Under the pieces are notes generated by a model. That model had not been told where the DNA came from. It made no database searches and worked only from the letters and a program-made list of their open reading frames with translations. Below, piece by piece: positions 1 through 47,535 of a stretch of 47,535 nucleotides of DNA; the first letter of the stretch is position 1, and each line of letters starts with the position of its first letter. The stretch lies in assembly GCA_003336485.1 (NCBI GenBank), contig QENH01000191.1, positions 1 to 47,535 on the forward strand. The letters are read 5' to 3'. Position numbers and translations under genes: made by a program. Source of the DNA: Candidatus Methanophagales archaeon. Lineage in GTDB: Archaea > Halobacteriota > Syntropharchaeia > Alkanophagales > Methanospirareceae.

Positions 1-711
1 AGATGTGCTCGCTTTAAAGGAACGGAACCTTTAGAATTTATTGATATGAAAGTTTTCGATGGGAACATAATTGATCAAAGGGAAGACGCTTTAGAATTTG
101 TTAAGGAGCATATCGAGCTCCATGCAAAAATTGTAGGGACAGAAAGAGTAGAGAAGTGGGAATATCCAATTGAGGCAATAAGAGAGGCAATCACTAACGC
201 AATTTGCCATAGGGATTATGAAACTAAAAGCAATGTTCAAGTCAGGATTTTTGATGATAGAATTGAAGTGTGGGGTTGTGGTTTCTTACCCGAACCGTTA
301 ACGGTAGAAGACTTAAAAAGGGAACATAGATCAATTCTAAGGAATCCTTTGATAGGGAAGTGTTTTTTCTTAATTAAATTCATTGAAGAATGGGGAACAG
401 GAACGAACAGGATTATCTATGAATGTTTAGATTATGGATTACCAGAGCCGTTATTTGAGGAAGTTAGTGGAAGCATAGTGGTTACTTTAAAGAAATATAA
501 AATTTCTGATGAAGATTTAGAGAAGCTCAACGAAAGACAAAAAAAAGTCGTGGAATACATGAAAAAGCGTAGAACTGTATCTCGGACTCAATATTCAAAA
601 TTAACAAACTGTTCTGAAAGGACAGCCTCTAGAGACCTTGAAGGATTATTGAGACACAATATAATTGTAAGAAAAGGGAGCGGGAAAAAGTCCTATTATG
701 TGTTGGTATAG
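1..711 (+). CDS. AlbA-type (RecG C-terminal-like) ATP-binding regulator, 5' truncated by window
   Basis: The reading frame is open from base 1, and the codons before the first ATG (position 46) already read as family sequence (ARFKGTEPLEFID), so the true start lies outside the window. What remains is the GHKL-type ATPase-like half of AlbA_2/'RecG-like' transcriptional regulators. The conserved stretches are IREAITNAICHRDY (about residues 44-57 from ATG 46), the ring DDRIEVWGCG and EEWGTGTNRI. A C-terminal helix-turn-helix follows (about residues 165-215, with RTVSRTQYSKLTN and SERTASRDLEGL). Such proteins are thought to act as DNA-binding regulators; the target is unknown. The TAG stop is followed in frame by codons for NGTQMARKWHARK, a tail type often seen on these proteins, so the stop may be a recent nonsense change. 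Confidence 0.8.
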   Translation, partial: RCARFKGTEPLEFIDMKVFDGNIIDQREDALEFVKEHIELHAKIVGTERVEKWEYPIEAIREAITNAICHRDYETKSNVQVRIFDDRIEVWGCGFLPEPLTVEDLKREHRSILRNPLIGKCFFLIKFIEEWGTGTNRIIYECLDYGLPEPLFEEVSGSIVVTLKKYKISDEDLEKLNERQKKVVEYMKKRRTVSRTQYSKLTNCSERTASRDLEGLLRHNIIVRKGSGKKSYYVLV

Positions 712-744
712 AATGGCACGCAAATGGCACGCAAATGGCACGCA
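712..744. repeat. Three tandem copies of an 11-bp unit
   Basis: AATGGCACGCA occurs three times without spacers directly after the TAG stop of the preceding regulator. Read in the regulator's frame it would encode a repeated NGTQMARK-like tail, so it is probably the remains of a coding microsatellite at the 3' end of that gene. From here to the zinc-finger gene at 929 nothing else is recognisable. Confidence 0.85.
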
Positions 745-928
745 AGAAAGACAATAAATCATTTAGGCTCAAGCCTTGTAGTTAGTAAGGATTTTTTCTA
801 ATGCCCTTTTATACTGTTTCTTTTCAATATTTAGTCCCTTTCAACCTAGAAACCTCTTTCATATTCGCCGATGGGCCAAATGTTTCTTGGCCGTACAAGT
901 TTACTATAGCCTCAAATCTTTCTTTCGA

Positions 929-1213
929 TTAGATTCCCCCAGGAAATGCACAATTAGGACAGACATACCCAAGCTTAACTTCCCCTTCGCAGCTCACTTC
1001 TCGCCACTTATTCATTTCTGCCAGTACGCTAGGAGATACATGTGCATCTGTCGTCTCGATCCACTTGCCACAGATCATGCACTCTATCCCGCATCTTTGC
1101 CTTCTCGCTAATCGCAGCAATAAATCATCCCATGTCTCAGCCCTCTTTTTTGTCTTTAGCTCTTCCACGGTCGCCCACTTCAGTGTCAATGTCCTCTTTT
1201 CTTCCTCAGCCAT
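929..1213 (-). CDS. Small zinc-ribbon-type protein
   Basis: The 94-residue protein has four regularly placed metal-binding cysteines: CMIC (about residues 46-49) and, after a HVSP stretch, CPNC (about residues 86-89). This suggests one zinc ribbon preceded by an amphipathic, charged N-terminal helix (about residues 8-42). No family is recognised. The 5' flank contains an AT-rich CAGTATAATACTT stretch about 15 bases before the ATG, which fits a TATA-like promoter and a short leader. The gene lies about 120 bp outside the left inverted repeat of the neighbouring element, so it is likely host sequence. A role in nucleic-acid binding is only a guess. Confidence 0.6.
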   Translation of the reverse strand: MAEEEKRTLTLKWATVEELKTKKRAETWDDLLLRLARRQRCGIECMICGKWIETTDAHVSPSVLAEMNKWREVSCEGEVKLGYVCPNCAFPGGI

Positions 1214-1334
1214 TTTTCAGCATCAAGTATTATACTGGTTTTGTAGTATATGAAGTTTTGTCGTTGCACCGTAAGATTTCGGAGTTGTTGCAGATCCGCC
1301 AGGCGTTAGGCGCTACTCACGCGAGCCTGTGCTT

Positions 1335-1490
1335 GAGGCCTCAACTTAGCAAAGATCATGGCCCGCTTAAAGCGAATTTATGTCGTTTTACTCAATATAA
1401 CCAAGTTTATTTTAGAGAGATAAAACGCCCTAAATCCATTTTAATCGCCAGGGGGCACATCCCCCTGGACCTCCCTGACATCATACAGGA
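1335..1490 (+). repeat. Left arm of ~155-bp inverted repeat
   Basis: Read on the plus strand this arm matches the reverse complement of 5591-5748 at roughly nine bases in ten, with a 2-base indel near the inner end. Both arms carry the same 8-bp-stem hairpin, here CCAGGGGG-CACAT-CCCCCTGG at 1448-1468. Just inside the arm (1500-1550) are further short GC hairpins such as AGCGCTTCGCGCT. Confidence 0.85.
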
Positions 1491-1692
1491 AGGGGTTATA
1501 ATAGCGCTTCGCGCTCTTTCGCTATTCAAAAACGCGATTGAAAATCGCACATAAAGTTTAGGTTGAACTACCGACTAAAACTTACACCAAAAAGAGAAAG
1601 GAACGAGACAGAGAAAAGGAAAGGGGGAATAAAGATTCCCGGATTACCCAAAAGGATAAAGGGGGCACCGCCTTCTTCCATAGCTATACAAA

Positions 1693-1748
1693 TGTGTAAT
1701 CATACAAAAAGGCAAACAGGTGAGCTGATCCAGCTCAGAAATTACACA
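1693..1748. other. Nested palindrome upstream of the element's gene run
   Basis: Outer arms TGTGTAAT (1693-1700) and ATTACACA (1741-1748) enclose a perfect inner hairpin, TGAGCTG (1721-1727), loop ATC, CAGCTCA (1731-1737). Nested dyads in a non-coding leader are typical of replication-initiator, nicking or recombinase sites, or of a dimeric operator. Which of these applies cannot be decided from sequence. Confidence 0.55.
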
Positions 1749-1830
1749 AAAGGGTAATTTTGGTAGTTCACAAAAACAATCATATGTATAGTTTTGCATA
1801 AAGTATTTAGATAAGTTAAAACCGAAAAAC

Positions 1831-1850
1831 ATATATATAGTATAATACTA
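1831..1850 (+). promoter_or_regulatory. Probable promoter of the element operon
   Basis: ATATATATAGTATAATAC is the most TATA-like stretch in the 650-bp leader (1491-2146) before the first gene of the run. Start of transcription about 25 bases further would leave a leader of about 290 bases, which contains short purine-rich sequence but no convincing gene. Confidence 0.45.
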
Positions 1851-2146
1851 TATTAGTAGTAGGGAAGAACAATAAAGCGACAGCGAAATGAGCGCCTTTG
1901 TGGCTAAGGGCGTGATGTAGGGAGCGAAGAAGACAACGGGACGAAAATCAGTTACTGCCTTAATGTTATGATTGCAAGCATGTGATAAGTACGAGACAGA
2001 AAACAAAGGGAGGAAACAATCAGACAGAGAAACGCGAAGTTTTTGGGTAGCCGCCTGGAAAAGATGGTTTTATTTTTTAACCTGCAGGGCAGTATCACCC
2101 TTGGAAGGTTACCAAATAGTATAAAGAAAATTGGAGGAAAAAAAGA

Positions 2147-2323
2147 ATGTTTGGACGCATACTTAGTTCCTCCGTGTACACATATGTATGCGGAGTATAT
2201 AAAGGTAGTGGCGAAACGCTTGGCAACATCGCCGCACAGGCTCGAATATTCGAGTCAGATATGAACGCCTGGTATGAAGAATTAGATAGAATAGAAGCGG
2301 AGGATCTGATAAATGACCGATGA
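2147..2323 (+). CDS. Small protein, first gene of the element operon
   Basis: This 58-residue frame begins MFGRILSSSVYTYV after a good ribosome site (TTGGAGGAAA, 8-14 bases upstream). It ends at a TGA inside the start of the next gene (ATGACCGATGA), a typical translational coupling. The N-terminal half is weakly hydrophobic and the C-terminal half acidic and helical (NAWYEELDRIEAEDL). I do not recognise it. The ribosome site, the overlap and the position at the head of a tight gene run support it as a real gene. Confidence 0.6.
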   Translation: MFGRILSSSVYTYVCGVYKGSGETLGNIAAQARIFESDMNAWYEELDRIEAEDLINDR

Positions 2324-2867
2324 TTTAACGGATAAAGACCCTTTCGCAGATGCTGAAGAAGTAAACGAGGAAAATTTAATTAGTCCCGCAATGGTAAAAA
2401 AAGTAACCTATCATATCCATAAGCTTGCAGAGCAGAAAGGGAAGGAATACAAAGACATCCAAAAAAAATGTAGGAGCATCTTTCAATATACCAACCTTGC
2501 AAAAGTGAGCAAGGAGCAGGGGCACGCAATAATAAACAAATTGATCGAATTGACGGGCGGAGAAGAGGAAAAGCCACAACTTCCGACAAAACCGGACGAT
2601 GGACTTAAAAACAAAGGCGCAAGAGTAACCGATGATGGGACCAAGTCCAAAAAGATAGAGGAACCAAAGAGCGAAGAAAAAGAGATTGTTGCGCCAGACG
2701 ATGACACCGTAACCGGGACCATGAGGGAAGCAATACGGGCGGCTGTTGACATCACCATTAAAGAAGTTGTAGATAAAGATGTGCCAGTGCAAGGCCTCGG
2801 GGGGTTCGTCCTGGAAATTGGGAAAGTCATTTTTGATGCGAAAATGGAAGAGGGGGCGAGCGAATAA
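2313..2867 (+). CDS. Element protein with phage-recombinase-type helical N-terminal region
   Basis: The protein has 184 residues. Residues about 22-78 (ISPAMVKKVTYHIHKLAEQK ... VSKEQGHAIINKLIEL) resemble the small helical module often found at the C-terminus of phage single-strand annealing or ssDNA-related proteins, where a 'Q-A-xx-LI-xx-L' helix ends the unit. The middle (about 85-130) is low-complexity, acidic and lysine-rich. The C-terminal 50 residues form a separate small domain with VDITIKEVV and GLGGFVLEIGKVI. Start and stop touch both neighbours (overlap of 11 bases before, none after), so it belongs to the operon. The functional suggestion, a DNA-metabolism accessory protein, is inference. 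Confidence 0.6.
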   Translation: MTDDLTDKDPFADAEEVNEENLISPAMVKKVTYHIHKLAEQKGKEYKDIQKKCRSIFQYTNLAKVSKEQGHAIINKLIELTGGEEEKPQLPTKPDDGLKNKGARVTDDGTKSKKIEEPKSEEKEIVAPDDDTVTGTMREAIRAAVDITIKEVVDKDVPVQGLGGFVLEIGKVIFDAKMEEGASE

Positions 2868-3089
2868 ATGGCAACTAACGGCATGATACCGCATATAGTG
2901 AAGAAAGAACAGGCGGGACTTATTGAACTTCGACAAGGGCGGGTTGCCCTTTCTTTCGCGTATAAGGTCGCCGGCAACCTTTGGAATGTTGTTTCCCATG
3001 ATTGCCTTTCTTTCTTCTCAGAAACAAGAAGCGAGGACCTGGAAAATTATCTCTTTGAAGCAGCGAGCGCAGAATTAGGAGGCGGGTAA
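2868..3089 (+). CDS. Small element protein, unknown function
   Basis: The 73-residue protein starts directly after the TAA of the upstream gene (TAAATG) and is followed after one base by the next start codon. It begins MATN, as does the next small protein, but the rest differs. One moderately hydrophobic stretch (RVALSFAYKVAGNLWNVV) is followed by an acidic C-terminus. There are no motifs I recognise. Coupling within the operon is the main evidence for it. Confidence 0.55.
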   Translation: MATNGMIPHIVKKEQAGLIELRQGRVALSFAYKVAGNLWNVVSHDCLSFFSETRSEDLENYLFEAASAELGGG

Positions 3090-3090
3090 A

Positions 3091-3183
3091 ATGGCAACCA
3101 ACCGATTTAAAGGGGAATATGTACCGACACAAAGCGAAGCGCAGGGGATTCTAGCGCCTATGAGCTGGAGGCGATGGCAATGA
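3091..3183 (+). CDS. 30-residue coupled small protein
   Basis: The frame starts at an ATG one base after the previous stop, with AGGAGGCGGG as ribosome site. It ends at a TGA that overlaps the ATGGCAATGA start region of the ArdC-like gene. It starts MATNRFKGEYVPTQ and ends in a basic and aromatic MSWRRWQ tail. It may be a genuine microprotein or a leader that couples translation of the next gene. No homology is recognised. Confidence 0.4.
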   Translation: MATNRFKGEYVPTQSEAQGILAPMSWRRWQ

Positions 3184-4025
3184 AAAACGAAGAAGTCAAA
3201 GCAGCTATAAAAAGAGTTATTCAAACCTTGCGGACCGGGGACATCGAAAAAATTGCATACGCTGTCTTTAAAGCTGAAACGGGCCGCCCTTCTGATTCCT
3301 GGAGTTTCTTAAACAGGCTTATGATGTTTTGTTCCGAAACTGGAGATGCACGAGGAATCCGGCAATGGAACCGGGTCGGGCGACGTCTAAAAAAGGACAC
3401 AAAGGCGCTTTATATTCGAGTCCCTGCTATGGTGAAAACCGGGGCAAAACGCACGAATGAGAAAGGCGAAGAGGAGGAGCATACGAGGCGAGTTTACAAA
3501 AACATCCCGGTTTACAGAGTCGAGGATACACACGGGGCACCGCTCGAAGAGGATAAATTTAAGCTCGAAATTCCCGCGAACCTTGCGCAAGTTGCGGAGG
3601 GGCTCGGACTTGAGATCAAAGCGAAACGATACACCGGGAACGAGTTCGGTTATTTCAGCGCATCAAGAAAAGAAATTGCTTTGATGTCGCCGGACCTAAA
3701 GATTTTTCTTCACGAGCTCGCCCATGGCGCCGATAACAAAATGCATGGTAGGCTCAAAGGGGGACAGCAACCAGATCAGGAGATCGTAGCAGAGTTGGCG
3801 GCGGAGGTTGTCGGGTATTTGTTGGGCCAAAAGCTCAACGGCAAAGGCCGCAACTACATCGAGAGTTATAGTGGCGGGTCCTGGAAGCCTGTTTTCGCGC
3901 TCCTGGACCGGGTACAAAAAGTAGTATCATATATCGTAGATAAGGCGCAGATTAAGGAGGGGGCGGCACCCCCTCATATTTCTGCACATGTCGGGATCTC
4001 GGGAGGAGTTCCGGCAACAGCATAA
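3174..4025 (+). CDS. ArdC-like antirestriction / ssDNA-binding metallopeptidase
   Basis: The 283-residue protein matches the two-domain plan of ArdC. The N-terminal ssDNA-binding region contains PSDSWSFLNRL (about 38-48), DARGIRQWNRVGRRLKKDT (about 57-75) and a strand rich in I-P-V-Y. The C-terminal zincin-like peptidase has the HELAHGAD zinc site (about 180-187) and a downstream Glu-rich helix (EIVAELAAEVVGYLLG) able to supply the third ligand. In conjugative plasmids ArdC protects incoming DNA from host restriction; the same role here is inferred. The first ATG (3174) overlaps the upstream stop; a second ATG at 3180 is also possible. It is the clearest sign that this segment is a transferable element. 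Confidence 0.8.
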   Translation: MAMKNEEVKAAIKRVIQTLRTGDIEKIAYAVFKAETGRPSDSWSFLNRLMMFCSETGDARGIRQWNRVGRRLKKDTKALYIRVPAMVKTGAKRTNEKGEEEEHTRRVYKNIPVYRVEDTHGAPLEEDKFKLEIPANLAQVAEGLGLEIKAKRYTGNEFGYFSASRKEIALMSPDLKIFLHELAHGADNKMHGRLKGGQQPDQEIVAELAAEVVGYLLGQKLNGKGRNYIESYSGGSWKPVFALLDRVQKVVSYIVDKAQIKEGAAPPHISAHVGISGGVPATA

Positions 4026-4044
4026 AAAAGGAGGCGAGCAAAGA

Positions 4045-4329
4045 ATGAGCGAAAGGAAAAGCTATATCGTGTATCCCTATGGCGCACATAGCTGGGAAGA
4101 GATTGCGGAGACCGTCGAACTCCTCAAATACGAAGGGGCAAACCCGAAAATCGTGAAACATAACGGGTTCTGGAACGTAGAGGCCGAAAGCAAGGCGGTA
4201 AAACCAACATTTGGGCCACAGAGACCACCAAATGATTTTAGGATTTTTAAAGGCACGCCTACAGAGTTTTTTCAAAAGGCAGCAAATGACCTGAAAAAAC
4301 AGGAAAGAGGGGGAAGGCCAGATGAATAA
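4045..4329 (+). CDS. Small element protein, unknown function
   Basis: A longer frame opens at 3988, but the ATG at 4045 has a clear ribosome site (GGAGGCGAGC) 8-15 bases upstream and lies 19 bases after the ArdC-like stop, so it is preferred. The 94-residue product begins MSERKSYIVYPYGAHSWEEI, with a predicted beta-alpha-beta core (YIVYPYG, AETVELLKYEG, PKIVKHNGFWNVEA). This recalls small phage proteins of ferredoxin-like fold. The tail is basic. It overlaps the next gene by 8 bases. No function can be assigned. Confidence 0.6.
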   Translation: MSERKSYIVYPYGAHSWEEIAETVELLKYEGANPKIVKHNGFWNVEAESKAVKPTFGPQRPPNDFRIFKGTPTEFFQKAANDLKKQERGGRPDE

Positions 4330-4777
4330 AGCAACAGGGGCACCCGCCCCCCCTTTCCTTAACAAGATCTGGAGCGATAAGAAAGCTATCGAATGCGCCG
4401 CCATCCTGGATGCAGGCCACCCTACCCATGCACAGCGGTTATGGCTTGTCGGATTCCTGAAATTTGCGGGCTATTCCATGGCCGATGTCCTGGACCTCAT
4501 CCGCGAACATTGCGAATGGCGCGACTACAACGACCAGATAACACGCTACCAAGTCGGAACCGTATTCCGGCAGCGGCCCCAACTGACCCAAAGCCAGATA
4601 ACCCGGAAAGTGAGGAAGTGGGATCTCTCACCTGTTGAGGTCCTACGCATCCGACGACAACGAGCCATCAACCTCTCAAAGCTGCTTCGTGAAGAGAGTA
4701 GAGGCCATGAGTTCCCGCATCCTGAAAGACTCATATGTGCTGACTTCAACCCGTCGGCTTCGTTCCTGCAGAAGTAG
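4322..4777 (+). CDS. Primase large-subunit C-terminal-domain-like mini protein
   Basis: The 151-residue protein shows the signature of the iron-sulfur C-terminal domain of archaeal/eukaryal primase large subunit (PriL). It has a first Cys (ECAAIL, about residue 24), then the helix HAQRLWLVGFLKFAG (about 39-53), DVLDLIREH and DYNDQITRYQV (about 70-80). The TRYQV box follows the aspartate-rich loop, as in PriL. Further Cys residues occur at HCEW and LICADF. A standard PriL cluster needs four cysteines and only three are evident, so cluster binding is uncertain. No catalytic primase subunit is encoded nearby; it could recruit the host PriS or act as a replication initiator. Last gene of the operon, followed by a T-rich terminator. 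Confidence 0.55.
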   Translation: MNKATGAPAPPFLNKIWSDKKAIECAAILDAGHPTHAQRLWLVGFLKFAGYSMADVLDLIREHCEWRDYNDQITRYQVGTVFRQRPQLTQSQITRKVRKWDLSPVEVLRIRRQRAINLSKLLREESRGHEFPHPERLICADFNPSASFLQK

Positions 4778-4790
4778 GACGGGGGCCATC

Positions 4791-4805
4791 TTTTTTTCAT
4801 TTTTT
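4791..4805 (+). terminator. T-rich transcription terminator of the element operon
   Basis: Thirteen bases after the last stop codon of the run come a stretch of seven T and then, after CA, five or more T, preceded by GC-rich GACGGGGGCC. Poly-T tracts are the usual archaeal termination signal. Confidence 0.55.
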
Positions 4806-4920
4806 AAAATCGTCCCAATATCTCCAAACTTTATTTTGATATTCTGTGAAGATCTCCGCCGTGAGGTCTCGTTTTGACGTAGAATATCAATTTACCATCC
4901 TCGCTTCACTCGCCCAAGCC

Positions 4921-5035
4921 TAATGATGTGAAGTTTGAGGTCTGACCCGCCCACCCCGATTATAGCAATAATGATTGTTTTCCAGGGGAGTGCCTCCCCA
5001 AGATACAATTACTATTGCTACTCGTCACATCATTA
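4921..5035. other. Large nested inverted repeat (115 nt)
   Basis: Perfect 11-bp outer arms, TAATGATGTGA (4921-4931) and TCACATCATTA (5025-5035), enclose a long imperfect hairpin from TAGCAATA (4963) to TATTGCTA (ending 5020). Its loop region is GGGGAGTGCCTCCCC. About 23 of 28 inner positions pair. It lies in an otherwise empty 800-bp zone between the operon terminator and the right arm. It could be an origin/nicking hairpin, a structured RNA, or a palindromic insertion. The sequence after it (5036-5345) is strongly pyrimidine-rich and contains no convincing gene; a small CACTG...CAGTG hairpin is at 5170-5185. Confidence 0.6.
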
Positions 5036-5368
5036 CCTCTTCATCTTTCTCATCCAGTTCCTTTGTCTTCACTTACGACCATCACGCCTACGCTAATTTC
5101 TCCCTCTCTCTCGATGATTTACTATTATCTCTGTTTTCTTCGCTCCTACAACTTCTCCTTTTCTGATTTCACTGTTTCGTCAGTGTGAGAAAATAAGCCC
5201 CGGGAAAATAAAAGCGCGAAGCGGTTTTATGTCTCTCATTCCTCAGGCCATTAACTCCTTTTTGCTCATTCTGACCTCACACTCTCTACTATTTCTTATT
5301 CTTATCCTTATCCCTATTTTTATTCCTTTTCCTATTCACAAATTAAATCATTTTTTTCTGCACATGTA

Positions 5369-5544
5369 AAATAGCGATTTATGACGATTCTATCGAAGAA
5401 TCCCCCTAAATCGCTCTTTTACCATCTGCGTTATTTCATCTCGCTACAGCACCGTCATTCGCTATGCGTTATGCGTTAATATTATACTGAAAAATAGCGA
5501 TTTATGACGCCTCTATCGAAGAATACGCCCTAAATCGCTCTTTT
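5369..5544 (+). repeat. Two ~52-bp direct repeats, each a palindrome
   Basis: Copies at 5369-5420 and 5492-5544 share AAATAGCGATTTATGACG, then CTATCGAAGAAT, then CCCTAAATCGCTCTTTT. Within each copy AGCGATTTA pairs with TAAATCGCT, giving a 9-bp stem with a variable loop. They lie just inside the right terminal arm, so they may be binding sites for a recombinase or replication protein, or paired terminators. Confidence 0.7.
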
Positions 5545-5590
5545 CCCTTGTATTAACTTTTTAACGCTGATCCCCTCGCTCTATCCTCAT

Positions 5591-5748
5591 CCTGCATATG
5601 ATGTCAGGGAGGTCCAGGGGGATGTGCCCCCTGGCGATTAAAACGGATTTAGGACGTTTTAGCTCTCTAAAATAAACTTGGTGATATTGAGTAAAACGGC
5701 ATAAATTCGCTTTAAGCGGGTCGTGATCTTTCATAGAGTTGAGGCCTC
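5591..5748 (-). repeat. Right arm of ~155-bp inverted repeat
   Basis: This is the reverse complement of 1335-1490 at roughly nine bases in ten. The internal hairpin is CCAGGGGG (5614-5621), ATGTG, CCCCCTGG (5627-5634). Similarity ends at GAGGCCTC (5741-5748). Confidence 0.85.
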
Positions 5749-6857
5749 TACAAGGTTGGGGTGAAAGAGTTAATGCATCTACGAGGTTAGAGCAATTCGA
5801 TGTTTACTCTAATTAGTTGTTCGTTCACTTTGTTGAATAAGCATAGTTTTTTTTCGGAGCTCGAGTCAGGACCTTTTTGAGACAAAAGCTTTTATGTGAT
5901 CATCATGATGGTTTTTACAGATAGGCAAGTTGCATGTTAAACACGGACGCTTGGCGGATTGAAATAATTTTTGAAATTTGATAGATACTACTTGTCTGTC
6001 TTTTCCATAAGCAAGCACGGAGGGGCCGCCGACGATAGGCGGCTCCACTTCCCCTATTTCAAAGGATATATATTCTTGCTGACTTACATCCTTAACATTT
6101 CATGCGCTCCAGTTCCATCTCGGAACTTCGTTCCCAAATTCCACCTCCGCTTACAATTTGGGGGCCGCAAGACTCAACACTCGCTCCGCGGCGCTGCACT
6201 CCCTTTTGAGACTTGCTTTCTTCTTACAACTCGTCAATACCAACTACTTCGAGAAATATAGAAATATCAAAGATCCTGAGATAGAATATTAGCACGTATA
6301 GCGCTTTACTTAATTCAACTTGAAAATCGGCTACGCCGACTCTTCGAGCCCTTCGGGTTTTCAAATTAAATTAAGTACGCTTCATATTTCATGCGGATAA
6401 ATACAACCCGAAATCAAACCTTCCGCAAGCTCCAGGTTTGATCAAGCCCTTCGGGTTCGGATTGCATTTATCCTTCGTTGCTTAGTTAAAATGTAGACAA
6501 AAATCCAAGATAAATAAGAGAGTTATTAAGAAAGGGAAAATTTAAAGAATTTGTGATGAGTTTGATAAAAGAGGTTTCAAGTCATGGCGCAGGTTAAGCT
6601 ATGCCCAAAACGCGCCTTTGAGTTTATACACATGTGTATTTCTCGCTGCTGCTTCTTCGACTTCCCCCTGGTAATCTCTGCTGCCTTTGAATTTGAAGAT
6701 AAATTGCATAGCTTTGCATATTAACCCACCACACTAGGAATATCACAACCGCCAGCCCGCATACTATCGCCAATAAGCCAATAAAAAAAAATCAGAAAAC
6801 TTTATATAGTGTAACTTATCTAAACATAAATCACAAAAAAGATAAAGGGGTATAACT
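5749..6857. other. Hairpin-rich intergenic region without a clear gene
   Basis: No convincing gene lies in these 1.1 kb. Several palindromes do: GCCGCC-gacgata-GGCGGC near 6027; ACTTAATT (6308-6315) with AATTAAGT (6369-6376), plus inner TTGAAAA/TTTTCAA; and GGATAAAT (6395-6402) with ATTTATCC (6466-6473), plus inner ATCAAACCT (6413-6421) and AGGTTTGAT (6434-6442). On the minus strand 6624-6788 an open frame without a start codon encodes one hydrophobic helix and a basic tail (IGLLAIVCGLAVVIFLVWW). This may be the remains of a membrane protein gene. Confidence 0.5.
6801..6809 (+). promoter_or_regulatory. TATA box of the ABC transporter operon
   Basis: TTTATATAG lies 49-57 bases before the ATG of the binding-protein gene and is preceded by an A-rich stretch. 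It is a good match to archaeal TATA boxes and would give a leader of about 25-30 bases containing AAAGGGG as a ribosome site. Confidence 0.6.
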
Positions 6858-7994
6858 ATGACAAAGAAGCAGATAATAATAGGGGCAGTAATAGTAATAG
6901 TTCTGGCTGCTTTTGCATGTGCTTGTTTAGATAAGCAGCCAACGGAACCGGAGGAGATTGAAATTGGTGCTGTTTTGCCACTGACGGGAGATTTTGCCAT
7001 ATACGGAGAGAAGATGCAAAATGGCATTGACCTTGCAGTACAAGAAATAAATGAGAAAGGTGGCATAAACAGTAAGAACCTTGTTGTAATCTACGAAGAT
7101 GATCAAGGAGATCCAAAAACCTCTGTAGCTGCTTTTCGGAAGATAATAGCAGTAGAGAATGTTTCAGTTGTAATCGGCGGAGCTATTAGCTCAACCGCGC
7201 TACCAACAGCCCCCATCGCCGATAAAGAGAGTGTGGTACTATTTTCACCAGCGGCTACTTCTCCTAAGCTTACCGGCATCAGTAAATATTTCTTCAGAAA
7301 CTGGCCTTCCGATACCTATGAAGGAACTATAATGGGCGAATTTACCGCTGACGAGTTGAAACTTCATAATGTAGCTGTTTTATATGTAAATAATGACTGG
7401 GGCGTAGGCATTTCGCAAGTATTCGAAAAAACATTCCGAGAAAAAGGTGGCACAATAGTTGCGGAAGAAGCCTTTGACCCTGGGGCGAGTGACTTTCGAA
7501 CTCAATTGACGAAAATCAAAGAATCCGATCCTCAGGCTATATACATAATCGGCTACCTTAAAGAACTATTGATCCTACTCAAACAGAAAGAGGAACTTGG
7601 GATAGAAACACAAATACTTAGCTCGTCAGGGTTCTATGATCCTCAGATACTTCAAGAAGTCGGCGAAGCCGCCGAAGGTACAATTTTCACCGTCCCAACC
7701 TACGATCCAGAAAGTCCAAATGAAGTTGAGAAAGCTTACGTTAGTACATACGAAGCCAAGTATGGTGTGACGCCTGACATTTGGTCAGCCCAAGCATATG
7801 ATGCAATGAATATAATCGCATATGCCCTTAGGAATGGGGCTACTTCAGGTCCAGAAATACAGGTAGAACTTTTGAAAATAAAGGGGTTTGAAGGCGTTAC
7901 TGGCTTAACGTCTTTCGATGAAAAGGGAGAAGTTCAGAAGCCTCTTAGATTCCTGATGGTCAAGAACGGGGAGTTTATTACGTATCAAAAATAG
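6858..7994 (+). CDS. livK: Branched-chain amino acid-type ABC transporter substrate-binding lipoprotein
   Basis: The 378-residue protein starts with a positively charged N-terminus, a hydrophobic segment (about 6-20) and a lipobox-like ACAC (Cys about 21-23). This fits an anchored extracellular binding protein. The mature part is a type I periplasmic-binding fold: IEIGAVLPLTGDFAIYGEKM (about 35-54), NGIDLAVQEINEKGG, then VSVVIGGAISSTAL and the second lobe VAVLYVNNDWGVG. This is the Leu/Ile/Val (Peripla_BP_6) family. Ligands in this family also include urea, amides and aromatic acids, so the substrate is open. First gene of a seven-gene run. Confidence 0.9.
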   Translation: MTKKQIIIGAVIVIVLAAFACACLDKQPTEPEEIEIGAVLPLTGDFAIYGEKMQNGIDLAVQEINEKGGINSKNLVVIYEDDQGDPKTSVAAFRKIIAVENVSVVIGGAISSTALPTAPIADKESVVLFSPAATSPKLTGISKYFFRNWPSDTYEGTIMGEFTADELKLHNVAVLYVNNDWGVGISQVFEKTFREKGGTIVAEEAFDPGASDFRTQLTKIKESDPQAIYIIGYLKELLILLKQKEELGIETQILSSSGFYDPQILQEVGEAAEGTIFTVPTYDPESPNEVEKAYVSTYEAKYGVTPDIWSAQAYDAMNIIAYALRNGATSGPEIQVELLKIKGFEGVTGLTSFDEKGEVQKPLRFLMVKNGEFITYQK

Positions 7995-8012
7995 TACAGG
8001 AACTCTTGAAAA

Positions 8013-9023
8013 ATGCCTAAGATGGATCTTGGTCTCAGAAAAGATATTATAATAAGCCTTGTTATAGCGGGCGCAGTAGGTATTGTACTTGCGTTGTCCC
8101 AATATATGAGCAAAGGTGCTACGACTGATTTTTGGGAGTCAGATTTTTGGATAGCTATACCTTCAGTGATATTTTCGATATTTTTTTCTTTTTTTGCTGT
8201 TGAGTATGTATTCAGTATGCAGAGGCAAAAAAATGAAAGGGATGCCTTTCTAAAGCAGGTGGAGGAGAAAATAGAGATGAGAATGGGGAATATACTTGAG
8301 CATGCTGCTCTCTATACGGACAATAAGAAATTTGAGGATGCTATAGGGTTACTCCATACAGCAAGCGATAAGAGGATGTGGATTATTGCTAAATTTCTTT
8401 CTAAAAAATTAAATAATGATTTTTCCGCACTCAAAATTGAAATTGATGGGGCTTCATATTCAGAATTTTCGGGTAGTTTATATATGGAATCTAAAGAATC
8501 CGTTTATCTCACATCTCCTTTTACACCTAGGGAATGGATTGGACAATTAAATGTCTCGGACGAAAACCTGAAGGGAATAGGAAAGGGAAAACACATAGCT
8601 GTATCAATACCTTCTCATTTAAATGCATTGAAACATAGTCTAGCATCGACTAAGAGGCGACTCTTTATACTAAGTCCTAAGGAATGGGAAGAACTTCATA
8701 ATAAAGATATGCTTAACTATTTGATAAAATTTAATGAGTTGAATAAGGAGATAGATACATATTTCGTCCAGAAGGAGGAATTAGAAAGGAAAAAGAGATT
8801 TAAGATAGATACTGATACATTTGACTATGCATTTTTTGATGAAAAACTACTCTTAAGATGGGAAAAGCCAAAACAAAGCGATGAAAAGACTCCTTTGTAC
8901 TTAGAAACTGAAATAGACGAAAATAATATGCGAATTTTGGGACTTTTTAATTTTGGGGAATATGAGTCGTTTTATGAAAAAGGGGACATTATTGCGAATG
9001 AGCTTAAACAAAAATCTCAATGA
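8013..9023 (+). CDS. Two-TM protein with soluble C-terminal domain, partner of methyltransferase
   Basis: The 336-residue protein has two membrane segments near the N-terminus (about 12-28 and 45-66) and a charged helix (about 70-95). Then comes a soluble alpha/beta domain with SKESVYLTSPFTPREWIGQL (about 153-172), KRRLFILSPKEW (about 212-223) and FDYAFFDEKLLLRW (about 270-283). The order strand, Trp motif, second strand, then a D-Y/F-A-F-F-D element recalls PLD-like signalling folds. A similar order appears in the protein at 17469-18254, but homology between them is not certain. It lies between the transporter binding protein and the histidine methyltransferase-like gene and overlaps the latter by 26 bases, suggesting the two work together. 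Function unknown. Confidence 0.6.
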   Translation: MPKMDLGLRKDIIISLVIAGAVGIVLALSQYMSKGATTDFWESDFWIAIPSVIFSIFFSFFAVEYVFSMQRQKNERDAFLKQVEEKIEMRMGNILEHAALYTDNKKFEDAIGLLHTASDKRMWIIAKFLSKKLNNDFSALKIEIDGASYSEFSGSLYMESKESVYLTSPFTPREWIGQLNVSDENLKGIGKGKHIAVSIPSHLNALKHSLASTKRRLFILSPKEWEELHNKDMLNYLIKFNELNKEIDTYFVQKEELERKKRFKIDTDTFDYAFFDEKLLLRWEKPKQSDEKTPLYLETEIDENNMRILGLFNFGEYESFYEKGDIIANELKQKSQ

Positions 9024-9957
9024 TTCTAAAAGAAGTATTTCAATTCCTGCTCAAAAGCAAGAGATACTTAATAGTATTAAAACAAAGAACGAAATTCCTC
9101 ATAAGTTCGCTTATCTCGACATGGGCGCTGATGTTTGGGATGCAATATCAAAAGACCCTAACTATGATTTGGGAAAACGGGAACTATCTACTTTAAAAAA
9201 ACTTATGAGATTGGTTTGTGCAAAAATGGAAAATGAGCGTTATAATGTTTTGCATATAGGACCAGGTAACGGAGTGGAGATTCCAATAATAGTGGATGGT
9301 TTAGGTGTTCACCTGATTATTAACTATGCTTTAACAGACATAAGTCCAGAACTATTAAAGATGGCAAGATCGTATGGAAATGAACATTCTAAAAATTTAA
9401 AGTTTTTATCTTTCATTCATGATGGGATTAAATTAAATATCTCGGAAATAGCTGAAAATATCCGTCGAAAAGGGTCAAATAAAAACTTGATTTTATTGAT
9501 TGCAAATGGCGCAATCCTTTCCAATTCTCCCGTTTTAACCAACGTCCGAAGATCAATGATGCCTGAGGATAAACTTCTCATAACCCTTGAATCATATTCA
9601 ACAGATCGTGAAAAAGAAATTCTTGAACAATATAAACTACCAGCAATTATAAACCTTTTTGCTAAATGTCTTTCACATATTGGAATTCATGACCCTGTTC
9701 CTGAACAATTTGAATTTCTATATAACCGCAAGGACTCAATGATAGAGGTATATTTCCTTGTAGAGAAATGGCTTAAATCACATTCCACTACAAACATCCA
9801 ACTGAATACGCCTTGCCCTAATAAAATAAAAGTGTTTTCTTCACTTAGACCCACCGCATCTGAACTGCAAAAAATTTTGACTGCCCAGGGGTTTGAAATC
9901 CTTATATTCCATCATTATATGGAGGAAAAGTGTTGCGGTGTTCTATGTGGGGTGTAA
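8998..9957 (+). CDS. EgtD-like SAM-dependent histidine methyltransferase family protein
   Basis: The ATG at 8998 (AGGGG 14-18 bases upstream) is preferred over 8953, giving 319 residues. The sequence follows the Methyltransf_33/EgtD plan. It has an N-terminal KFAYLDMGADVWDAISKDPNYDLGKRE segment in two pieces (equivalent to the family's Y-D-x-x-G-S ... P-E-Y motif). A SAM loop follows, VLHIGPGNGVEI (about 83-94), then LTDISPELLKMA and the LLIANGAIL strand. EgtD trimethylates the alpha-amino group of histidine to give hercynine. Whether histidine is the substrate here is inference, as the binding loop is divergent. It sits inside an amino-acid transporter operon; 138 bases separate it from the permease. 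The C-terminus has a CC pair (EEKCCGVLCG). Confidence 0.65.
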   Translation: MSLNKNLNDSKRSISIPAQKQEILNSIKTKNEIPHKFAYLDMGADVWDAISKDPNYDLGKRELSTLKKLMRLVCAKMENERYNVLHIGPGNGVEIPIIVDGLGVHLIINYALTDISPELLKMARSYGNEHSKNLKFLSFIHDGIKLNISEIAENIRRKGSNKNLILLIANGAILSNSPVLTNVRRSMMPEDKLLITLESYSTDREKEILEQYKLPAIINLFAKCLSHIGIHDPVPEQFEFLYNRKDSMIEVYFLVEKWLKSHSTTNIQLNTPCPNKIKVFSSLRPTASELQKILTAQGFEILIFHHYMEEKCCGVLCGV

Positions 9958-10095
9958 TACGGTTCATTTGCAATGGTGGCACCATTCTTGGCGATTATCT
10001 ATCCAAAAAAAGTATGCCCCTTCTCAACATATAATTTTGATACCAACGAATACCTATCAGAAATATGATTTAAAGGGAGGTTATTTGTAAAGATC

Positions 10096-10974
10096 ATGTT
10101 CCTTCAATTCGTTGTTAATGGAGTTATCGCCGGCAGCATCTATGCCCTTGTTGCTTTAGGTTTCACTATCATTTACCGCACAGTAAAATTCTTTCATTTT
10201 GCTCACGGTGTGGTCTATACTGCTGGAGCTTATTTCGCTTACACCCTTTTCACCTTTTTGCATCTCCATTTTGTGCTTTGTTTTCTTTTAGCTGCAGTAT
10301 TCACGGCTATCCTGGGTATTGGAATGGACAAACTCGTTTATTATCCTCTTCGTATTCGCAAAGCATCTAATTTGGTCTTGCTCCTTGCATCCTTTGGTAT
10401 ATATATTTTCTTGCAAAACCTCATCGCGCTTATCTACGGAAACCAAGTCCTTGTCTTACGAACCGGACCGATTAAAGAAGGTTATAAATTTTTCACGGCT
10501 GTGATTACCCCTACACAATTAACGATATTGGTTGTTTCTATCCTCTTAATGTTTCTCCTCTGGTTCTTTATCCAAAAAACCAAACTCGGTAAGGCGATGA
10601 GAGCAGTAGCAGACGATCCTCTTGCTGCATCGGTTGTGGGAATAAATCCGGACAAAATCATACTCGCTTCCTTTGCCATTGGCTCTGCTCTGGCAGGTGT
10701 TGCAGGAGTCCTTGTCTCTCTCGAAACCAACCTTGAACCTACGATGGGTTTTTCAGCAATACTAAAAGGCATAATCGCTTGTATCATTGGAGGTATCGGC
10801 AGCATCCCCGGAGCTTTATTTGGCGGTTTTTTCCTGGGATTAGTAGAGAATTTAGGTATATGGAAAATACCTTCAATATGGAAGGACTTTATCTCTTTTG
10901 CTATCCTCATAATTTTTCTTTTGATAAGACCTTATGGTATATTCGGAACAAAACCAGAAAAGGAGGAGGTTTGA
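10096..10974 (+). CDS. livH: Branched-chain amino acid-type ABC transporter permease LivH
   Basis: The 292-residue protein begins FLQFVVNGVIAGSIYALVALG and contains FTIIYRTVKFFHFAHGVVY, both typical of LivH. There are about eight hydrophobic segments. The coupling region near residues 160-200 carries GKAMRAVADDPLAASVVGIN, the EAA-like loop that contacts the ATPases. The end motif RPYGIFG is diagnostic for the family. It pairs with LivM to form the membrane channel. The ribosome site is GGGAGG at 10076-10081; the next gene follows after 3 bases. Confidence 0.92.
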   Translation: MFLQFVVNGVIAGSIYALVALGFTIIYRTVKFFHFAHGVVYTAGAYFAYTLFTFLHLHFVLCFLLAAVFTAILGIGMDKLVYYPLRIRKASNLVLLLASFGIYIFLQNLIALIYGNQVLVLRTGPIKEGYKFFTAVITPTQLTILVVSILLMFLLWFFIQKTKLGKAMRAVADDPLAASVVGINPDKIILASFAIGSALAGVAGVLVSLETNLEPTMGFSAILKGIIACIIGGIGSIPGALFGGFFLGLVENLGIWKIPSIWKDFISFAILIIFLLIRPYGIFGTKPEKEEV

Positions 10975-10977
10975 TTA

Positions 10978-11853
10978 ATGGTAATGGAATATCTCTTACA
11001 CATTCTCGTTATTGCAGGTATATATATCATCCTGACGCTAAGCCTTAATCTTATCGTGGGCTATACCGGTCTGCCGGCTTTAGGCCATGCTGCATTTTTC
11101 GCAGTTGGCGCTTATATTTCAGCCCTACTCGCCTTAAACTTAGGGATTTCACCGTGGATAGGTCTGATAGTGGGTGCTTCTTTTGCCGCTTTGACAGGTG
11201 TTGTGATTGGCGCTTCTTCTTTACGTTTGAAAGGAGATTACTTTGCTTTGGTAACAATTGCATTCGCATTTATCGTCTATTACACGGCAAAGAATTGGGT
11301 ATCGGTTACAAGAGGTCCAATGGGGCTTCCTGGCATTCCAGGGTTCAGTATTTTCGGCTTATCCCTTGACTCCACTTTCTCATACTTTATTCTCGTTTTC
11401 GTATTTGTTCTAATAACGATTTTTATTGTTAGAAGGATTGTTGATTCGCCTTTCGGAAGAGTATTAAAGTCTATTCGTGAAGATGAAATAGCAGCCGAGG
11501 CACTCGGGAAGGATACTACCAAACATAAACTACTTGCTTTTGTAATCGGTGCTTTTTTCGCGGGTATTGCCGGCAGCTTATATGCACACTACATCACATT
11601 TATTGACCCTTCCAGCTTTACGATCATGGAATCTATCCTTATCTTATTAATGGTGATTTTTGGTGGAATGGGCAGCATAAAAGGCTCTATTCTCGGCGCT
11701 ATTATTCTGGTTGTTTTTCCGGAGCTTCTGAGATTCTTAGGAATGCCAAGTGCAATTGCCGCTCCAACAAGGCAAATGATATATGGTCTCGTACTAATCA
11801 TTCTTATGATAAAAAGACCTCAAGGTTTAATGGGTAGGTTTAGGTTTGGGTGA
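10978..11853 (+). CDS. livM: Branched-chain amino acid-type ABC transporter permease LivM
   Basis: The 291-residue membrane protein has [20 protein letters not shown] (about 22-41), a LivM hallmark, and the cytoplasmic coupling loop [20 protein letters not shown] (about 160-179). It ends RPQGLMG. A strong ribosome site AAAGGAGGAGG precedes the ATG; a second ATG at 10984 is also possible. Length is typical for the short archaeal and bacterial LivM without the N-terminal extension. The stop overlaps the GTG that could start the next gene. Confidence 0.92.
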
Positions 11854-11864
11854 GTGAGTGTTTC

Positions 11865-12641
11865 ATGTCTTTGCTGGAAGTGAAAAATTTGACAAAGGAG
11901 TTCGACGGTCTTGTTGCTGTGGATAACTTTTCTTTTTCGATAGATAGAGGTAGTATAAACGCTCTAATAGGTCCTAATGGTTCAGGGAAGACGACTGTTT
12001 TCAATCTAATAACCGGCTTTTTACGTGCTCAAAAAGGAGAGGTCTATTTTAAAGATAAAATGATTGCGAATTTACACCCCTATCGAATAGCGCAACTAGG
12101 TATATCGCGGACTTTTCAGAACATACGGCTTTTCCCGCAATTAACAGTACTTGAAAATATGATGTTGGCGACAAAATACGAAAAGGGTGAGTCTCTATCA
12201 GCAGCGTTATTTCAGACCAAAACAATGAAGAAAGAAGACAAAGAGAACAGGAATAAGGCTTTGGAGCTCTTAACTCTTGTCGGTTTGCGTGATAAAAAGG
12301 ACGAGCTTGCGGAGACTCTGTCTCACGGTCAGCGAAAACTTCTTGAGCTTGCACGCGCGTTGGCAACCGATTCCGACCTTATTTTACTGGATGAGCCAAA
12401 TGCCGGCGTTTTCCCTGATATGAGGCTAAAAATAGTTGAAATGATTGAAAATCTGAGAGACGAGGGTAAAACAATCTTTTTTATCGAGCATGACATGAAA
12501 TTTGTGATGAGCATTGCAGAGAATATTATTGTGATGAATTATGGGGAAAAAATCGCTGAGGGCTCACCTGCGGAAATAGTGAATAACGAGCATGTTATTG
12601 AAGCCTATTTGGGCAGGAGGGCAATAAAAAGTGCTCCTTGA
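11865..12641 (+). CDS. livG: ABC transporter ATPase LivG
   Basis: The ATG at 11865 gives the usual N-terminus [18 protein letters not shown]; a GTG at 11850 overlapping the livM stop is an alternative. Walker A is GPNGSGKTT, followed by the family insert [13 protein letters not shown]. The signature [15 protein letters not shown] shows LSHGQ in place of LSGGQ, common in LivG. Walker B is [10 protein letters not shown] and the switch histidine is FIEHD. Length (258 residues) is normal. It overlaps livF by 11 bases. Confidence 0.93.
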
Positions 12642-13341
12642 AGTGCGGGATTTAACTGTTCATTACGGCGCTGTTAAAGCGCTGGATAATATCTCGCTTG
12701 AGGTAGCGGAAGGCGAGATTGTAGCTATGATCGGGCCAAACGGTGCCGGTAAGTCAACGGCATTAAATGCTATCTCCGGGCTAATAAAGTCCACATCTGG
12801 CGTGATTGATTTTCAGGGGCAAAGCATAAAAAACCTACCGAATTATGATTTGGTGAAAAAAGGGGTTACTTTGGTTCCTGAGAGGCGAAGAGTATTTACT
12901 TCAATGTCCGTCATAGAAAATTTAGAGATGGGTGCTTATATACGAAATGATAAAATGCTAATTACGGAAGATATAAAAGAAGTTTTCAAGCTTTTTCCTT
13001 CACTTAAAGAACGACAAAGTCAAAGAGCAGGCACGTTAAGTGGTGGCGAACAGCAGATGCTTGCAATGGGTAGGGCTTTGATGTTGAACCCGAAATTATT
13101 ATTGCTGGATGAACCGTCTTTAGGGCTCTCACCTAATTATATTGATGCCGTTTTTGAACGGATAAGTGAGATCAATAAACACGGTACCACTATTTTAATG
13201 GTGGAACAAAATGCCCGGATGGCTTTGGAGTTCGCTGACAGAGGCTACGTTTTTAAAATCGGTAAAATCTTTTTAGAGGATAAAGCAGAGAATCTACTTA
13301 AGAATGAGGAGATTAAGAAGGCGTTCTTGGGTGAGAGATGA
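12631..13341 (+). CDS. livF: ABC transporter ATPase LivF
   Basis: It starts at GTG 12631 behind AGGAGGGC and encodes 236 residues. Walker A is GPNGAGKST, with the LivF-type [13 protein letters not shown] loop. The signature is [15 protein letters not shown], Walker B is [13 protein letters not shown] and the switch is MVEQN. It forms the ATPase pair with LivG. Last intact gene of the operon; the sequence after it holds remnants of a divergent amino-acid gene pair on the other strand. Confidence 0.93.
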
Positions 13342-13391
13342 GAAGCACCACTGTTAAAGGGAAGTACGTTGCTTCTATCGTATCTTTTAGA

Positions 13392-13572
13392 TCATCGTAT
13401 GAAAACCTGTATGTCTTCCTGCATTTCGCTCTCCGGCTCGTCAAGCAATACAGACGTGACTTTCAGGTCGTAGATACCCAACAACCATGTCTGCAAGTCC
13501 GCTCATAGCCAGATGACCTGTTACCAGCTCTCCAAACGGTTCATGATACTGTATGTAGATTTGGTCAGCCAT
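13392..13572 (-). pseudogene. Small frameshifted gene downstream of the ilvE remnant
   Basis: From an ATG at 13572, which overlaps the ilvE-fragment stop (ATGGCTGA), the frame reads MADQIYIQYHEPFGELVTG and on to GLADMVVG. A change to the next frame then continues sensibly as IYDLKVTSVLLDEPESEMQE up to a stop at 13392. The 181-base span is one base off a multiple of three, so a single insertion or sequencing error breaks it. Product unknown. Confidence 0.45.
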
Positions 13573-13975
13573 AAACAGGCTCCAGCCAGCCCATATATCT
13601 GTCCTCTTTTGCATTCACCATGTCAAAAAACTTCCCTTGTAGCACGCCTGTCACTTCGCCTCTTTTTCCTTTTCCTATCACTACATTATCTACCTCCAGT
13701 ATTGGAGCTATTCTTGCTGCGGTTCCTGTAACAAAGGCTTCATCAGCATTTAATAGTTCTTCCTTCGTCATGAGCTTCTCTACCACTTCATAACCAATAT
13801 CCTGTGCAAGCGCGATTACTGAATCCCTGGTCATGCCGGGTATAATAGAGGATTCCGCTTCTGGTGTGTACAACGTAGCATTTTTTACGGCAAATATATT
13901 CTCACCCAGATCTTGTGATGAATTATGAAAAAAAAATCGCTGTGTCTGGGCTAAAGATGGATGTAAATCTGTCAA
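13565..13975 (-). pseudogene. C-terminal fragment of branched-chain aminotransferase (IlvE)
   Basis: From about 13918 downstream the protein is clearly the C-terminal half of a class IV (fold type IV) aminotransferase. It has GENIFAVKNATLYTP, IIPGMTRDSVIALAQDIG, ADEAFVTGTAARIAPI and a GKF...YMGWLEPV ending. The N-terminal half with the PLP lysine is missing, and the first ~19 residues of the frame are unrelated. About 120 of roughly 300 residues remain, so it should be inactive. A relic of branched-chain amino acid synthesis next to Liv-type transporter genes is suggestive, but the two are on opposite strands. Confidence 0.8.
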
Positions 13976-14069
13976 ACGGGACAGAGACCAAGCAATTCGA
14001 AGAGAATAAAACTCCTGGGCATGAGCTCTGATGCATCAGTATTTATTCCGGGTGTAGTGACTTATAAAC

Positions 14070-14648
14070 TCACCATCTTCCCGTCTCAGCCACCACGTAG
14101 AAATATTCCCGTCCTTTCATAACCCGCTTTAGCTTTCCCTCATCCGCCAGCTCACGCAAATATACCTTTACACGGTCACGCACTCGCGACTTGTCTAATC
14201 TCCTCCCGCGCTCTTGTGTATTGCACCTTTCTACATATTTCACATAAATCTGTTCAAACGGCGTTAGCTGCTCTGACAAAACCTCTTGTAACACCTTTTC
14301 CAGGATACTCCGATGCTCTCGTTCAATTCTCTGTCTCTCTGCGTTTGGTACCTCCATCATACCAGCAGGATCACTTGCTACACTTGGCTGAGATACGACT
14401 ATGCTCGGTTGCGAAATATCACCATGTTCATCCTGCTCATCCTCTTCATCCAACTCAGGGTCTATTAGGGGATCACGGTTAGTTACATCAAACTGAAAAG
14501 CAGATGACTGATGTGTCATCTCACTATTACCCGCCTTACAAGCAATTGATTCCGCCTTGCCGAATATTTTTTGCCAACTGCTGAACAGCGACCAAGCACC
14601 AAATACAAAAAGTAGCAAGAACAAAACATAAAATATCAGTTCGAACAT
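14070..14648 (-). CDS. Membrane-anchored winged-helix protein
   Basis: The 192-residue protein has one N-terminal membrane helix (about 3-20), an acidic disordered linker (about 60-100, with DEEDEQDEHGD) and a C-terminal winged-helix-like domain (about 120-190). That domain carries LTPFEQIYVKYVERC, RVRDRVKVYLRELADEGKL and REYFYV. Third gene of an operon with the AAA ATPase (8-base gap) and the YdjM-like protein. The winged helix would face the cytoplasm if the short N-terminus is outside. Its resemblance to the DNA-binding wing of Orc1/Cdc6-type proteins is only general. Confidence 0.6.
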   Translation of the reverse strand: MFELIFYVLFLLLFVFGAWSLFSSWQKIFGKAESIACKAGNSEMTHQSSAFQFDVTNRDPLIDPELDEEDEQDEHGDISQPSIVVSQPSVASDPAGMMEVPNAERQRIEREHRSILEKVLQEVLSEQLTPFEQIYVKYVERCNTQERGRRLDKSRVRDRVKVYLRELADEGKLKRVMKGREYFYVVAETGRW

Positions 14649-14656
14649 TCTCTATA

Positions 14657-15568
14657 CTACCTCCACGTAAACGTATCCTTCTTGTAAACAAATATTCGGA
14701 TTGCGAAAATTGTGATTATCCCTATGAATCCTGACAATCCGGCAAGCTCAGGTAACGACATCCCTCTGAACAAGTAACGAACCGCTACAATGCTTAGTAC
14801 CGCAATGAGCACAAATGGAAAAAGATTAACCGCCTGGTCGCGTATAGCACCACCGTAATCCTCACTCGCATCACTTGCCTTCGTAGCTCCTGAAGCTGCT
14901 AAGGCAGCCGTTTCTGCCCTCTCCTCGTTTTGCCGTGCAATCCTAACTATCTGCTGCTGTATCTCAAGCGGATTGCCTTTTGCGTTCTTTATTAGCCGTT
15001 GCTCATCGCTTAAAGTTAGCGAAACACCGCAAGCAACCTCTAAATTCCGTGCAAGCTCTTTACTTTCCTCTGCTGTCATCGGTTGCATCTCAACTTCCCG
15101 CAGCTCCCAGAAAAACCGCTTCATCTCCGGCCTATATATCTTCGATGAAAGATACTGGTCTGTACCGAGAGCAACGAACGTTATCCTTTGGTCTTTCCGG
15201 CTTAACTCTATTAGATAGTTGAATATAGAAGCAGCTTGAGGTGTAACCGTATGTATTTCATCAAGCACAATAACTATCCGCTTTCGCCCCTTACGCAAGA
15301 ACTCTACAAACTTCTGACATAAAGGATACAGAAACTCGCGATTGAAACTTTTGTAATCCTTATGCTCCCTACCACCCTCTAACAGTTCCTCGATGCATAA
15401 CATGAGTATTGCCTTCGGCGGTTTACAAAACGGGAAATACAACCACCCGTTCTTTGCCGCCAACTCTTGAATAGTGTAAGATTTCCCCATACCATGCTTT
15501 CCCTTCACGAGCACATGCTCACGCTTTGCCACTATATGCTCAATCCGTGCTTTAAACTCTTCTCTCAT
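14657..15568 (-). CDS. Membrane-bound AAA ATPase (Cdc6/ExeA-like)
   Basis: The 303-residue protein has Walker A GKHGMGKS (about 23-30), Walker B IVIVLDEIH (about 98-106), a sensor-like VALGTDQY segment and an arginine-rich helical lid (to about 215). An alanine-rich linker follows, then two membrane helices (about 245-262 and 270-290) and a basic tail. The core resembles the Cdc6/ExeA-type AAA ATPases. A C-terminal two-helix membrane anchor on such an ATPase is unusual. It is the middle gene of the operon, with gaps of 6 and 8 bases to its neighbours, so the three products probably form a membrane complex. Confidence 0.7.
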   Translation of the reverse strand: MREEFKARIEHIVAKREHVLVKGKHGMGKSYTIQELAAKNGWLYFPFCKPPKAILMLCIEELLEGGREHKDYKSFNREFLYPLCQKFVEFLRKGRKRIVIVLDEIHTVTPQAASIFNYLIELSRKDQRITFVALGTDQYLSSKIYRPEMKRFFWELREVEMQPMTAEESKELARNLEVACGVSLTLSDEQRLIKNAKGNPLEIQQQIVRIARQNEERAETAALAASGATKASDASEDYGGAIRDQAVNLFPFVLIAVLSIVAVRYLFRGMSLPELAGLSGFIGIITIFAIRIFVYKKDTFTWR

Positions 15569-15574
15569 CTCGCT

Positions 15575-16576
15575 CTATCCCGGTACCGGATTCAAAACCT
15601 TGTAATGAACTTTACCAACCTCAATATACCCATTTATATTGAGATCCGTTAAAAGAACATGGTTCAGGCTTACTTTATTCTCACTGACCTTTATCACTTC
15701 AGGATATCGGTTCTCACGTGTGTAGAAATCACCATACAATTCACCGTCTACAATCACAATTGCATCGCTGTCCGCATACCCATCAAAAAGTGCATCTACA
15801 AATGTATTTTCCAAAATACGGTCTGATATTGTTACGTTTACATTCCCTTCACCACGCAACTTTAATTTCTCCGTGTTTGCCTTTCCCATCAGGTAGTAGC
15901 TATGATTAGTCCTTACAATTAAATTATTTCCATCTGAGCCCGTGCACAAACCTTCCACGTTCTTCGATGCTGGAATGTAATAGCCTGAAGCATAGCATAC
16001 CTCATGTTCACCCTCACCATCGTATTTGCTTATGTACTGCTTCTGGACGCTCATGAATGAAGGCATTATCTTTGCTATAATCGATACCGAGCCGCCAATG
16101 TATGAGACCCCTGCAAACATCAATGCAAGCAGCATGAACAGCGCAAAGAAACCTATCTCATAGACTGACCCGGTCCTTATCAACATCCGCTCGGGCAAGA
16201 AGAAGAACGGCGTTGGATTTGGATACAACAAGGGCACTCCACTCACGGTCATCCCATCGCTCATCAAATGCGCAAAGATTCCCACGGGCACTGCAAGCCA
16301 GTACATCCAATCAAGGATAATCAGCGGTAGCGCTGCAACTGACATTATCATTACAAATCGCAAACAGTGCGTCACTGTCCTGTGTCCGTATTTCTTATTG
16401 AGCCATCTTGACACGGGGAAGAAGATCATGCCCAGTGCGGACTGTGGTTGGTCCACATCTGGAATCAAGGCTGCAAGAACCGCTACTGCCATGTGCGATA
16501 ATGTAACCTCACCAAATAAGCCTGCGACTAAGCTATACATAAACAGTCCGAAGGCTCCGTGCGACATCCCCATCAT
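15575..16576 (-). CDS. YdjM-like membrane-bound putative metal-dependent hydrolase, with C-terminal extension
   Basis: The N-terminal ~165 residues match the YdjM/LexA-regulated membrane protein family. They show MSHGAFGLFMY with its early His, LAALIPDVDQPQSALG (acidic D-x-D), YGHRTVTHCLRF (HR-xx-TH) and FAHLMSDGMT, with four to five membrane helices. A C-terminal region of about 150 residues, mostly beta (from FMSVQKQYISKYDG to the end), is not part of the standard family and probably lies on one face of the membrane. First gene of the operon; the adjacent upstream DNA is made almost entirely of TATA-like sequence. The metal-site residues seem intact. Confidence 0.7.
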   Translation of the reverse strand: MMGMSHGAFGLFMYSLVAGLFGEVTLSHMAVAVLAALIPDVDQPQSALGMIFFPVSRWLNKKYGHRTVTHCLRFVMIMSVAALPLIILDWMYWLAVPVGIFAHLMSDGMTVSGVPLLYPNPTPFFFLPERMLIRTGSVYEIGFFALFMLLALMFAGVSYIGGSVSIIAKIMPSFMSVQKQYISKYDGEGEHEVCYASGYYIPASKNVEGLCTGSDGNNLIVRTNHSYYLMGKANTEKLKLRGEGNVNVTISDRILENTFVDALFDGYADSDAIVIVDGELYGDFYTRENRYPEVIKVSENKVSLNHVLLTDLNINGYIEVGKVHYKVLNPVPG

Positions 16577-16615
16577 AATATATAACTATATATAGATCTC
16601 TATATAACTCTATAT
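16577..16615 (-). promoter_or_regulatory. TATA-rich promoter region of the membrane AAA operon
   Basis: ATATATAACTATATATAG followed by ATCTCTATATAACTCTATAT lies directly 5' of the first gene on the minus strand. It contains overlapping dyads (TATAGAGATC type). Similar TATA-rich sequence is found at 20588-20618 upstream of the exported protein gene. Several TATA boxes or an operator could be present. Confidence 0.4.
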
Positions 16616-16744
16616 GTGGGGTGTATCTCCACGAGAGCCCAATAAGTGGCTTGGTGCCGCTTTTACTCACAGGAAAACATTTGCTGCCCATTCATCTCTG
16701 CAAGTAATATAATATGCTTATACCCCCTAATAATTAAAATACAT

Positions 16745-17377
16745 ATGACCAGCGCGGAAAGATGGGGTTCAAGGGGGGGAAAACCAAATTTAGTACAAAA
16801 GCATAAACTTTCGATCATAAAAACTGATAGTCTGGCGTTAGTTTATGCTATCATTGTGGCGCTATTGATTTTCATTCCATCTGTTTCTGCCAGTAATGAA
16901 ATTGAAATGACGCATCGGGTCCAGGTCATGGACCATGGCGATATAATTGTGGTGTACGTTACAACTTCGCAGATGTCAGAAATCACGCTCGAGCGATTCG
17001 AACCGGTTAAGGTAGCATACGAAAACATCCGCTTTAGCAAAGCGAATTACAACGTGATGGGTTTGAATTGCGTGGTCGGCAGGCATGCAACTTTCCGTTT
17101 GCAGCCAATATCGCGGGATAAGGATGTTGTTATTCCTATTACGCTAAAAAGCGGTAATCAGTCAAGGGCATTTACTTATACTATTCTGGCGGAAGAAGCA
17201 GTGCCAACAACGCCTGCGGTTGCAATACCACCACCGGCGACTGAGTCTGAGCCAACGTCACAACCGGACAACAGCGACTTATTAATGGTTGTGTTAGGGG
17301 CTACGGGTGTTCTTGGGGTGGCAATAATCGGGAATTCAATATTTCAAATAAAGCGTCCTAACTCACGAGAAAAATAG
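16745..17377 (+). CDS. Exported or membrane-anchored protein, unknown function
   Basis: The start at ATG 16745 is preferred over 16646, because the upstream part looks non-coding and a run of AT-rich sequence precedes 16745. The 210-residue product has a signal sequence (LALVYAIIVALLIFIPSVSA, about 30-49) after a basic region. A beta-rich extracellular domain of about 110 residues follows, then a proline/threonine-rich stalk (about 150-175, PTTPAVAIPPPA) and a C-terminal membrane helix (about 180-200) with a basic tail. This is the usual plan of archaeal surface proteins. Function unknown. Confidence 0.6.
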   Translation: MTSAERWGSRGGKPNLVQKHKLSIIKTDSLALVYAIIVALLIFIPSVSASNEIEMTHRVQVMDHGDIIVVYVTTSQMSEITLERFEPVKVAYENIRFSKANYNVMGLNCVVGRHATFRLQPISRDKDVVIPITLKSGNQSRAFTYTILAEEAVPTTPAVAIPPPATESEPTSQPDNSDLLMVVLGATGVLGVAIIGNSIFQIKRPNSREK

Positions 17378-17468
17378 AAAAGCTTTTATATAGATGAGTT
17401 GTATATATGACTTAAGTCATAGGCTCTCGTGAGTACCGGCCCCATACGCAATAAAAGGTAAATAAGAT

Positions 17469-18254
17469 ATGAAAGCACATGTAATCGAAAAGATCCTCAA
17501 TTGGCTTTTCCTTTTAATAGGCATTTTACTAACAGGTTCTGCTGGTGTATTATCATATGGACAATTTTCATTCCTGCTTTTGTTTATTATTATTATTTTA
17601 GGTATTTCCTTTTTGATAATAGCAGTATGGCGGATCATCGGTGCTGTTAGGATAAAATATACACCGTCAGAAGGCGAAAACTGGAAAATAGGAATGGAAA
17701 TGATTGAAAAAATGAATTCAGATTGGAGGGGGTACGATATCTCATCGTATAAAAATAGGAAAGACTTTGAAGATGTTTTTTTGGAAAAAGCTACCTCATG
17801 CAGATTCAATAGAATAATTGCTTGTGATCCAAAAAAAGACGTAAGCACAAAAGATTGGATAGAGACAATTTTAGATCCTGCAAAAGACACAGATAATCGT
17901 TACAAAAATTTCAGAAGAGCCATAAAGGATGATAAAATGAAAATTTTACATTTGCCTCATCAGGTATATGCCGATTTTTTTATAATCGAAAATGAAAAAA
18001 GGCATAAGGGTGAGGTTATTTTTGGTTTTCCGAAAACTTTAGCGGATCACACTTATCAAGCAGGTATGTATATTAAAAAAAATGAGATTGCAGTAGACTT
18101 TAACAAATTTTTTACCGATACAATCTTTAAATTATGTGAGCAACATTTACGAGATGAGGAAAATAAAGATGTTGATCGGTGTGAAATTTGCAAAAAATTT
18201 GATCACAAAAGAGACTTTACATCATTACTACCTAAAGAGGAAAAGGAAAAATGA
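17469..18254 (+). CDS. Two-TM protein coupled to histidine decarboxylase homologue
   Basis: The 261-residue protein has two membrane helices (about 10-30 and 36-58) followed by a soluble domain. Visible elements are FEDVFLEKATSCRFNRIIAC (about 98-117), KDWIETILDP (about 126-135), FRRAIKDDKMKIL and a strand-turn DFFIIENEKRHKGEVIFGFP (about 173-192). A CEIC pair occurs near the C-terminus (about 240). The order of elements is like that of the protein at 8013-9023, which also stands directly before a histidine-enzyme gene. The TGA stop overlaps the ATG of the next gene (ATGA), so the two are translationally coupled. I know no family for it; a membrane sensor or anchor for the enzyme is an inference. 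Confidence 0.6.
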   Translation: MKAHVIEKILNWLFLLIGILLTGSAGVLSYGQFSFLLLFIIIILGISFLIIAVWRIIGAVRIKYTPSEGENWKIGMEMIEKMNSDWRGYDISSYKNRKDFEDVFLEKATSCRFNRIIACDPKKDVSTKDWIETILDPAKDTDNRYKNFRRAIKDDKMKILHLPHQVYADFFIIENEKRHKGEVIFGFPKTLADHTYQAGMYIKKNEIAVDFNKFFTDTIFKLCEQHLRDEENKDVDRCEICKKFDHKRDFTSLLPKEEKEK

Positions 18255-19120
18255 ATAAAAACGAGTTTATACGAGGTATTGTAGGACGTTATGGAAAATA
18301 TTGTGATGGTTTCGCTTTAAGTAATTGGGCATATGTCACAGCAGTCACGGTACACACAAACATAGTGGATCATCATCTTTCGTTATCAAAATTAGTAGAT
18401 CCATCAAAACTCTATCAAATAAATGCTTTCGATTTGGCCGAAGTATCAGGACCATATATGGGGCAAATTAATATGATTACAGTATCCTCTTTTTCAGGGC
18501 CTAATGGTTTTATTTGGGGATATGACTTAGCAAAAAATGAAGATTTAGATGCTTTTAAAAAAGAACCACTTCTCACACTAACCAACAATCGGGATGATAA
18601 AAATAAAATACTTGTATATTCTGCCTCTCCATTAATAGCAGCGTCTTATGAACTATTTGGAACTGAAAAGGAAAAACATTTCCCATTGTATCCCGGTTCT
18701 CACGTACCATGCGTAAATTCGTTTTATCATAGTATGCCAAAAGATAAATATGTATTTAGTGCTATTGGAATTGGGATTGTCGAAGATAGAACCAAAAACA
18801 CAGATTTATTTATGCAATACGCAGACGGCATAAAAGAAAGTATAAATGAAGATGAAGCAAAAGTAGAGATTATTAAAGCTTTAGCAGAAAGTGTTATTGA
18901 AGTTGGAAGAAATCAAAGACTAAAATACAAAGAGATATATGTCGAAGTAGAAATTAAAAAAATACCCAATAATAAATACGCTTGTGCATTTACCGCTATC
19001 CCTTACCTTTTGTTGGCAAAAGATGCTATTCCTAACCAAAAAGTAGAAATTTTATCTACGTTGTCATTATCTAAATGGAAGGACCTAGTACAAGATAGAT
19101 TTTTGAAGTATAGTAAATAA
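18251..19120 (+). CDS. Pyruvoyl-dependent histidine decarboxylase family protein
   Basis: The 289-residue protein aligns along its length with the Lactobacillus 30a proenzyme as I remember it. The core is YMGQINMITVSSFSGPNG (69-86), where Ser79-Ser80 matches the Ser81-Ser82 autocleavage site. Asp61 and Glu64 match Asp63 and Glu66 of the substrate pocket, and Phe60 replaces Tyr62. The block FGTEKEKHFPLYPGSHVPC (136-154) and the helix VFSAIGIGIVEDRTKN (168-183) are also shared. At F187-M188-Q189 the family has F-V-E, so the catalytic Glu197 is replaced by Gln. Self-cleavage to a pyruvoyl enzyme is plausible, but histamine formation is doubtful. It may act on another amino acid or serve in signalling or conflict. 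Coupled to the two-TM gene. Confidence 0.8.
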   Translation: MNKNEFIRGIVGRYGKYCDGFALSNWAYVTAVTVHTNIVDHHLSLSKLVDPSKLYQINAFDLAEVSGPYMGQINMITVSSFSGPNGFIWGYDLAKNEDLDAFKKEPLLTLTNNRDDKNKILVYSASPLIAASYELFGTEKEKHFPLYPGSHVPCVNSFYHSMPKDKYVFSAIGIGIVEDRTKNTDLFMQYADGIKESINEDEAKVEIIKALAESVIEVGRNQRLKYKEIYVEVEIKKIPNNKYACAFTAIPYLLLAKDAIPNQKVEILSTLSLSKWKDLVQDRFLKYSK

Positions 19121-19529
19121 CGTCTCAAGAATAATATGACTTCCGTATGTAACTCTTCGCTCCGAGGCTTTCTAATGGGTTCGGACAACAGCGGACATGC
19201 AGCTGCGTTTCGCTTTGCTCAAAACCCTTCCCTCTGGAGTGTGCTCCGTAGGTCTGCAATACTTTATACGTAAAACACTTGAAATAAGAGATCAACAAAA
19301 TAAAACAAATACCCATTCTACGGCTCGTGGATGCCCCTCAATTCAGGAGGGGGTCTCACAATTCAAAATCCCAGTTAAAAAAATCAGATAAGGTTTTATA
19401 ACCAAAAATAAGCATTCATTTTCGCAAGATATCTAATTATGGGACAAGCTCTTCATTGTGGGGTCGTGTCTATGCCTCGTATTCTAATCTGTCTGATGGT
19501 TAAAATTCCTCCTGTGGCTGTGTTTACCC

Positions 19530-20040
19530 GTGTCGGTGCAGAAGTCAAGGGCAGGGTGTCTCTCGCGAGGGGAATCTGAAGAGCTTGAAGCAGTCTTCAG
19601 CCCGAAGCGAAAGCGAACCAGTGGTGGGATATGCTAAGTGACGACCCTCCGCCCACTTGGGGAAGTTCGATGCCTCTATGGGGACGGACTTACCGTATGT
19701 AATCGCGGCCTCATAAACGGGAGATTCCCATAGAGGGCTAGCAGGTCTGCTTAGGGTCTGGATAAAGACGAAATGGTGGTTATGCGACCGAGGGAGGTCT
19801 CGTATCGTCCTCAAAAGAGGTAAGGAAGGTATAACCTAGATGGGAAAGCCGGAATGATGCGATGCGAGAAGTCGGACAGATTCGTATTAGCGATGATGTC
19901 GGTGCCAGTGAATGGCTGGTAACAGCCTGGAGGATAAAACGCCGACTATGCAAAGGGATCCTACTTTGGCGAAACGGAAGAACAGGTGAGATAGATGCAC
20001 AAATCAAGTAGGAAATCGGCGAAAGTAAGCTCAAGAGAAA
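19530..20040 (+). ncRNA. Probable group II intron RNA, 5' domains, without reverse transcriptase
   Basis: Runs typical of bacterial-type group II intron domain I are present: CTGAAGAGCTTGAAGCAGTC, CCGAAGCGAAAGCGAACCAG, a GAGGGAGGTCTCGTAT stem, and GGCTGGTAACAGCCTGGAGG followed by GACTATGCAAAGGGATCCTA. Many short hairpins fit a folded RNA. The usual intron-encoded reverse transcriptase is absent; the sequence runs into the C-terminus of a minus-strand exported protein at 20051. I cannot see a domain V hairpin with its AGC/CGT catalytic bases, so this is probably a truncated copy. Ends are approximate. The preceding bases 19121-19529 contain no convincing gene. Confidence 0.5.
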
Positions 20041-20050
20041 GACGCTACGC

Positions 20051-20578
20051 TTATGCGTCCTCACTTCTCACCTTAAATATGTAAAAATTCCTCTCGCCCG
20101 TCGCCTTTAGCTGCATAGGCACCGTAATCTGAACGGTATCCCCTGGGTGCACAGTCATATTCGCCAAGGTCGCAACAGTTTTACCATCGAAATCAGAATC
20201 GGGTACCCAGCCCTTTTCAGCGTCCCAGTTATATCGCGTCCCTTCTAAGTAGATTGTCTTATGTATATCCACTGCATTTGGATTCGTAATACTGATAGTG
20301 TATTCGTTCCAGCCGCTTGCGTTTACGTGGTCTTTCTGATGCTCAAGATGTAGCTCAACGGGACTACCTTCGCTACCACCGATTACAACCGAATTCGAGT
20401 ACACCGGATTGCGATGTAAGCCAAGAACAGGTGAAGACTCAGGATCAGCAGGTGACACGGAATCAGCAGGTTGTAGTGACGCATCGGAGGTAAGTGCAGC
20501 AATCCCTGCAACAGCCAGCGCCAAGCATAAGATACCAACAACAATCCCTACTTTTGGATTCTCTTTTCTCATTTTCAC
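20051..20578 (-). CDS. Exported protein, paralogue of the next gene's N-terminal half
   Basis: The 175-residue protein has a basic N-terminus and membrane helix (KVGIVVGILCLALAVAGIAAL, about 9-29). A Ser/Pro/Asp-rich linker follows, then a beta-sandwich-like domain (about 60-172). Blocks shared with the protein at 20639-21709 are LHRNPVYSNSVV versus INRNPAYSDSVV, TISITNPNAVDI versus TLTVTNPRDVAV, and a VQITVPMQL versus VQFTVPVKP ending. The two are therefore duplicates. This copy lacks the C-terminal DUF1566 half. The stop lies at the edge of the putative intron RNA, and the last residues (KVRSED) may have been altered by that event. TATA-rich DNA precedes it. Confidence 0.65.
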   Translation of the reverse strand: MKMRKENPKVGIVVGILCLALAVAGIAALTSDASLQPADSVSPADPESSPVLGLHRNPVYSNSVVIGGSEGSPVELHLEHQKDHVNASGWNEYTISITNPNAVDIHKTIYLEGTRYNWDAEKGWVPDSDFDGKTVATLANMTVHPGDTVQITVPMQLKATGERNFYIFKVRSEDA

Positions 20579-20638
20579 TCCCCCAATTATATATAGTTCT
20601 ACATATAACTATATAAATGGAAGTATCAGCGACCATAA

Positions 20639-21709
20639 TCATCCTCTAACGCAGCGAACGCGAAGAATACTTGTTTTTTCCTTGCTACCAAGCTCACCAG
20701 TGCCACGGTGGACACAATAAGCGTGTGTCTCATTAGTTGGTGTGGATGTCCAATACTCATCGGCATATCGCCCTCTATCGGAACAACTGCCAATTAACGA
20801 ATTTGCAAATTCCATCAACGTATCTTTATCCGGTAGAATCCAATCACTAAATCCGCCATATTCAAGATTGTCACAGTAGTCACAAGCAGGATAGTCAGAC
20901 CCTTTCTGTATGCATGAATGAGTAACGTTTACCCATGGAGGACCCCACGAGTAAGAAAATAAAGTTGTGGCAGTCCAGTATTTCCCATGTTCGCAATCTA
21001 CATAAACCAGGTCTCCTTCCCGGTTATAGACCCCAAAACCTTCGCTACAATTACAAGGTAGTGGGCAATCTGTATCATTCAAGTCAACCCAGCCGTCAGC
21101 ATCGTTGTCTAATCCATCCGCGCATCCGCCAGGTACATCTGATTCGTTGTCAAATATTGGAGCTGGTGGTACCATTACAATCACAGATTCGTAAGCCGAT
21201 ACATCTGATTTATTCCATTCATCTACAGAAATCAACTGCGGAATACCTTGATAAAACCCTTTTTCCGCGTTTCTTTCAGGTTTAACAGGCACCGTGAACT
21301 GGACGGCTGCATGTGGAGCGACTACAACATAATCTAATGTTATAGCTGTTTTCTCCGTTCCCTGCGTCCAAGCGCCATCGCCCCACATAAACGGCGTGTA
21401 ATTGAGTCCAATTTTTGTAATTACGGCAACGTCACGCGGATTTGTAACGGTGAGGGTGTTTTCGATCCAGTCATGTTCCTCTGAGCTCTGCTCAAGGTCA
21501 ATTCTAATTGGTGCGTTTTTTACAACGGAATCCGAGTATGCAGGGTTGCGATTTATAGGCGGAGATTGAGCTCCACCAAACCCTAAGCTATTAAGGCTAT
21601 CCGCCAGCAGAAGCTGAGGTGAGATGCCCGCATAGGTTAAAGCACCAGCCGAGCATATTAGGAGGCATATAGCACCTACAACAATTCCCAGCTTTAGTTT
21701 TCGGGTCAT
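20639..21709 (-). CDS. Exported DUF1566-type (Lcl_C) protein with Ca-binding-like loop
   Basis: The start at 21709 (MTRKLKLGIVVG) is chosen because AGGA and a TATA-like ATATATTTA lie just upstream, which gives 356 residues. After a membrane/signal helix (about 7-26) comes the beta domain shared with the 20051 gene (about 50-165). Then follows a short acidic repeat, DGLDNDADGWVDLNDTDC (about 205-222), of the type that binds calcium. The last part is a DUF1566 domain with YGGFSDWILPDKDTLMEF, YWTST and a final LRVRCVRG. Paired cysteines suggest disulfides. DUF1566 is common in surface and adhesion-type proteins; the exact role is unknown. Confidence 0.75.
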   Translation of the reverse strand: MTRKLKLGIVVGAICLLICSAGALTYAGISPQLLLADSLNSLGFGGAQSPPINRNPAYSDSVVKNAPIRIDLEQSSEEHDWIENTLTVTNPRDVAVITKIGLNYTPFMWGDGAWTQGTEKTAITLDYVVVAPHAAVQFTVPVKPERNAEKGFYQGIPQLISVDEWNKSDVSAYESVIVMVPPAPIFDNESDVPGGCADGLDNDADGWVDLNDTDCPLPCNCSEGFGVYNREGDLVYVDCEHGKYWTATTLFSYSWGPPWVNVTHSCIQKGSDYPACDYCDNLEYGGFSDWILPDKDTLMEFANSLIGSCSDRGRYADEYWTSTPTNETHAYCVHRGTGELGSKEKTSILRVRCVRG

Positions 21710-22023
21710 TGGTCCTAAATATATCTTCCAAGGATAAAAAGGTGTCATTTTGCGACCAAAAACCTTTTCTTAGAAAGAAAAGCTTTAGCAAAAGAATAGT
21801 TTGGCAGCATCTTGTAAAATTCTTTGTCTTTGTGAGCGCCAATGATGAGGGGAACGAAGGTTTGGCTGTCCCGTCCGAAGAATTAGTGAACAAGAATAAC
21901 TATGAGCTAAGAACTCGAACTTTTACAAATATTTCTACCAGTATACTTGGGCCAAGGATGAAAAAATTTTTGAGGTGCTGCTAAAAGCGAGAACCTGAAA
22001 AATTTAACGCTTGTTGACGTCAC

Positions 22024-22091
22024 GAGTGTATCTGAAGTTTCCCGAATGGGGAATTTTGGCGAAGGTGCAAGGAACCGTAGCAGATACACTC
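22024..22091. repeat. Hairpin repeat, copy 1
   Basis: Perfect 11-bp arms GAGTGTATCTG (22024-22034) and CAGATACACTC (22081-22091) flank the conserved inside CTGAAGT ... TTTTGGCGAA. An inner TTCCC-GAATG-GGGAA hairpin is present. It lies 31 bases after the stop of the alternative frame (22123) that follows the shikimate kinase fragment. The interval 21710-22023 shows no gene. Confidence 0.8.
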
Positions 22092-22122
22092 TACTATCCA
22101 AAGTCCAGCACACACAAATTTA

Positions 22123-22442
22123 TCAACTTGGAACCCTATCCCTTTCTGAATTATTTAAAGGTATGATTTCTGCGATCTTTTTGCATAGGTTTTCCGTATC
22201 AGTTTGCTTGTTACCTACAATTCTAACTGTACAATCAGCTTTCTGACAATGCCTCAGCCGCCACTGATAATAATCATATCAGCTCCTTCTATCCCCTCAA
22301 ATCCAATATCCACATCCACAAACGACATACCCAACTTTTCTGCTGCAAGTTTCCCCAAAGTAGTTTTGCCAACTCCTGCTACACCCACAAGAACAATATT
22401 CCTTTTTGCTTTCCCAGAATGGTATTCCGCTGTCTGTGTCAT
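22123..22442 (-). pseudogene. Shikimate kinase-like P-loop fragment
   Basis: A good ribosome site (GGAGGAAG) precedes ATG 22442. The 62 codons up to 22254 encode a bacterial-type shikimate kinase N-terminus: NIVLVGVAGVGKTTLGKLAA with its P-loop (about 15-34), FVDVD and then ISGG. The ~70 residues normally found between FVDxD and the SGGG loop are missing, and TGA follows the GG. A different frame then reads DCTVRIVGNKQTDTENLCKK to a stop at 22123, so at least two changes have occurred. It is a nucleotide-binding relic, probably inactive; archaea usually use an unrelated GHMP shikimate kinase, so this is likely of bacterial origin. Confidence 0.6.
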
Positions 22443-22500
22443 TATATCTTCCTCCTGGTCCTATTATAGATATGCGAGTGCTGGATTTGTATATCGTTCC

Positions 22501-22568
22501 AAGCGTATCTGAAGTCCGGTGAAGCAGGATTTTGGCGGAGTGCCGAAGGCACGTAGCCAGATACGCTT
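22501..22568. repeat. Hairpin repeat, copy 2
   Basis: Perfect arms AAGCGTATCTG (22501-22511) and CAGATACGCTT (22558-22568) flank CTGAAGT, TTTTGGCGGA and an inner GTGCC-GAA-GGCAC stem. It is located 30 bases after the stop of the SEC-C gene. Bases 22569-22575 read GTTAAAT shortly after the right arm. Confidence 0.8.
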
Positions 22569-22598
22569 TGTTAAATGATGTTGCTGGCGACTAGAATT

Positions 22599-22997
22599 CT
22601 AACTCTTAATAGCATCGTCTTTCTCAGATTCTATCATCTCGATTACCACCAGGTCAATTGCATTTTCTTTTAAAAATTCTTTTGCTCTCTTTATAGCTTG
22701 ATCGTAAAAATATATCATTTTATCCCTATCTCCTTTTTTCTTATACACTCTTGCTAAACCCCAAAAGCCATCATGATGTTCTGGCTGAGATTGAATTAAT
22801 CTTTTGAAAAAGTCCTCTGCTTCTGTTAATTCATACCTTTCAATATCTGAAGAAAAAGAATGAAATTCATCCCTCTCCTCATGGGGTTTAATATCACTGT
22901 ATTCTTTTTTTATTTCATCCAGAAACACACAACATTTTTCGTACAATTTTCCACTTCCACAATAACACAACCTTTTATTTTTCATTTTTCTCAACAC
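22599..22997 (-). CDS. SEC-C zinc-motif protein with TPR-like helices
   Basis: The 132-residue protein starts with a classical SEC-C motif, CYCGSGKLYEKCC (about 11-23), with all four metal ligands. It continues as two to three TPR-like helix pairs: ELTEAEDFFKRLIQSQPEHH (about 55-74), GFWGLARVYKKKGDRDKMIYFYDQAI (about 77-102) and AKEFLKENAIDLVV. SEC-C motifs bind zinc and serve as protein-interaction modules; this one may be a chaperone or adaptor. ATG at 22985 is an alternative start. It forms a unit with hairpin copy 2 at its 3' end. Confidence 0.75.
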   Translation of the reverse strand: MLRKMKNKRLCYCGSGKLYEKCCVFLDEIKKEYSDIKPHEERDEFHSFSSDIERYELTEAEDFFKRLIQSQPEHHDGFWGLARVYKKKGDRDKMIYFYDQAIKRAKEFLKENAIDLVVIEMIESEKDDAIKS

Positions 22998-23037
22998 CTC
23001 ACTTTACTATTATCGTCGCTATTTCACTTGTCGTTTC

Positions 23038-23100
23038 TGGTATATCTGAAGTTTTTGCAAAGGCAAAAGTTTTGGCGAACGAAGTGATCCGGATATACCA
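23038..23100. repeat. Hairpin repeat, copy 3
   Basis: Arms TGGTATATC (23038-23046) and GATATACCA (23092-23100) flank CTGAAGT, TTTTGGCGAA and an inner TTTTGC-AAAG-GCAAAA stem. It stands 50 bases after the stop of the PIN-domain gene. An 11-base string TATGCGAGTGC follows at 23104 and also occurs at 22471. Confidence 0.75.
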
Positions 23101-23150
23101 TGTTATGCGAGTGCGATAGCACCGAAGGGAGCGGAGAGTCCCCTTTTTGA

Positions 23151-23732
23151 CTATTTTCTATCATGTTCTTTTAATTCTTCGATGTATTTCTTTGCAAGAT
23201 TATATATTGCAGCGCTTTCCCATGTTCTTCCTTCTGAAATTCGATTCAAGGCATCTTGAGCTTCGGTAATTGTGATTAAATTTTCCAAAACCAGCCGAGC
23301 TAATAGATATATTGATAGATGTATCTCAACATCCCCAGAAACTTTTTTCAAATCTGGTAAACTTCGAAAATCATCTGTTATTAGTATAGTTATAGAATTT
23401 TCTTGAGCAAGTATTAGAGCTTCCGCCTCTCCTACATCAATGCGAGAATACCCTGAAACGAGTTCATCAATCTTCTCAATATGTTTCACTTCTGCAACTT
23501 CAATATCTCCATTTGAAATTATACGGATCGTTTCTTGAGCAGCTTTTCCATGGATATCATTGGATTGGGAAATTTCATTCAATTCATTGTTCACTTTTTG
23601 AGGAATCAAAATCCTAGAAGTCTCCAAACATTTTGAAAGTACGCCTCCAACCCCAAGAGAGATTAGAGCACTTGTATCTCCAACTACTATAGTTTCAGGA
23701 ACTTTGTTTCGAGTCTTTTTTTGCACGTTCAA
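23151..23732 (-). CDS. PIN-domain toxin-like nuclease (DUF3368 type)
   Basis: The 193-residue protein has the PIN fold acidic residues in order: VVGDTSALISL (first Asp, about 18), ELNEI (Glu), RIDVGEAEALILAQ (Asp/Glu) and ILITDDFRSL (double Asp). The end, LLARLVLENLITITEAQDAL, is typical of DUF3368 proteins. It would be a metal-dependent RNase. It overlaps the upstream ribbon-helix-helix gene by 38 bases and was probably translated with it, which fits a type II toxin-antitoxin pair. A later internal start near the VVGDTS segment cannot be excluded. Confidence 0.8.
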   Translation of the reverse strand: MNVQKKTRNKVPETIVVGDTSALISLGVGGVLSKCLETSRILIPQKVNNELNEISQSNDIHGKAAQETIRIISNGDIEVAEVKHIEKIDELVSGYSRIDVGEAEALILAQENSITILITDDFRSLPDLKKVSGDVEIHLSIYLLARLVLENLITITEAQDALNRISEGRTWESAAIYNLAKKYIEELKEHDRK

Positions 23733-24003
23733 TACTCTCCTTTAGGGTTTCTTTGCCTATTTTTATTTGTTGTGCAATATCAAAACCAACAATACGAGCG
23801 AAATCATCAAAACCTAGCTCCCCTTCAAGGAATTGTTTTGTTACCATCTCCTTTATTTGGCGGATTTCTATCTCGTGTTTTACATATGTAACGAGTGCAT
23901 CACGAACAACATCTGATCGTCTTTTAAATTCTGCTTTAGCGATTTGGTCTAGTTCCTTTAGGAGCCGGGAATCGACTCTCATGCTTATTTGTTCAAGAGA
24001 CAT
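23695..24003 (-). CDS. Ribbon-helix-helix antitoxin-like protein
   Basis: The 102-residue protein opens with a MetJ/Arc-type DNA-binding segment: ISMRVDSRLLKELDQIAKAE (about 6-25), then FKRRSDVVRDALVTYVK (about 27-43). The remaining 55 residues are charged helices that could wrap the PIN partner. Such antitoxins repress their own promoter, and an AT-rich promoter region lies at 24004-24060. First gene of the pair. Confidence 0.8.
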   Translation of the reverse strand: MSLEQISMRVDSRLLKELDQIAKAEFKRRSDVVRDALVTYVKHEIEIRQIKEMVTKQFLEGELGFDDFARIVGFDIAQQIKIGKETLKESIERAKKDSKQSS

Positions 24004-24207
24004 GTTGTCACCTAATGAAATGTATTGACTTACATCTATTTATATTTTTCTATTAGTGTACCAAAAAGGGGATTTCGCATAACTTCGTCATATCTGCAGT
24101 ATTGCATATATTCCTCCAATTTGGTGTTATATCCGCAATATTGCGTATATACATCCCTCTGGATGAACCTTATCGTGTATGAGGTATTGTATTTACTTAA
24201 ATGGAAT

Positions 24208-24289
24208 GGCTCAGTGCATCGTGTACCCTAAAAGGCTCAGTGCATAGGTACCTTCATATTCCAATTTTAGGCTCAGTGCATCGTATACC
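24208..24289 (-). repeat. Left-end triplicate transposase-binding repeats
   Basis: Three copies are present: GGCTCAGTGCATCGTGTACC (24208-24227), GGCTCAGTGCATAGGTACC (24234-24252, one base shorter) and GGCTCAGTGCATCGTATACC (24270-24289). Start-to-start spacings are 26 and 36 bases. They are inverted relative to the right-end set. The last copy ends 5 bases before the transposase stop codon. Confidence 0.85.
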
Positions 24290-24294
24290 TTTTA

Positions 24295-25539
24295 TTATAA
24301 ACTCGACAGAAAGATCGAATTTTTGTGATTGTGTACGGTCTCTCCAATATCATAGCCAAATTTATTAATCTCTCTCACCTTCAAATTTTCGTCTTTATAA
24401 CAGACTATGAGCGTTTGTTTCCACGTTTCAATGGTTGCCCAGACATATTCGCCGGTATATCCCTTGCCTACCTTGAAATACTCATTGAGTACGCTAATAT
24501 TACCCAAGGAATCAACCTCACGGATAAAATGGATTTCCCCTGTGACCAAGGGTAAGCGGTCCACATCGATTGTAAAATCTTTTGGCAGTATGCGTTTAGG
24601 ATCGACCGACTTCAGATCCTCATTTCTCAACTTCCAAGCATTAAATTTGTTTTCGGTTTCAAAGAAAATCTTTGACTTTTTCCGTATATCTTTCAGATCA
24701 ATAAATAGTTCCTTTTGCCAGAAGCGTTTATCAAAACCTTTATTGAATTCCTCTATCGTTCCGTTCATCCAGGGCTTTGACGGTGCGATGAACACCACTT
24801 CGATCCCTATACATAAAGCCAATCTCACGAAGCGACTGAATGACTTAGGATGCTTGTAGTCGCCTGCAAAACACATACCGTTGTCTACCTGTAAGTATTT
24901 GGGTATCGGAGACTGTTTCCAGTAATCCAGGAGAAATCCCATTACATTATCCATGCTTTTTTCGTTATACTGCTGTCCTGCAACTTGTCGCCCAACAACA
25001 TCTTTGAGGTGTAGCGAGTTGATCGGTCCATAACCCTTGATATGCCTCGGACCAACGTAATCTATCTGATGCAGCTCATCGATGCGTTTTGGTTTGAGTA
25101 TGGTATGTCTGCCTTTGGAATGGACTCGTTTGTAGCGTTCCCGTTTGTTCACCTTCAATTTATTCCGCTTTATGATTCGTTTGATAGTGGAAATAGAAGG
25201 GATCTCCGATGTTTTGTAACCCAGCCCATCCATATGGAACTGGATAGCCTCTGCACCCACACAGGAATATTTTGTAGAATCTTCAGTACCGTCCATTAGT
25301 GATTTTCTGCTCTTTACAACAATCTGCTCAATCCGTTCACTGGTTTTATGAGGTATAACTCTGGCTCTTTCTGGCAGGTCCTTATACCATCCTTTGCGTC
25401 TAGTTTTATATCTACCCAACCATTTGTTGAACCAACCCTTTGATCGCTCCAAACTTTTGTATATATCAACCTTTCGCTCGCCTTCAAGATACCGCTGAAT
25501 TGCTTTAATTCGTTCTTCCTCTTCTGGTGTATGTTCCAT
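24295..25539 (-). CDS. DDE/rve-type transposase
   Basis: The 414-residue protein has an N-terminal helix-turn-helix region (about 5-45, IKAIQRYLEGERKVDIYKSL) and a second HTH-like part (about 100-130). The rve-type catalytic core has HQIDYVG (first Asp, about 159), LQVDNGMCF (second Asp, about 218) and GTIEEFNKGF (Glu, about 263). This is the D, D35-45, E spacing of retroviral-integrase-like transposases. A beta-rich C-terminal domain follows. Length is normal and no frameshift is seen, so the element may be active. The family is close to IS481/IS3-like single-ORF types, but the exact group is uncertain. Confidence 0.85.
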   Translation of the reverse strand: MEHTPEEEERIKAIQRYLEGERKVDIYKSLERSKGWFNKWLGRYKTRRKGWYKDLPERARVIPHKTSERIEQIVVKSRKSLMDGTEDSTKYSCVGAEAIQFHMDGLGYKTSEIPSISTIKRIIKRNKLKVNKRERYKRVHSKGRHTILKPKRIDELHQIDYVGPRHIKGYGPINSLHLKDVVGRQVAGQQYNEKSMDNVMGFLLDYWKQSPIPKYLQVDNGMCFAGDYKHPKSFSRFVRLALCIGIEVVFIAPSKPWMNGTIEEFNKGFDKRFWQKELFIDLKDIRKKSKIFFETENKFNAWKLRNEDLKSVDPKRILPKDFTIDVDRLPLVTGEIHFIREVDSLGNISVLNEYFKVGKGYTGEYVWATIETWKQTLIVCYKDENLKVREINKFGYDIGETVHNHKNSIFLSSL

Positions 25540-25697
25540 GATAGTTCACCAAGGAAATATCATAGAAGCAGCAGGTATCAGTATTTGTAAAAAAACTGTC
25601 TCAAAACTAGCATGCCTAGCTTAAATCACAATAGCATGGCGGCGATATTAAAACTCGCTTATCGTTGTGATGCATTCTATAACTTTGTATCATTTAG

Positions 25698-25793
25698 GGT
25701 ATACGATGGTGTGAACCTTTCTATAGCATTTGTGGTATACGATGGTGTGAACCATCCATATTTAAAATGAAAAGGTATACGATGGTGTGAGCC
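25698..25793 (+). repeat. Right-end triplicate transposase-binding repeats
   Basis: GGTATACGATGGTGTGAACC occurs at 25698-25717 and 25734-25753, and GGTATACGATGGTGTGAGCC at 25774-25793. Start-to-start spacings are 36 and 40 bases. Reverse-complemented they match the left-end set except at four central positions (ACAC/GTG difference). Confidence 0.85.
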
Positions 25794-25810
25794 TTTCCAC
25801 TTAAATAAAT

Positions 25811-26050
25811 TCATGTTGTCCACTCATAAGAATAAAATTCAGAAGGCGGAATATTAATACCCTCTGCATATCCTTCTTTCAGTAATTTCTCATTTAGATT
25901 TCTTTCATCAACATAAACAACCGCTAATATCTGGTAGTGGGGATCATACTGCTCTATATCGTCTACATCAATATTAACTACTTCACCTAAGCAGCTTGTT
26001 GCACGCAGCGGTAACTTATGCAACTTATTTATATACCTTAAAACTATCAC
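25811..26050 (-). pseudogene. C-terminal fragment of staphylococcal-nuclease-type protein
   Basis: The 79-codon frame (GTG at 26050) contains the C-terminal third of an SNase domain: IEQYDPHYQILAVVYVDERN (about 33-52), LNEKLLKEGYAEG and PPSEFYSYEW. The barrel with the catalytic Asp and Arg of the first half is absent, and the residues before about 25 are unrelated. It ends 2 bases from the insertion sequence. The missing type of N-terminal half is found in another broken gene at 41722-42473. Confidence 0.7.
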
Positions 26051-26071
26051 TTATTAACTATTAATTAATAA
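26051..26071. promoter_or_regulatory. AT-rich palindrome, possible operator of the RHH gene
   Basis: TTATTAA-CTATTAA-TTAATAA stands 20-40 bases before the start of the ribbon-helix-helix gene. A closely similar perfect palindrome lies at 37913-37930. Confidence 0.4.
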
Positions 26072-26091
26072 GGAAGAGGTGACAGGTGCAT

Positions 26092-26277
26092 ATGGGCGAA
26101 GAAGAGAAAAAGAAAGGTTTTGCGATGGTTTCCTTTGAAATCCCACCAAAACTAAGCGAAGACCTTCGGCGATTACTCGACGCGGGCTATTACGCTTCTC
26201 GGTCAGAAGCGATACGAGACATGCTACGAAAAGGGATTGATGAAATTGGGAGAAGGGAGGAGGAGCAAAAAGAATGA
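26092..26277 (+). CDS. CopG/NikR-type ribbon-helix-helix regulator
   Basis: The ATG at 26092 is chosen (GAGGTGAC 6-13 bases before it) instead of the GTG two codons upstream. The 61-residue protein is a bare RHH fold: FAMVSFEIPPKLSEDLRRLL (strand and first helix, about 10-29), then YYASRSEAIRDMLRKGI (second helix, about 34-50) and a charged tail. It should dimerise and bind an operator, perhaps the palindrome just upstream. Its stop overlaps the ATG of the next gene (ATGA). Confidence 0.8.
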   Translation: MGEEEKKKGFAMVSFEIPPKLSEDLRRLLDAGYYASRSEAIRDMLRKGIDEIGRREEEQKE

Positions 26278-27245
26278 CTCAAGCAAAAAAGACGGTTGTA
26301 GATTTAGACGATTCCTCTACAAAAGACACGGAGGAAACCAAAGAGCTTAAAGATTCCATTGAGGAAAAGAAAACAGAAGCTGAAGCGAAGGAGGAGCTCA
26401 GCGAGGAAGAAGAGATCGAACGGGATAAGAAAATTCTGGAAGCTTTGGGGTTTATAAAAAAGGAGAACGGCGAGAAGATACAGTATAAACTCAACGAGGG
26501 CGATATAATTATCGGATGTTCATTCACCCCACATTATCCAAAAGGGATAGTCTGGGCAAAAAAGAACGGTACCGATGCTTTGTTCCCTGATGAAGAAGTA
26601 AAAGACCTGCCTGTTATAAAACGGTTCTACAACATAAGAGAAGGAAAAGAGCAAATGCCTGAACTCAAAATCGCCCAATCGCAGCAACAGTTTCTTTTAC
26701 AATTGCCTGGGAAAGAAAAACAGACCTTAATCAAAGATTTGCACTATTATGAGCGCGATGGTAAAATGATCCTTGGTAAAGAGGGCGAATTAAAACTCGC
26801 CGCTCAGGCAGAGAATAGGGTAAATACCGAAATATTACTGGAGGAAATCGAGCCTTCAAAGTCCGCTCCTTCTTCTATCTATATCAGAATGCGTGGCTGG
26901 GTGAAGAAAGATGACGAAATAATTTGGGAATCCGTTGAAGAAAATAATTGGGATTACGGGCTGGAAACCGAGCGATATCTCATAAAACAACTTGGAAAAG
27001 GTAAAATTACTGAGAATGACGTTGTAAGAGAAGAGGATGGTTGTATTCACCCTGAACCAGAGCTATGGATCAAAATCAGGTCTTACCTCGCGGATAAACA
27101 AAAATATGCACTACGAACGATAATAGGTGAGACAAAAAGGCGACTTTGGGGTGAATTCCTAGGTATCACGCAGAGCACTGAGGCGGAGCTTAGAATAGAG
27201 CGTGAAGAGTTTGAAAATATCGCACAGAAAAATAAGGCAGAATAG
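26274..27245 (+). CDS. Unknown protein of the tRNA-Thr-linked element
   Basis: The 323-residue protein has an acidic, low-complexity N-terminus (about 1-55, rich in E and K) and then a folded domain of about 265 residues. Visible stretches are EGDIIIGCSFTPHYPKGIVW (about 75-94), SIYIRMRGWVKKDDEIIWES (about 202-221) and a final helix region YALRTIIGETKRRLWGEFLGI (about 279-299). A beta-sheet followed by a basic helix near a small residue pattern recalls single-strand annealing proteins, but this is weak. It is coupled to the RHH gene and lies upstream of the integrase on the opposite strand. No family recognised. Confidence 0.55.
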   Translation: MTQAKKTVVDLDDSSTKDTEETKELKDSIEEKKTEAEAKEELSEEEEIERDKKILEALGFIKKENGEKIQYKLNEGDIIIGCSFTPHYPKGIVWAKKNGTDALFPDEEVKDLPVIKRFYNIREGKEQMPELKIAQSQQQFLLQLPGKEKQTLIKDLHYYERDGKMILGKEGELKLAAQAENRVNTEILLEEIEPSKSAPSSIYIRMRGWVKKDDEIIWESVEENNWDYGLETERYLIKQLGKGKITENDVVREEDGCIHPEPELWIKIRSYLADKQKYALRTIIGETKRRLWGEFLGITQSTEAELRIEREEFENIAQKNKAE

Positions 27246-27330
27246 ACGCTGCTGGTAAAAGTTTGGAGAGGGTATAGGTGATGGAGTCTTTGACAATATC
27301 ATCTTACACTCATTTCGTCAATCGTTACCT

Positions 27331-28524
27331 TTAAGTACCGGTAACTTTCTCGCCTACCTTTCTATCGGTTCGTTCCAAAAAAGTTTTCATATAGTCTATT
27401 ACTCTTGTGTCCTCTTTTATCAACTCAAAGAATTGCATCATCACTTGCATATTTTTCTCCTCTTGCTCTATCACTGTGCTCAAACCCAACGCCATCCCAC
27501 ATCTATGACAAAACTTAGACGTTGGTGCATTTTCCGTGCCGCATCGCACGCAGTTTTTCTTCACTAACTTTGTTCTCTCTTTCGCTTCTTCTATTTCCTC
27601 TCCTTGTAGCTTCAGCAGTGCTGCATCAACATCCCTACCGCTGAGATGCACATAGATTGATGGCATCTTTGAGCCTTGCACCCAACCAAGATACTGATCC
27701 ATTTGCGCTTCTGTGAGATGCTTTGATAGGTGTGTTGAACGGCTGTGCCTGAAATTATGTGGGTTAACCTTCTTTTTTATAGCTGCTTTTTCTGCTACTC
27801 GTTGCAGAAGAGCTCGGAATGCAGAATAATTCATCGCTTCTCCTTTGCCTACCGTGCCCACGCCGATCCAAAGGGGTGCTTTGGGATTGTCTCTACCAGG
27901 ATGAATATCTAACCATGAAGCGAGATATACTGCTGAGAAAATCAGTCTCACTCTTCTCATACCTGTCTTTCCACTTACTATCGCTACTGCACCATAATTA
28001 TCAAATGATATATCGCTTATCTTCAGATTGCCTATTTCTGAGATTCGACAGCCTGATTCATATAACCCTGCAAGAAACGCTTTGTCACGTGGATGCTCGG
28101 CAACTTCTATCAATTTCATTACTTCGTCTTCTGTTAGTAACTCATCCGGTAACTTATTCCCGCCCCTGTATGTTGTCCTTATCCACGATACCTCGTTGTC
28201 CTTCCCGAGAAAAACTAAGAGTTTCTTTAAAGCTAACTTATAGTCATGTTTCGTCCAGTCGCCAATTTTATCTTCCAGCTCTATTTTGCTGACAATTTCT
28301 ACAACCTCTCCTTTCTTCATATCTTCAAAATTCAATGTACCACAGTATCTTTCTGCGATCAACCGCAATGTCCGGAGGTACTTATCTAATCTTGCCTCCT
28401 TCAATCCGTCAGCAGAGCATTGTAATATAAAAGCTCGAATTGCATCTTTGTTCTTTTCCGATAGGTTTGATTCTTCAAGTGCCCCTCTTGCTTTCTCCAG
28501 CCGCTTCTTGAAATCATGTATCAT
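27331..28524 (-). CDS. Tyrosine recombinase (integrase) with C-terminal zinc ribbon
   Basis: The 397-residue protein has a SAM-like core-binding domain (about 1-120). The catalytic domain has ESGCRISEI (Arg), SGKTGMRR (Lys), HNFRHSRSTHL (H-x-x-R), YLGW (W in place of the second His, common in archaea) and SIYVHLSG (nucleophile Tyr, about 304). After it come a zinc ribbon, CVRCG ... CHRCG (about 336-354), and a coiled tail, an arrangement typical of archaeal Xer/integrases. The N-terminus faces tRNA-Thr 43 bases away, so the tRNA gene is the likely attachment site. Promoter sequence must lie in that gap. Confidence 0.9.
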   Translation of the reverse strand: MIHDFKKRLEKARGALEESNLSEKNKDAIRAFILQCSADGLKEARLDKYLRTLRLIAERYCGTLNFEDMKKGEVVEIVSKIELEDKIGDWTKHDYKLALKKLLVFLGKDNEVSWIRTTYRGGNKLPDELLTEDEVMKLIEVAEHPRDKAFLAGLYESGCRISEIGNLKISDISFDNYGAVAIVSGKTGMRRVRLIFSAVYLASWLDIHPGRDNPKAPLWIGVGTVGKGEAMNYSAFRALLQRVAEKAAIKKKVNPHNFRHSRSTHLSKHLTEAQMDQYLGWVQGSKMPSIYVHLSGRDVDAALLKLQGEEIEEAKERTKLVKKNCVRCGTENAPTSKFCHRCGMALGLSTVIEQEEKNMQVMMQFFELIKEDTRVIDYMKTFLERTDRKVGEKVTGT

Positions 28525-28567
28525 AATAAGTTATATGGAAAAACGAGGCTTTAAAGTTAACGTACAA

Positions 28568-28639
28568 AGCCGCTGGTGGGATTTGAACCCACGACCTGCT
28601 GATTACGAATCAGCCGCTCTACCCCTAAGCCACAGCGGC
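28568..28639 (-). tRNA. tRNA-Thr (anticodon CGT)
   Basis: The 72-base cloverleaf has acceptor GCCGCTG/CAGCGGC and anticodon stem GCTGA/TCAGC with loop TTCGTAA (anticodon CGT, reading ACG). The T arm is GTGGG-TTCAAAT-CCCAC and the discriminator base is T. The CCA end is not encoded. Its 3' end points towards the integrase gene. No second copy of the 3' part of this tRNA was found by eye elsewhere in the window, so the other border of the integrated element is not located. Confidence 0.95.
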
Positions 28640-28793
28640 ATTTAGAATTAACACTATAAGTTTATTAAAGTTTTTATAATTATGGGCAGCGGAAGTAAAA
28701 GCTATAGGCGGTAGGTAAGTAACGTAAGCACGCAGTAATGGCACTGCCACCTTTAAATAGGGTTAAATACATTAGATAAATCACGTGACCAAT

Positions 28794-29012
28794 ATGAAAA
28801 AAGAAGAGCTAGTGCATCTGCACATGTTATTGGCTCAATTGAAGCGATATTGTGAGGATGGCGAGTTAGGCTGGGATTTTGAGAAGTACAATGGGCTAGG
28901 TATTACACCATTCCAGGTACATAGGAGCAAAGAAGAGCACAAGCAGGCCATTTTTGTTCTCGGAACTGAGCTTGCCTCGATGACCGCGAAAAACCATTTT
29001 TCGGAGACCTGA
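28794..29012 (+). CDS. UPF0058 family protein
   Basis: The 72-residue archaeal protein starts MKKEELVHLHMLLAQLKRYC, the typical beginning of UPF0058 (ATG 28794; a GTG at 28785 is less likely). A TTTAAATAGG promoter box lies about 40 bases upstream. The family is small, helical and widespread in Euryarchaeota and Halobacteriota; its function is unknown and metal binding by the Glu/His helix has been suggested. It ends before a clear terminator hairpin. Confidence 0.8.
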   Translation: MKKEELVHLHMLLAQLKRYCEDGELGWDFEKYNGLGITPFQVHRSKEEHKQAIFVLGTELASMTAKNHFSET

Positions 29013-29031
29013 TAGGCAAATCCGGCAGGGT

Positions 29032-29061
29032 AAAGACGCTATAAAAACGTGGTCTTTTTTT
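29032..29061 (+). terminator. Hairpin with T-run after the UPF0058 gene
   Basis: AAAGAC (29032-29037) pairs with GTCTTT (29052-29057) and continues into a T tract to 29061. Confidence 0.6.
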
Positions 29062-29150
29062 CTTAACAAGATATGGTTAATTTTGCACCACGGTAGTAGC
29101 AAAAAGTGCCATTATGGACATACCTTGTATTAAGATCCGAGAAGTGGATG

Positions 29151-29870
29151 TTATTTGAAAACGGCTTGAAATGCTGCTACTATATCCGCCCCTTCGATGA
29201 AAATGATGTCCCGTTCTGAAGCGAAAGCTTTCGCATCAGTTTTATGAAGTGCGCCGCCTGTCTCGTTGTCTAGCATCTCGCATATTACCATTGCAGGAGA
29301 GATGCCTGCAAGCAACGCTAATGCCACTGAAAGTTCCGTCTGACCTCTTCTTTCGTCTAGCAATCTATCAGCAGCCCGTAATATAGAAACATGTCCAGGA
29401 GTTCGAAATTCAGTGTGGAAATTGTATGTGCTGCCATTTCCATCTAATACTTTATCCACTGCTTCGCCTATCTTCCTTAGCGTCAATGCCCTGTCTATAT
29501 CAGTTATACCTGTAAATGTATCACGATGATTCACCCATAGCGAGAAAGAAGACCGTTTATCATAAGAAAGGTCGCCCTTTCCTTCCACTAATCTTCTTAG
29601 AATGGCGAAATTATCATTCACGTTTATCAAAATATCGCTCAAGAGTGGAAGACCCAACCGCTCTGCTGCAATAGGATGAATAGCAATGCAGATAAGACCG
29701 CCGGCAGTATTTCTAAAATACGCGACTTCGTTTGGTGTAACAGAAGCGGCAGGTATTACAAAGTCCGTCTCGCCCTCCCTATCTTCTGCATCGTATATCA
29801 ATACAAGTTTACCCTGTTTCACCTGCTCTATGCCCAGTTTTACAGACTCTGGAATGTTTATGTCGCCCAT
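29151..29870 (-). CDS. ribB: 3,4-dihydroxy-2-butanone-4-phosphate synthase
   Basis: RibB converts ribulose 5-phosphate to the four-carbon riboflavin precursor plus formate. The 239-residue monofunctional enzyme has the acidic loop YDAEDREGETDFVIPA (about 25-40) with the Mg-binding Glu. The site TEFRTPGHVSILRA (about 153-166) carries the conserved Thr/His, and GQTELSVALALLAG and a MVICEMLDNETGGALH end segment follow. A characteristic of archaeal RibB is the insert after NTAGGLICIAIHP. It is preceded by two bases after the riboflavin kinase stop, so the two are one operon for flavin synthesis. Confidence 0.93.
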   Translation of the reverse strand: MGDINIPESVKLGIEQVKQGKLVLIYDAEDREGETDFVIPAASVTPNEVAYFRNTAGGLICIAIHPIAAERLGLPLLSDILINVNDNFAILRRLVEGKGDLSYDKRSSFSLWVNHRDTFTGITDIDRALTLRKIGEAVDKVLDGNGSTYNFHTEFRTPGHVSILRAADRLLDERRGQTELSVALALLAGISPAMVICEMLDNETGGALHKTDAKAFASERDIIFIEGADIVAAFQAVFK

Positions 29871-29872
29871 AT

Positions 29873-30553
29873 TTAGACTAGCACCCTCATTCTTAGCTCA
29901 TCGCCGTCCTTCAGACTAAGTTCACCACGCAGATAAAGAGGCGAAATTATCTCCAGAATATCCTCTGGATAATGTGTACGGTCAGGAATAATAACAGCAC
30001 TTTTAACCCCTTCTGCTCTGTCATCTAAGATCTTACACGGGAAACATTTGGCACCGCCGAAGGTCCTATTTTCTGATTCAAAACAGGCCATCTCTATGCC
30101 TATCCGCCCTTCCAGCTTCTTCCTTGCCACAATACAGAGCAGGTCCAGGCTGAGATTCAAGGTGCCTGGGAAGGGCGCAAACCCCAATTTCGATTCGAAT
30201 TGCTTTTTGTAGCCATTAAGTGTCGTATAATATCGCCCTTCTCCAAGTCCTGAGATCAACCGTCCACCAATCTCCACCTCGATTTGCGGCGTGGAAAAAA
30301 ATAGTTCCTGGTATTCATAACATTCTCTCTTTAACAGCTCTACGCCATGTTTTGTTATTATTATCCATTGGCCATCCGCGGTTATTCTTCTATGCACGAG
30401 CCCCTCTCTTTCAAGCTCTTGGAGTCGCCTTGCTGCAGTTTGCAAGCTAGATTTAATGGCTTCTGCGAAATTACCCGCGGATAATTTGACGGGTTGCTCT
30501 ATAGCACCAAACAAAGCAAGTTTTCTTAACGATAGTATTATGTCCCCACTCAT
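29873..30553 (-). CDS. ribK: CTP-dependent riboflavin kinase with N-terminal winged helix
   Basis: The start at 30553 (MSGDIILSLRKLALFG) follows GGAAGGAAG and a TATA box (TTTATATAG, 30604-30612), so the longer frame to 30628 is rejected. The 226-residue product has a winged-helix domain (about 1-95, with LSAGNFAEAIKSSLQTAARR). The DUF120 kinase domain follows: VEIGGRLISGLGEGRYYTTL (about 99-118), LGFAPFPGTLNLSL (about 127-140), CFPCKI, and a final strand LKDGDELRMRVLV. The fused HTH probably regulates flavin genes in response to FMN; that is known for the archaeal RbkR family and inferred here. It runs ahead of ribB. Confidence 0.9.
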   Translation of the reverse strand: MSGDIILSLRKLALFGAIEQPVKLSAGNFAEAIKSSLQTAARRLQELEREGLVHRRITADGQWIIITKHGVELLKRECYEYQELFFSTPQIEVEIGGRLISGLGEGRYYTTLNGYKKQFESKLGFAPFPGTLNLSLDLLCIVARKKLEGRIGIEMACFESENRTFGGAKCFPCKILDDRAEGVKSAVIIPDRTHYPEDILEIISPLYLRGELSLKDGDELRMRVLV

Positions 30554-30624
30554 CTTCCTTCCGCCCCCGTCATTTTTGAGATATGTCTCATAAATAGTGG
30601 GCAGACTATATAAATGTTTGTGGT

Positions 30625-31398
30625 TCATGACCTTTTTAAGTACAGGCCTGCAAATAACCCGAAGAATAGCCCCGATAAATGCGCCGTGTGCGCAATTGCA
30701 TCTCCTGATCCGATACTAACGAAATCATATATGGCGAAGAAAATAACTACAATCCATATATCTAGCGGAAGAGGGATAGGGAAAATATAGACCTTCATCT
30801 TCGGCATAAGCACCGCAAGCGTCGCCATTATACCACATATTGCACCACTTGCACCCACTACGGGAATCAATGGATTTGCAGTTGTCAAACTCCAACCGAT
30901 GCCCGCAAAAATACCGGCTAGGAAGAAGATAAGCAGAAATTTCACACTCCCTATCTTCCGCTCTAACGTAGGTGCGAAGAAGAAGAATACGAGCATGTTG
31001 ACAAGGAAATGCATGAGACTTCCGTGAAGGAAGATATGAGTCACCAAAGTCCAGGGTCTTTCTTGTAAAAAAGCGGGAACGAGCATCAAGTGCTCGGTAT
31101 AGCCAGGGATCAATAATTGTAATACATAAGAGACAGATATGAGAACTAAAAGTAAGTACGAACAGTTACCGGATAAGATACCAGGGTGATTAGTATCATC
31201 ATTTCTTTCTCCGCTTCTAGGGTCAGCATCGACTTCAATTGCTGGTGCCGCCTTTTCTTCTCTTTTATAATCGTCAAGTCCAACGCACCAGTGCATATCT
31301 GGAGAGAGATGATCCTTGCAGAGGGTATCGCCACAATACTTGCACCGATACGATGCGGGTTTGCCACAGACAGTGCATCTGTGCTTTGTTCGTACCAT
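30625..31398 (-). CDS. Rhomboid-family intramembrane protease with N-terminal zinc finger
   Basis: The ATG at 31398 is chosen (TTTAAATG TATA-like element about 30 bases upstream, giving a leaderless message) over a GTG at 31419. The 257-residue protein has an AN1-like zinc finger (CTVCGKPASYRCKYCGDTLC in pieces, then H and WC; about 8-40). A linker and six or more membrane helices follow, with WTLVTHIFLHGSLMHFLVN, the catalytic GASGAICG (Ser about 186) and IAHTAHLSGLFFG (His about 240). Serine and histidine are both present, so it should be an active intramembrane serine protease. The stop overlaps the longer ribK frame. Zinc fingers on archaeal rhomboids may select substrates or partners. 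Confidence 0.88.
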   Translation of the reverse strand: MVRTKHRCTVCGKPASYRCKYCGDTLCKDHLSPDMHWCVGLDDYKREEKAAPAIEVDADPRSGERNDDTNHPGILSGNCSYLLLVLISVSYVLQLLIPGYTEHLMLVPAFLQERPWTLVTHIFLHGSLMHFLVNMLVFFFFAPTLERKIGSVKFLLIFFLAGIFAGIGWSLTTANPLIPVVGASGAICGIMATLAVLMPKMKVYIFPIPLPLDIWIVVIFFAIYDFVSIGSGDAIAHTAHLSGLFFGLFAGLYLKRS

Positions 31399-31448
31399 AT
31401 ATCTGAAAGGGAAGGTCACACATTTAAAGTTAGGCTGGAGTCATGTTA

Positions 31449-32342
31449 CTAAATGAGTCTCGCACCGGAATAGGCTATTTTGCTTTCTTTTACTTCTCCA
31501 AACGCACTCAATGCTTCACTATCGCCAATAACAAATACCGTGTCTCCTAACATCGCCACACTGGCTACCTTGCCCTCTGCCGCTACAGCAGCTATCGCAT
31601 CGCGGCATTTATCACTTATTATCTCGATTTGGAGCGAAAAATTCCGTGATACGAGCATGAATTGTTCTATTGTTGGCATTCGCATCAACTCTTTCAGTGC
31701 TTCCCGGCCATACTCGTTTATTCTTCTCTTTATTTCCGCATCTCCTTCTTCTAATATCGCCTTTGTCAGTTTTTTACCAAGCACGACATAACTTATTTTC
31801 TCTCCCCTTTGCGGTATGCCATCAATCACACCTATCCCGGGGGGACCGGCTTTTTTCCTTATTACTATGCCACCATAGGCCTCTGCAATTACATCCCCCA
31901 AGCCCGTGTTGTTTTTCACTTCGGCACGGTGTGCTACTTGCACTATTTCGTTCAACGTCATGTTAAGCGATAACAGTTCGTTTAAGGCGATGGCTGTGCT
32001 GAGGGCACCGGCGCCACTTGCGCCGAATCCAGATTCGATAGGCACTTCAAAGTCCGTAGATACTATTATCTTTGACTCGCCCGCCAAATTATCGAGAACA
32101 TATTTGGTGGTATCTGCATCTTCTTCTATACCGTTTATCTTTATCTTTACCTGGTTAGAGAGTGAAACGTCAGTTACGCAACCGGAGTCTAAGACAAGGC
32201 CACAGCCAACAGAGCCTTTATACACGGGATTTTTATTATCACAGATCACGAAGAAGCCGGTGATATGAGAAGGTGAATATGCCTTTACAAATCCGTTCTT
32301 AAATGCATTATCAAAAGATCCGCGATTTTTCATTTCGTACAT
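31449..32342 (-). CDS. Pantoate kinase (GHMP family)
   Basis: The 297-residue archaeal enzyme phosphorylates pantoate in the archaeal coenzyme A route. Features are AYSPSHITGFFVI near the start (about 21-33), GSVGCGLVLDSG (about 43-54) and the ATP loop ESGFGASGAGALSTAIALNE (about 104-123), the GHMP P-x3-GLGSSA equivalent. VKNNTGLGDVIAEAYGGIVI and a C-terminal VAMLGDTVFVIG also fit. TTATAAG precedes the ATG at a leaderless distance. The partner enzyme phosphopantothenate synthetase is not in the window. Confidence 0.88.
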   Translation of the reverse strand: MYEMKNRGSFDNAFKNGFVKAYSPSHITGFFVICDNKNPVYKGSVGCGLVLDSGCVTDVSLSNQVKIKINGIEEDADTTKYVLDNLAGESKIIVSTDFEVPIESGFGASGAGALSTAIALNELLSLNMTLNEIVQVAHRAEVKNNTGLGDVIAEAYGGIVIRKKAGPPGIGVIDGIPQRGEKISYVVLGKKLTKAILEEGDAEIKRRINEYGREALKELMRMPTIEQFMLVSRNFSLQIEIISDKCRDAIAAVAAEGKVASVAMLGDTVFVIGDSEALSAFGEVKESKIAYSGARLI

Positions 32343-32540
32343 CCACTATGATGTATCTTATAAGGAAATAAATTATTGACACAGATTATAATGATCAACA
32401 TTATCAAACTTAAATTTAGTTTAGTGAGTCCGTGTAAGTCAGTCGAAATCCGTGTCTTTAATAGTGGTAGTTATGCCACATACACCTAAATAAAGCTTTA
32501 CCAGAAACATTTCTTATAGTTATTATAGGACTAGGATATT

Positions 32541-33119
32541 ATGGCGGCGAGAATTTGTAGGGAAGAGCGGAGATGCAACTCAGAGGTGTTAGAAACGGTG
32601 ATAGAAATAGCAGTGGGGCTAGTACGACAGAGTGTAGACCAGATGAGGCGGTTGGGAGCACTATTTGTGGTGGGCGATGAAGAAGAAGTATTAAATAAAT
32701 CAAGGCCTCTGATCTTAGACCCCGTTGCTAATTACCCAAAGGATGTAAAGGACATAAGAGATGCAAACATCCAGGGAACATTGAAAGAACTAGCGAAACT
32801 GGACGGCGCTTTTGTCATCAGCAGCGATGGCTATGTCCTTTCCGCAGCACGGCATATAGAATCCAGAAATGTAGACCTCCCATTGGGTTTTGGCAGTAGG
32901 CACATGGCTGCAGCCTCTATCTCAAAAGAAACAGATGCCGTTGCTGTAGTGGTCTCAGAGAGTGAGAACGTGGTGAGAGTTTTTAATGATGGTGAGTTGG
33001 TTGGTGAGATAATGTCTGGGGTATGGGATCTGAAGAAGATAAAGCCGCATATAAAAGGTGATTATGAGAAGATAGTGAATAAGGATTTGAATTTGACGAT
33101 GATTGTGAAAACAAATTAA
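32541..33119 (+). CDS. dacZ: Diadenylate cyclase (DacZ-type, DisA_N domain)
   Basis: The enzyme makes cyclic di-AMP from two ATP. The 192-residue protein is nearly all DAC domain: GALFVVGDEEEVLNKSRPLI (about 39-58), the DGA motif LDGAFVISSDGYVL (about 91-104) and the RHxAA motif GFGSRHMAAASISKETDAVA (about 117-136). A VVSESENVVRVFNDGELV strand pair follows. All catalytic motifs are present. There is no membrane helix, unlike bacterial CdaA. An AT-rich TTATTATAGG box precedes the ATG. c-di-AMP in archaea is linked to osmotic and potassium control. Confidence 0.9.
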   Translation: MAARICREERRCNSEVLETVIEIAVGLVRQSVDQMRRLGALFVVGDEEEVLNKSRPLILDPVANYPKDVKDIRDANIQGTLKELAKLDGAFVISSDGYVLSAARHIESRNVDLPLGFGSRHMAAASISKETDAVAVVVSESENVVRVFNDGELVGEIMSGVWDLKKIKPHIKGDYEKIVNKDLNLTMIVKTN

Positions 33120-33205
33120 CTCATTTCTATTTACGGCTGAGATCACGGAGAGCGCGGGGAAGAGATAAAGATTTATCTCATTTTGCTTTATTATACTTAA
33201 CTAGT

Positions 33206-35548
33206 ATGTCCACAAATCAAACGCCGAAATACATATCGCATCCACTTTTGAAAGAGGGAGTAGTAGAGCGGAGGAGATACCAAATATCTATTGCGAGAGA
33301 GGCAAGGAAGGACTCGTTAATGGTTGTTTTGCCTACCGGCTTGGGCAAGACGACAATAGCCCTATTTGTTCTAATCAACCGGTTGGCAAAAGGTAAAGTA
33401 CTGTTCCTGGCTCCGACAAGACCGCTAGTAGAGCAGCATACGGCGTTTTTAAATGATGTGTTGAATATTGATCATTCAGTTATACAAATGCTAACAGGCA
33501 ATGTATTGGCAGATAAGCGCGCGAAATTATGGGCTGATGCAAAAGTAGTTGTATCAACACCGCAGATAATAGAAAACGATTTGCTGAGCAATAGAATAAA
33601 CCTCAGTGCCGTTTCTTTGATAATATTCGATGAATGTCATCGTGCAGTGGGGAACTATTCGTACGTGTACATAGCGGAGAAGTATGCGGAACAAGCGCTA
33701 GAGCCATTAGTATTGGGAATGACCGCATCTCCGGGCAGTGATAGGGAGAAGATAATGGGAATTTGCATTTCTTTAGGCGTAAAGAAGGTAGAAAGCAGGA
33801 CAGAATACGACACAGATGTAGCCCCCTATATACACAGAAAGGACATAGAATGGCGCACCTTAGACGTTCCCATAGCGATAAAGAAACAGAAGCGGATATT
33901 AGATGCCGTATTAGATGAGCGAATAGACGAATTACAAAAATTGGGTTATGTAAGGAAGAGAAGGGGCAAGGATGTAACAAAGAAAGAGCTTTTGGAGTTA
34001 AGGCAGCTATTAACAGAGCAATTGGCGAGTCAGAAACATGCGGACATATACAAGGCGCTGTCGCTGCAAGCCGAGGTGTTGAAGATAAAGCATGCGATTG
34101 ATTTGATAGAGACACAGGGCATTTTCGCAGTGAACCGCTATTTTGGGCGGTTGAAGAACGAAGCACTTTCACGGGATGGTAGTAAGGCTGCGAAGAGGTT
34201 GTTAAAGGATGACCGATTTGTGACTGCGATGAGCATGGTGGCCTCATACGAAGGCGAGCATCCAAAGCTGAACGCAGTGATACAGATACTGCGAGAAGAG
34301 TTTCGTGTTAATCCAAACACAAGGATAATAGTTTTTACCAATTATCGTGATACTGCGGAGATGATCATATCCGGTTTGCATGACCAGAACTCAGAAAAAG
34401 ATGGGATAAGGGCTGTTAAGTTCATAGGGCAGGCGACAAAGGCAGAGGATAAAGGCTTGAAGCAAAAGGAGCAGGTGGAGATAATAACTAAATTCAAAGC
34501 GGGCGATTATAACGTCTTAGTTGCTACTTCTGTTGCTGAGGAGGGACTTGACATCCCGGCAACCGACCTCGTACTCTTCTACGAGCCCATCCCTTCTGCG
34601 ATACGGAGTATCCAACGTAAAGGGCGGACTGCGAGGAAGAAAGTAGGAAAGGTTATAGTGCTTATAGCAAAAGGTACGAAGGACGAAGCTTATTACTGGC
34701 TAAGCAGGAGCAAGGAGCGCGAGATGCGGAAACGGATAAGCGAGATGCGGATGATCGAGATAGAACCAGAAAATGTAGTGACAAAAACAGAATCAAGAGA
34801 GATAAATGTAGAATCTCCGGTGACAGAAACAGGCCAAAACAAAACGGAAATTGTGGGAGACGAGGATCAGAGCAGAATAACAGATTTTGAAGACGAGTTG
34901 AAATTAACCATCTTTGTGGATCCGAGAGAGACGAGGTCCGGGATAGCGCGGTTTTTGGAGAAAGCGGGAGTGGACCTGAAATTGCAGAATTTGGAGATTG
35001 GCGACTACATTGTTTCTGATAAGGTATGCATAGAGCGTAAAACGGTAACGGATTTCCTGGATACACTGATAAATAAGCGGCGGAATTTGTTCGACCAGAT
35101 TCATCGGATGAAGAACGAGTACGAGAAGCCCTTGCTCGTCATCGAGGGCGACTCAATCTATGGGCAGAGGAATGTGCATCCGAATGTGGTGCGGGCAGTA
35201 ATGGCGTCCATAGCACTTGATTATTCCGTGCCTATAATACAAACGCGGGATGCAGCAGACACGGCATCGTTAATATATGTCATAGCAAAACGGGAGCAAA
35301 TGCCGAACAAGACGGAGGTGAATCCTCATGGTAAGAAACCCACGGCATCATTGAAAGCGCAGCAAGAATATTTCGTGTCTGCATTATCCAATATTGGGAT
35401 CATGACGACGAGGAAATTATTGGCTAAATTTAAGACTATTGAACGTATTATGGCAGCCTCGAAGGAGGAATTGATGGAGGTTGAGAACGTAGGCGATAAA
35501 ACAGCGGAACATATAAAAAAGGTCTTTAGTACTGAGTATGACGGGTGA
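33206..35548 (+). CDS. hef: Hef helicase/nuclease
   Basis: The 780-residue protein combines a superfamily 2 helicase with an XPF-type nuclease. Motifs are PTGLGKT (Walker A, about 44-50), DECHRA (about 141-146), TASPGS, and ATSVAEEGLDIPATDLV and QRKGRTAR (motifs V-VI, about 440-480). After a charged linker the ERCC4 nuclease has FVDPRE, GDYIVSDKVCIERKTVTDFL (G-D-x-n-ERK-x3-D signature) and RRNLFDQI. Two helix-hairpin-helix motifs end the protein. It processes stalled forks in archaea. TTTATTATACTTA upstream suggests a leaderless message. Confidence 0.95.
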   Translation: MSTNQTPKYISHPLLKEGVVERRRYQISIAREARKDSLMVVLPTGLGKTTIALFVLINRLAKGKVLFLAPTRPLVEQHTAFLNDVLNIDHSVIQMLTGNVLADKRAKLWADAKVVVSTPQIIENDLLSNRINLSAVSLIIFDECHRAVGNYSYVYIAEKYAEQALEPLVLGMTASPGSDREKIMGICISLGVKKVESRTEYDTDVAPYIHRKDIEWRTLDVPIAIKKQKRILDAVLDERIDELQKLGYVRKRRGKDVTKKELLELRQLLTEQLASQKHADIYKALSLQAEVLKIKHAIDLIETQGIFAVNRYFGRLKNEALSRDGSKAAKRLLKDDRFVTAMSMVASYEGEHPKLNAVIQILREEFRVNPNTRIIVFTNYRDTAEMIISGLHDQNSEKDGIRAVKFIGQATKAEDKGLKQKEQVEIITKFKAGDYNVLVATSVAEEGLDIPATDLVLFYEPIPSAIRSIQRKGRTARKKVGKVIVLIAKGTKDEAYYWLSRSKEREMRKRISEMRMIEIEPENVVTKTESREINVESPVTETGQNKTEIVGDEDQSRITDFEDELKLTIFVDPRETRSGIARFLEKAGVDLKLQNLEIGDYIVSDKVCIERKTVTDFLDTLINKRRNLFDQIHRMKNEYEKPLLVIEGDSIYGQRNVHPNVVRAVMASIALDYSVPIIQTRDAADTASLIYVIAKREQMPNKTEVNPHGKKPTASLKAQQEYFVSALSNIGIMTTRKLLAKFKTIERIMAASKEELMEVENVGDKTAEHIKKVFSTEYDG

Positions 35549-36679
35549 ATGGCGAATCATTTTATACACACAGTTCCAAGATTGTTATCGAGCGAAAGAA
35601 AACAGAAAATGTGGAGCAAAAAAACACTTTTAACGTTATTAAAAGCATCAAACATATACGGCGGTCTCCTTAGCCTTATCACAGTAACTACTTATCTTTT
35701 GCTCGTGTTTTCTTTTCCCGGCACTTTTAGCTATTTGCCAATACAAGCGATTCTTTTGCCTTTCGGAATCATTTCGGTTACTGTGTTTTCCTATCTGCAC
35801 CTGAGTTACTACGGGAAAGCATCAGACGGGGTTGTATGTCCTATGTCGATAGGTGTATTCATATCTTTGATGTGTCTAAGTCCGGGATTGATTATTACTG
35901 CCCAGTTCACAATACCAGTTTTGCGTTACGGCGATATTCTAGCTCTACGGGAGCCATTATTCTGTATTCCATTTATTCTGGGAACTATTGGCATAGTCCT
36001 GGGCGCCATCTCCATGTTTGCCATATTGAGGATTAACAGGATAAGGAAGCTGCCAGGTGAATTGAGGCTAAAACCAGAGATGTGGAAGACAAAAGGATGG
36101 TGGCTCAGCATAGCGATTTTAACACTGGGCGTTATTATCGCCGGCGCTTCGGTAATGTCAGGTCCCGAAGGGAAAACGGAAGTTGCCTATGAAGTTAGGC
36201 TTGACACAGGCACGTCGGAAGAAGAAACAACATTCTTTCTGCCCGTTCCCATAGACGAATCAATTGGCGAAGTTGCAGATGTTATGAACGAGTTAAATGT
36301 GGTTGATGGGACAGCGGATTGGGAAATCGTGGATACTGCGCATGGGACGGCATTAGAAGTGCGTACAAAAGCGAAATGCGTTTTGTCATCGGAGAAAGAA
36401 TGTGGGTATAAGGGCTGGGCGGAAGGGGAGGAGTGGTTGTACAGCTACAATTTCAGTATGCTCCAGAGAATAAACAGAACTGACCCTGAAGTATGGGTCT
36501 TTGCCACAACTGCAGATGCGACCTTACGCATGAGATTATCGCTGGATGATGGAATGAACAATCACTTAAGATATATTAGTGTTGGCTCAACTCCTACTGA
36601 TCCGGACACGTATGAAGTTCCTTTAAATGAGGGCTGGCAAACGGTTAAATTGGCACGGAGCTTGCTGTGCTATGACTGA
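35549..36679 (+). CDS. Membrane protein with C-terminal extracytoplasmic domain
   Basis: It begins at an ATG directly after the hef stop codon (TGAATG); ATG 35609 is an alternative. The 376-residue protein has four membrane helices in the first 150 residues, a basic cytoplasmic loop and a fifth helix (about 185-203). A beta-rich domain of about 170 residues follows, with SGPEGKTEVAYEVRLDTGTS, CVLSSEKECGYKGWAEGEEW and a C-terminal LARSLLCYD. Two cysteine pairs suggest disulfides. Not recognised; co-translation with hef may be accidental. Confidence 0.6.
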   Translation: MANHFIHTVPRLLSSERKQKMWSKKTLLTLLKASNIYGGLLSLITVTTYLLLVFSFPGTFSYLPIQAILLPFGIISVTVFSYLHLSYYGKASDGVVCPMSIGVFISLMCLSPGLIITAQFTIPVLRYGDILALREPLFCIPFILGTIGIVLGAISMFAILRINRIRKLPGELRLKPEMWKTKGWWLSIAILTLGVIIAGASVMSGPEGKTEVAYEVRLDTGTSEEETTFFLPVPIDESIGEVADVMNELNVVDGTADWEIVDTAHGTALEVRTKAKCVLSSEKECGYKGWAEGEEWLYSYNFSMLQRINRTDPEVWVFATTADATLRMRLSLDDGMNNHLRYISVGSTPTDPDTYEVPLNEGWQTVKLARSLLCYD

Positions 36680-36909
36680 ACAGGACTCCCACACAATTCG
36701 TAGCGATCGCAAGTTTTAGAGCTGCAAACAAATTATTGAGTCTGATTAATTAACACTGATTAATACCGGAAAAAATTGAATCTGCGTCCTAACACAAATT
36801 TATAGGTGGAAGTTATACTACATACTAAAAATTAGAGCCACAATCAGGAGTGTATTGATATAAAAATGCAAAATATAAGGAGGTATCAGTACCAGATACT
36901 CAAGCTGCA

Positions 36910-37713
36910 ATGACTGGTTGGAATAACGCCAATAAAATAGGGGATGTCTCACAGCAACATAAAATCCAGATAATTTCAAAAACGAGCCCTAACTATCCAA
37001 AAGGACTTTTACTGATTTCTGATCCGCCCCGGTTATTACATGTTTTAGGAAACAGTGATGCCATAAACAAGGATTGTATTGCAATTGTTGGCACACGAAA
37101 ACCAACAGAATATGGTATTGTCGCAGCAAAAAGGTTGGGTGCACTTTTCGCAGAAAACGGTTATGTTGTGGTTAGTGGTTTAGCAGATGGCATCGATGCT
37201 GCGGCACATCAGGGTGCGTTAGAAGCAAATGGACTAACCGTAGCGGTTTTAGCTCAGGGGCTGAATACTGTCTACCCTAGTAAAAACAATGTACTTGCGG
37301 ATACGATACTAAAAACCAATGGTGCGCTTATTTCGGAATATCCGTGCGGTACAAAGACGAATCGTAGTCATTTCGTAGCTCGTGGTAGAATACAAAGCGG
37401 TTTATCGCTGGGCGTATTTGTTGTTGAAACGGGCGTGAAGGGCGGTACTATGCACACTGTGAGATATAGCAAAGAGCAAAAACGCATCCTCATTCTTTTG
37501 CAACATCCTCCTGATCTAATTGGGCATCCGAAGACGCTTGGTAACGCACAATTGCTCGCCGAAGGAAATGCGATAGCCTTTGGAAGCGAGGATGACATAG
37601 ATCTAGTAATGATAGAAATGGGCCAAATAAAAAAGAAGTTATTATTAGCGTGTAAAGCAAAAAAGAAAGAGCCCCGTACTTACATCCAGAAAACACTTGA
37701 CCGGTGGATATGA
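36910..37713 (+). CDS. dprA: DprA/Smf-like DNA-binding protein
   Basis: The 267-residue protein has the DprA Rossmann-like domain: CIAIVGTRKPTEYGIVAAKRLG (in two parts, about 57-78), VVSGLADGIDAAAHQGAL (about 87-104), VAVLAQGLNTVYPSKN and GALISEYPCGT (about 137-147). FVARGRIQSGLSLGVFVVET and GGTMHTVRYSKEQ also fit. It loads RecA on ssDNA in competent bacteria; archaeal copies have no tested role. AAGGAGG lies 24 bases before the ATG, too far for normal use, so the true start could be a non-ATG codon nearer to it. The C-terminal tail is basic. Confidence 0.85.
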   Translation: MTGWNNANKIGDVSQQHKIQIISKTSPNYPKGLLLISDPPRLLHVLGNSDAINKDCIAIVGTRKPTEYGIVAAKRLGALFAENGYVVVSGLADGIDAAAHQGALEANGLTVAVLAQGLNTVYPSKNNVLADTILKTNGALISEYPCGTKTNRSHFVARGRIQSGLSLGVFVVETGVKGGTMHTVRYSKEQKRILILLQHPPDLIGHPKTLGNAQLLAEGNAIAFGSEDDIDLVMIEMGQIKKKLLLACKAKKKEPRTYIQKTLDRWI

Positions 37714-37912
37714 TGGGGATAGAATAGAATAGAATAGACCTGTATGGCGCCTCTGGAACAGCCAACCAAATCATACGAATACGCCGTTATTGCGGTTAGA
37801 TGTGTCGTTATTCAGGTGATGAGCATGTACAGCTCAGCCGCTATTGCACCCATATTAGACATTAGAATTTTGTAGCTACTCCTATTTGACAGGCTAAAAA
37901 CAATAAATTGAG

Positions 37913-37930
37913 TTATTAATTAATTAATAA
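37913..37930. promoter_or_regulatory. Perfect 18-bp AT palindrome
   Basis: TTATTAATTAATTAATAA is fully self-complementary and followed by GGCGGGG. It is in the 362-base gap between dprA and the small membrane protein. It resembles the dyad at 26051-26071 upstream of the RHH gene. It may be an operator; an intrinsic AT-rich flexible site is equally possible. The rest of the gap has only an (AATAG)n run near 37722. Confidence 0.35.
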
Positions 37931-38075
37931 GGCGGGGATAGGTCTGCTTTCAGAGGCTCTTTTTATGCATGCCACATATAAGACTATACCTTATGGTGGA
38001 ACAACAGGTTCTCCTTGGTAGAATGTCTGATTTAAAAATTGAAAAGCGTATATACTCAAAAATTCATGGGTTATT

Positions 38076-38189
38076 ATGAAAAAACGGTTTGGACTGATTT
38101 TCTTTATAGCTATGTTTTTGGTGGCCATTGCAATTCGCGTATGCGTTATTCCCAATCCTGCCGATATTGAAAAGAGAGAAGAACCATAA
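38076..38189 (+). CDS. 37-residue single-TM protein
   Basis: The frame opens at ATG 38076 and ends TAA directly against the ATG of the racemase gene (TAAATG). It encodes a basic start (MKKRFGL), one hydrophobic helix (IFFIAMFLVAIAIRVCVI, about 8-25) and a charged tail (PADIEKREEP). It looks like a small membrane-anchored peptide or a coupled leader. The exact stop-start junction supports translation. Confidence 0.5.
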   Translation: MKKRFGLIFFIAMFLVAIAIRVCVIPNPADIEKREEP

Positions 38190-38900
38190 ATGAAAACAAT
38201 CGGCATCATTGGCGGGATAAGCTGGGAGTCATCAATCGAATATTACCGGTTAATTAACGAGATGGTCGGAGACGAGCTTGGTGGATTGCATTCCGCAAAG
38301 ATCCTTATGTATTCGATTGATTTTTGGGATTTTTCAAAGCAGGAACGGCTGGCAGGTCATGGGGACTGGGAACCCCTGAGAAAAACGATGATTGATGCCG
38401 CAGAAAGACTTGAACGTGGAGGCGCGGATTTTATCGTAATAGCCTCCAATACTATGCACTCGACTGCTGATGGCATTGAGGCGAATGTTAAAATCCCTGT
38501 TTTCCACATCGCCGACGCAACAGGTGAAAAAGTGAAGAGGCGCGGAATAAAAATTGTAGCACTACTGGGCACTAGATACACTATGGAGGAGAACTTTTAC
38601 CGAGACCGCCTGGAGAACAAATACGGGCTTAAAGTAATCATGCCCAATAAAACCGAGAGGGTATATATCAATGCGGTTATCTTTGATGAATTATGCGCTG
38701 GAAAGATCAACGAGAAATCAAAAGAGCGATTCATCCGGATCATTGATCGTCTCGTGAAGGGGGAGGGTGCAGAAGGAGTCATACTGGGATGCACTGAGAT
38801 ACCTTTGTTGATCAATCATGAAGATGTAGACGTGCCGGTTTTTGATACGATGTTGCTACACGCAGAAGCGGCGGTAAAATATGCCCTGAATAGGAACTAA
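38190..38900 (+). CDS. Aspartate/glutamate racemase family protein
   Basis: The 236-residue protein starts KTIGIIGGISWESSIEYYR, typical of the AspR/YgeA family. Further family segments are GADFIVIASNTMHSTAD (about 80-96), IADATGEKVKRRGIKIVALLG, ENKYGLKVIMPNK and the second active site GVILGCTEIPLLI (about 192-204). The second catalytic Cys is present, but in the first site the usual Cys/Thr position is ASNTMH, with Ser or Ala. This resembles E. coli-type enzymes that have Thr there and act only in one stereochemical direction. Substrate is probably aspartate or glutamate; D-amino acid production is uncertain. Confidence 0.85.
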   Translation: MKTIGIIGGISWESSIEYYRLINEMVGDELGGLHSAKILMYSIDFWDFSKQERLAGHGDWEPLRKTMIDAAERLERGGADFIVIASNTMHSTADGIEANVKIPVFHIADATGEKVKRRGIKIVALLGTRYTMEENFYRDRLENKYGLKVIMPNKTERVYINAVIFDELCAGKINEKSKERFIRIIDRLVKGEGAEGVILGCTEIPLLINHEDVDVPVFDTMLLHAEAAVKYALNRN

Positions 38901-39114
38901 TCCATCACATATGATGCTTGATTGTACAGCACCCGGTTTTCTGGACACAAGTCTCCGACGTCAATTCATTTTTCGCCCTGGCGGCAATAGAAATTACCCT
39001 GTGACTCAACGGTGACTCATAAATCAACTGCAAGTGGGGGCGAGAAAAAGAGAAAGAAGCTTATGATTTAACAGAAAAAGGGCGGTTTAATGGATCATAT
39101 AACTCTTACAATGA
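38901..39114. other. Intergenic DNA without gene
   Basis: No gene is seen. There is a short direct repeat GTGACTCA (39001-39020 region, two copies). Confidence 0.5.
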
Positions 39115-39264
39115 GTTCACAGCCATAGCATTGGCAACCGCATCCGCACTTCTAATGTGATATTATACGCCTTCTCCAAGTCCAGTGCCAACTATTACTC
39201 CGATACCGGGCTTTGAATTAATTAGCGTATTGGCTGCGATATGTTTGGTTAGACGAATGGGATG
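39115..39264 (+). pseudogene. Remnant surface protein: signal peptide end joined to PGF-type anchor
   Basis: Bases 39115-39173 match the signal-peptide region of the gene at 41722 (ACAGCCATAGCATT and ATTATACGCCTT in both). They then jump to a C-terminal anchor that reads PSPVPTITPIPGFELISVLA and AAICLVRR before a TGA at 39264. Everything between is deleted, and a stop interrupts the frame. It is a decay product of the same exported-protein family. Confidence 0.6.
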
Positions 39265-39457
39265 AACACATACTTCACTTTTCGCCACATTCATCATTTA
39301 TCCTGATAAAATCAGGTTTGGTTCCAACACCCACACCTTTTGGGATATTGTAATGTATGTTTTCGGGCACCTGAGAACTCATGCTTCTCTTGTACTATAA
39401 AAAGAATGTTATTCCCGCGTATTCCGATCTAACCGCGGGAATACTATATATTGTCGT

Positions 39458-40833
39458 TTACGCTACCGCTATATTACCTAGCCACATGAAGTCGTCACTG
39501 CCCGCGGCATGAATTTTATCGCTTATTAGCGCTACAATTTGCTCCTGTGTCATGTTTGAGACATCAGTCACGCCTAGTTCCTGACCGTCTCCGTCAAGAT
39601 CTAAGATGTTGTCTAGGAACATATAGTCAGAATCGCCGTACGCTTTATCTTTTCCGGGGTTGAGTACGATAATCGTGTAATTACCGTTATCTGCGTCGCT
39701 ATCTACTTTTAGCTTTTTGTAATAGTTATAAAAGCAGTTCGTAGAATTGCAATATGTAGGTACGGTGTATATCGTACTGCCATACAAACCGTCCATCCCT
39801 GTACCATTCCCACCTTCTGGCGATAATAGCACTATCTCAACGTAATCTGAGGATGCATTACCCCAAACCTCGAAACTGTCGCCAGGAGCGACAGTCGTAT
39901 TTGTAATGTACGCATCCAAATGCGTTTTTAGCACTAATATCGCGGCTGATCCGTCGGCAGTTGTTGTTGGCGGCTCTTCGTCAGGTCTTTTAGCGCAATC
40001 TAGCCACGCCTTTAGCGTTACTAACCCTGGTACGGTCATACAGACATCGGTTGTTATTACCTCTTTGCAGAATGTGCCGTCAGCTTCTATCACAAGATCC
40101 TGCAGCCGGGCATACAGAACGTCAGCGATAAAGAGATCAACATAGGTGCCCGTATTCGCTATACCCTTTATAGGCAGCTTCTCGCCTATTACTACTGTAG
40201 ATGGCAAATCAAACACCACCCCTTTCTCGGAAACGGTTATGTCTACCTTATAATAGTCGCCAGCACGTGGTCCACCTTCAACTCGCTCACTGATATGTCT
40301 GTAAAGTATTGGTTATTAATCGTGTCTGCCTTTATTCGTCCATCAGGGCCAATTATGACTAGATCAACCCTGTCCTGCTCATATAGATTGATTCCTCCAG
40401 TATATACCTTAAGATCCGTTCCCGCTGCAATAGACTCTACTCTCCTTGTACCTACTTTTAGCTCCACTGGCATGTCCGGCATTTCAACGGAAAGCTGTGC
40501 TGCACCCAGTTTCGTTGCTGGATCATAGTTCACATAAAAGGCACCAGACGTTTGCAAATTCACGTTGTATATTCTGTTTTGTGCATCTGTCTGATATACG
40601 TTCTCCCTATCACCACTTACTATCCGAGCTACTATTACATCATCGCCGTAGCCCTTAAATTCCAAATTTTGGTCGATCAGCACTTTTTGTGTTCTTGCAC
40701 CTTCGATAATGTTGAAGTTACCTCCATTGCTCTTAGCAACAGCCATCGGCATTGCCACTGCAAGAACAGAAACAACCATAATCGCAGCCATTAAAATACA
40801 TAGTATCGCTTTGCCTTTCATCTTTGTTCCCAT
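39458..40833 (-). pseudogene. S-layer-type DUF3821 surface protein gene, frameshifted
   Basis: Two frames, 40833-40243 and from about 40270 to 39458, fit one protein. The first has a signal sequence (AILCILMAAIMVVSVLAVAM) and a DUF3821-type beta domain with VDLVIIGPDGRIKADTINNQ. It loses frame around 40255-40270, where the second frame continues GGPRAGDYYKVDITVSEKG. One missing base explains the break. The remaining part has another beta domain, N-glycosylation-type NxT/S sites and LDLDGDGQELG. I see no poly-A slippery site, so a programmed shift is unlikely. TTTTATACC and AGGAG precede the start. Main or accessory surface-layer protein; may be a sequencing error. Confidence 0.7.
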
Positions 40834-41332
40834 TTTTTCTTTTTCTCCTACTTTTGCGTGGTTTATTAGCAGGATAGGTATAAAAGCTTTTCGATATATG
40901 TATAATTCTTAGCTGTTTGGGACATTAACACACATCTTAAAACAGGTTATTGCCTATCCTATCTCTCTGCATCAGAAGTTCAGCTCGTTTTGCTATCTGT
41001 CACCATAAATCACATAGCGGGTATTCGTCTAAGATATTTATACACTTAGTATTTCTGTAGATAAAAGAAGTTGCTGGAGGCTGTTTGGACTTAAAATCGC
41101 AGGATTGTCGGCTTCTGCACAATCCAAGCCGTAGGCGGATGTTTTTGATTGTCCTTTTTCAAAAAGGTTGCGGGTAAACAGCACAGGATGGATTTTACCC
41201 CTCTTGCTGATTAGGCTACGAGGCACAGGCCACACAGAGAATAAAATCAGAGACATCCCTGTTGTTTCATTTCCACCTCATCAATAGATGTGCCACAGCT
41301 AATAATCCTGCGATTGCGAATACCGTTTCGAA
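40834..41332. other. Promoter region and unassigned intergenic DNA
   Basis: CTTTTATACC (minus strand, near 40880) and AGGAG (minus strand, 40847-40851) serve the frameshifted surface-protein gene. From 40900 to 41332 I see only an isolated 72-codon minus-strand frame with no family resemblance. Confidence 0.5.
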
Positions 41333-41590
41333 TCACGGTTCGCCCTCTTGCTCTTCCAATTTACTTCGAGCAAGTTCTCGATTGCTATAAGCATAAGCAT
41401 GATTTGGATCTAGTTCTATTACTTTGTCGAAACATTCTATTGCTTTTTCGTATTCACCAGATATCGCAAAACCAATACATTTATTATTCCACTCTTCCGC
41501 TGTTTCCGCACTAACCACCTGTGCAAAAAAGCAAAATCCAATCAACACTACCATAACTATTAGAACTGCGTTGGTTTTCATTTTCGTCAT
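41333..41590 (-). CDS. Small exported TPR protein
   Basis: The 85-residue protein has a signal helix (NAVLIVMVVLIGFCFFAQVVSA, about 7-28) and one complete TPR unit: AEEWNNKCIGFAISGEYEKA (about 31-50) and IECFDKVIELDPNHAYAYSN (about 51-70), plus the start of a second. AGGAGG and a TTTTATACC promoter box precede it. A single TPR is short for this family, so it may be a truncated copy, although promoter and ribosome site look intact. ATG 41578 is an alternative start. Confidence 0.65.
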   Translation of the reverse strand: MTKMKTNAVLIVMVVLIGFCFFAQVVSAETAEEWNNKCIGFAISGEYEKAIECFDKVIELDPNHAYAYSNRELARSKLEEQEGEP

Positions 41591-41721
41591 TTCTATATTT
41601 AATTGTTCCTCCTAGGGGTATAAAAGGGTTTCTATTATTTTCACATGAAGTATTTTTTATTGACCTTGGATAAATAAGCATAATAAAACGAACCCGGTAT
41701 ATATTTAGTATTTGGATAAGA

Positions 41722-42473
41722 ATGACCAAAAACAAAAGGCTATTATTAGGTATCGCTTTTATGCTTCTCTTTACAGCCATAGCATTAGCAACCGTATCCG
41801 CCACCTCAGACGTAATATTATACGCCTTCGATTCAGAACCCCGCGGGACGCGATAACGTCAACGAATGAGTCGCTATTCACAACCCCACCAACAAAAGCG
41901 TGGACATCGGGAACTAGACTTTAGAAACCACTAATGGCTCAACAGTAAGTGTATGGATAGCCGAAGGCACTACCCTCTATCAGGGAGCCAATAATACTAT
42001 TAGCCCTTCATATCGCTGGATTGACAATAACAACGAATCATTAATCCTGCGAGAGGCAGTTGGCGAAGAAGTAGATAGAACCCCTGTGCTAAGCGATACT
42101 GAGAACGATAACAGATATTGGATGCGTAATAACTCTGAGTGGACTTTTGGCGTTACAAAATTGGAGAAGGGAAAGCTATGGTGCGGATACGTCAAGAACG
42201 TAGTTGATGGCGATACGGTTGACGTCCGTTTCAACATTTACGGTATCCAGTGGGTAAGATTAGTGGGGCTTGATACGCCAGAGCTAGGCGAAGAAGGATA
42301 TGAAGAAGCGAAGGAGTTTCTGAATTCCGCCTTCTGAGTTCGACTCTCGTGAGTGGGTGGCGGATTATACGCATTCACCTACGCAAACGCTCGACTTTGA
42401 ATTTATATTCGCTATTATTGGTGTGGTGGCAGTGGTATGTTTAATTAGACAAAGGGGATATGGTAAGGGATAG
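41722..42473 (+). pseudogene. Broken lamin-tail-domain plus nuclease (SNase) surface protein
   Basis: A signal peptide (LLLGIAFMLLFTAIALATVSA) leads into DVILYAFDSEP. A frame change follows, then pieces typical of a lamin-tail domain: NEWVAIHNPTNKSVDIGN, TNGSTVSVWIAEGTTLY and NDNRYWMRNNSEWTFG. The N-terminal half of an SNase domain comes next, GYVKNVVDGDTVDVRF ... VRLVGLDTPE, and stops at AKEFLNSAF. The missing nuclease half is followed by a PGF-like anchor, FEFIFAIIGVVAVVCLIRQR, ending at 42473. At least three frame or deletion events are needed. An anchored extracellular nuclease was probably the ancestor. Confidence 0.7.
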
Positions 42474-42855
42474 TACCATGTTCAAAGCTGTTTCGTATCC
42501 AAGAACTAGCATCGGTATTGATCGCGATGGTTATAGTGGTTGTGGTGGCTTGGAAAAGAGTATTGAGAAGAGCGAAAAGCCGGTTTTCCAATTCTTGCTT
42601 TCTCTGAATGTGCTAGTCCCACCACTCCGGTAAATGAACTCAAGGTTATCCCTTTTGCGCAAGGTATAAACGCACTGTTTTGAGAATCAGTGTTTTTCGG
42701 TCATGGGTATCCTTAGAATTACTACTTTAAGTGGCGGTCCAACAATTACCCACGATTCAATAGATAATAGACATGTTGCAAATTTAATAGTTTAGGTGAT
42801 ATTATGTTGCTTCCGTCAGTCTTGTTCAACGGCACATCAGATGATAATTCCATAG

Positions 42856-43125
42856 CCCACATGACTCATGACATAAAGAATGGACAATATAGCGGTAGTT
42901 CTCGGGAACATTCAATATCCCGTCCAGCACGCCAGCCTCGACCGAAAAACATGTTCTTGAGAACTTATCCACGCCACTAAGAAGCTTTTGAATTATTCTA
43001 CCTGTATCTTACCGAGCGGCATTACCTTGCCCATAGTGTAAAAAAAAAAGCTGTTCGTTTATTTGAGACCCTATCCGCGATTATGTGCCTCCTGCTGCCC
43101 GCAAATAGATTCACAATTTCATGAT
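42856..43125 (-). pseudogene. Decayed fragment of an archaeal ATPase gene
   Basis: This sequence is a degenerate copy of part of the ATPase gene at 44682-45815, approximately 45011-45265. Shared strings include TAGTTCTCGG, CGAGCGGCATTACCTT, GATTATGTGCC and TGCTGCCCGCAAATAGAT. Many indels and stops break the frame. Bases 42474-42855 and 43126-43350 hold nothing else except an AT-rich promoter for the next gene and a 43182/43217 short direct repeat (AATGACT). Confidence 0.75.
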
Positions 43126-43350
43126 TCTTTACCCTACAACTCTTCTATATACGCCTTTATCCGCTGTGTTTCCATAGTAGCCTAATGACTAAGACAGTTT
43201 TATATAAATATGTCTCAATGACTGAGAAAAATTTTACCTGCCATCTTTGTCCCTCGCTTTTTACCGCAAATCAGAAATCCCAGACGTAATTCTTTAGCTA
43301 ACTACAAGATCATAGTTTTATTTACTTTTATCATGATATAGACAAGTATA

Positions 43351-44592
43351 ATGAGCGAAATAAAGAAGATAGGAATAATAACAAGTGGCGGCGATTGCGG
43401 CGGATTAAATGCAGTAATCAAAGGTGTCAGTTCAATGGCGAACTATTATGACCTGGAAAATGTAGTCATACCCAATGGCTATGCCGGGCTCTACAATCTA
43501 ATTGATTTTGAGGCAGAAGACCTAATCAGTTTAGATTATATGCGCGCTGGTTTGTTCCATTCGAATATAGCAGGCTCAGAAGCAGGGCATTCTCGTGTGA
43601 AAATATCCAAACTAAAAGATGCGCACAAATATGAGCGTATTAAGCAAGGATTAGATAAGCATGCTATAGATGCATTAGTAGTAAGTGGCGGAGACGACAC
43701 AGGCGCTGTTGCTCTGGACTTAGTAAATAAGGGCATTGCAATAAACCATGTCCCGAAGACAATGGATTTGGATCTCCAGTCATATAGCGTCGGCGGTGAC
43801 TCCACAATAAACGCCATCTCGAAAATGGCTGCAAATCTCAGAACCACTGCAAGAAGCCATAACCGGATAATGATACTAGAAGTATATGGCCGCTATACGG
43901 GCCATGCCGCATTCAGAGGCGGTATTGCAGCCGATGCAGACTGTATAATCATACCGGAAGTTGCCCCCGATTTCGATGTCATTTACGCAGATATGTTCGC
44001 TAATTATACCGCGCGAATATTATCGTCAGACGTAAAAGCCGGCAGTTACTTGATCGTCGTTTCTGAAGCGTTAAAAGGTAACAAGCCCGAAGATGAGGTT
44101 GACGAGCGCGGATTTTTAGTAGATAAGACAAGAGCAGCCGATGCATTTGGGCACTATCCGCTTGCGGGTTCCGGAAAGACAATAGAATCGGAACTGAAGA
44201 AACGAATGAAAGATGATGTAAAGATGAAAGAGTTCATGGAGCAGGTGCACATGTATGTTCCGGACCAATATGAGATCCCAGAAATCAGGATTATCCGACC
44301 AACACATCTGGTTCGGTGCGGTGATTCGTCCGGTTATGACGCTAATTTCGGTAAAGAATGCGGTGCTGGTGCAGTTATACTATTGCTGCAAAATGTTACC
44401 GGTGCTACTGTTACAGGCGTAACAAATGGCGTTATCGAATATATGGACATCGCAAAAGCGATAAAAGAGAATCCCGTTAATCTTGATCAGATCGCATTGC
44501 ACGAAGCGCTCGGGATTTGTTTCGGCCGCAAGAGCATAAAAACGAGTTTCGGGAAGAACGTGAAACTAGAAAAGATAAACAGGTATTTGTAG
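43351..44592 (+). CDS. pfp: Pyrophosphate-dependent 6-phosphofructokinase
   Basis: The 413-residue enzyme belongs to the PfkA family. GIITSGGDCGGLNAVIKG (about 8-25) binds the phosphate donor. VVSGGDDTGAVAL has Asp after GGD (PPi-type) and PKTMDLDL (about 135-142) has the Lys of PPi-dependent forms in place of ATP-type Gly. The catalytic Asp pair of T-x-D-x-D is kept, with Leu in place of the usual Asn. ILEVYGRYTGHAAF replaces the common MGR motif. PPi use is therefore expected; the reaction is reversible fructose 6-phosphate phosphorylation. Single gene with an AT-rich TATA region 30 bases before the ATG. Confidence 0.88.
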   Translation: MSEIKKIGIITSGGDCGGLNAVIKGVSSMANYYDLENVVIPNGYAGLYNLIDFEAEDLISLDYMRAGLFHSNIAGSEAGHSRVKISKLKDAHKYERIKQGLDKHAIDALVVSGGDDTGAVALDLVNKGIAINHVPKTMDLDLQSYSVGGDSTINAISKMAANLRTTARSHNRIMILEVYGRYTGHAAFRGGIAADADCIIIPEVAPDFDVIYADMFANYTARILSSDVKAGSYLIVVSEALKGNKPEDEVDERGFLVDKTRAADAFGHYPLAGSGKTIESELKKRMKDDVKMKEFMEQVHMYVPDQYEIPEIRIIRPTHLVRCGDSSGYDANFGKECGAGAVILLLQNVTGATVTGVTNGVIEYMDIAKAIKENPVNLDQIALHEALGICFGRKSIKTSFGKNVKLEKINRYL

Positions 44593-44681
44593 TCGAGGAA
44601 AAAAAATATTGACACGGATTAACGCTGATTAACGCAGAAAAAATCAAATCAGAGAAAAAGCACTCGTCCTTAATTATGTAT

Positions 44682-45815
44682 TCACATCATCTCCTTTCTG
44701 ATCCATGCATCGAAAAAAACATCTGCGATATAGTAGGTGCCAATCCCCTTTTCAATAATCTCTTTCTTCATTAGCAGATTAATAGAAGTCTGAACTGATG
44801 AAGCTGCACCCAGGTCATTATCGCGTATAAAATCCTTGGAGAATATATTCTCACCACCAGAAGCGGCAATTGCGACAAGTATTCGCTTCTGATGCCGGGG
44901 TAGAGTATTCCAGAGGGTAACATAAACTGCGGATTGACCGTAAAGTATTCTATTCATGACCGGAGTAATATCATCAGATGAGACCTTTCTATTGTCCTTA
45001 CAGTTATGCCATAACTCATGGCATAAAAATTGAACATTATACGGATAGTTCTCGGTAACATCCAAAATTTCGTCCAATACTCCTTCTGCGACCGAAAATC
45101 CTGTTCTTGTGAACTTACCCTCCAGGAAGATTTTAAATTCCTCGCGCGGTATTTTATCGAGCGGCATTACCTTACCCATATTGTAAAACGCTCTTTGTTT
45201 ATTGGTGACCATATCAGAGATTATGTGCCGTCTGCTGCCCGCAAATAGATAGCCCACTCGGTCATGATGCTGAAAACATGCTCGCATACCCTTCTCTATC
45301 GCTTCTCCATTCAAATTCGCTATTTCCTGAAATTCATCAAACACAACGATAAAATTCTTGTTCCTCTTCTTGGCTATTCGTTGTGGTGCCTCATAGACTT
45401 CGTCGAACAGTTTACCCGCACTTTTTTCCTTCACTTCATAATCTAGTTCTAACGAGGGGCTACCGTCTGAGTTGATAACCACTTTGGGATGGATATTAGG
45501 GAAGAACTCCCGGACGAATCGGTTAAATCGTTCAATTTTTGTTTCTACTGCTCTTAATACGACCTCGGTATACAGCTCCAGCAAACCTTTAAATGAAGAT
45601 ACTTTAAAAAGGTCTATGTATGCTGTATAGAACCCTTCCTTCTGTAATTTGTCAAGCGCATTCATGATTAAGGACGTTTTACCGTATCTCCTGGGTGAGA
45701 TAAGGAAAATAGTCTGACCTGCTTTCAGGTCCATTATGAGTTCTTGCAGCTCTAGTTCCCTATCTGCAAAATCTTCGCCCGTTACCACTTCCCCATACCT
45801 GAATGGGTTTGCCAT
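44682..45815 (-). CDS. Archaeal ATPase (Arch_ATPase/STAND-like)
   Basis: The start at 45815 (MANPFRYGEVVTGEDFADRE) follows the family; longer versions to 45836 or 45884 are possible. The 377-residue protein has Walker A SPRRYGKTSLI (about 35-45) and Walker B NFIVVFDEFQEIANLNGEAI (about 145-164). A GSRRHIISDM sensor and the family's YPYNVQFLCHELW also appear (about 268-280). A C-terminal winged helix follows (about 320-365). Copies of this family are common and multiply in archaeal genomes; a broken copy is at 42856. A TATA-like ATGTATATATACATAA palindrome is upstream. Function unknown. Confidence 0.85.
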   Translation of the reverse strand: MANPFRYGEVVTGEDFADRELELQELIMDLKAGQTIFLISPRRYGKTSLIMNALDKLQKEGFYTAYIDLFKVSSFKGLLELYTEVVLRAVETKIERFNRFVREFFPNIHPKVVINSDGSPSLELDYEVKEKSAGKLFDEVYEAPQRIAKKRNKNFIVVFDEFQEIANLNGEAIEKGMRACFQHHDRVGYLFAGSRRHIISDMVTNKQRAFYNMGKVMPLDKIPREEFKIFLEGKFTRTGFSVAEGVLDEILDVTENYPYNVQFLCHELWHNCKDNRKVSSDDITPVMNRILYGQSAVYVTLWNTLPRHQKRILVAIAASGGENIFSKDFIRDNDLGAASSVQTSINLLMKKEIIEKGIGTYYIADVFFDAWIRKEMM

Positions 45816-45908
45816 TTTTTGCTCTTTCATTTGCATCACAAAATTATGTATATATACATAACGCAGATATACATAAAAAGTCATTTACATTCGATTTGCA
45901 CCCTATAT

Positions 45909-45936
45909 TTTGCACTTTGCACTTTGCATTTTGCAT
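45909..45936 (+). repeat. Four tandem heptamers
   Basis: TTTGCAC TTTGCAC TTTGCAT TTTGCAT follow one another in the gap between the ATPase and sensor genes, only 7 bases from the stop of the latter. Confidence 0.8.
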
Positions 45937-45942
45937 TCCCTT

Positions 45943-47043
45943 TCACGTCTTCTCCCTCTTCTCCCTCTTCTCCCGAATATCCGCAGCCTCGGCCCTCAAC
46001 TTTTTGAAGTATTCGGTCTCGGTAATAGTAGAAACCGCTTTCTCTGTCTTCTCGCGGTCTACTTTAATCTCAAGCAGCTTTACTTTACGCTCCAAATTCT
46101 TTGAGTATTTCTCCAACCGCACAATCTCAAGTTCTCGTATCTTCGTCTCCTTCTCCACGAGTTCATTCACATACTTCTTCAGGTCAGAAGCCATTTTATT
46201 GAGCGAACGAGCAAGATCTTCGAGTTCGTCCCCCGTCTTCACATCGACCCTATGATCAAAGTCACCGCAACCAATGACTTTAGAGCCTTTTGAGAGTTCC
46301 TTGATTGGATTTGTTATCATCCGCGAAAGCAAAAAGGAACAGCTAGCGACAACTAAAATCATTGCGATTAAGATACAAATAAGGGTTTTCTGGGTGGTAT
46401 CTACTTTCTTAGTGATATATTCGCCGGTATCTTGTGTGGCCGCGACTAATTTGCTCTTCGTGGCTAGTGTTGGCGCAGTTATCTCATCAACCGGCATCAC
46501 AATACCCACGCTCCAAGTAGTACAATTAAGGGGTGCATATGCGATATATTTCTCGCCATCCTCAAATCGGCATTTCGCACTGCCCATATTGCCTGCGATC
46601 ATATCCTCTGCTATCGCTCTCAATTCGCTATTATCACTGCTGAGTAAATTCTCAGTTTCAAAAGATTCATCCCATTTCTTGTCGCCCACTGACAATCCCG
46701 GACGGGCGACGAAATTACCTTTGTCGTCAATCAAAAACGCATACCCTAATTTACCGATTTGTGCATTTATAATGTCATCATTCATTGCTTTTAGTGTTAC
46801 ATCTGCACCAACCACGCCTAAGAGTTCACCGCCCGGACCATAGACGGGCTTGGAACAGGTAACCATTAATTCATGTGTAGAAGCGCCAATGTATAGACCA
46901 CTCCACCCGATTTTGCCTGTTTCTACTGCGCTTTTGTACCACCCGCGCTTTCTTGGGTCATAAGAGGGATGATACCCCGTACCCCAGGGGTATCGCCGAT
47001 GTATACCTGATTCTGTCGCAATATAGATCAGGTCTATATTACT
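45943..47043 (-). pseudogene. 5'-truncated dCache-HAMP membrane sensor
   Basis: The frame is open from 47043 (a stop lies at 47044-47046) to 45943. It already encodes dCache sequence at its edge: DLIYIATESGIHRRYPWG, YDPRKRGWYKSAVETGKIGW. The first ATG comes only at 46866, in the middle of the domain. So the N-terminal membrane helix and half of the sensor are lost, or an unseen start is used. After the second dCache part (GVVGADVTL to WSVGIVMPVDEI) come a membrane helix (about 165-185 from ATG), a HAMP domain (RMITNPIKELSKGSKVIG) and a coiled coil to the end. No kinase or receptor output domain is present. Likely inactive. Confidence 0.65.
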
Positions 47044-47364
47044 TTATAATTTCAGATAGTTTCTTTTCATATCTAAAGACTTACCAACTCAAATTATTTG
47101 ATGGCTTTTAGTATGTTTCCAGAACTATTGGTCATCAATCCACCGATAAAAATTGTAAATCTGCTCAAAAAATCAATCGCCTGATTAAATCAGCATACAG
47201 AAAAAACAAATCGTGCAAAGTACTCAGTAAATTCCTTCAAGATGCTTAGTGAGATAGAGAAATGGCATCCAGAATATCCCTCTTCTCTCTCATCTTCTCA
47301 ACAAAGCTATTTATGCTTTCGATATGTTCATAATATTTTTCTTTTGTCTTTTTCACGTTAAACT

Positions 47365-47535
47365 CTAGCTCAAATCCATCATCTCTGCGATTTTTACTGG
47401 CTCTTTCAGTGCATCCCGTTTCGCTTTCTCCCGCTTCCCGCGCTCGGTCTTCGGCCGATATTCTTTTGGAGATGCCAAAATAACCTCAACGTATTCTTCC
47501 TCCGGGATCTCGCTCACCTGCTCTGCCACCTTCGT
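47365..47535 (-). CDS. C-terminal part of an unknown gene entering from the right
   Basis: The frame is open to the window edge and ends TAG at 47365-47367. The 56 residues are charged (PEEEYVEVILASPKEYRPKT, then KREKAKRDALKEPVKIAEMM). From about 47380 on, a different frame continues with similarly charged, coding-like sequence (KKTKEKYYEHIESINSFVEK) to a stop at 47246. The gene may thus be frameshifted near its end. I do not recognise the family. Bases 47044-47245 show no gene. Confidence 0.45.
   Translation of the reverse strand, partial: TKVAEQVSEIPEEEYVEVILASPKEYRPKTERGKREKAKRDALKEPVKIAEMMDLS

Follow-up and report, generated by a model that had tools for sequence, protein, structure and literature searches.

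The described system closest to the locus studied here is the tailed virus ANMV-1 (KP703175; Paul et al. 2015, PMC4372165), in whose genome a Zn-ribbon gene, a 58-aa gene, ORF184, a PriL-like gene and a short hairpin (hairpin A) follow one another in the same order as in our sequence. Two protein families also have a bearing on it. ArdC of plasmid R388 (PMC7213743) is similar in length to one of the proteins described below and, like it, has an HExxH motif in its C-terminal half, and primases of mobile elements are often accompanied by domains related to the PriL C-terminal domain (PMC5862659).

In this paper we analyze a complete contig of 47,535 bp (C11, hereafter the window, that is, the whole stretch of DNA under study) from an archaeal genome of 3.18 Mb that is 93.6% complete. 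The part from about 930 to 5770 is probably a segment of an ANMV-1-related tailed virus that is decaying in the host chromosome, with hairpins that served the virus as cis-elements. Inverted repeats were obtained by self-BLAST across the full window. Phage homologues were taken from a comparison set of 50,697 records, relatives of the repeats and hairpins were sought in 51-53 genomes of the same order and in IMG/VR, and the genes between the repeats were assigned with Pfam and PHROGs profiles judged against curated cut-offs. Two further contigs enter the comparison: C89, from the same genome, of which a few ORFs were profiled for an integrase, and the virus contig G020:C195 (DAOUYX010000031.1, recorded as Methanosarcinales archaeon isolate CSMAG_938), from a member of the same family as the window genome.

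The space between two inverted repeats, or arms, is filled by co-directional genes on the plus strand (2147-4777), and the original prediction of a single operon with ArdC-like and primase-like genes agrees with this arrangement. The first gene (2147-2323, 58 aa) is homologous to ANMV-1 17640-17491, and the second, ORF184 (2313-2867), encodes a conserved viral protein with 86% amino acid identity to its counterpart on C89. Genes of 73 aa (2868-3089) and 94 aa (4045-4329) have no family match and no significant family match, respectively, in Pfam and PHROGs. Between them lie the remnant of a viral gene of 132-140 aa (3091-3183), described below, and the ArdC-like gene (3174-4025), and the operon ends with the PriL-like gene (4322-4777). 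As had been predicted, no recombinase, transposase or integrase family was found between the arms by Pfam or PHROGs.

The ArdC-like protein matches a PHROG anti-restriction family (E 1.3e-7) and has the metalloprotease motif HELAH at residue 180. It differs from R388 ArdC in that its Pfam match (ArdcN, E 0.0044) reaches 17.7 bits and so stays below the cut-off of 22.6, and in that no PDB sequence match was obtained; a structure model with pLDDT 39 was unusable. The PriL-like protein likewise stays below the Pfam cut-off (PF04104, E 0.0039, 17.0 bits against 22.4). Its profile matches host PriL at the motifs H..R...FL...G.S..EV and TRYQV and ends before the Fe-S cysteines, which the protein lacks, and in a model with pLDDT 75 the PriL C-terminal domains, PriX and the photolyase fold are among weak matches, all with E>1. 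It thus shares with the PriL C-terminal domain, PriX and PriCT (PMC5862659) a helical domain and the H..R...FL...G.S..EV and TxYQV motifs of host PriL, and differs from them as a stand-alone gene. From these weak family and fold matches we infer roles in anti-restriction and priming.

Among the 50,697 phage records ANMV-1 is the sole match both of the PriL-like protein (66% over 99%) and of ORF184 (63% over 42%). The Zn-ribbon gene, the 58-aa gene, ORF184 and the PriL-like gene have collinear counterparts at 19.3-14.5 kb of ANMV-1, so that the window and an ANMV-1-like tailed virus have the order of the early operon in common, and a short hairpin at 13.79-13.83 kb of ANMV-1 takes the same relative place after the PriL-like gene. 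The window differs from ANMV-1 in having no structural genes that were noticed among its ORFs, in the gene shortened by about 100 codons, in two long-loop arms where ANMV-1 has none, and in the ArdC-like gene, for which tblastn found no match in ANMV-1 and because of which the gene content must be called mosaic. Most genes of the operon are homologous to those of a described virus, and the suggestion of an undescribed element was not borne out.

The contig C195 places the same genes in a virus genome. Its order is the region of the 58-aa gene, ORF184, the gene that is deleted in the window, the PriL-like gene (70% to the window protein), an arm, TerS, TerL, portal and DNA ligase; to the left the sequence is truncated by the end of the contig. 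The terminase, portal and ligase genes and the lack of an ArdC-like gene distinguish it from the window. The arm (2972-3118, 75% over 155, in right-arm orientation) lies 45 bp after the PriL-like gene. In a virus from IMG/VR, TBP-like, TerS and TerL genes come after a PriL-like gene; the ArdC-like gene, ORF184 and the deleted gene have no relatives in IMG/VR. Because homologues occur in ANMV-1, C195 and the IMG/VR virus, the operon is, judged by its sequence, a module of tailed archaeal viruses.

The module is present again on C89, in surroundings of host type. It has the Zn-ribbon gene, ORF184, the ArdC-like gene, the noncoding block and a short hairpin A, and differs from the window in having no arm pair and no detected PriL-like gene, and in extra genes that include a phage-type PHROG_98 protein. 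The Zn-ribbon gene of the window (929-1213, minus strand, 94 aa, CxxC) stands outside the left arm and has homologues on C89 and at 19070-19330 of ANMV-1, in the same relative place. Nucleotide identity between the window and C89 is 87% for ORF184, 73% for the ArdC-like gene, 84-96% for the noncoding right region and about 71% for the Zn-ribbon gene. The blocks diverge unequally at synonymous sites (0.34 for ORF184, 1.8 for the ArdC-like gene and 2.2 for the Zn-ribbon gene), and the two copies are thus mosaics. Values of dN/dS between them are 0.09-0.23 (0.13 for the Zn-ribbon gene), which could result from selection acting either in the viruses or in the host.

At the left edge both copies meet a dispersed repeat of the genus (806-925 in the window) at the same internal point. 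Integration into this repeat was considered on account of the common cut point and rejected, since the missing half of the repeat was not found at the other side. A larger provirus, reaching to an integrase and tRNA-Thr at 27-28.6 kb, was rejected as well; there is no duplicate of the tRNA, and the genes in between are mostly cellular. Protein and PHROG family searches found no TerL in the host genome, and the locus is not an intact ANMV-1-like provirus with terminase and structural genes. In the relatives considered for an empty site, the genes that flank the segment in the window have no orthologues.

We therefore propose that a piece of such a virus, comprising the Zn-ribbon gene, the divergent early operon and, downstream of it, a noncoding region rich in hairpins, would have become lodged in the chromosome of an archaeon, where it would persist as a remnant. 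The size of the order and the link to ANMV-1 point to ANME-1 as the probable host; two relatives within the family are recorded as 'Methanosarcinales archaeon'. During infection the ArdC-like protein would shield the incoming genome from restriction, the PriL-like protein would help to prime replication, and the conserved hairpins might be an origin, a part of one, or a control site bound by protein. The shortened gene fits a remnant: its two ends are joined in frame (MATNRFKGE/YVPTQSEAQGILAPMSWRRWQ) with about 100 codons of the middle missing, and it is intact in C89, C195 and ANMV-1. Against the reading as a virus segment stand the surviving genes, with their low dN/dS, the ArdC-like gene that ANMV-1 does not match, and the fact that the two copies cover one and the same part of the virus map and meet the repeat at the same point, beyond what random decay would lead one to expect.

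The arms are the strongest repeat of the window, far above chance. The left arm (1335-1498, plus strand) matches the right arm (5582-5748, minus strand) in inverted orientation with 91% identity over 167 columns (E 4e-60), and an ungapped core of 135 nt (1351-1485 and 5597-5731) is 95% complementary, which comes close to the near-identical inverted arms of 155 bp that had been described. Each arm consists of a long-loop hairpin A and an adjoining hairpin B, at 1376-1435 and 1448-1468 (CCAGGGGG-CACAT-CCCCCTGG) in the left arm and at 5647-5706 and 5614-5634 in the right arm; the arm of C195 is built in the same way. A short-loop form of hairpin A occurs twice on the plus strand of the window, at 5366-5422 (copy 1) and 5488-5548 (copy 2, close to the hairpins of C89 and ANMV-1), and hairpin B is present on the right side of C89. 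The core ATTTATnnCG...CGnCCTAAAT is common to all arms and hairpins, with one substitution in hp1, and even the mismatches between its two strands are conserved. Hairpin A of ANMV-1 shares about 90% identity with that of the window, as compared with 75% for the PriL-like gene.

The full arm has two places in the host genome, both in the window, and the search in related sequences that had been recommended yielded one further arm, that of C195; beyond this arm and the pieces in the right region of C89, no related arms or hairpins were found in the 51-53 genomes of the order or in IMG/VR. Such low numbers (two in this genome and a third across 53 genomes of the order) rule out a dispersed repeat of high copy number. 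Nor are they the ends of a linear molecule, since they lie inside a 47.5-kb contig and are 91% identical, as opposed to the terminal position and kept identity of inverted terminal repeats. Inversion of the operon between them was also considered, and no sign of it was seen, because the orientation of the operon to the Zn-ribbon gene is the same in C11, C89 and ANMV-1. Sequence shared with C89 continues past the left arm, clearly, in the Zn-ribbon gene, and past the right arm weakly (5738-5770, 82% over 34, E 0.006). For this reason the arms are internal hairpin units of a virus module, doubled in opposite orientation, and not the ends of an element; they would be two opposed copies of a cis-element of hairpins A and B that these viruses keep beside the operon.

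The predicted internal hairpins were supported by folding against shuffled sequences, with z -5.8 for 5355-5430 and -3.7 for 5480-5556; the arms gave z -3.5 to -4.0. A noncoding block (4824-5185) with a long predicted stem-loop is 84% conserved in C89. Because a putative gene for replication initiation adjoins this conserved noncoding hairpin region, an origin is suggested, and we tentatively regard the hairpins as cis-elements of the virus that most likely form its replication origin or the control of it. The GC skew of ANMV-1 has turning points near 11-15 kb and near 26 kb that track gene direction, and for that reason is not decisive for an origin. The main alternative, though a rather unlikely one, is that in the same virus segment the hairpins act as RNA, as a processed or protective 3' structure or a regulatory RNA, and not at the DNA level as an origin or binding site. 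Changes on both sides preserve pairing at 5 positions among the three arms (few sequences, consistent with one another), as would also be expected of RNA; the hairpins are intergenic and stand at both ends of the transcription unit, and the minus strand of 4824-5185 also folds well (z -2.9). With respect to the operon, however, the arm occurs either way round, and the hairpins have no Rfam match. T-rich runs are typical of archaeal termination, and one of these separates the PriL-like gene, which it follows directly, from the arm both in the window (~4787-4806) and in C195; this also argues against RNA.

The status of the whole segment can be read in other ways. A small satellite or integrative plasmid, which would share the early operon and the hairpins with ANMV-1-like viruses, lack structural genes and be moved by a helper or by a host recombinase, is improbable. 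It would account for two copies of nearly the same extent in one genome with no TerL of this type, for their meeting the repeat at the same point, and for genes under purifying selection. There is, however, no integrase in the C11 block by Pfam and PHROGs, and none was evident among the ORFs of C89, a few of which were profiled; att repeats or target duplications and the other half of the repeat are missing, one gene is internally deleted and C89 is without the PriL-like gene. Distinctly improbable is a chromosomal island, found in two copies in the genome, that carries the early operon and the origin hairpins as an unrecognized satellite of ANMV-1-like viruses or as a decoy kept by the host, and that competes with or parasitizes the infecting virus.

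The original prediction of a discrete mobile element ending at the inverted arms drew on the arm pair, one operon inside it and an 8-bp palindrome (GAGGCCTC), which does stand at the outer end of both arms and is not kept in the C195 arm, but it is very unlikely, as homologous genes and sequence extend beyond the left arm and, weakly, beyond the right one, the module occurs in C89 and ANMV-1 without the arm pair, an arm lies inside the virus genome C195, the arm ends show no target-site duplication or att repeat, and the genome search found no other copy of 1335-5748. The statement that the locus fits no insertion sequence, transposon or integron does hold: there is no transposase, there are no multi-copy terminal repeats, and neither an integrase family between the arms nor a repeat array is present.

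As a segment of an ANMV-1-related virus, the locus would tie ANMV-1-type viruses, whose host had only been inferred before, to the chromosomes of one archaeal family. In these uncultured viruses the short, highly conserved hairpin is a concrete candidate for the origin of replication or for a control site. Should the slice found twice prove to be a satellite or decoy, it would count as a virus-interference island in methane-oxidizing archaea, in which, to our knowledge, few such islands are known.

The noncoding block at 4824-5185 of the window is 84% conserved in its counterpart in the second chromosomal copy of the virus-type block (contig C89 of the same genome; 2802-3167 in locus L007), whereas the adjacent ArdC-like gene is less conserved, at 73%. 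A long stem-loop is predicted on the minus strand of this noncoding block (z -2.9), and a search of the block against Rfam returned no match. At the beginning of the virus-type block, a noncoding repeat (window 806-925) has the same internal starting point in the window and in C89; this repeat is dispersed in the host genus and is also found on contigs C52, C77 and C164 and in the related genomes G027 and G028. In C89 the Zn-ribbon gene of the second block is adjoined by a gene matching PHROG_98 (9290-9745, E 3e-19), which is not present in the window; its coordinates are again those of L007.

Elsewhere in the window, a tyrosine integrase gene (27331-28524) immediately adjoins a tRNA-Thr gene (28568-28639), and a gene of 323 aa (26274-27245) shares 28% identity over 100 aa with a gene of a virus-type contig, C51 of G019. 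The interval 26092-28639 is possibly a separate small integrated element, but no duplicate of the tRNA sequence of at least 12 bp was found in the window. Other window genes include an rve-type transposase gene (24295-25539), which is flanked on one side by short repeats around GGTATACGATGGTGTGA, and a pyruvoyl-dependent histidine/arginine decarboxylase-type gene (18251-19120; PF02329, E 3e-45).

Outside the window, in another genome of the same genus (G028, contig C189; 1593-2953 in locus L061), a reverse transcriptase gene adjoins a PriL-like fragment. The enzyme has 27% identity with the DGR enzyme of the archaeal tailed virus ANMV-1, and this locus may be another ANMV-1-type remnant.
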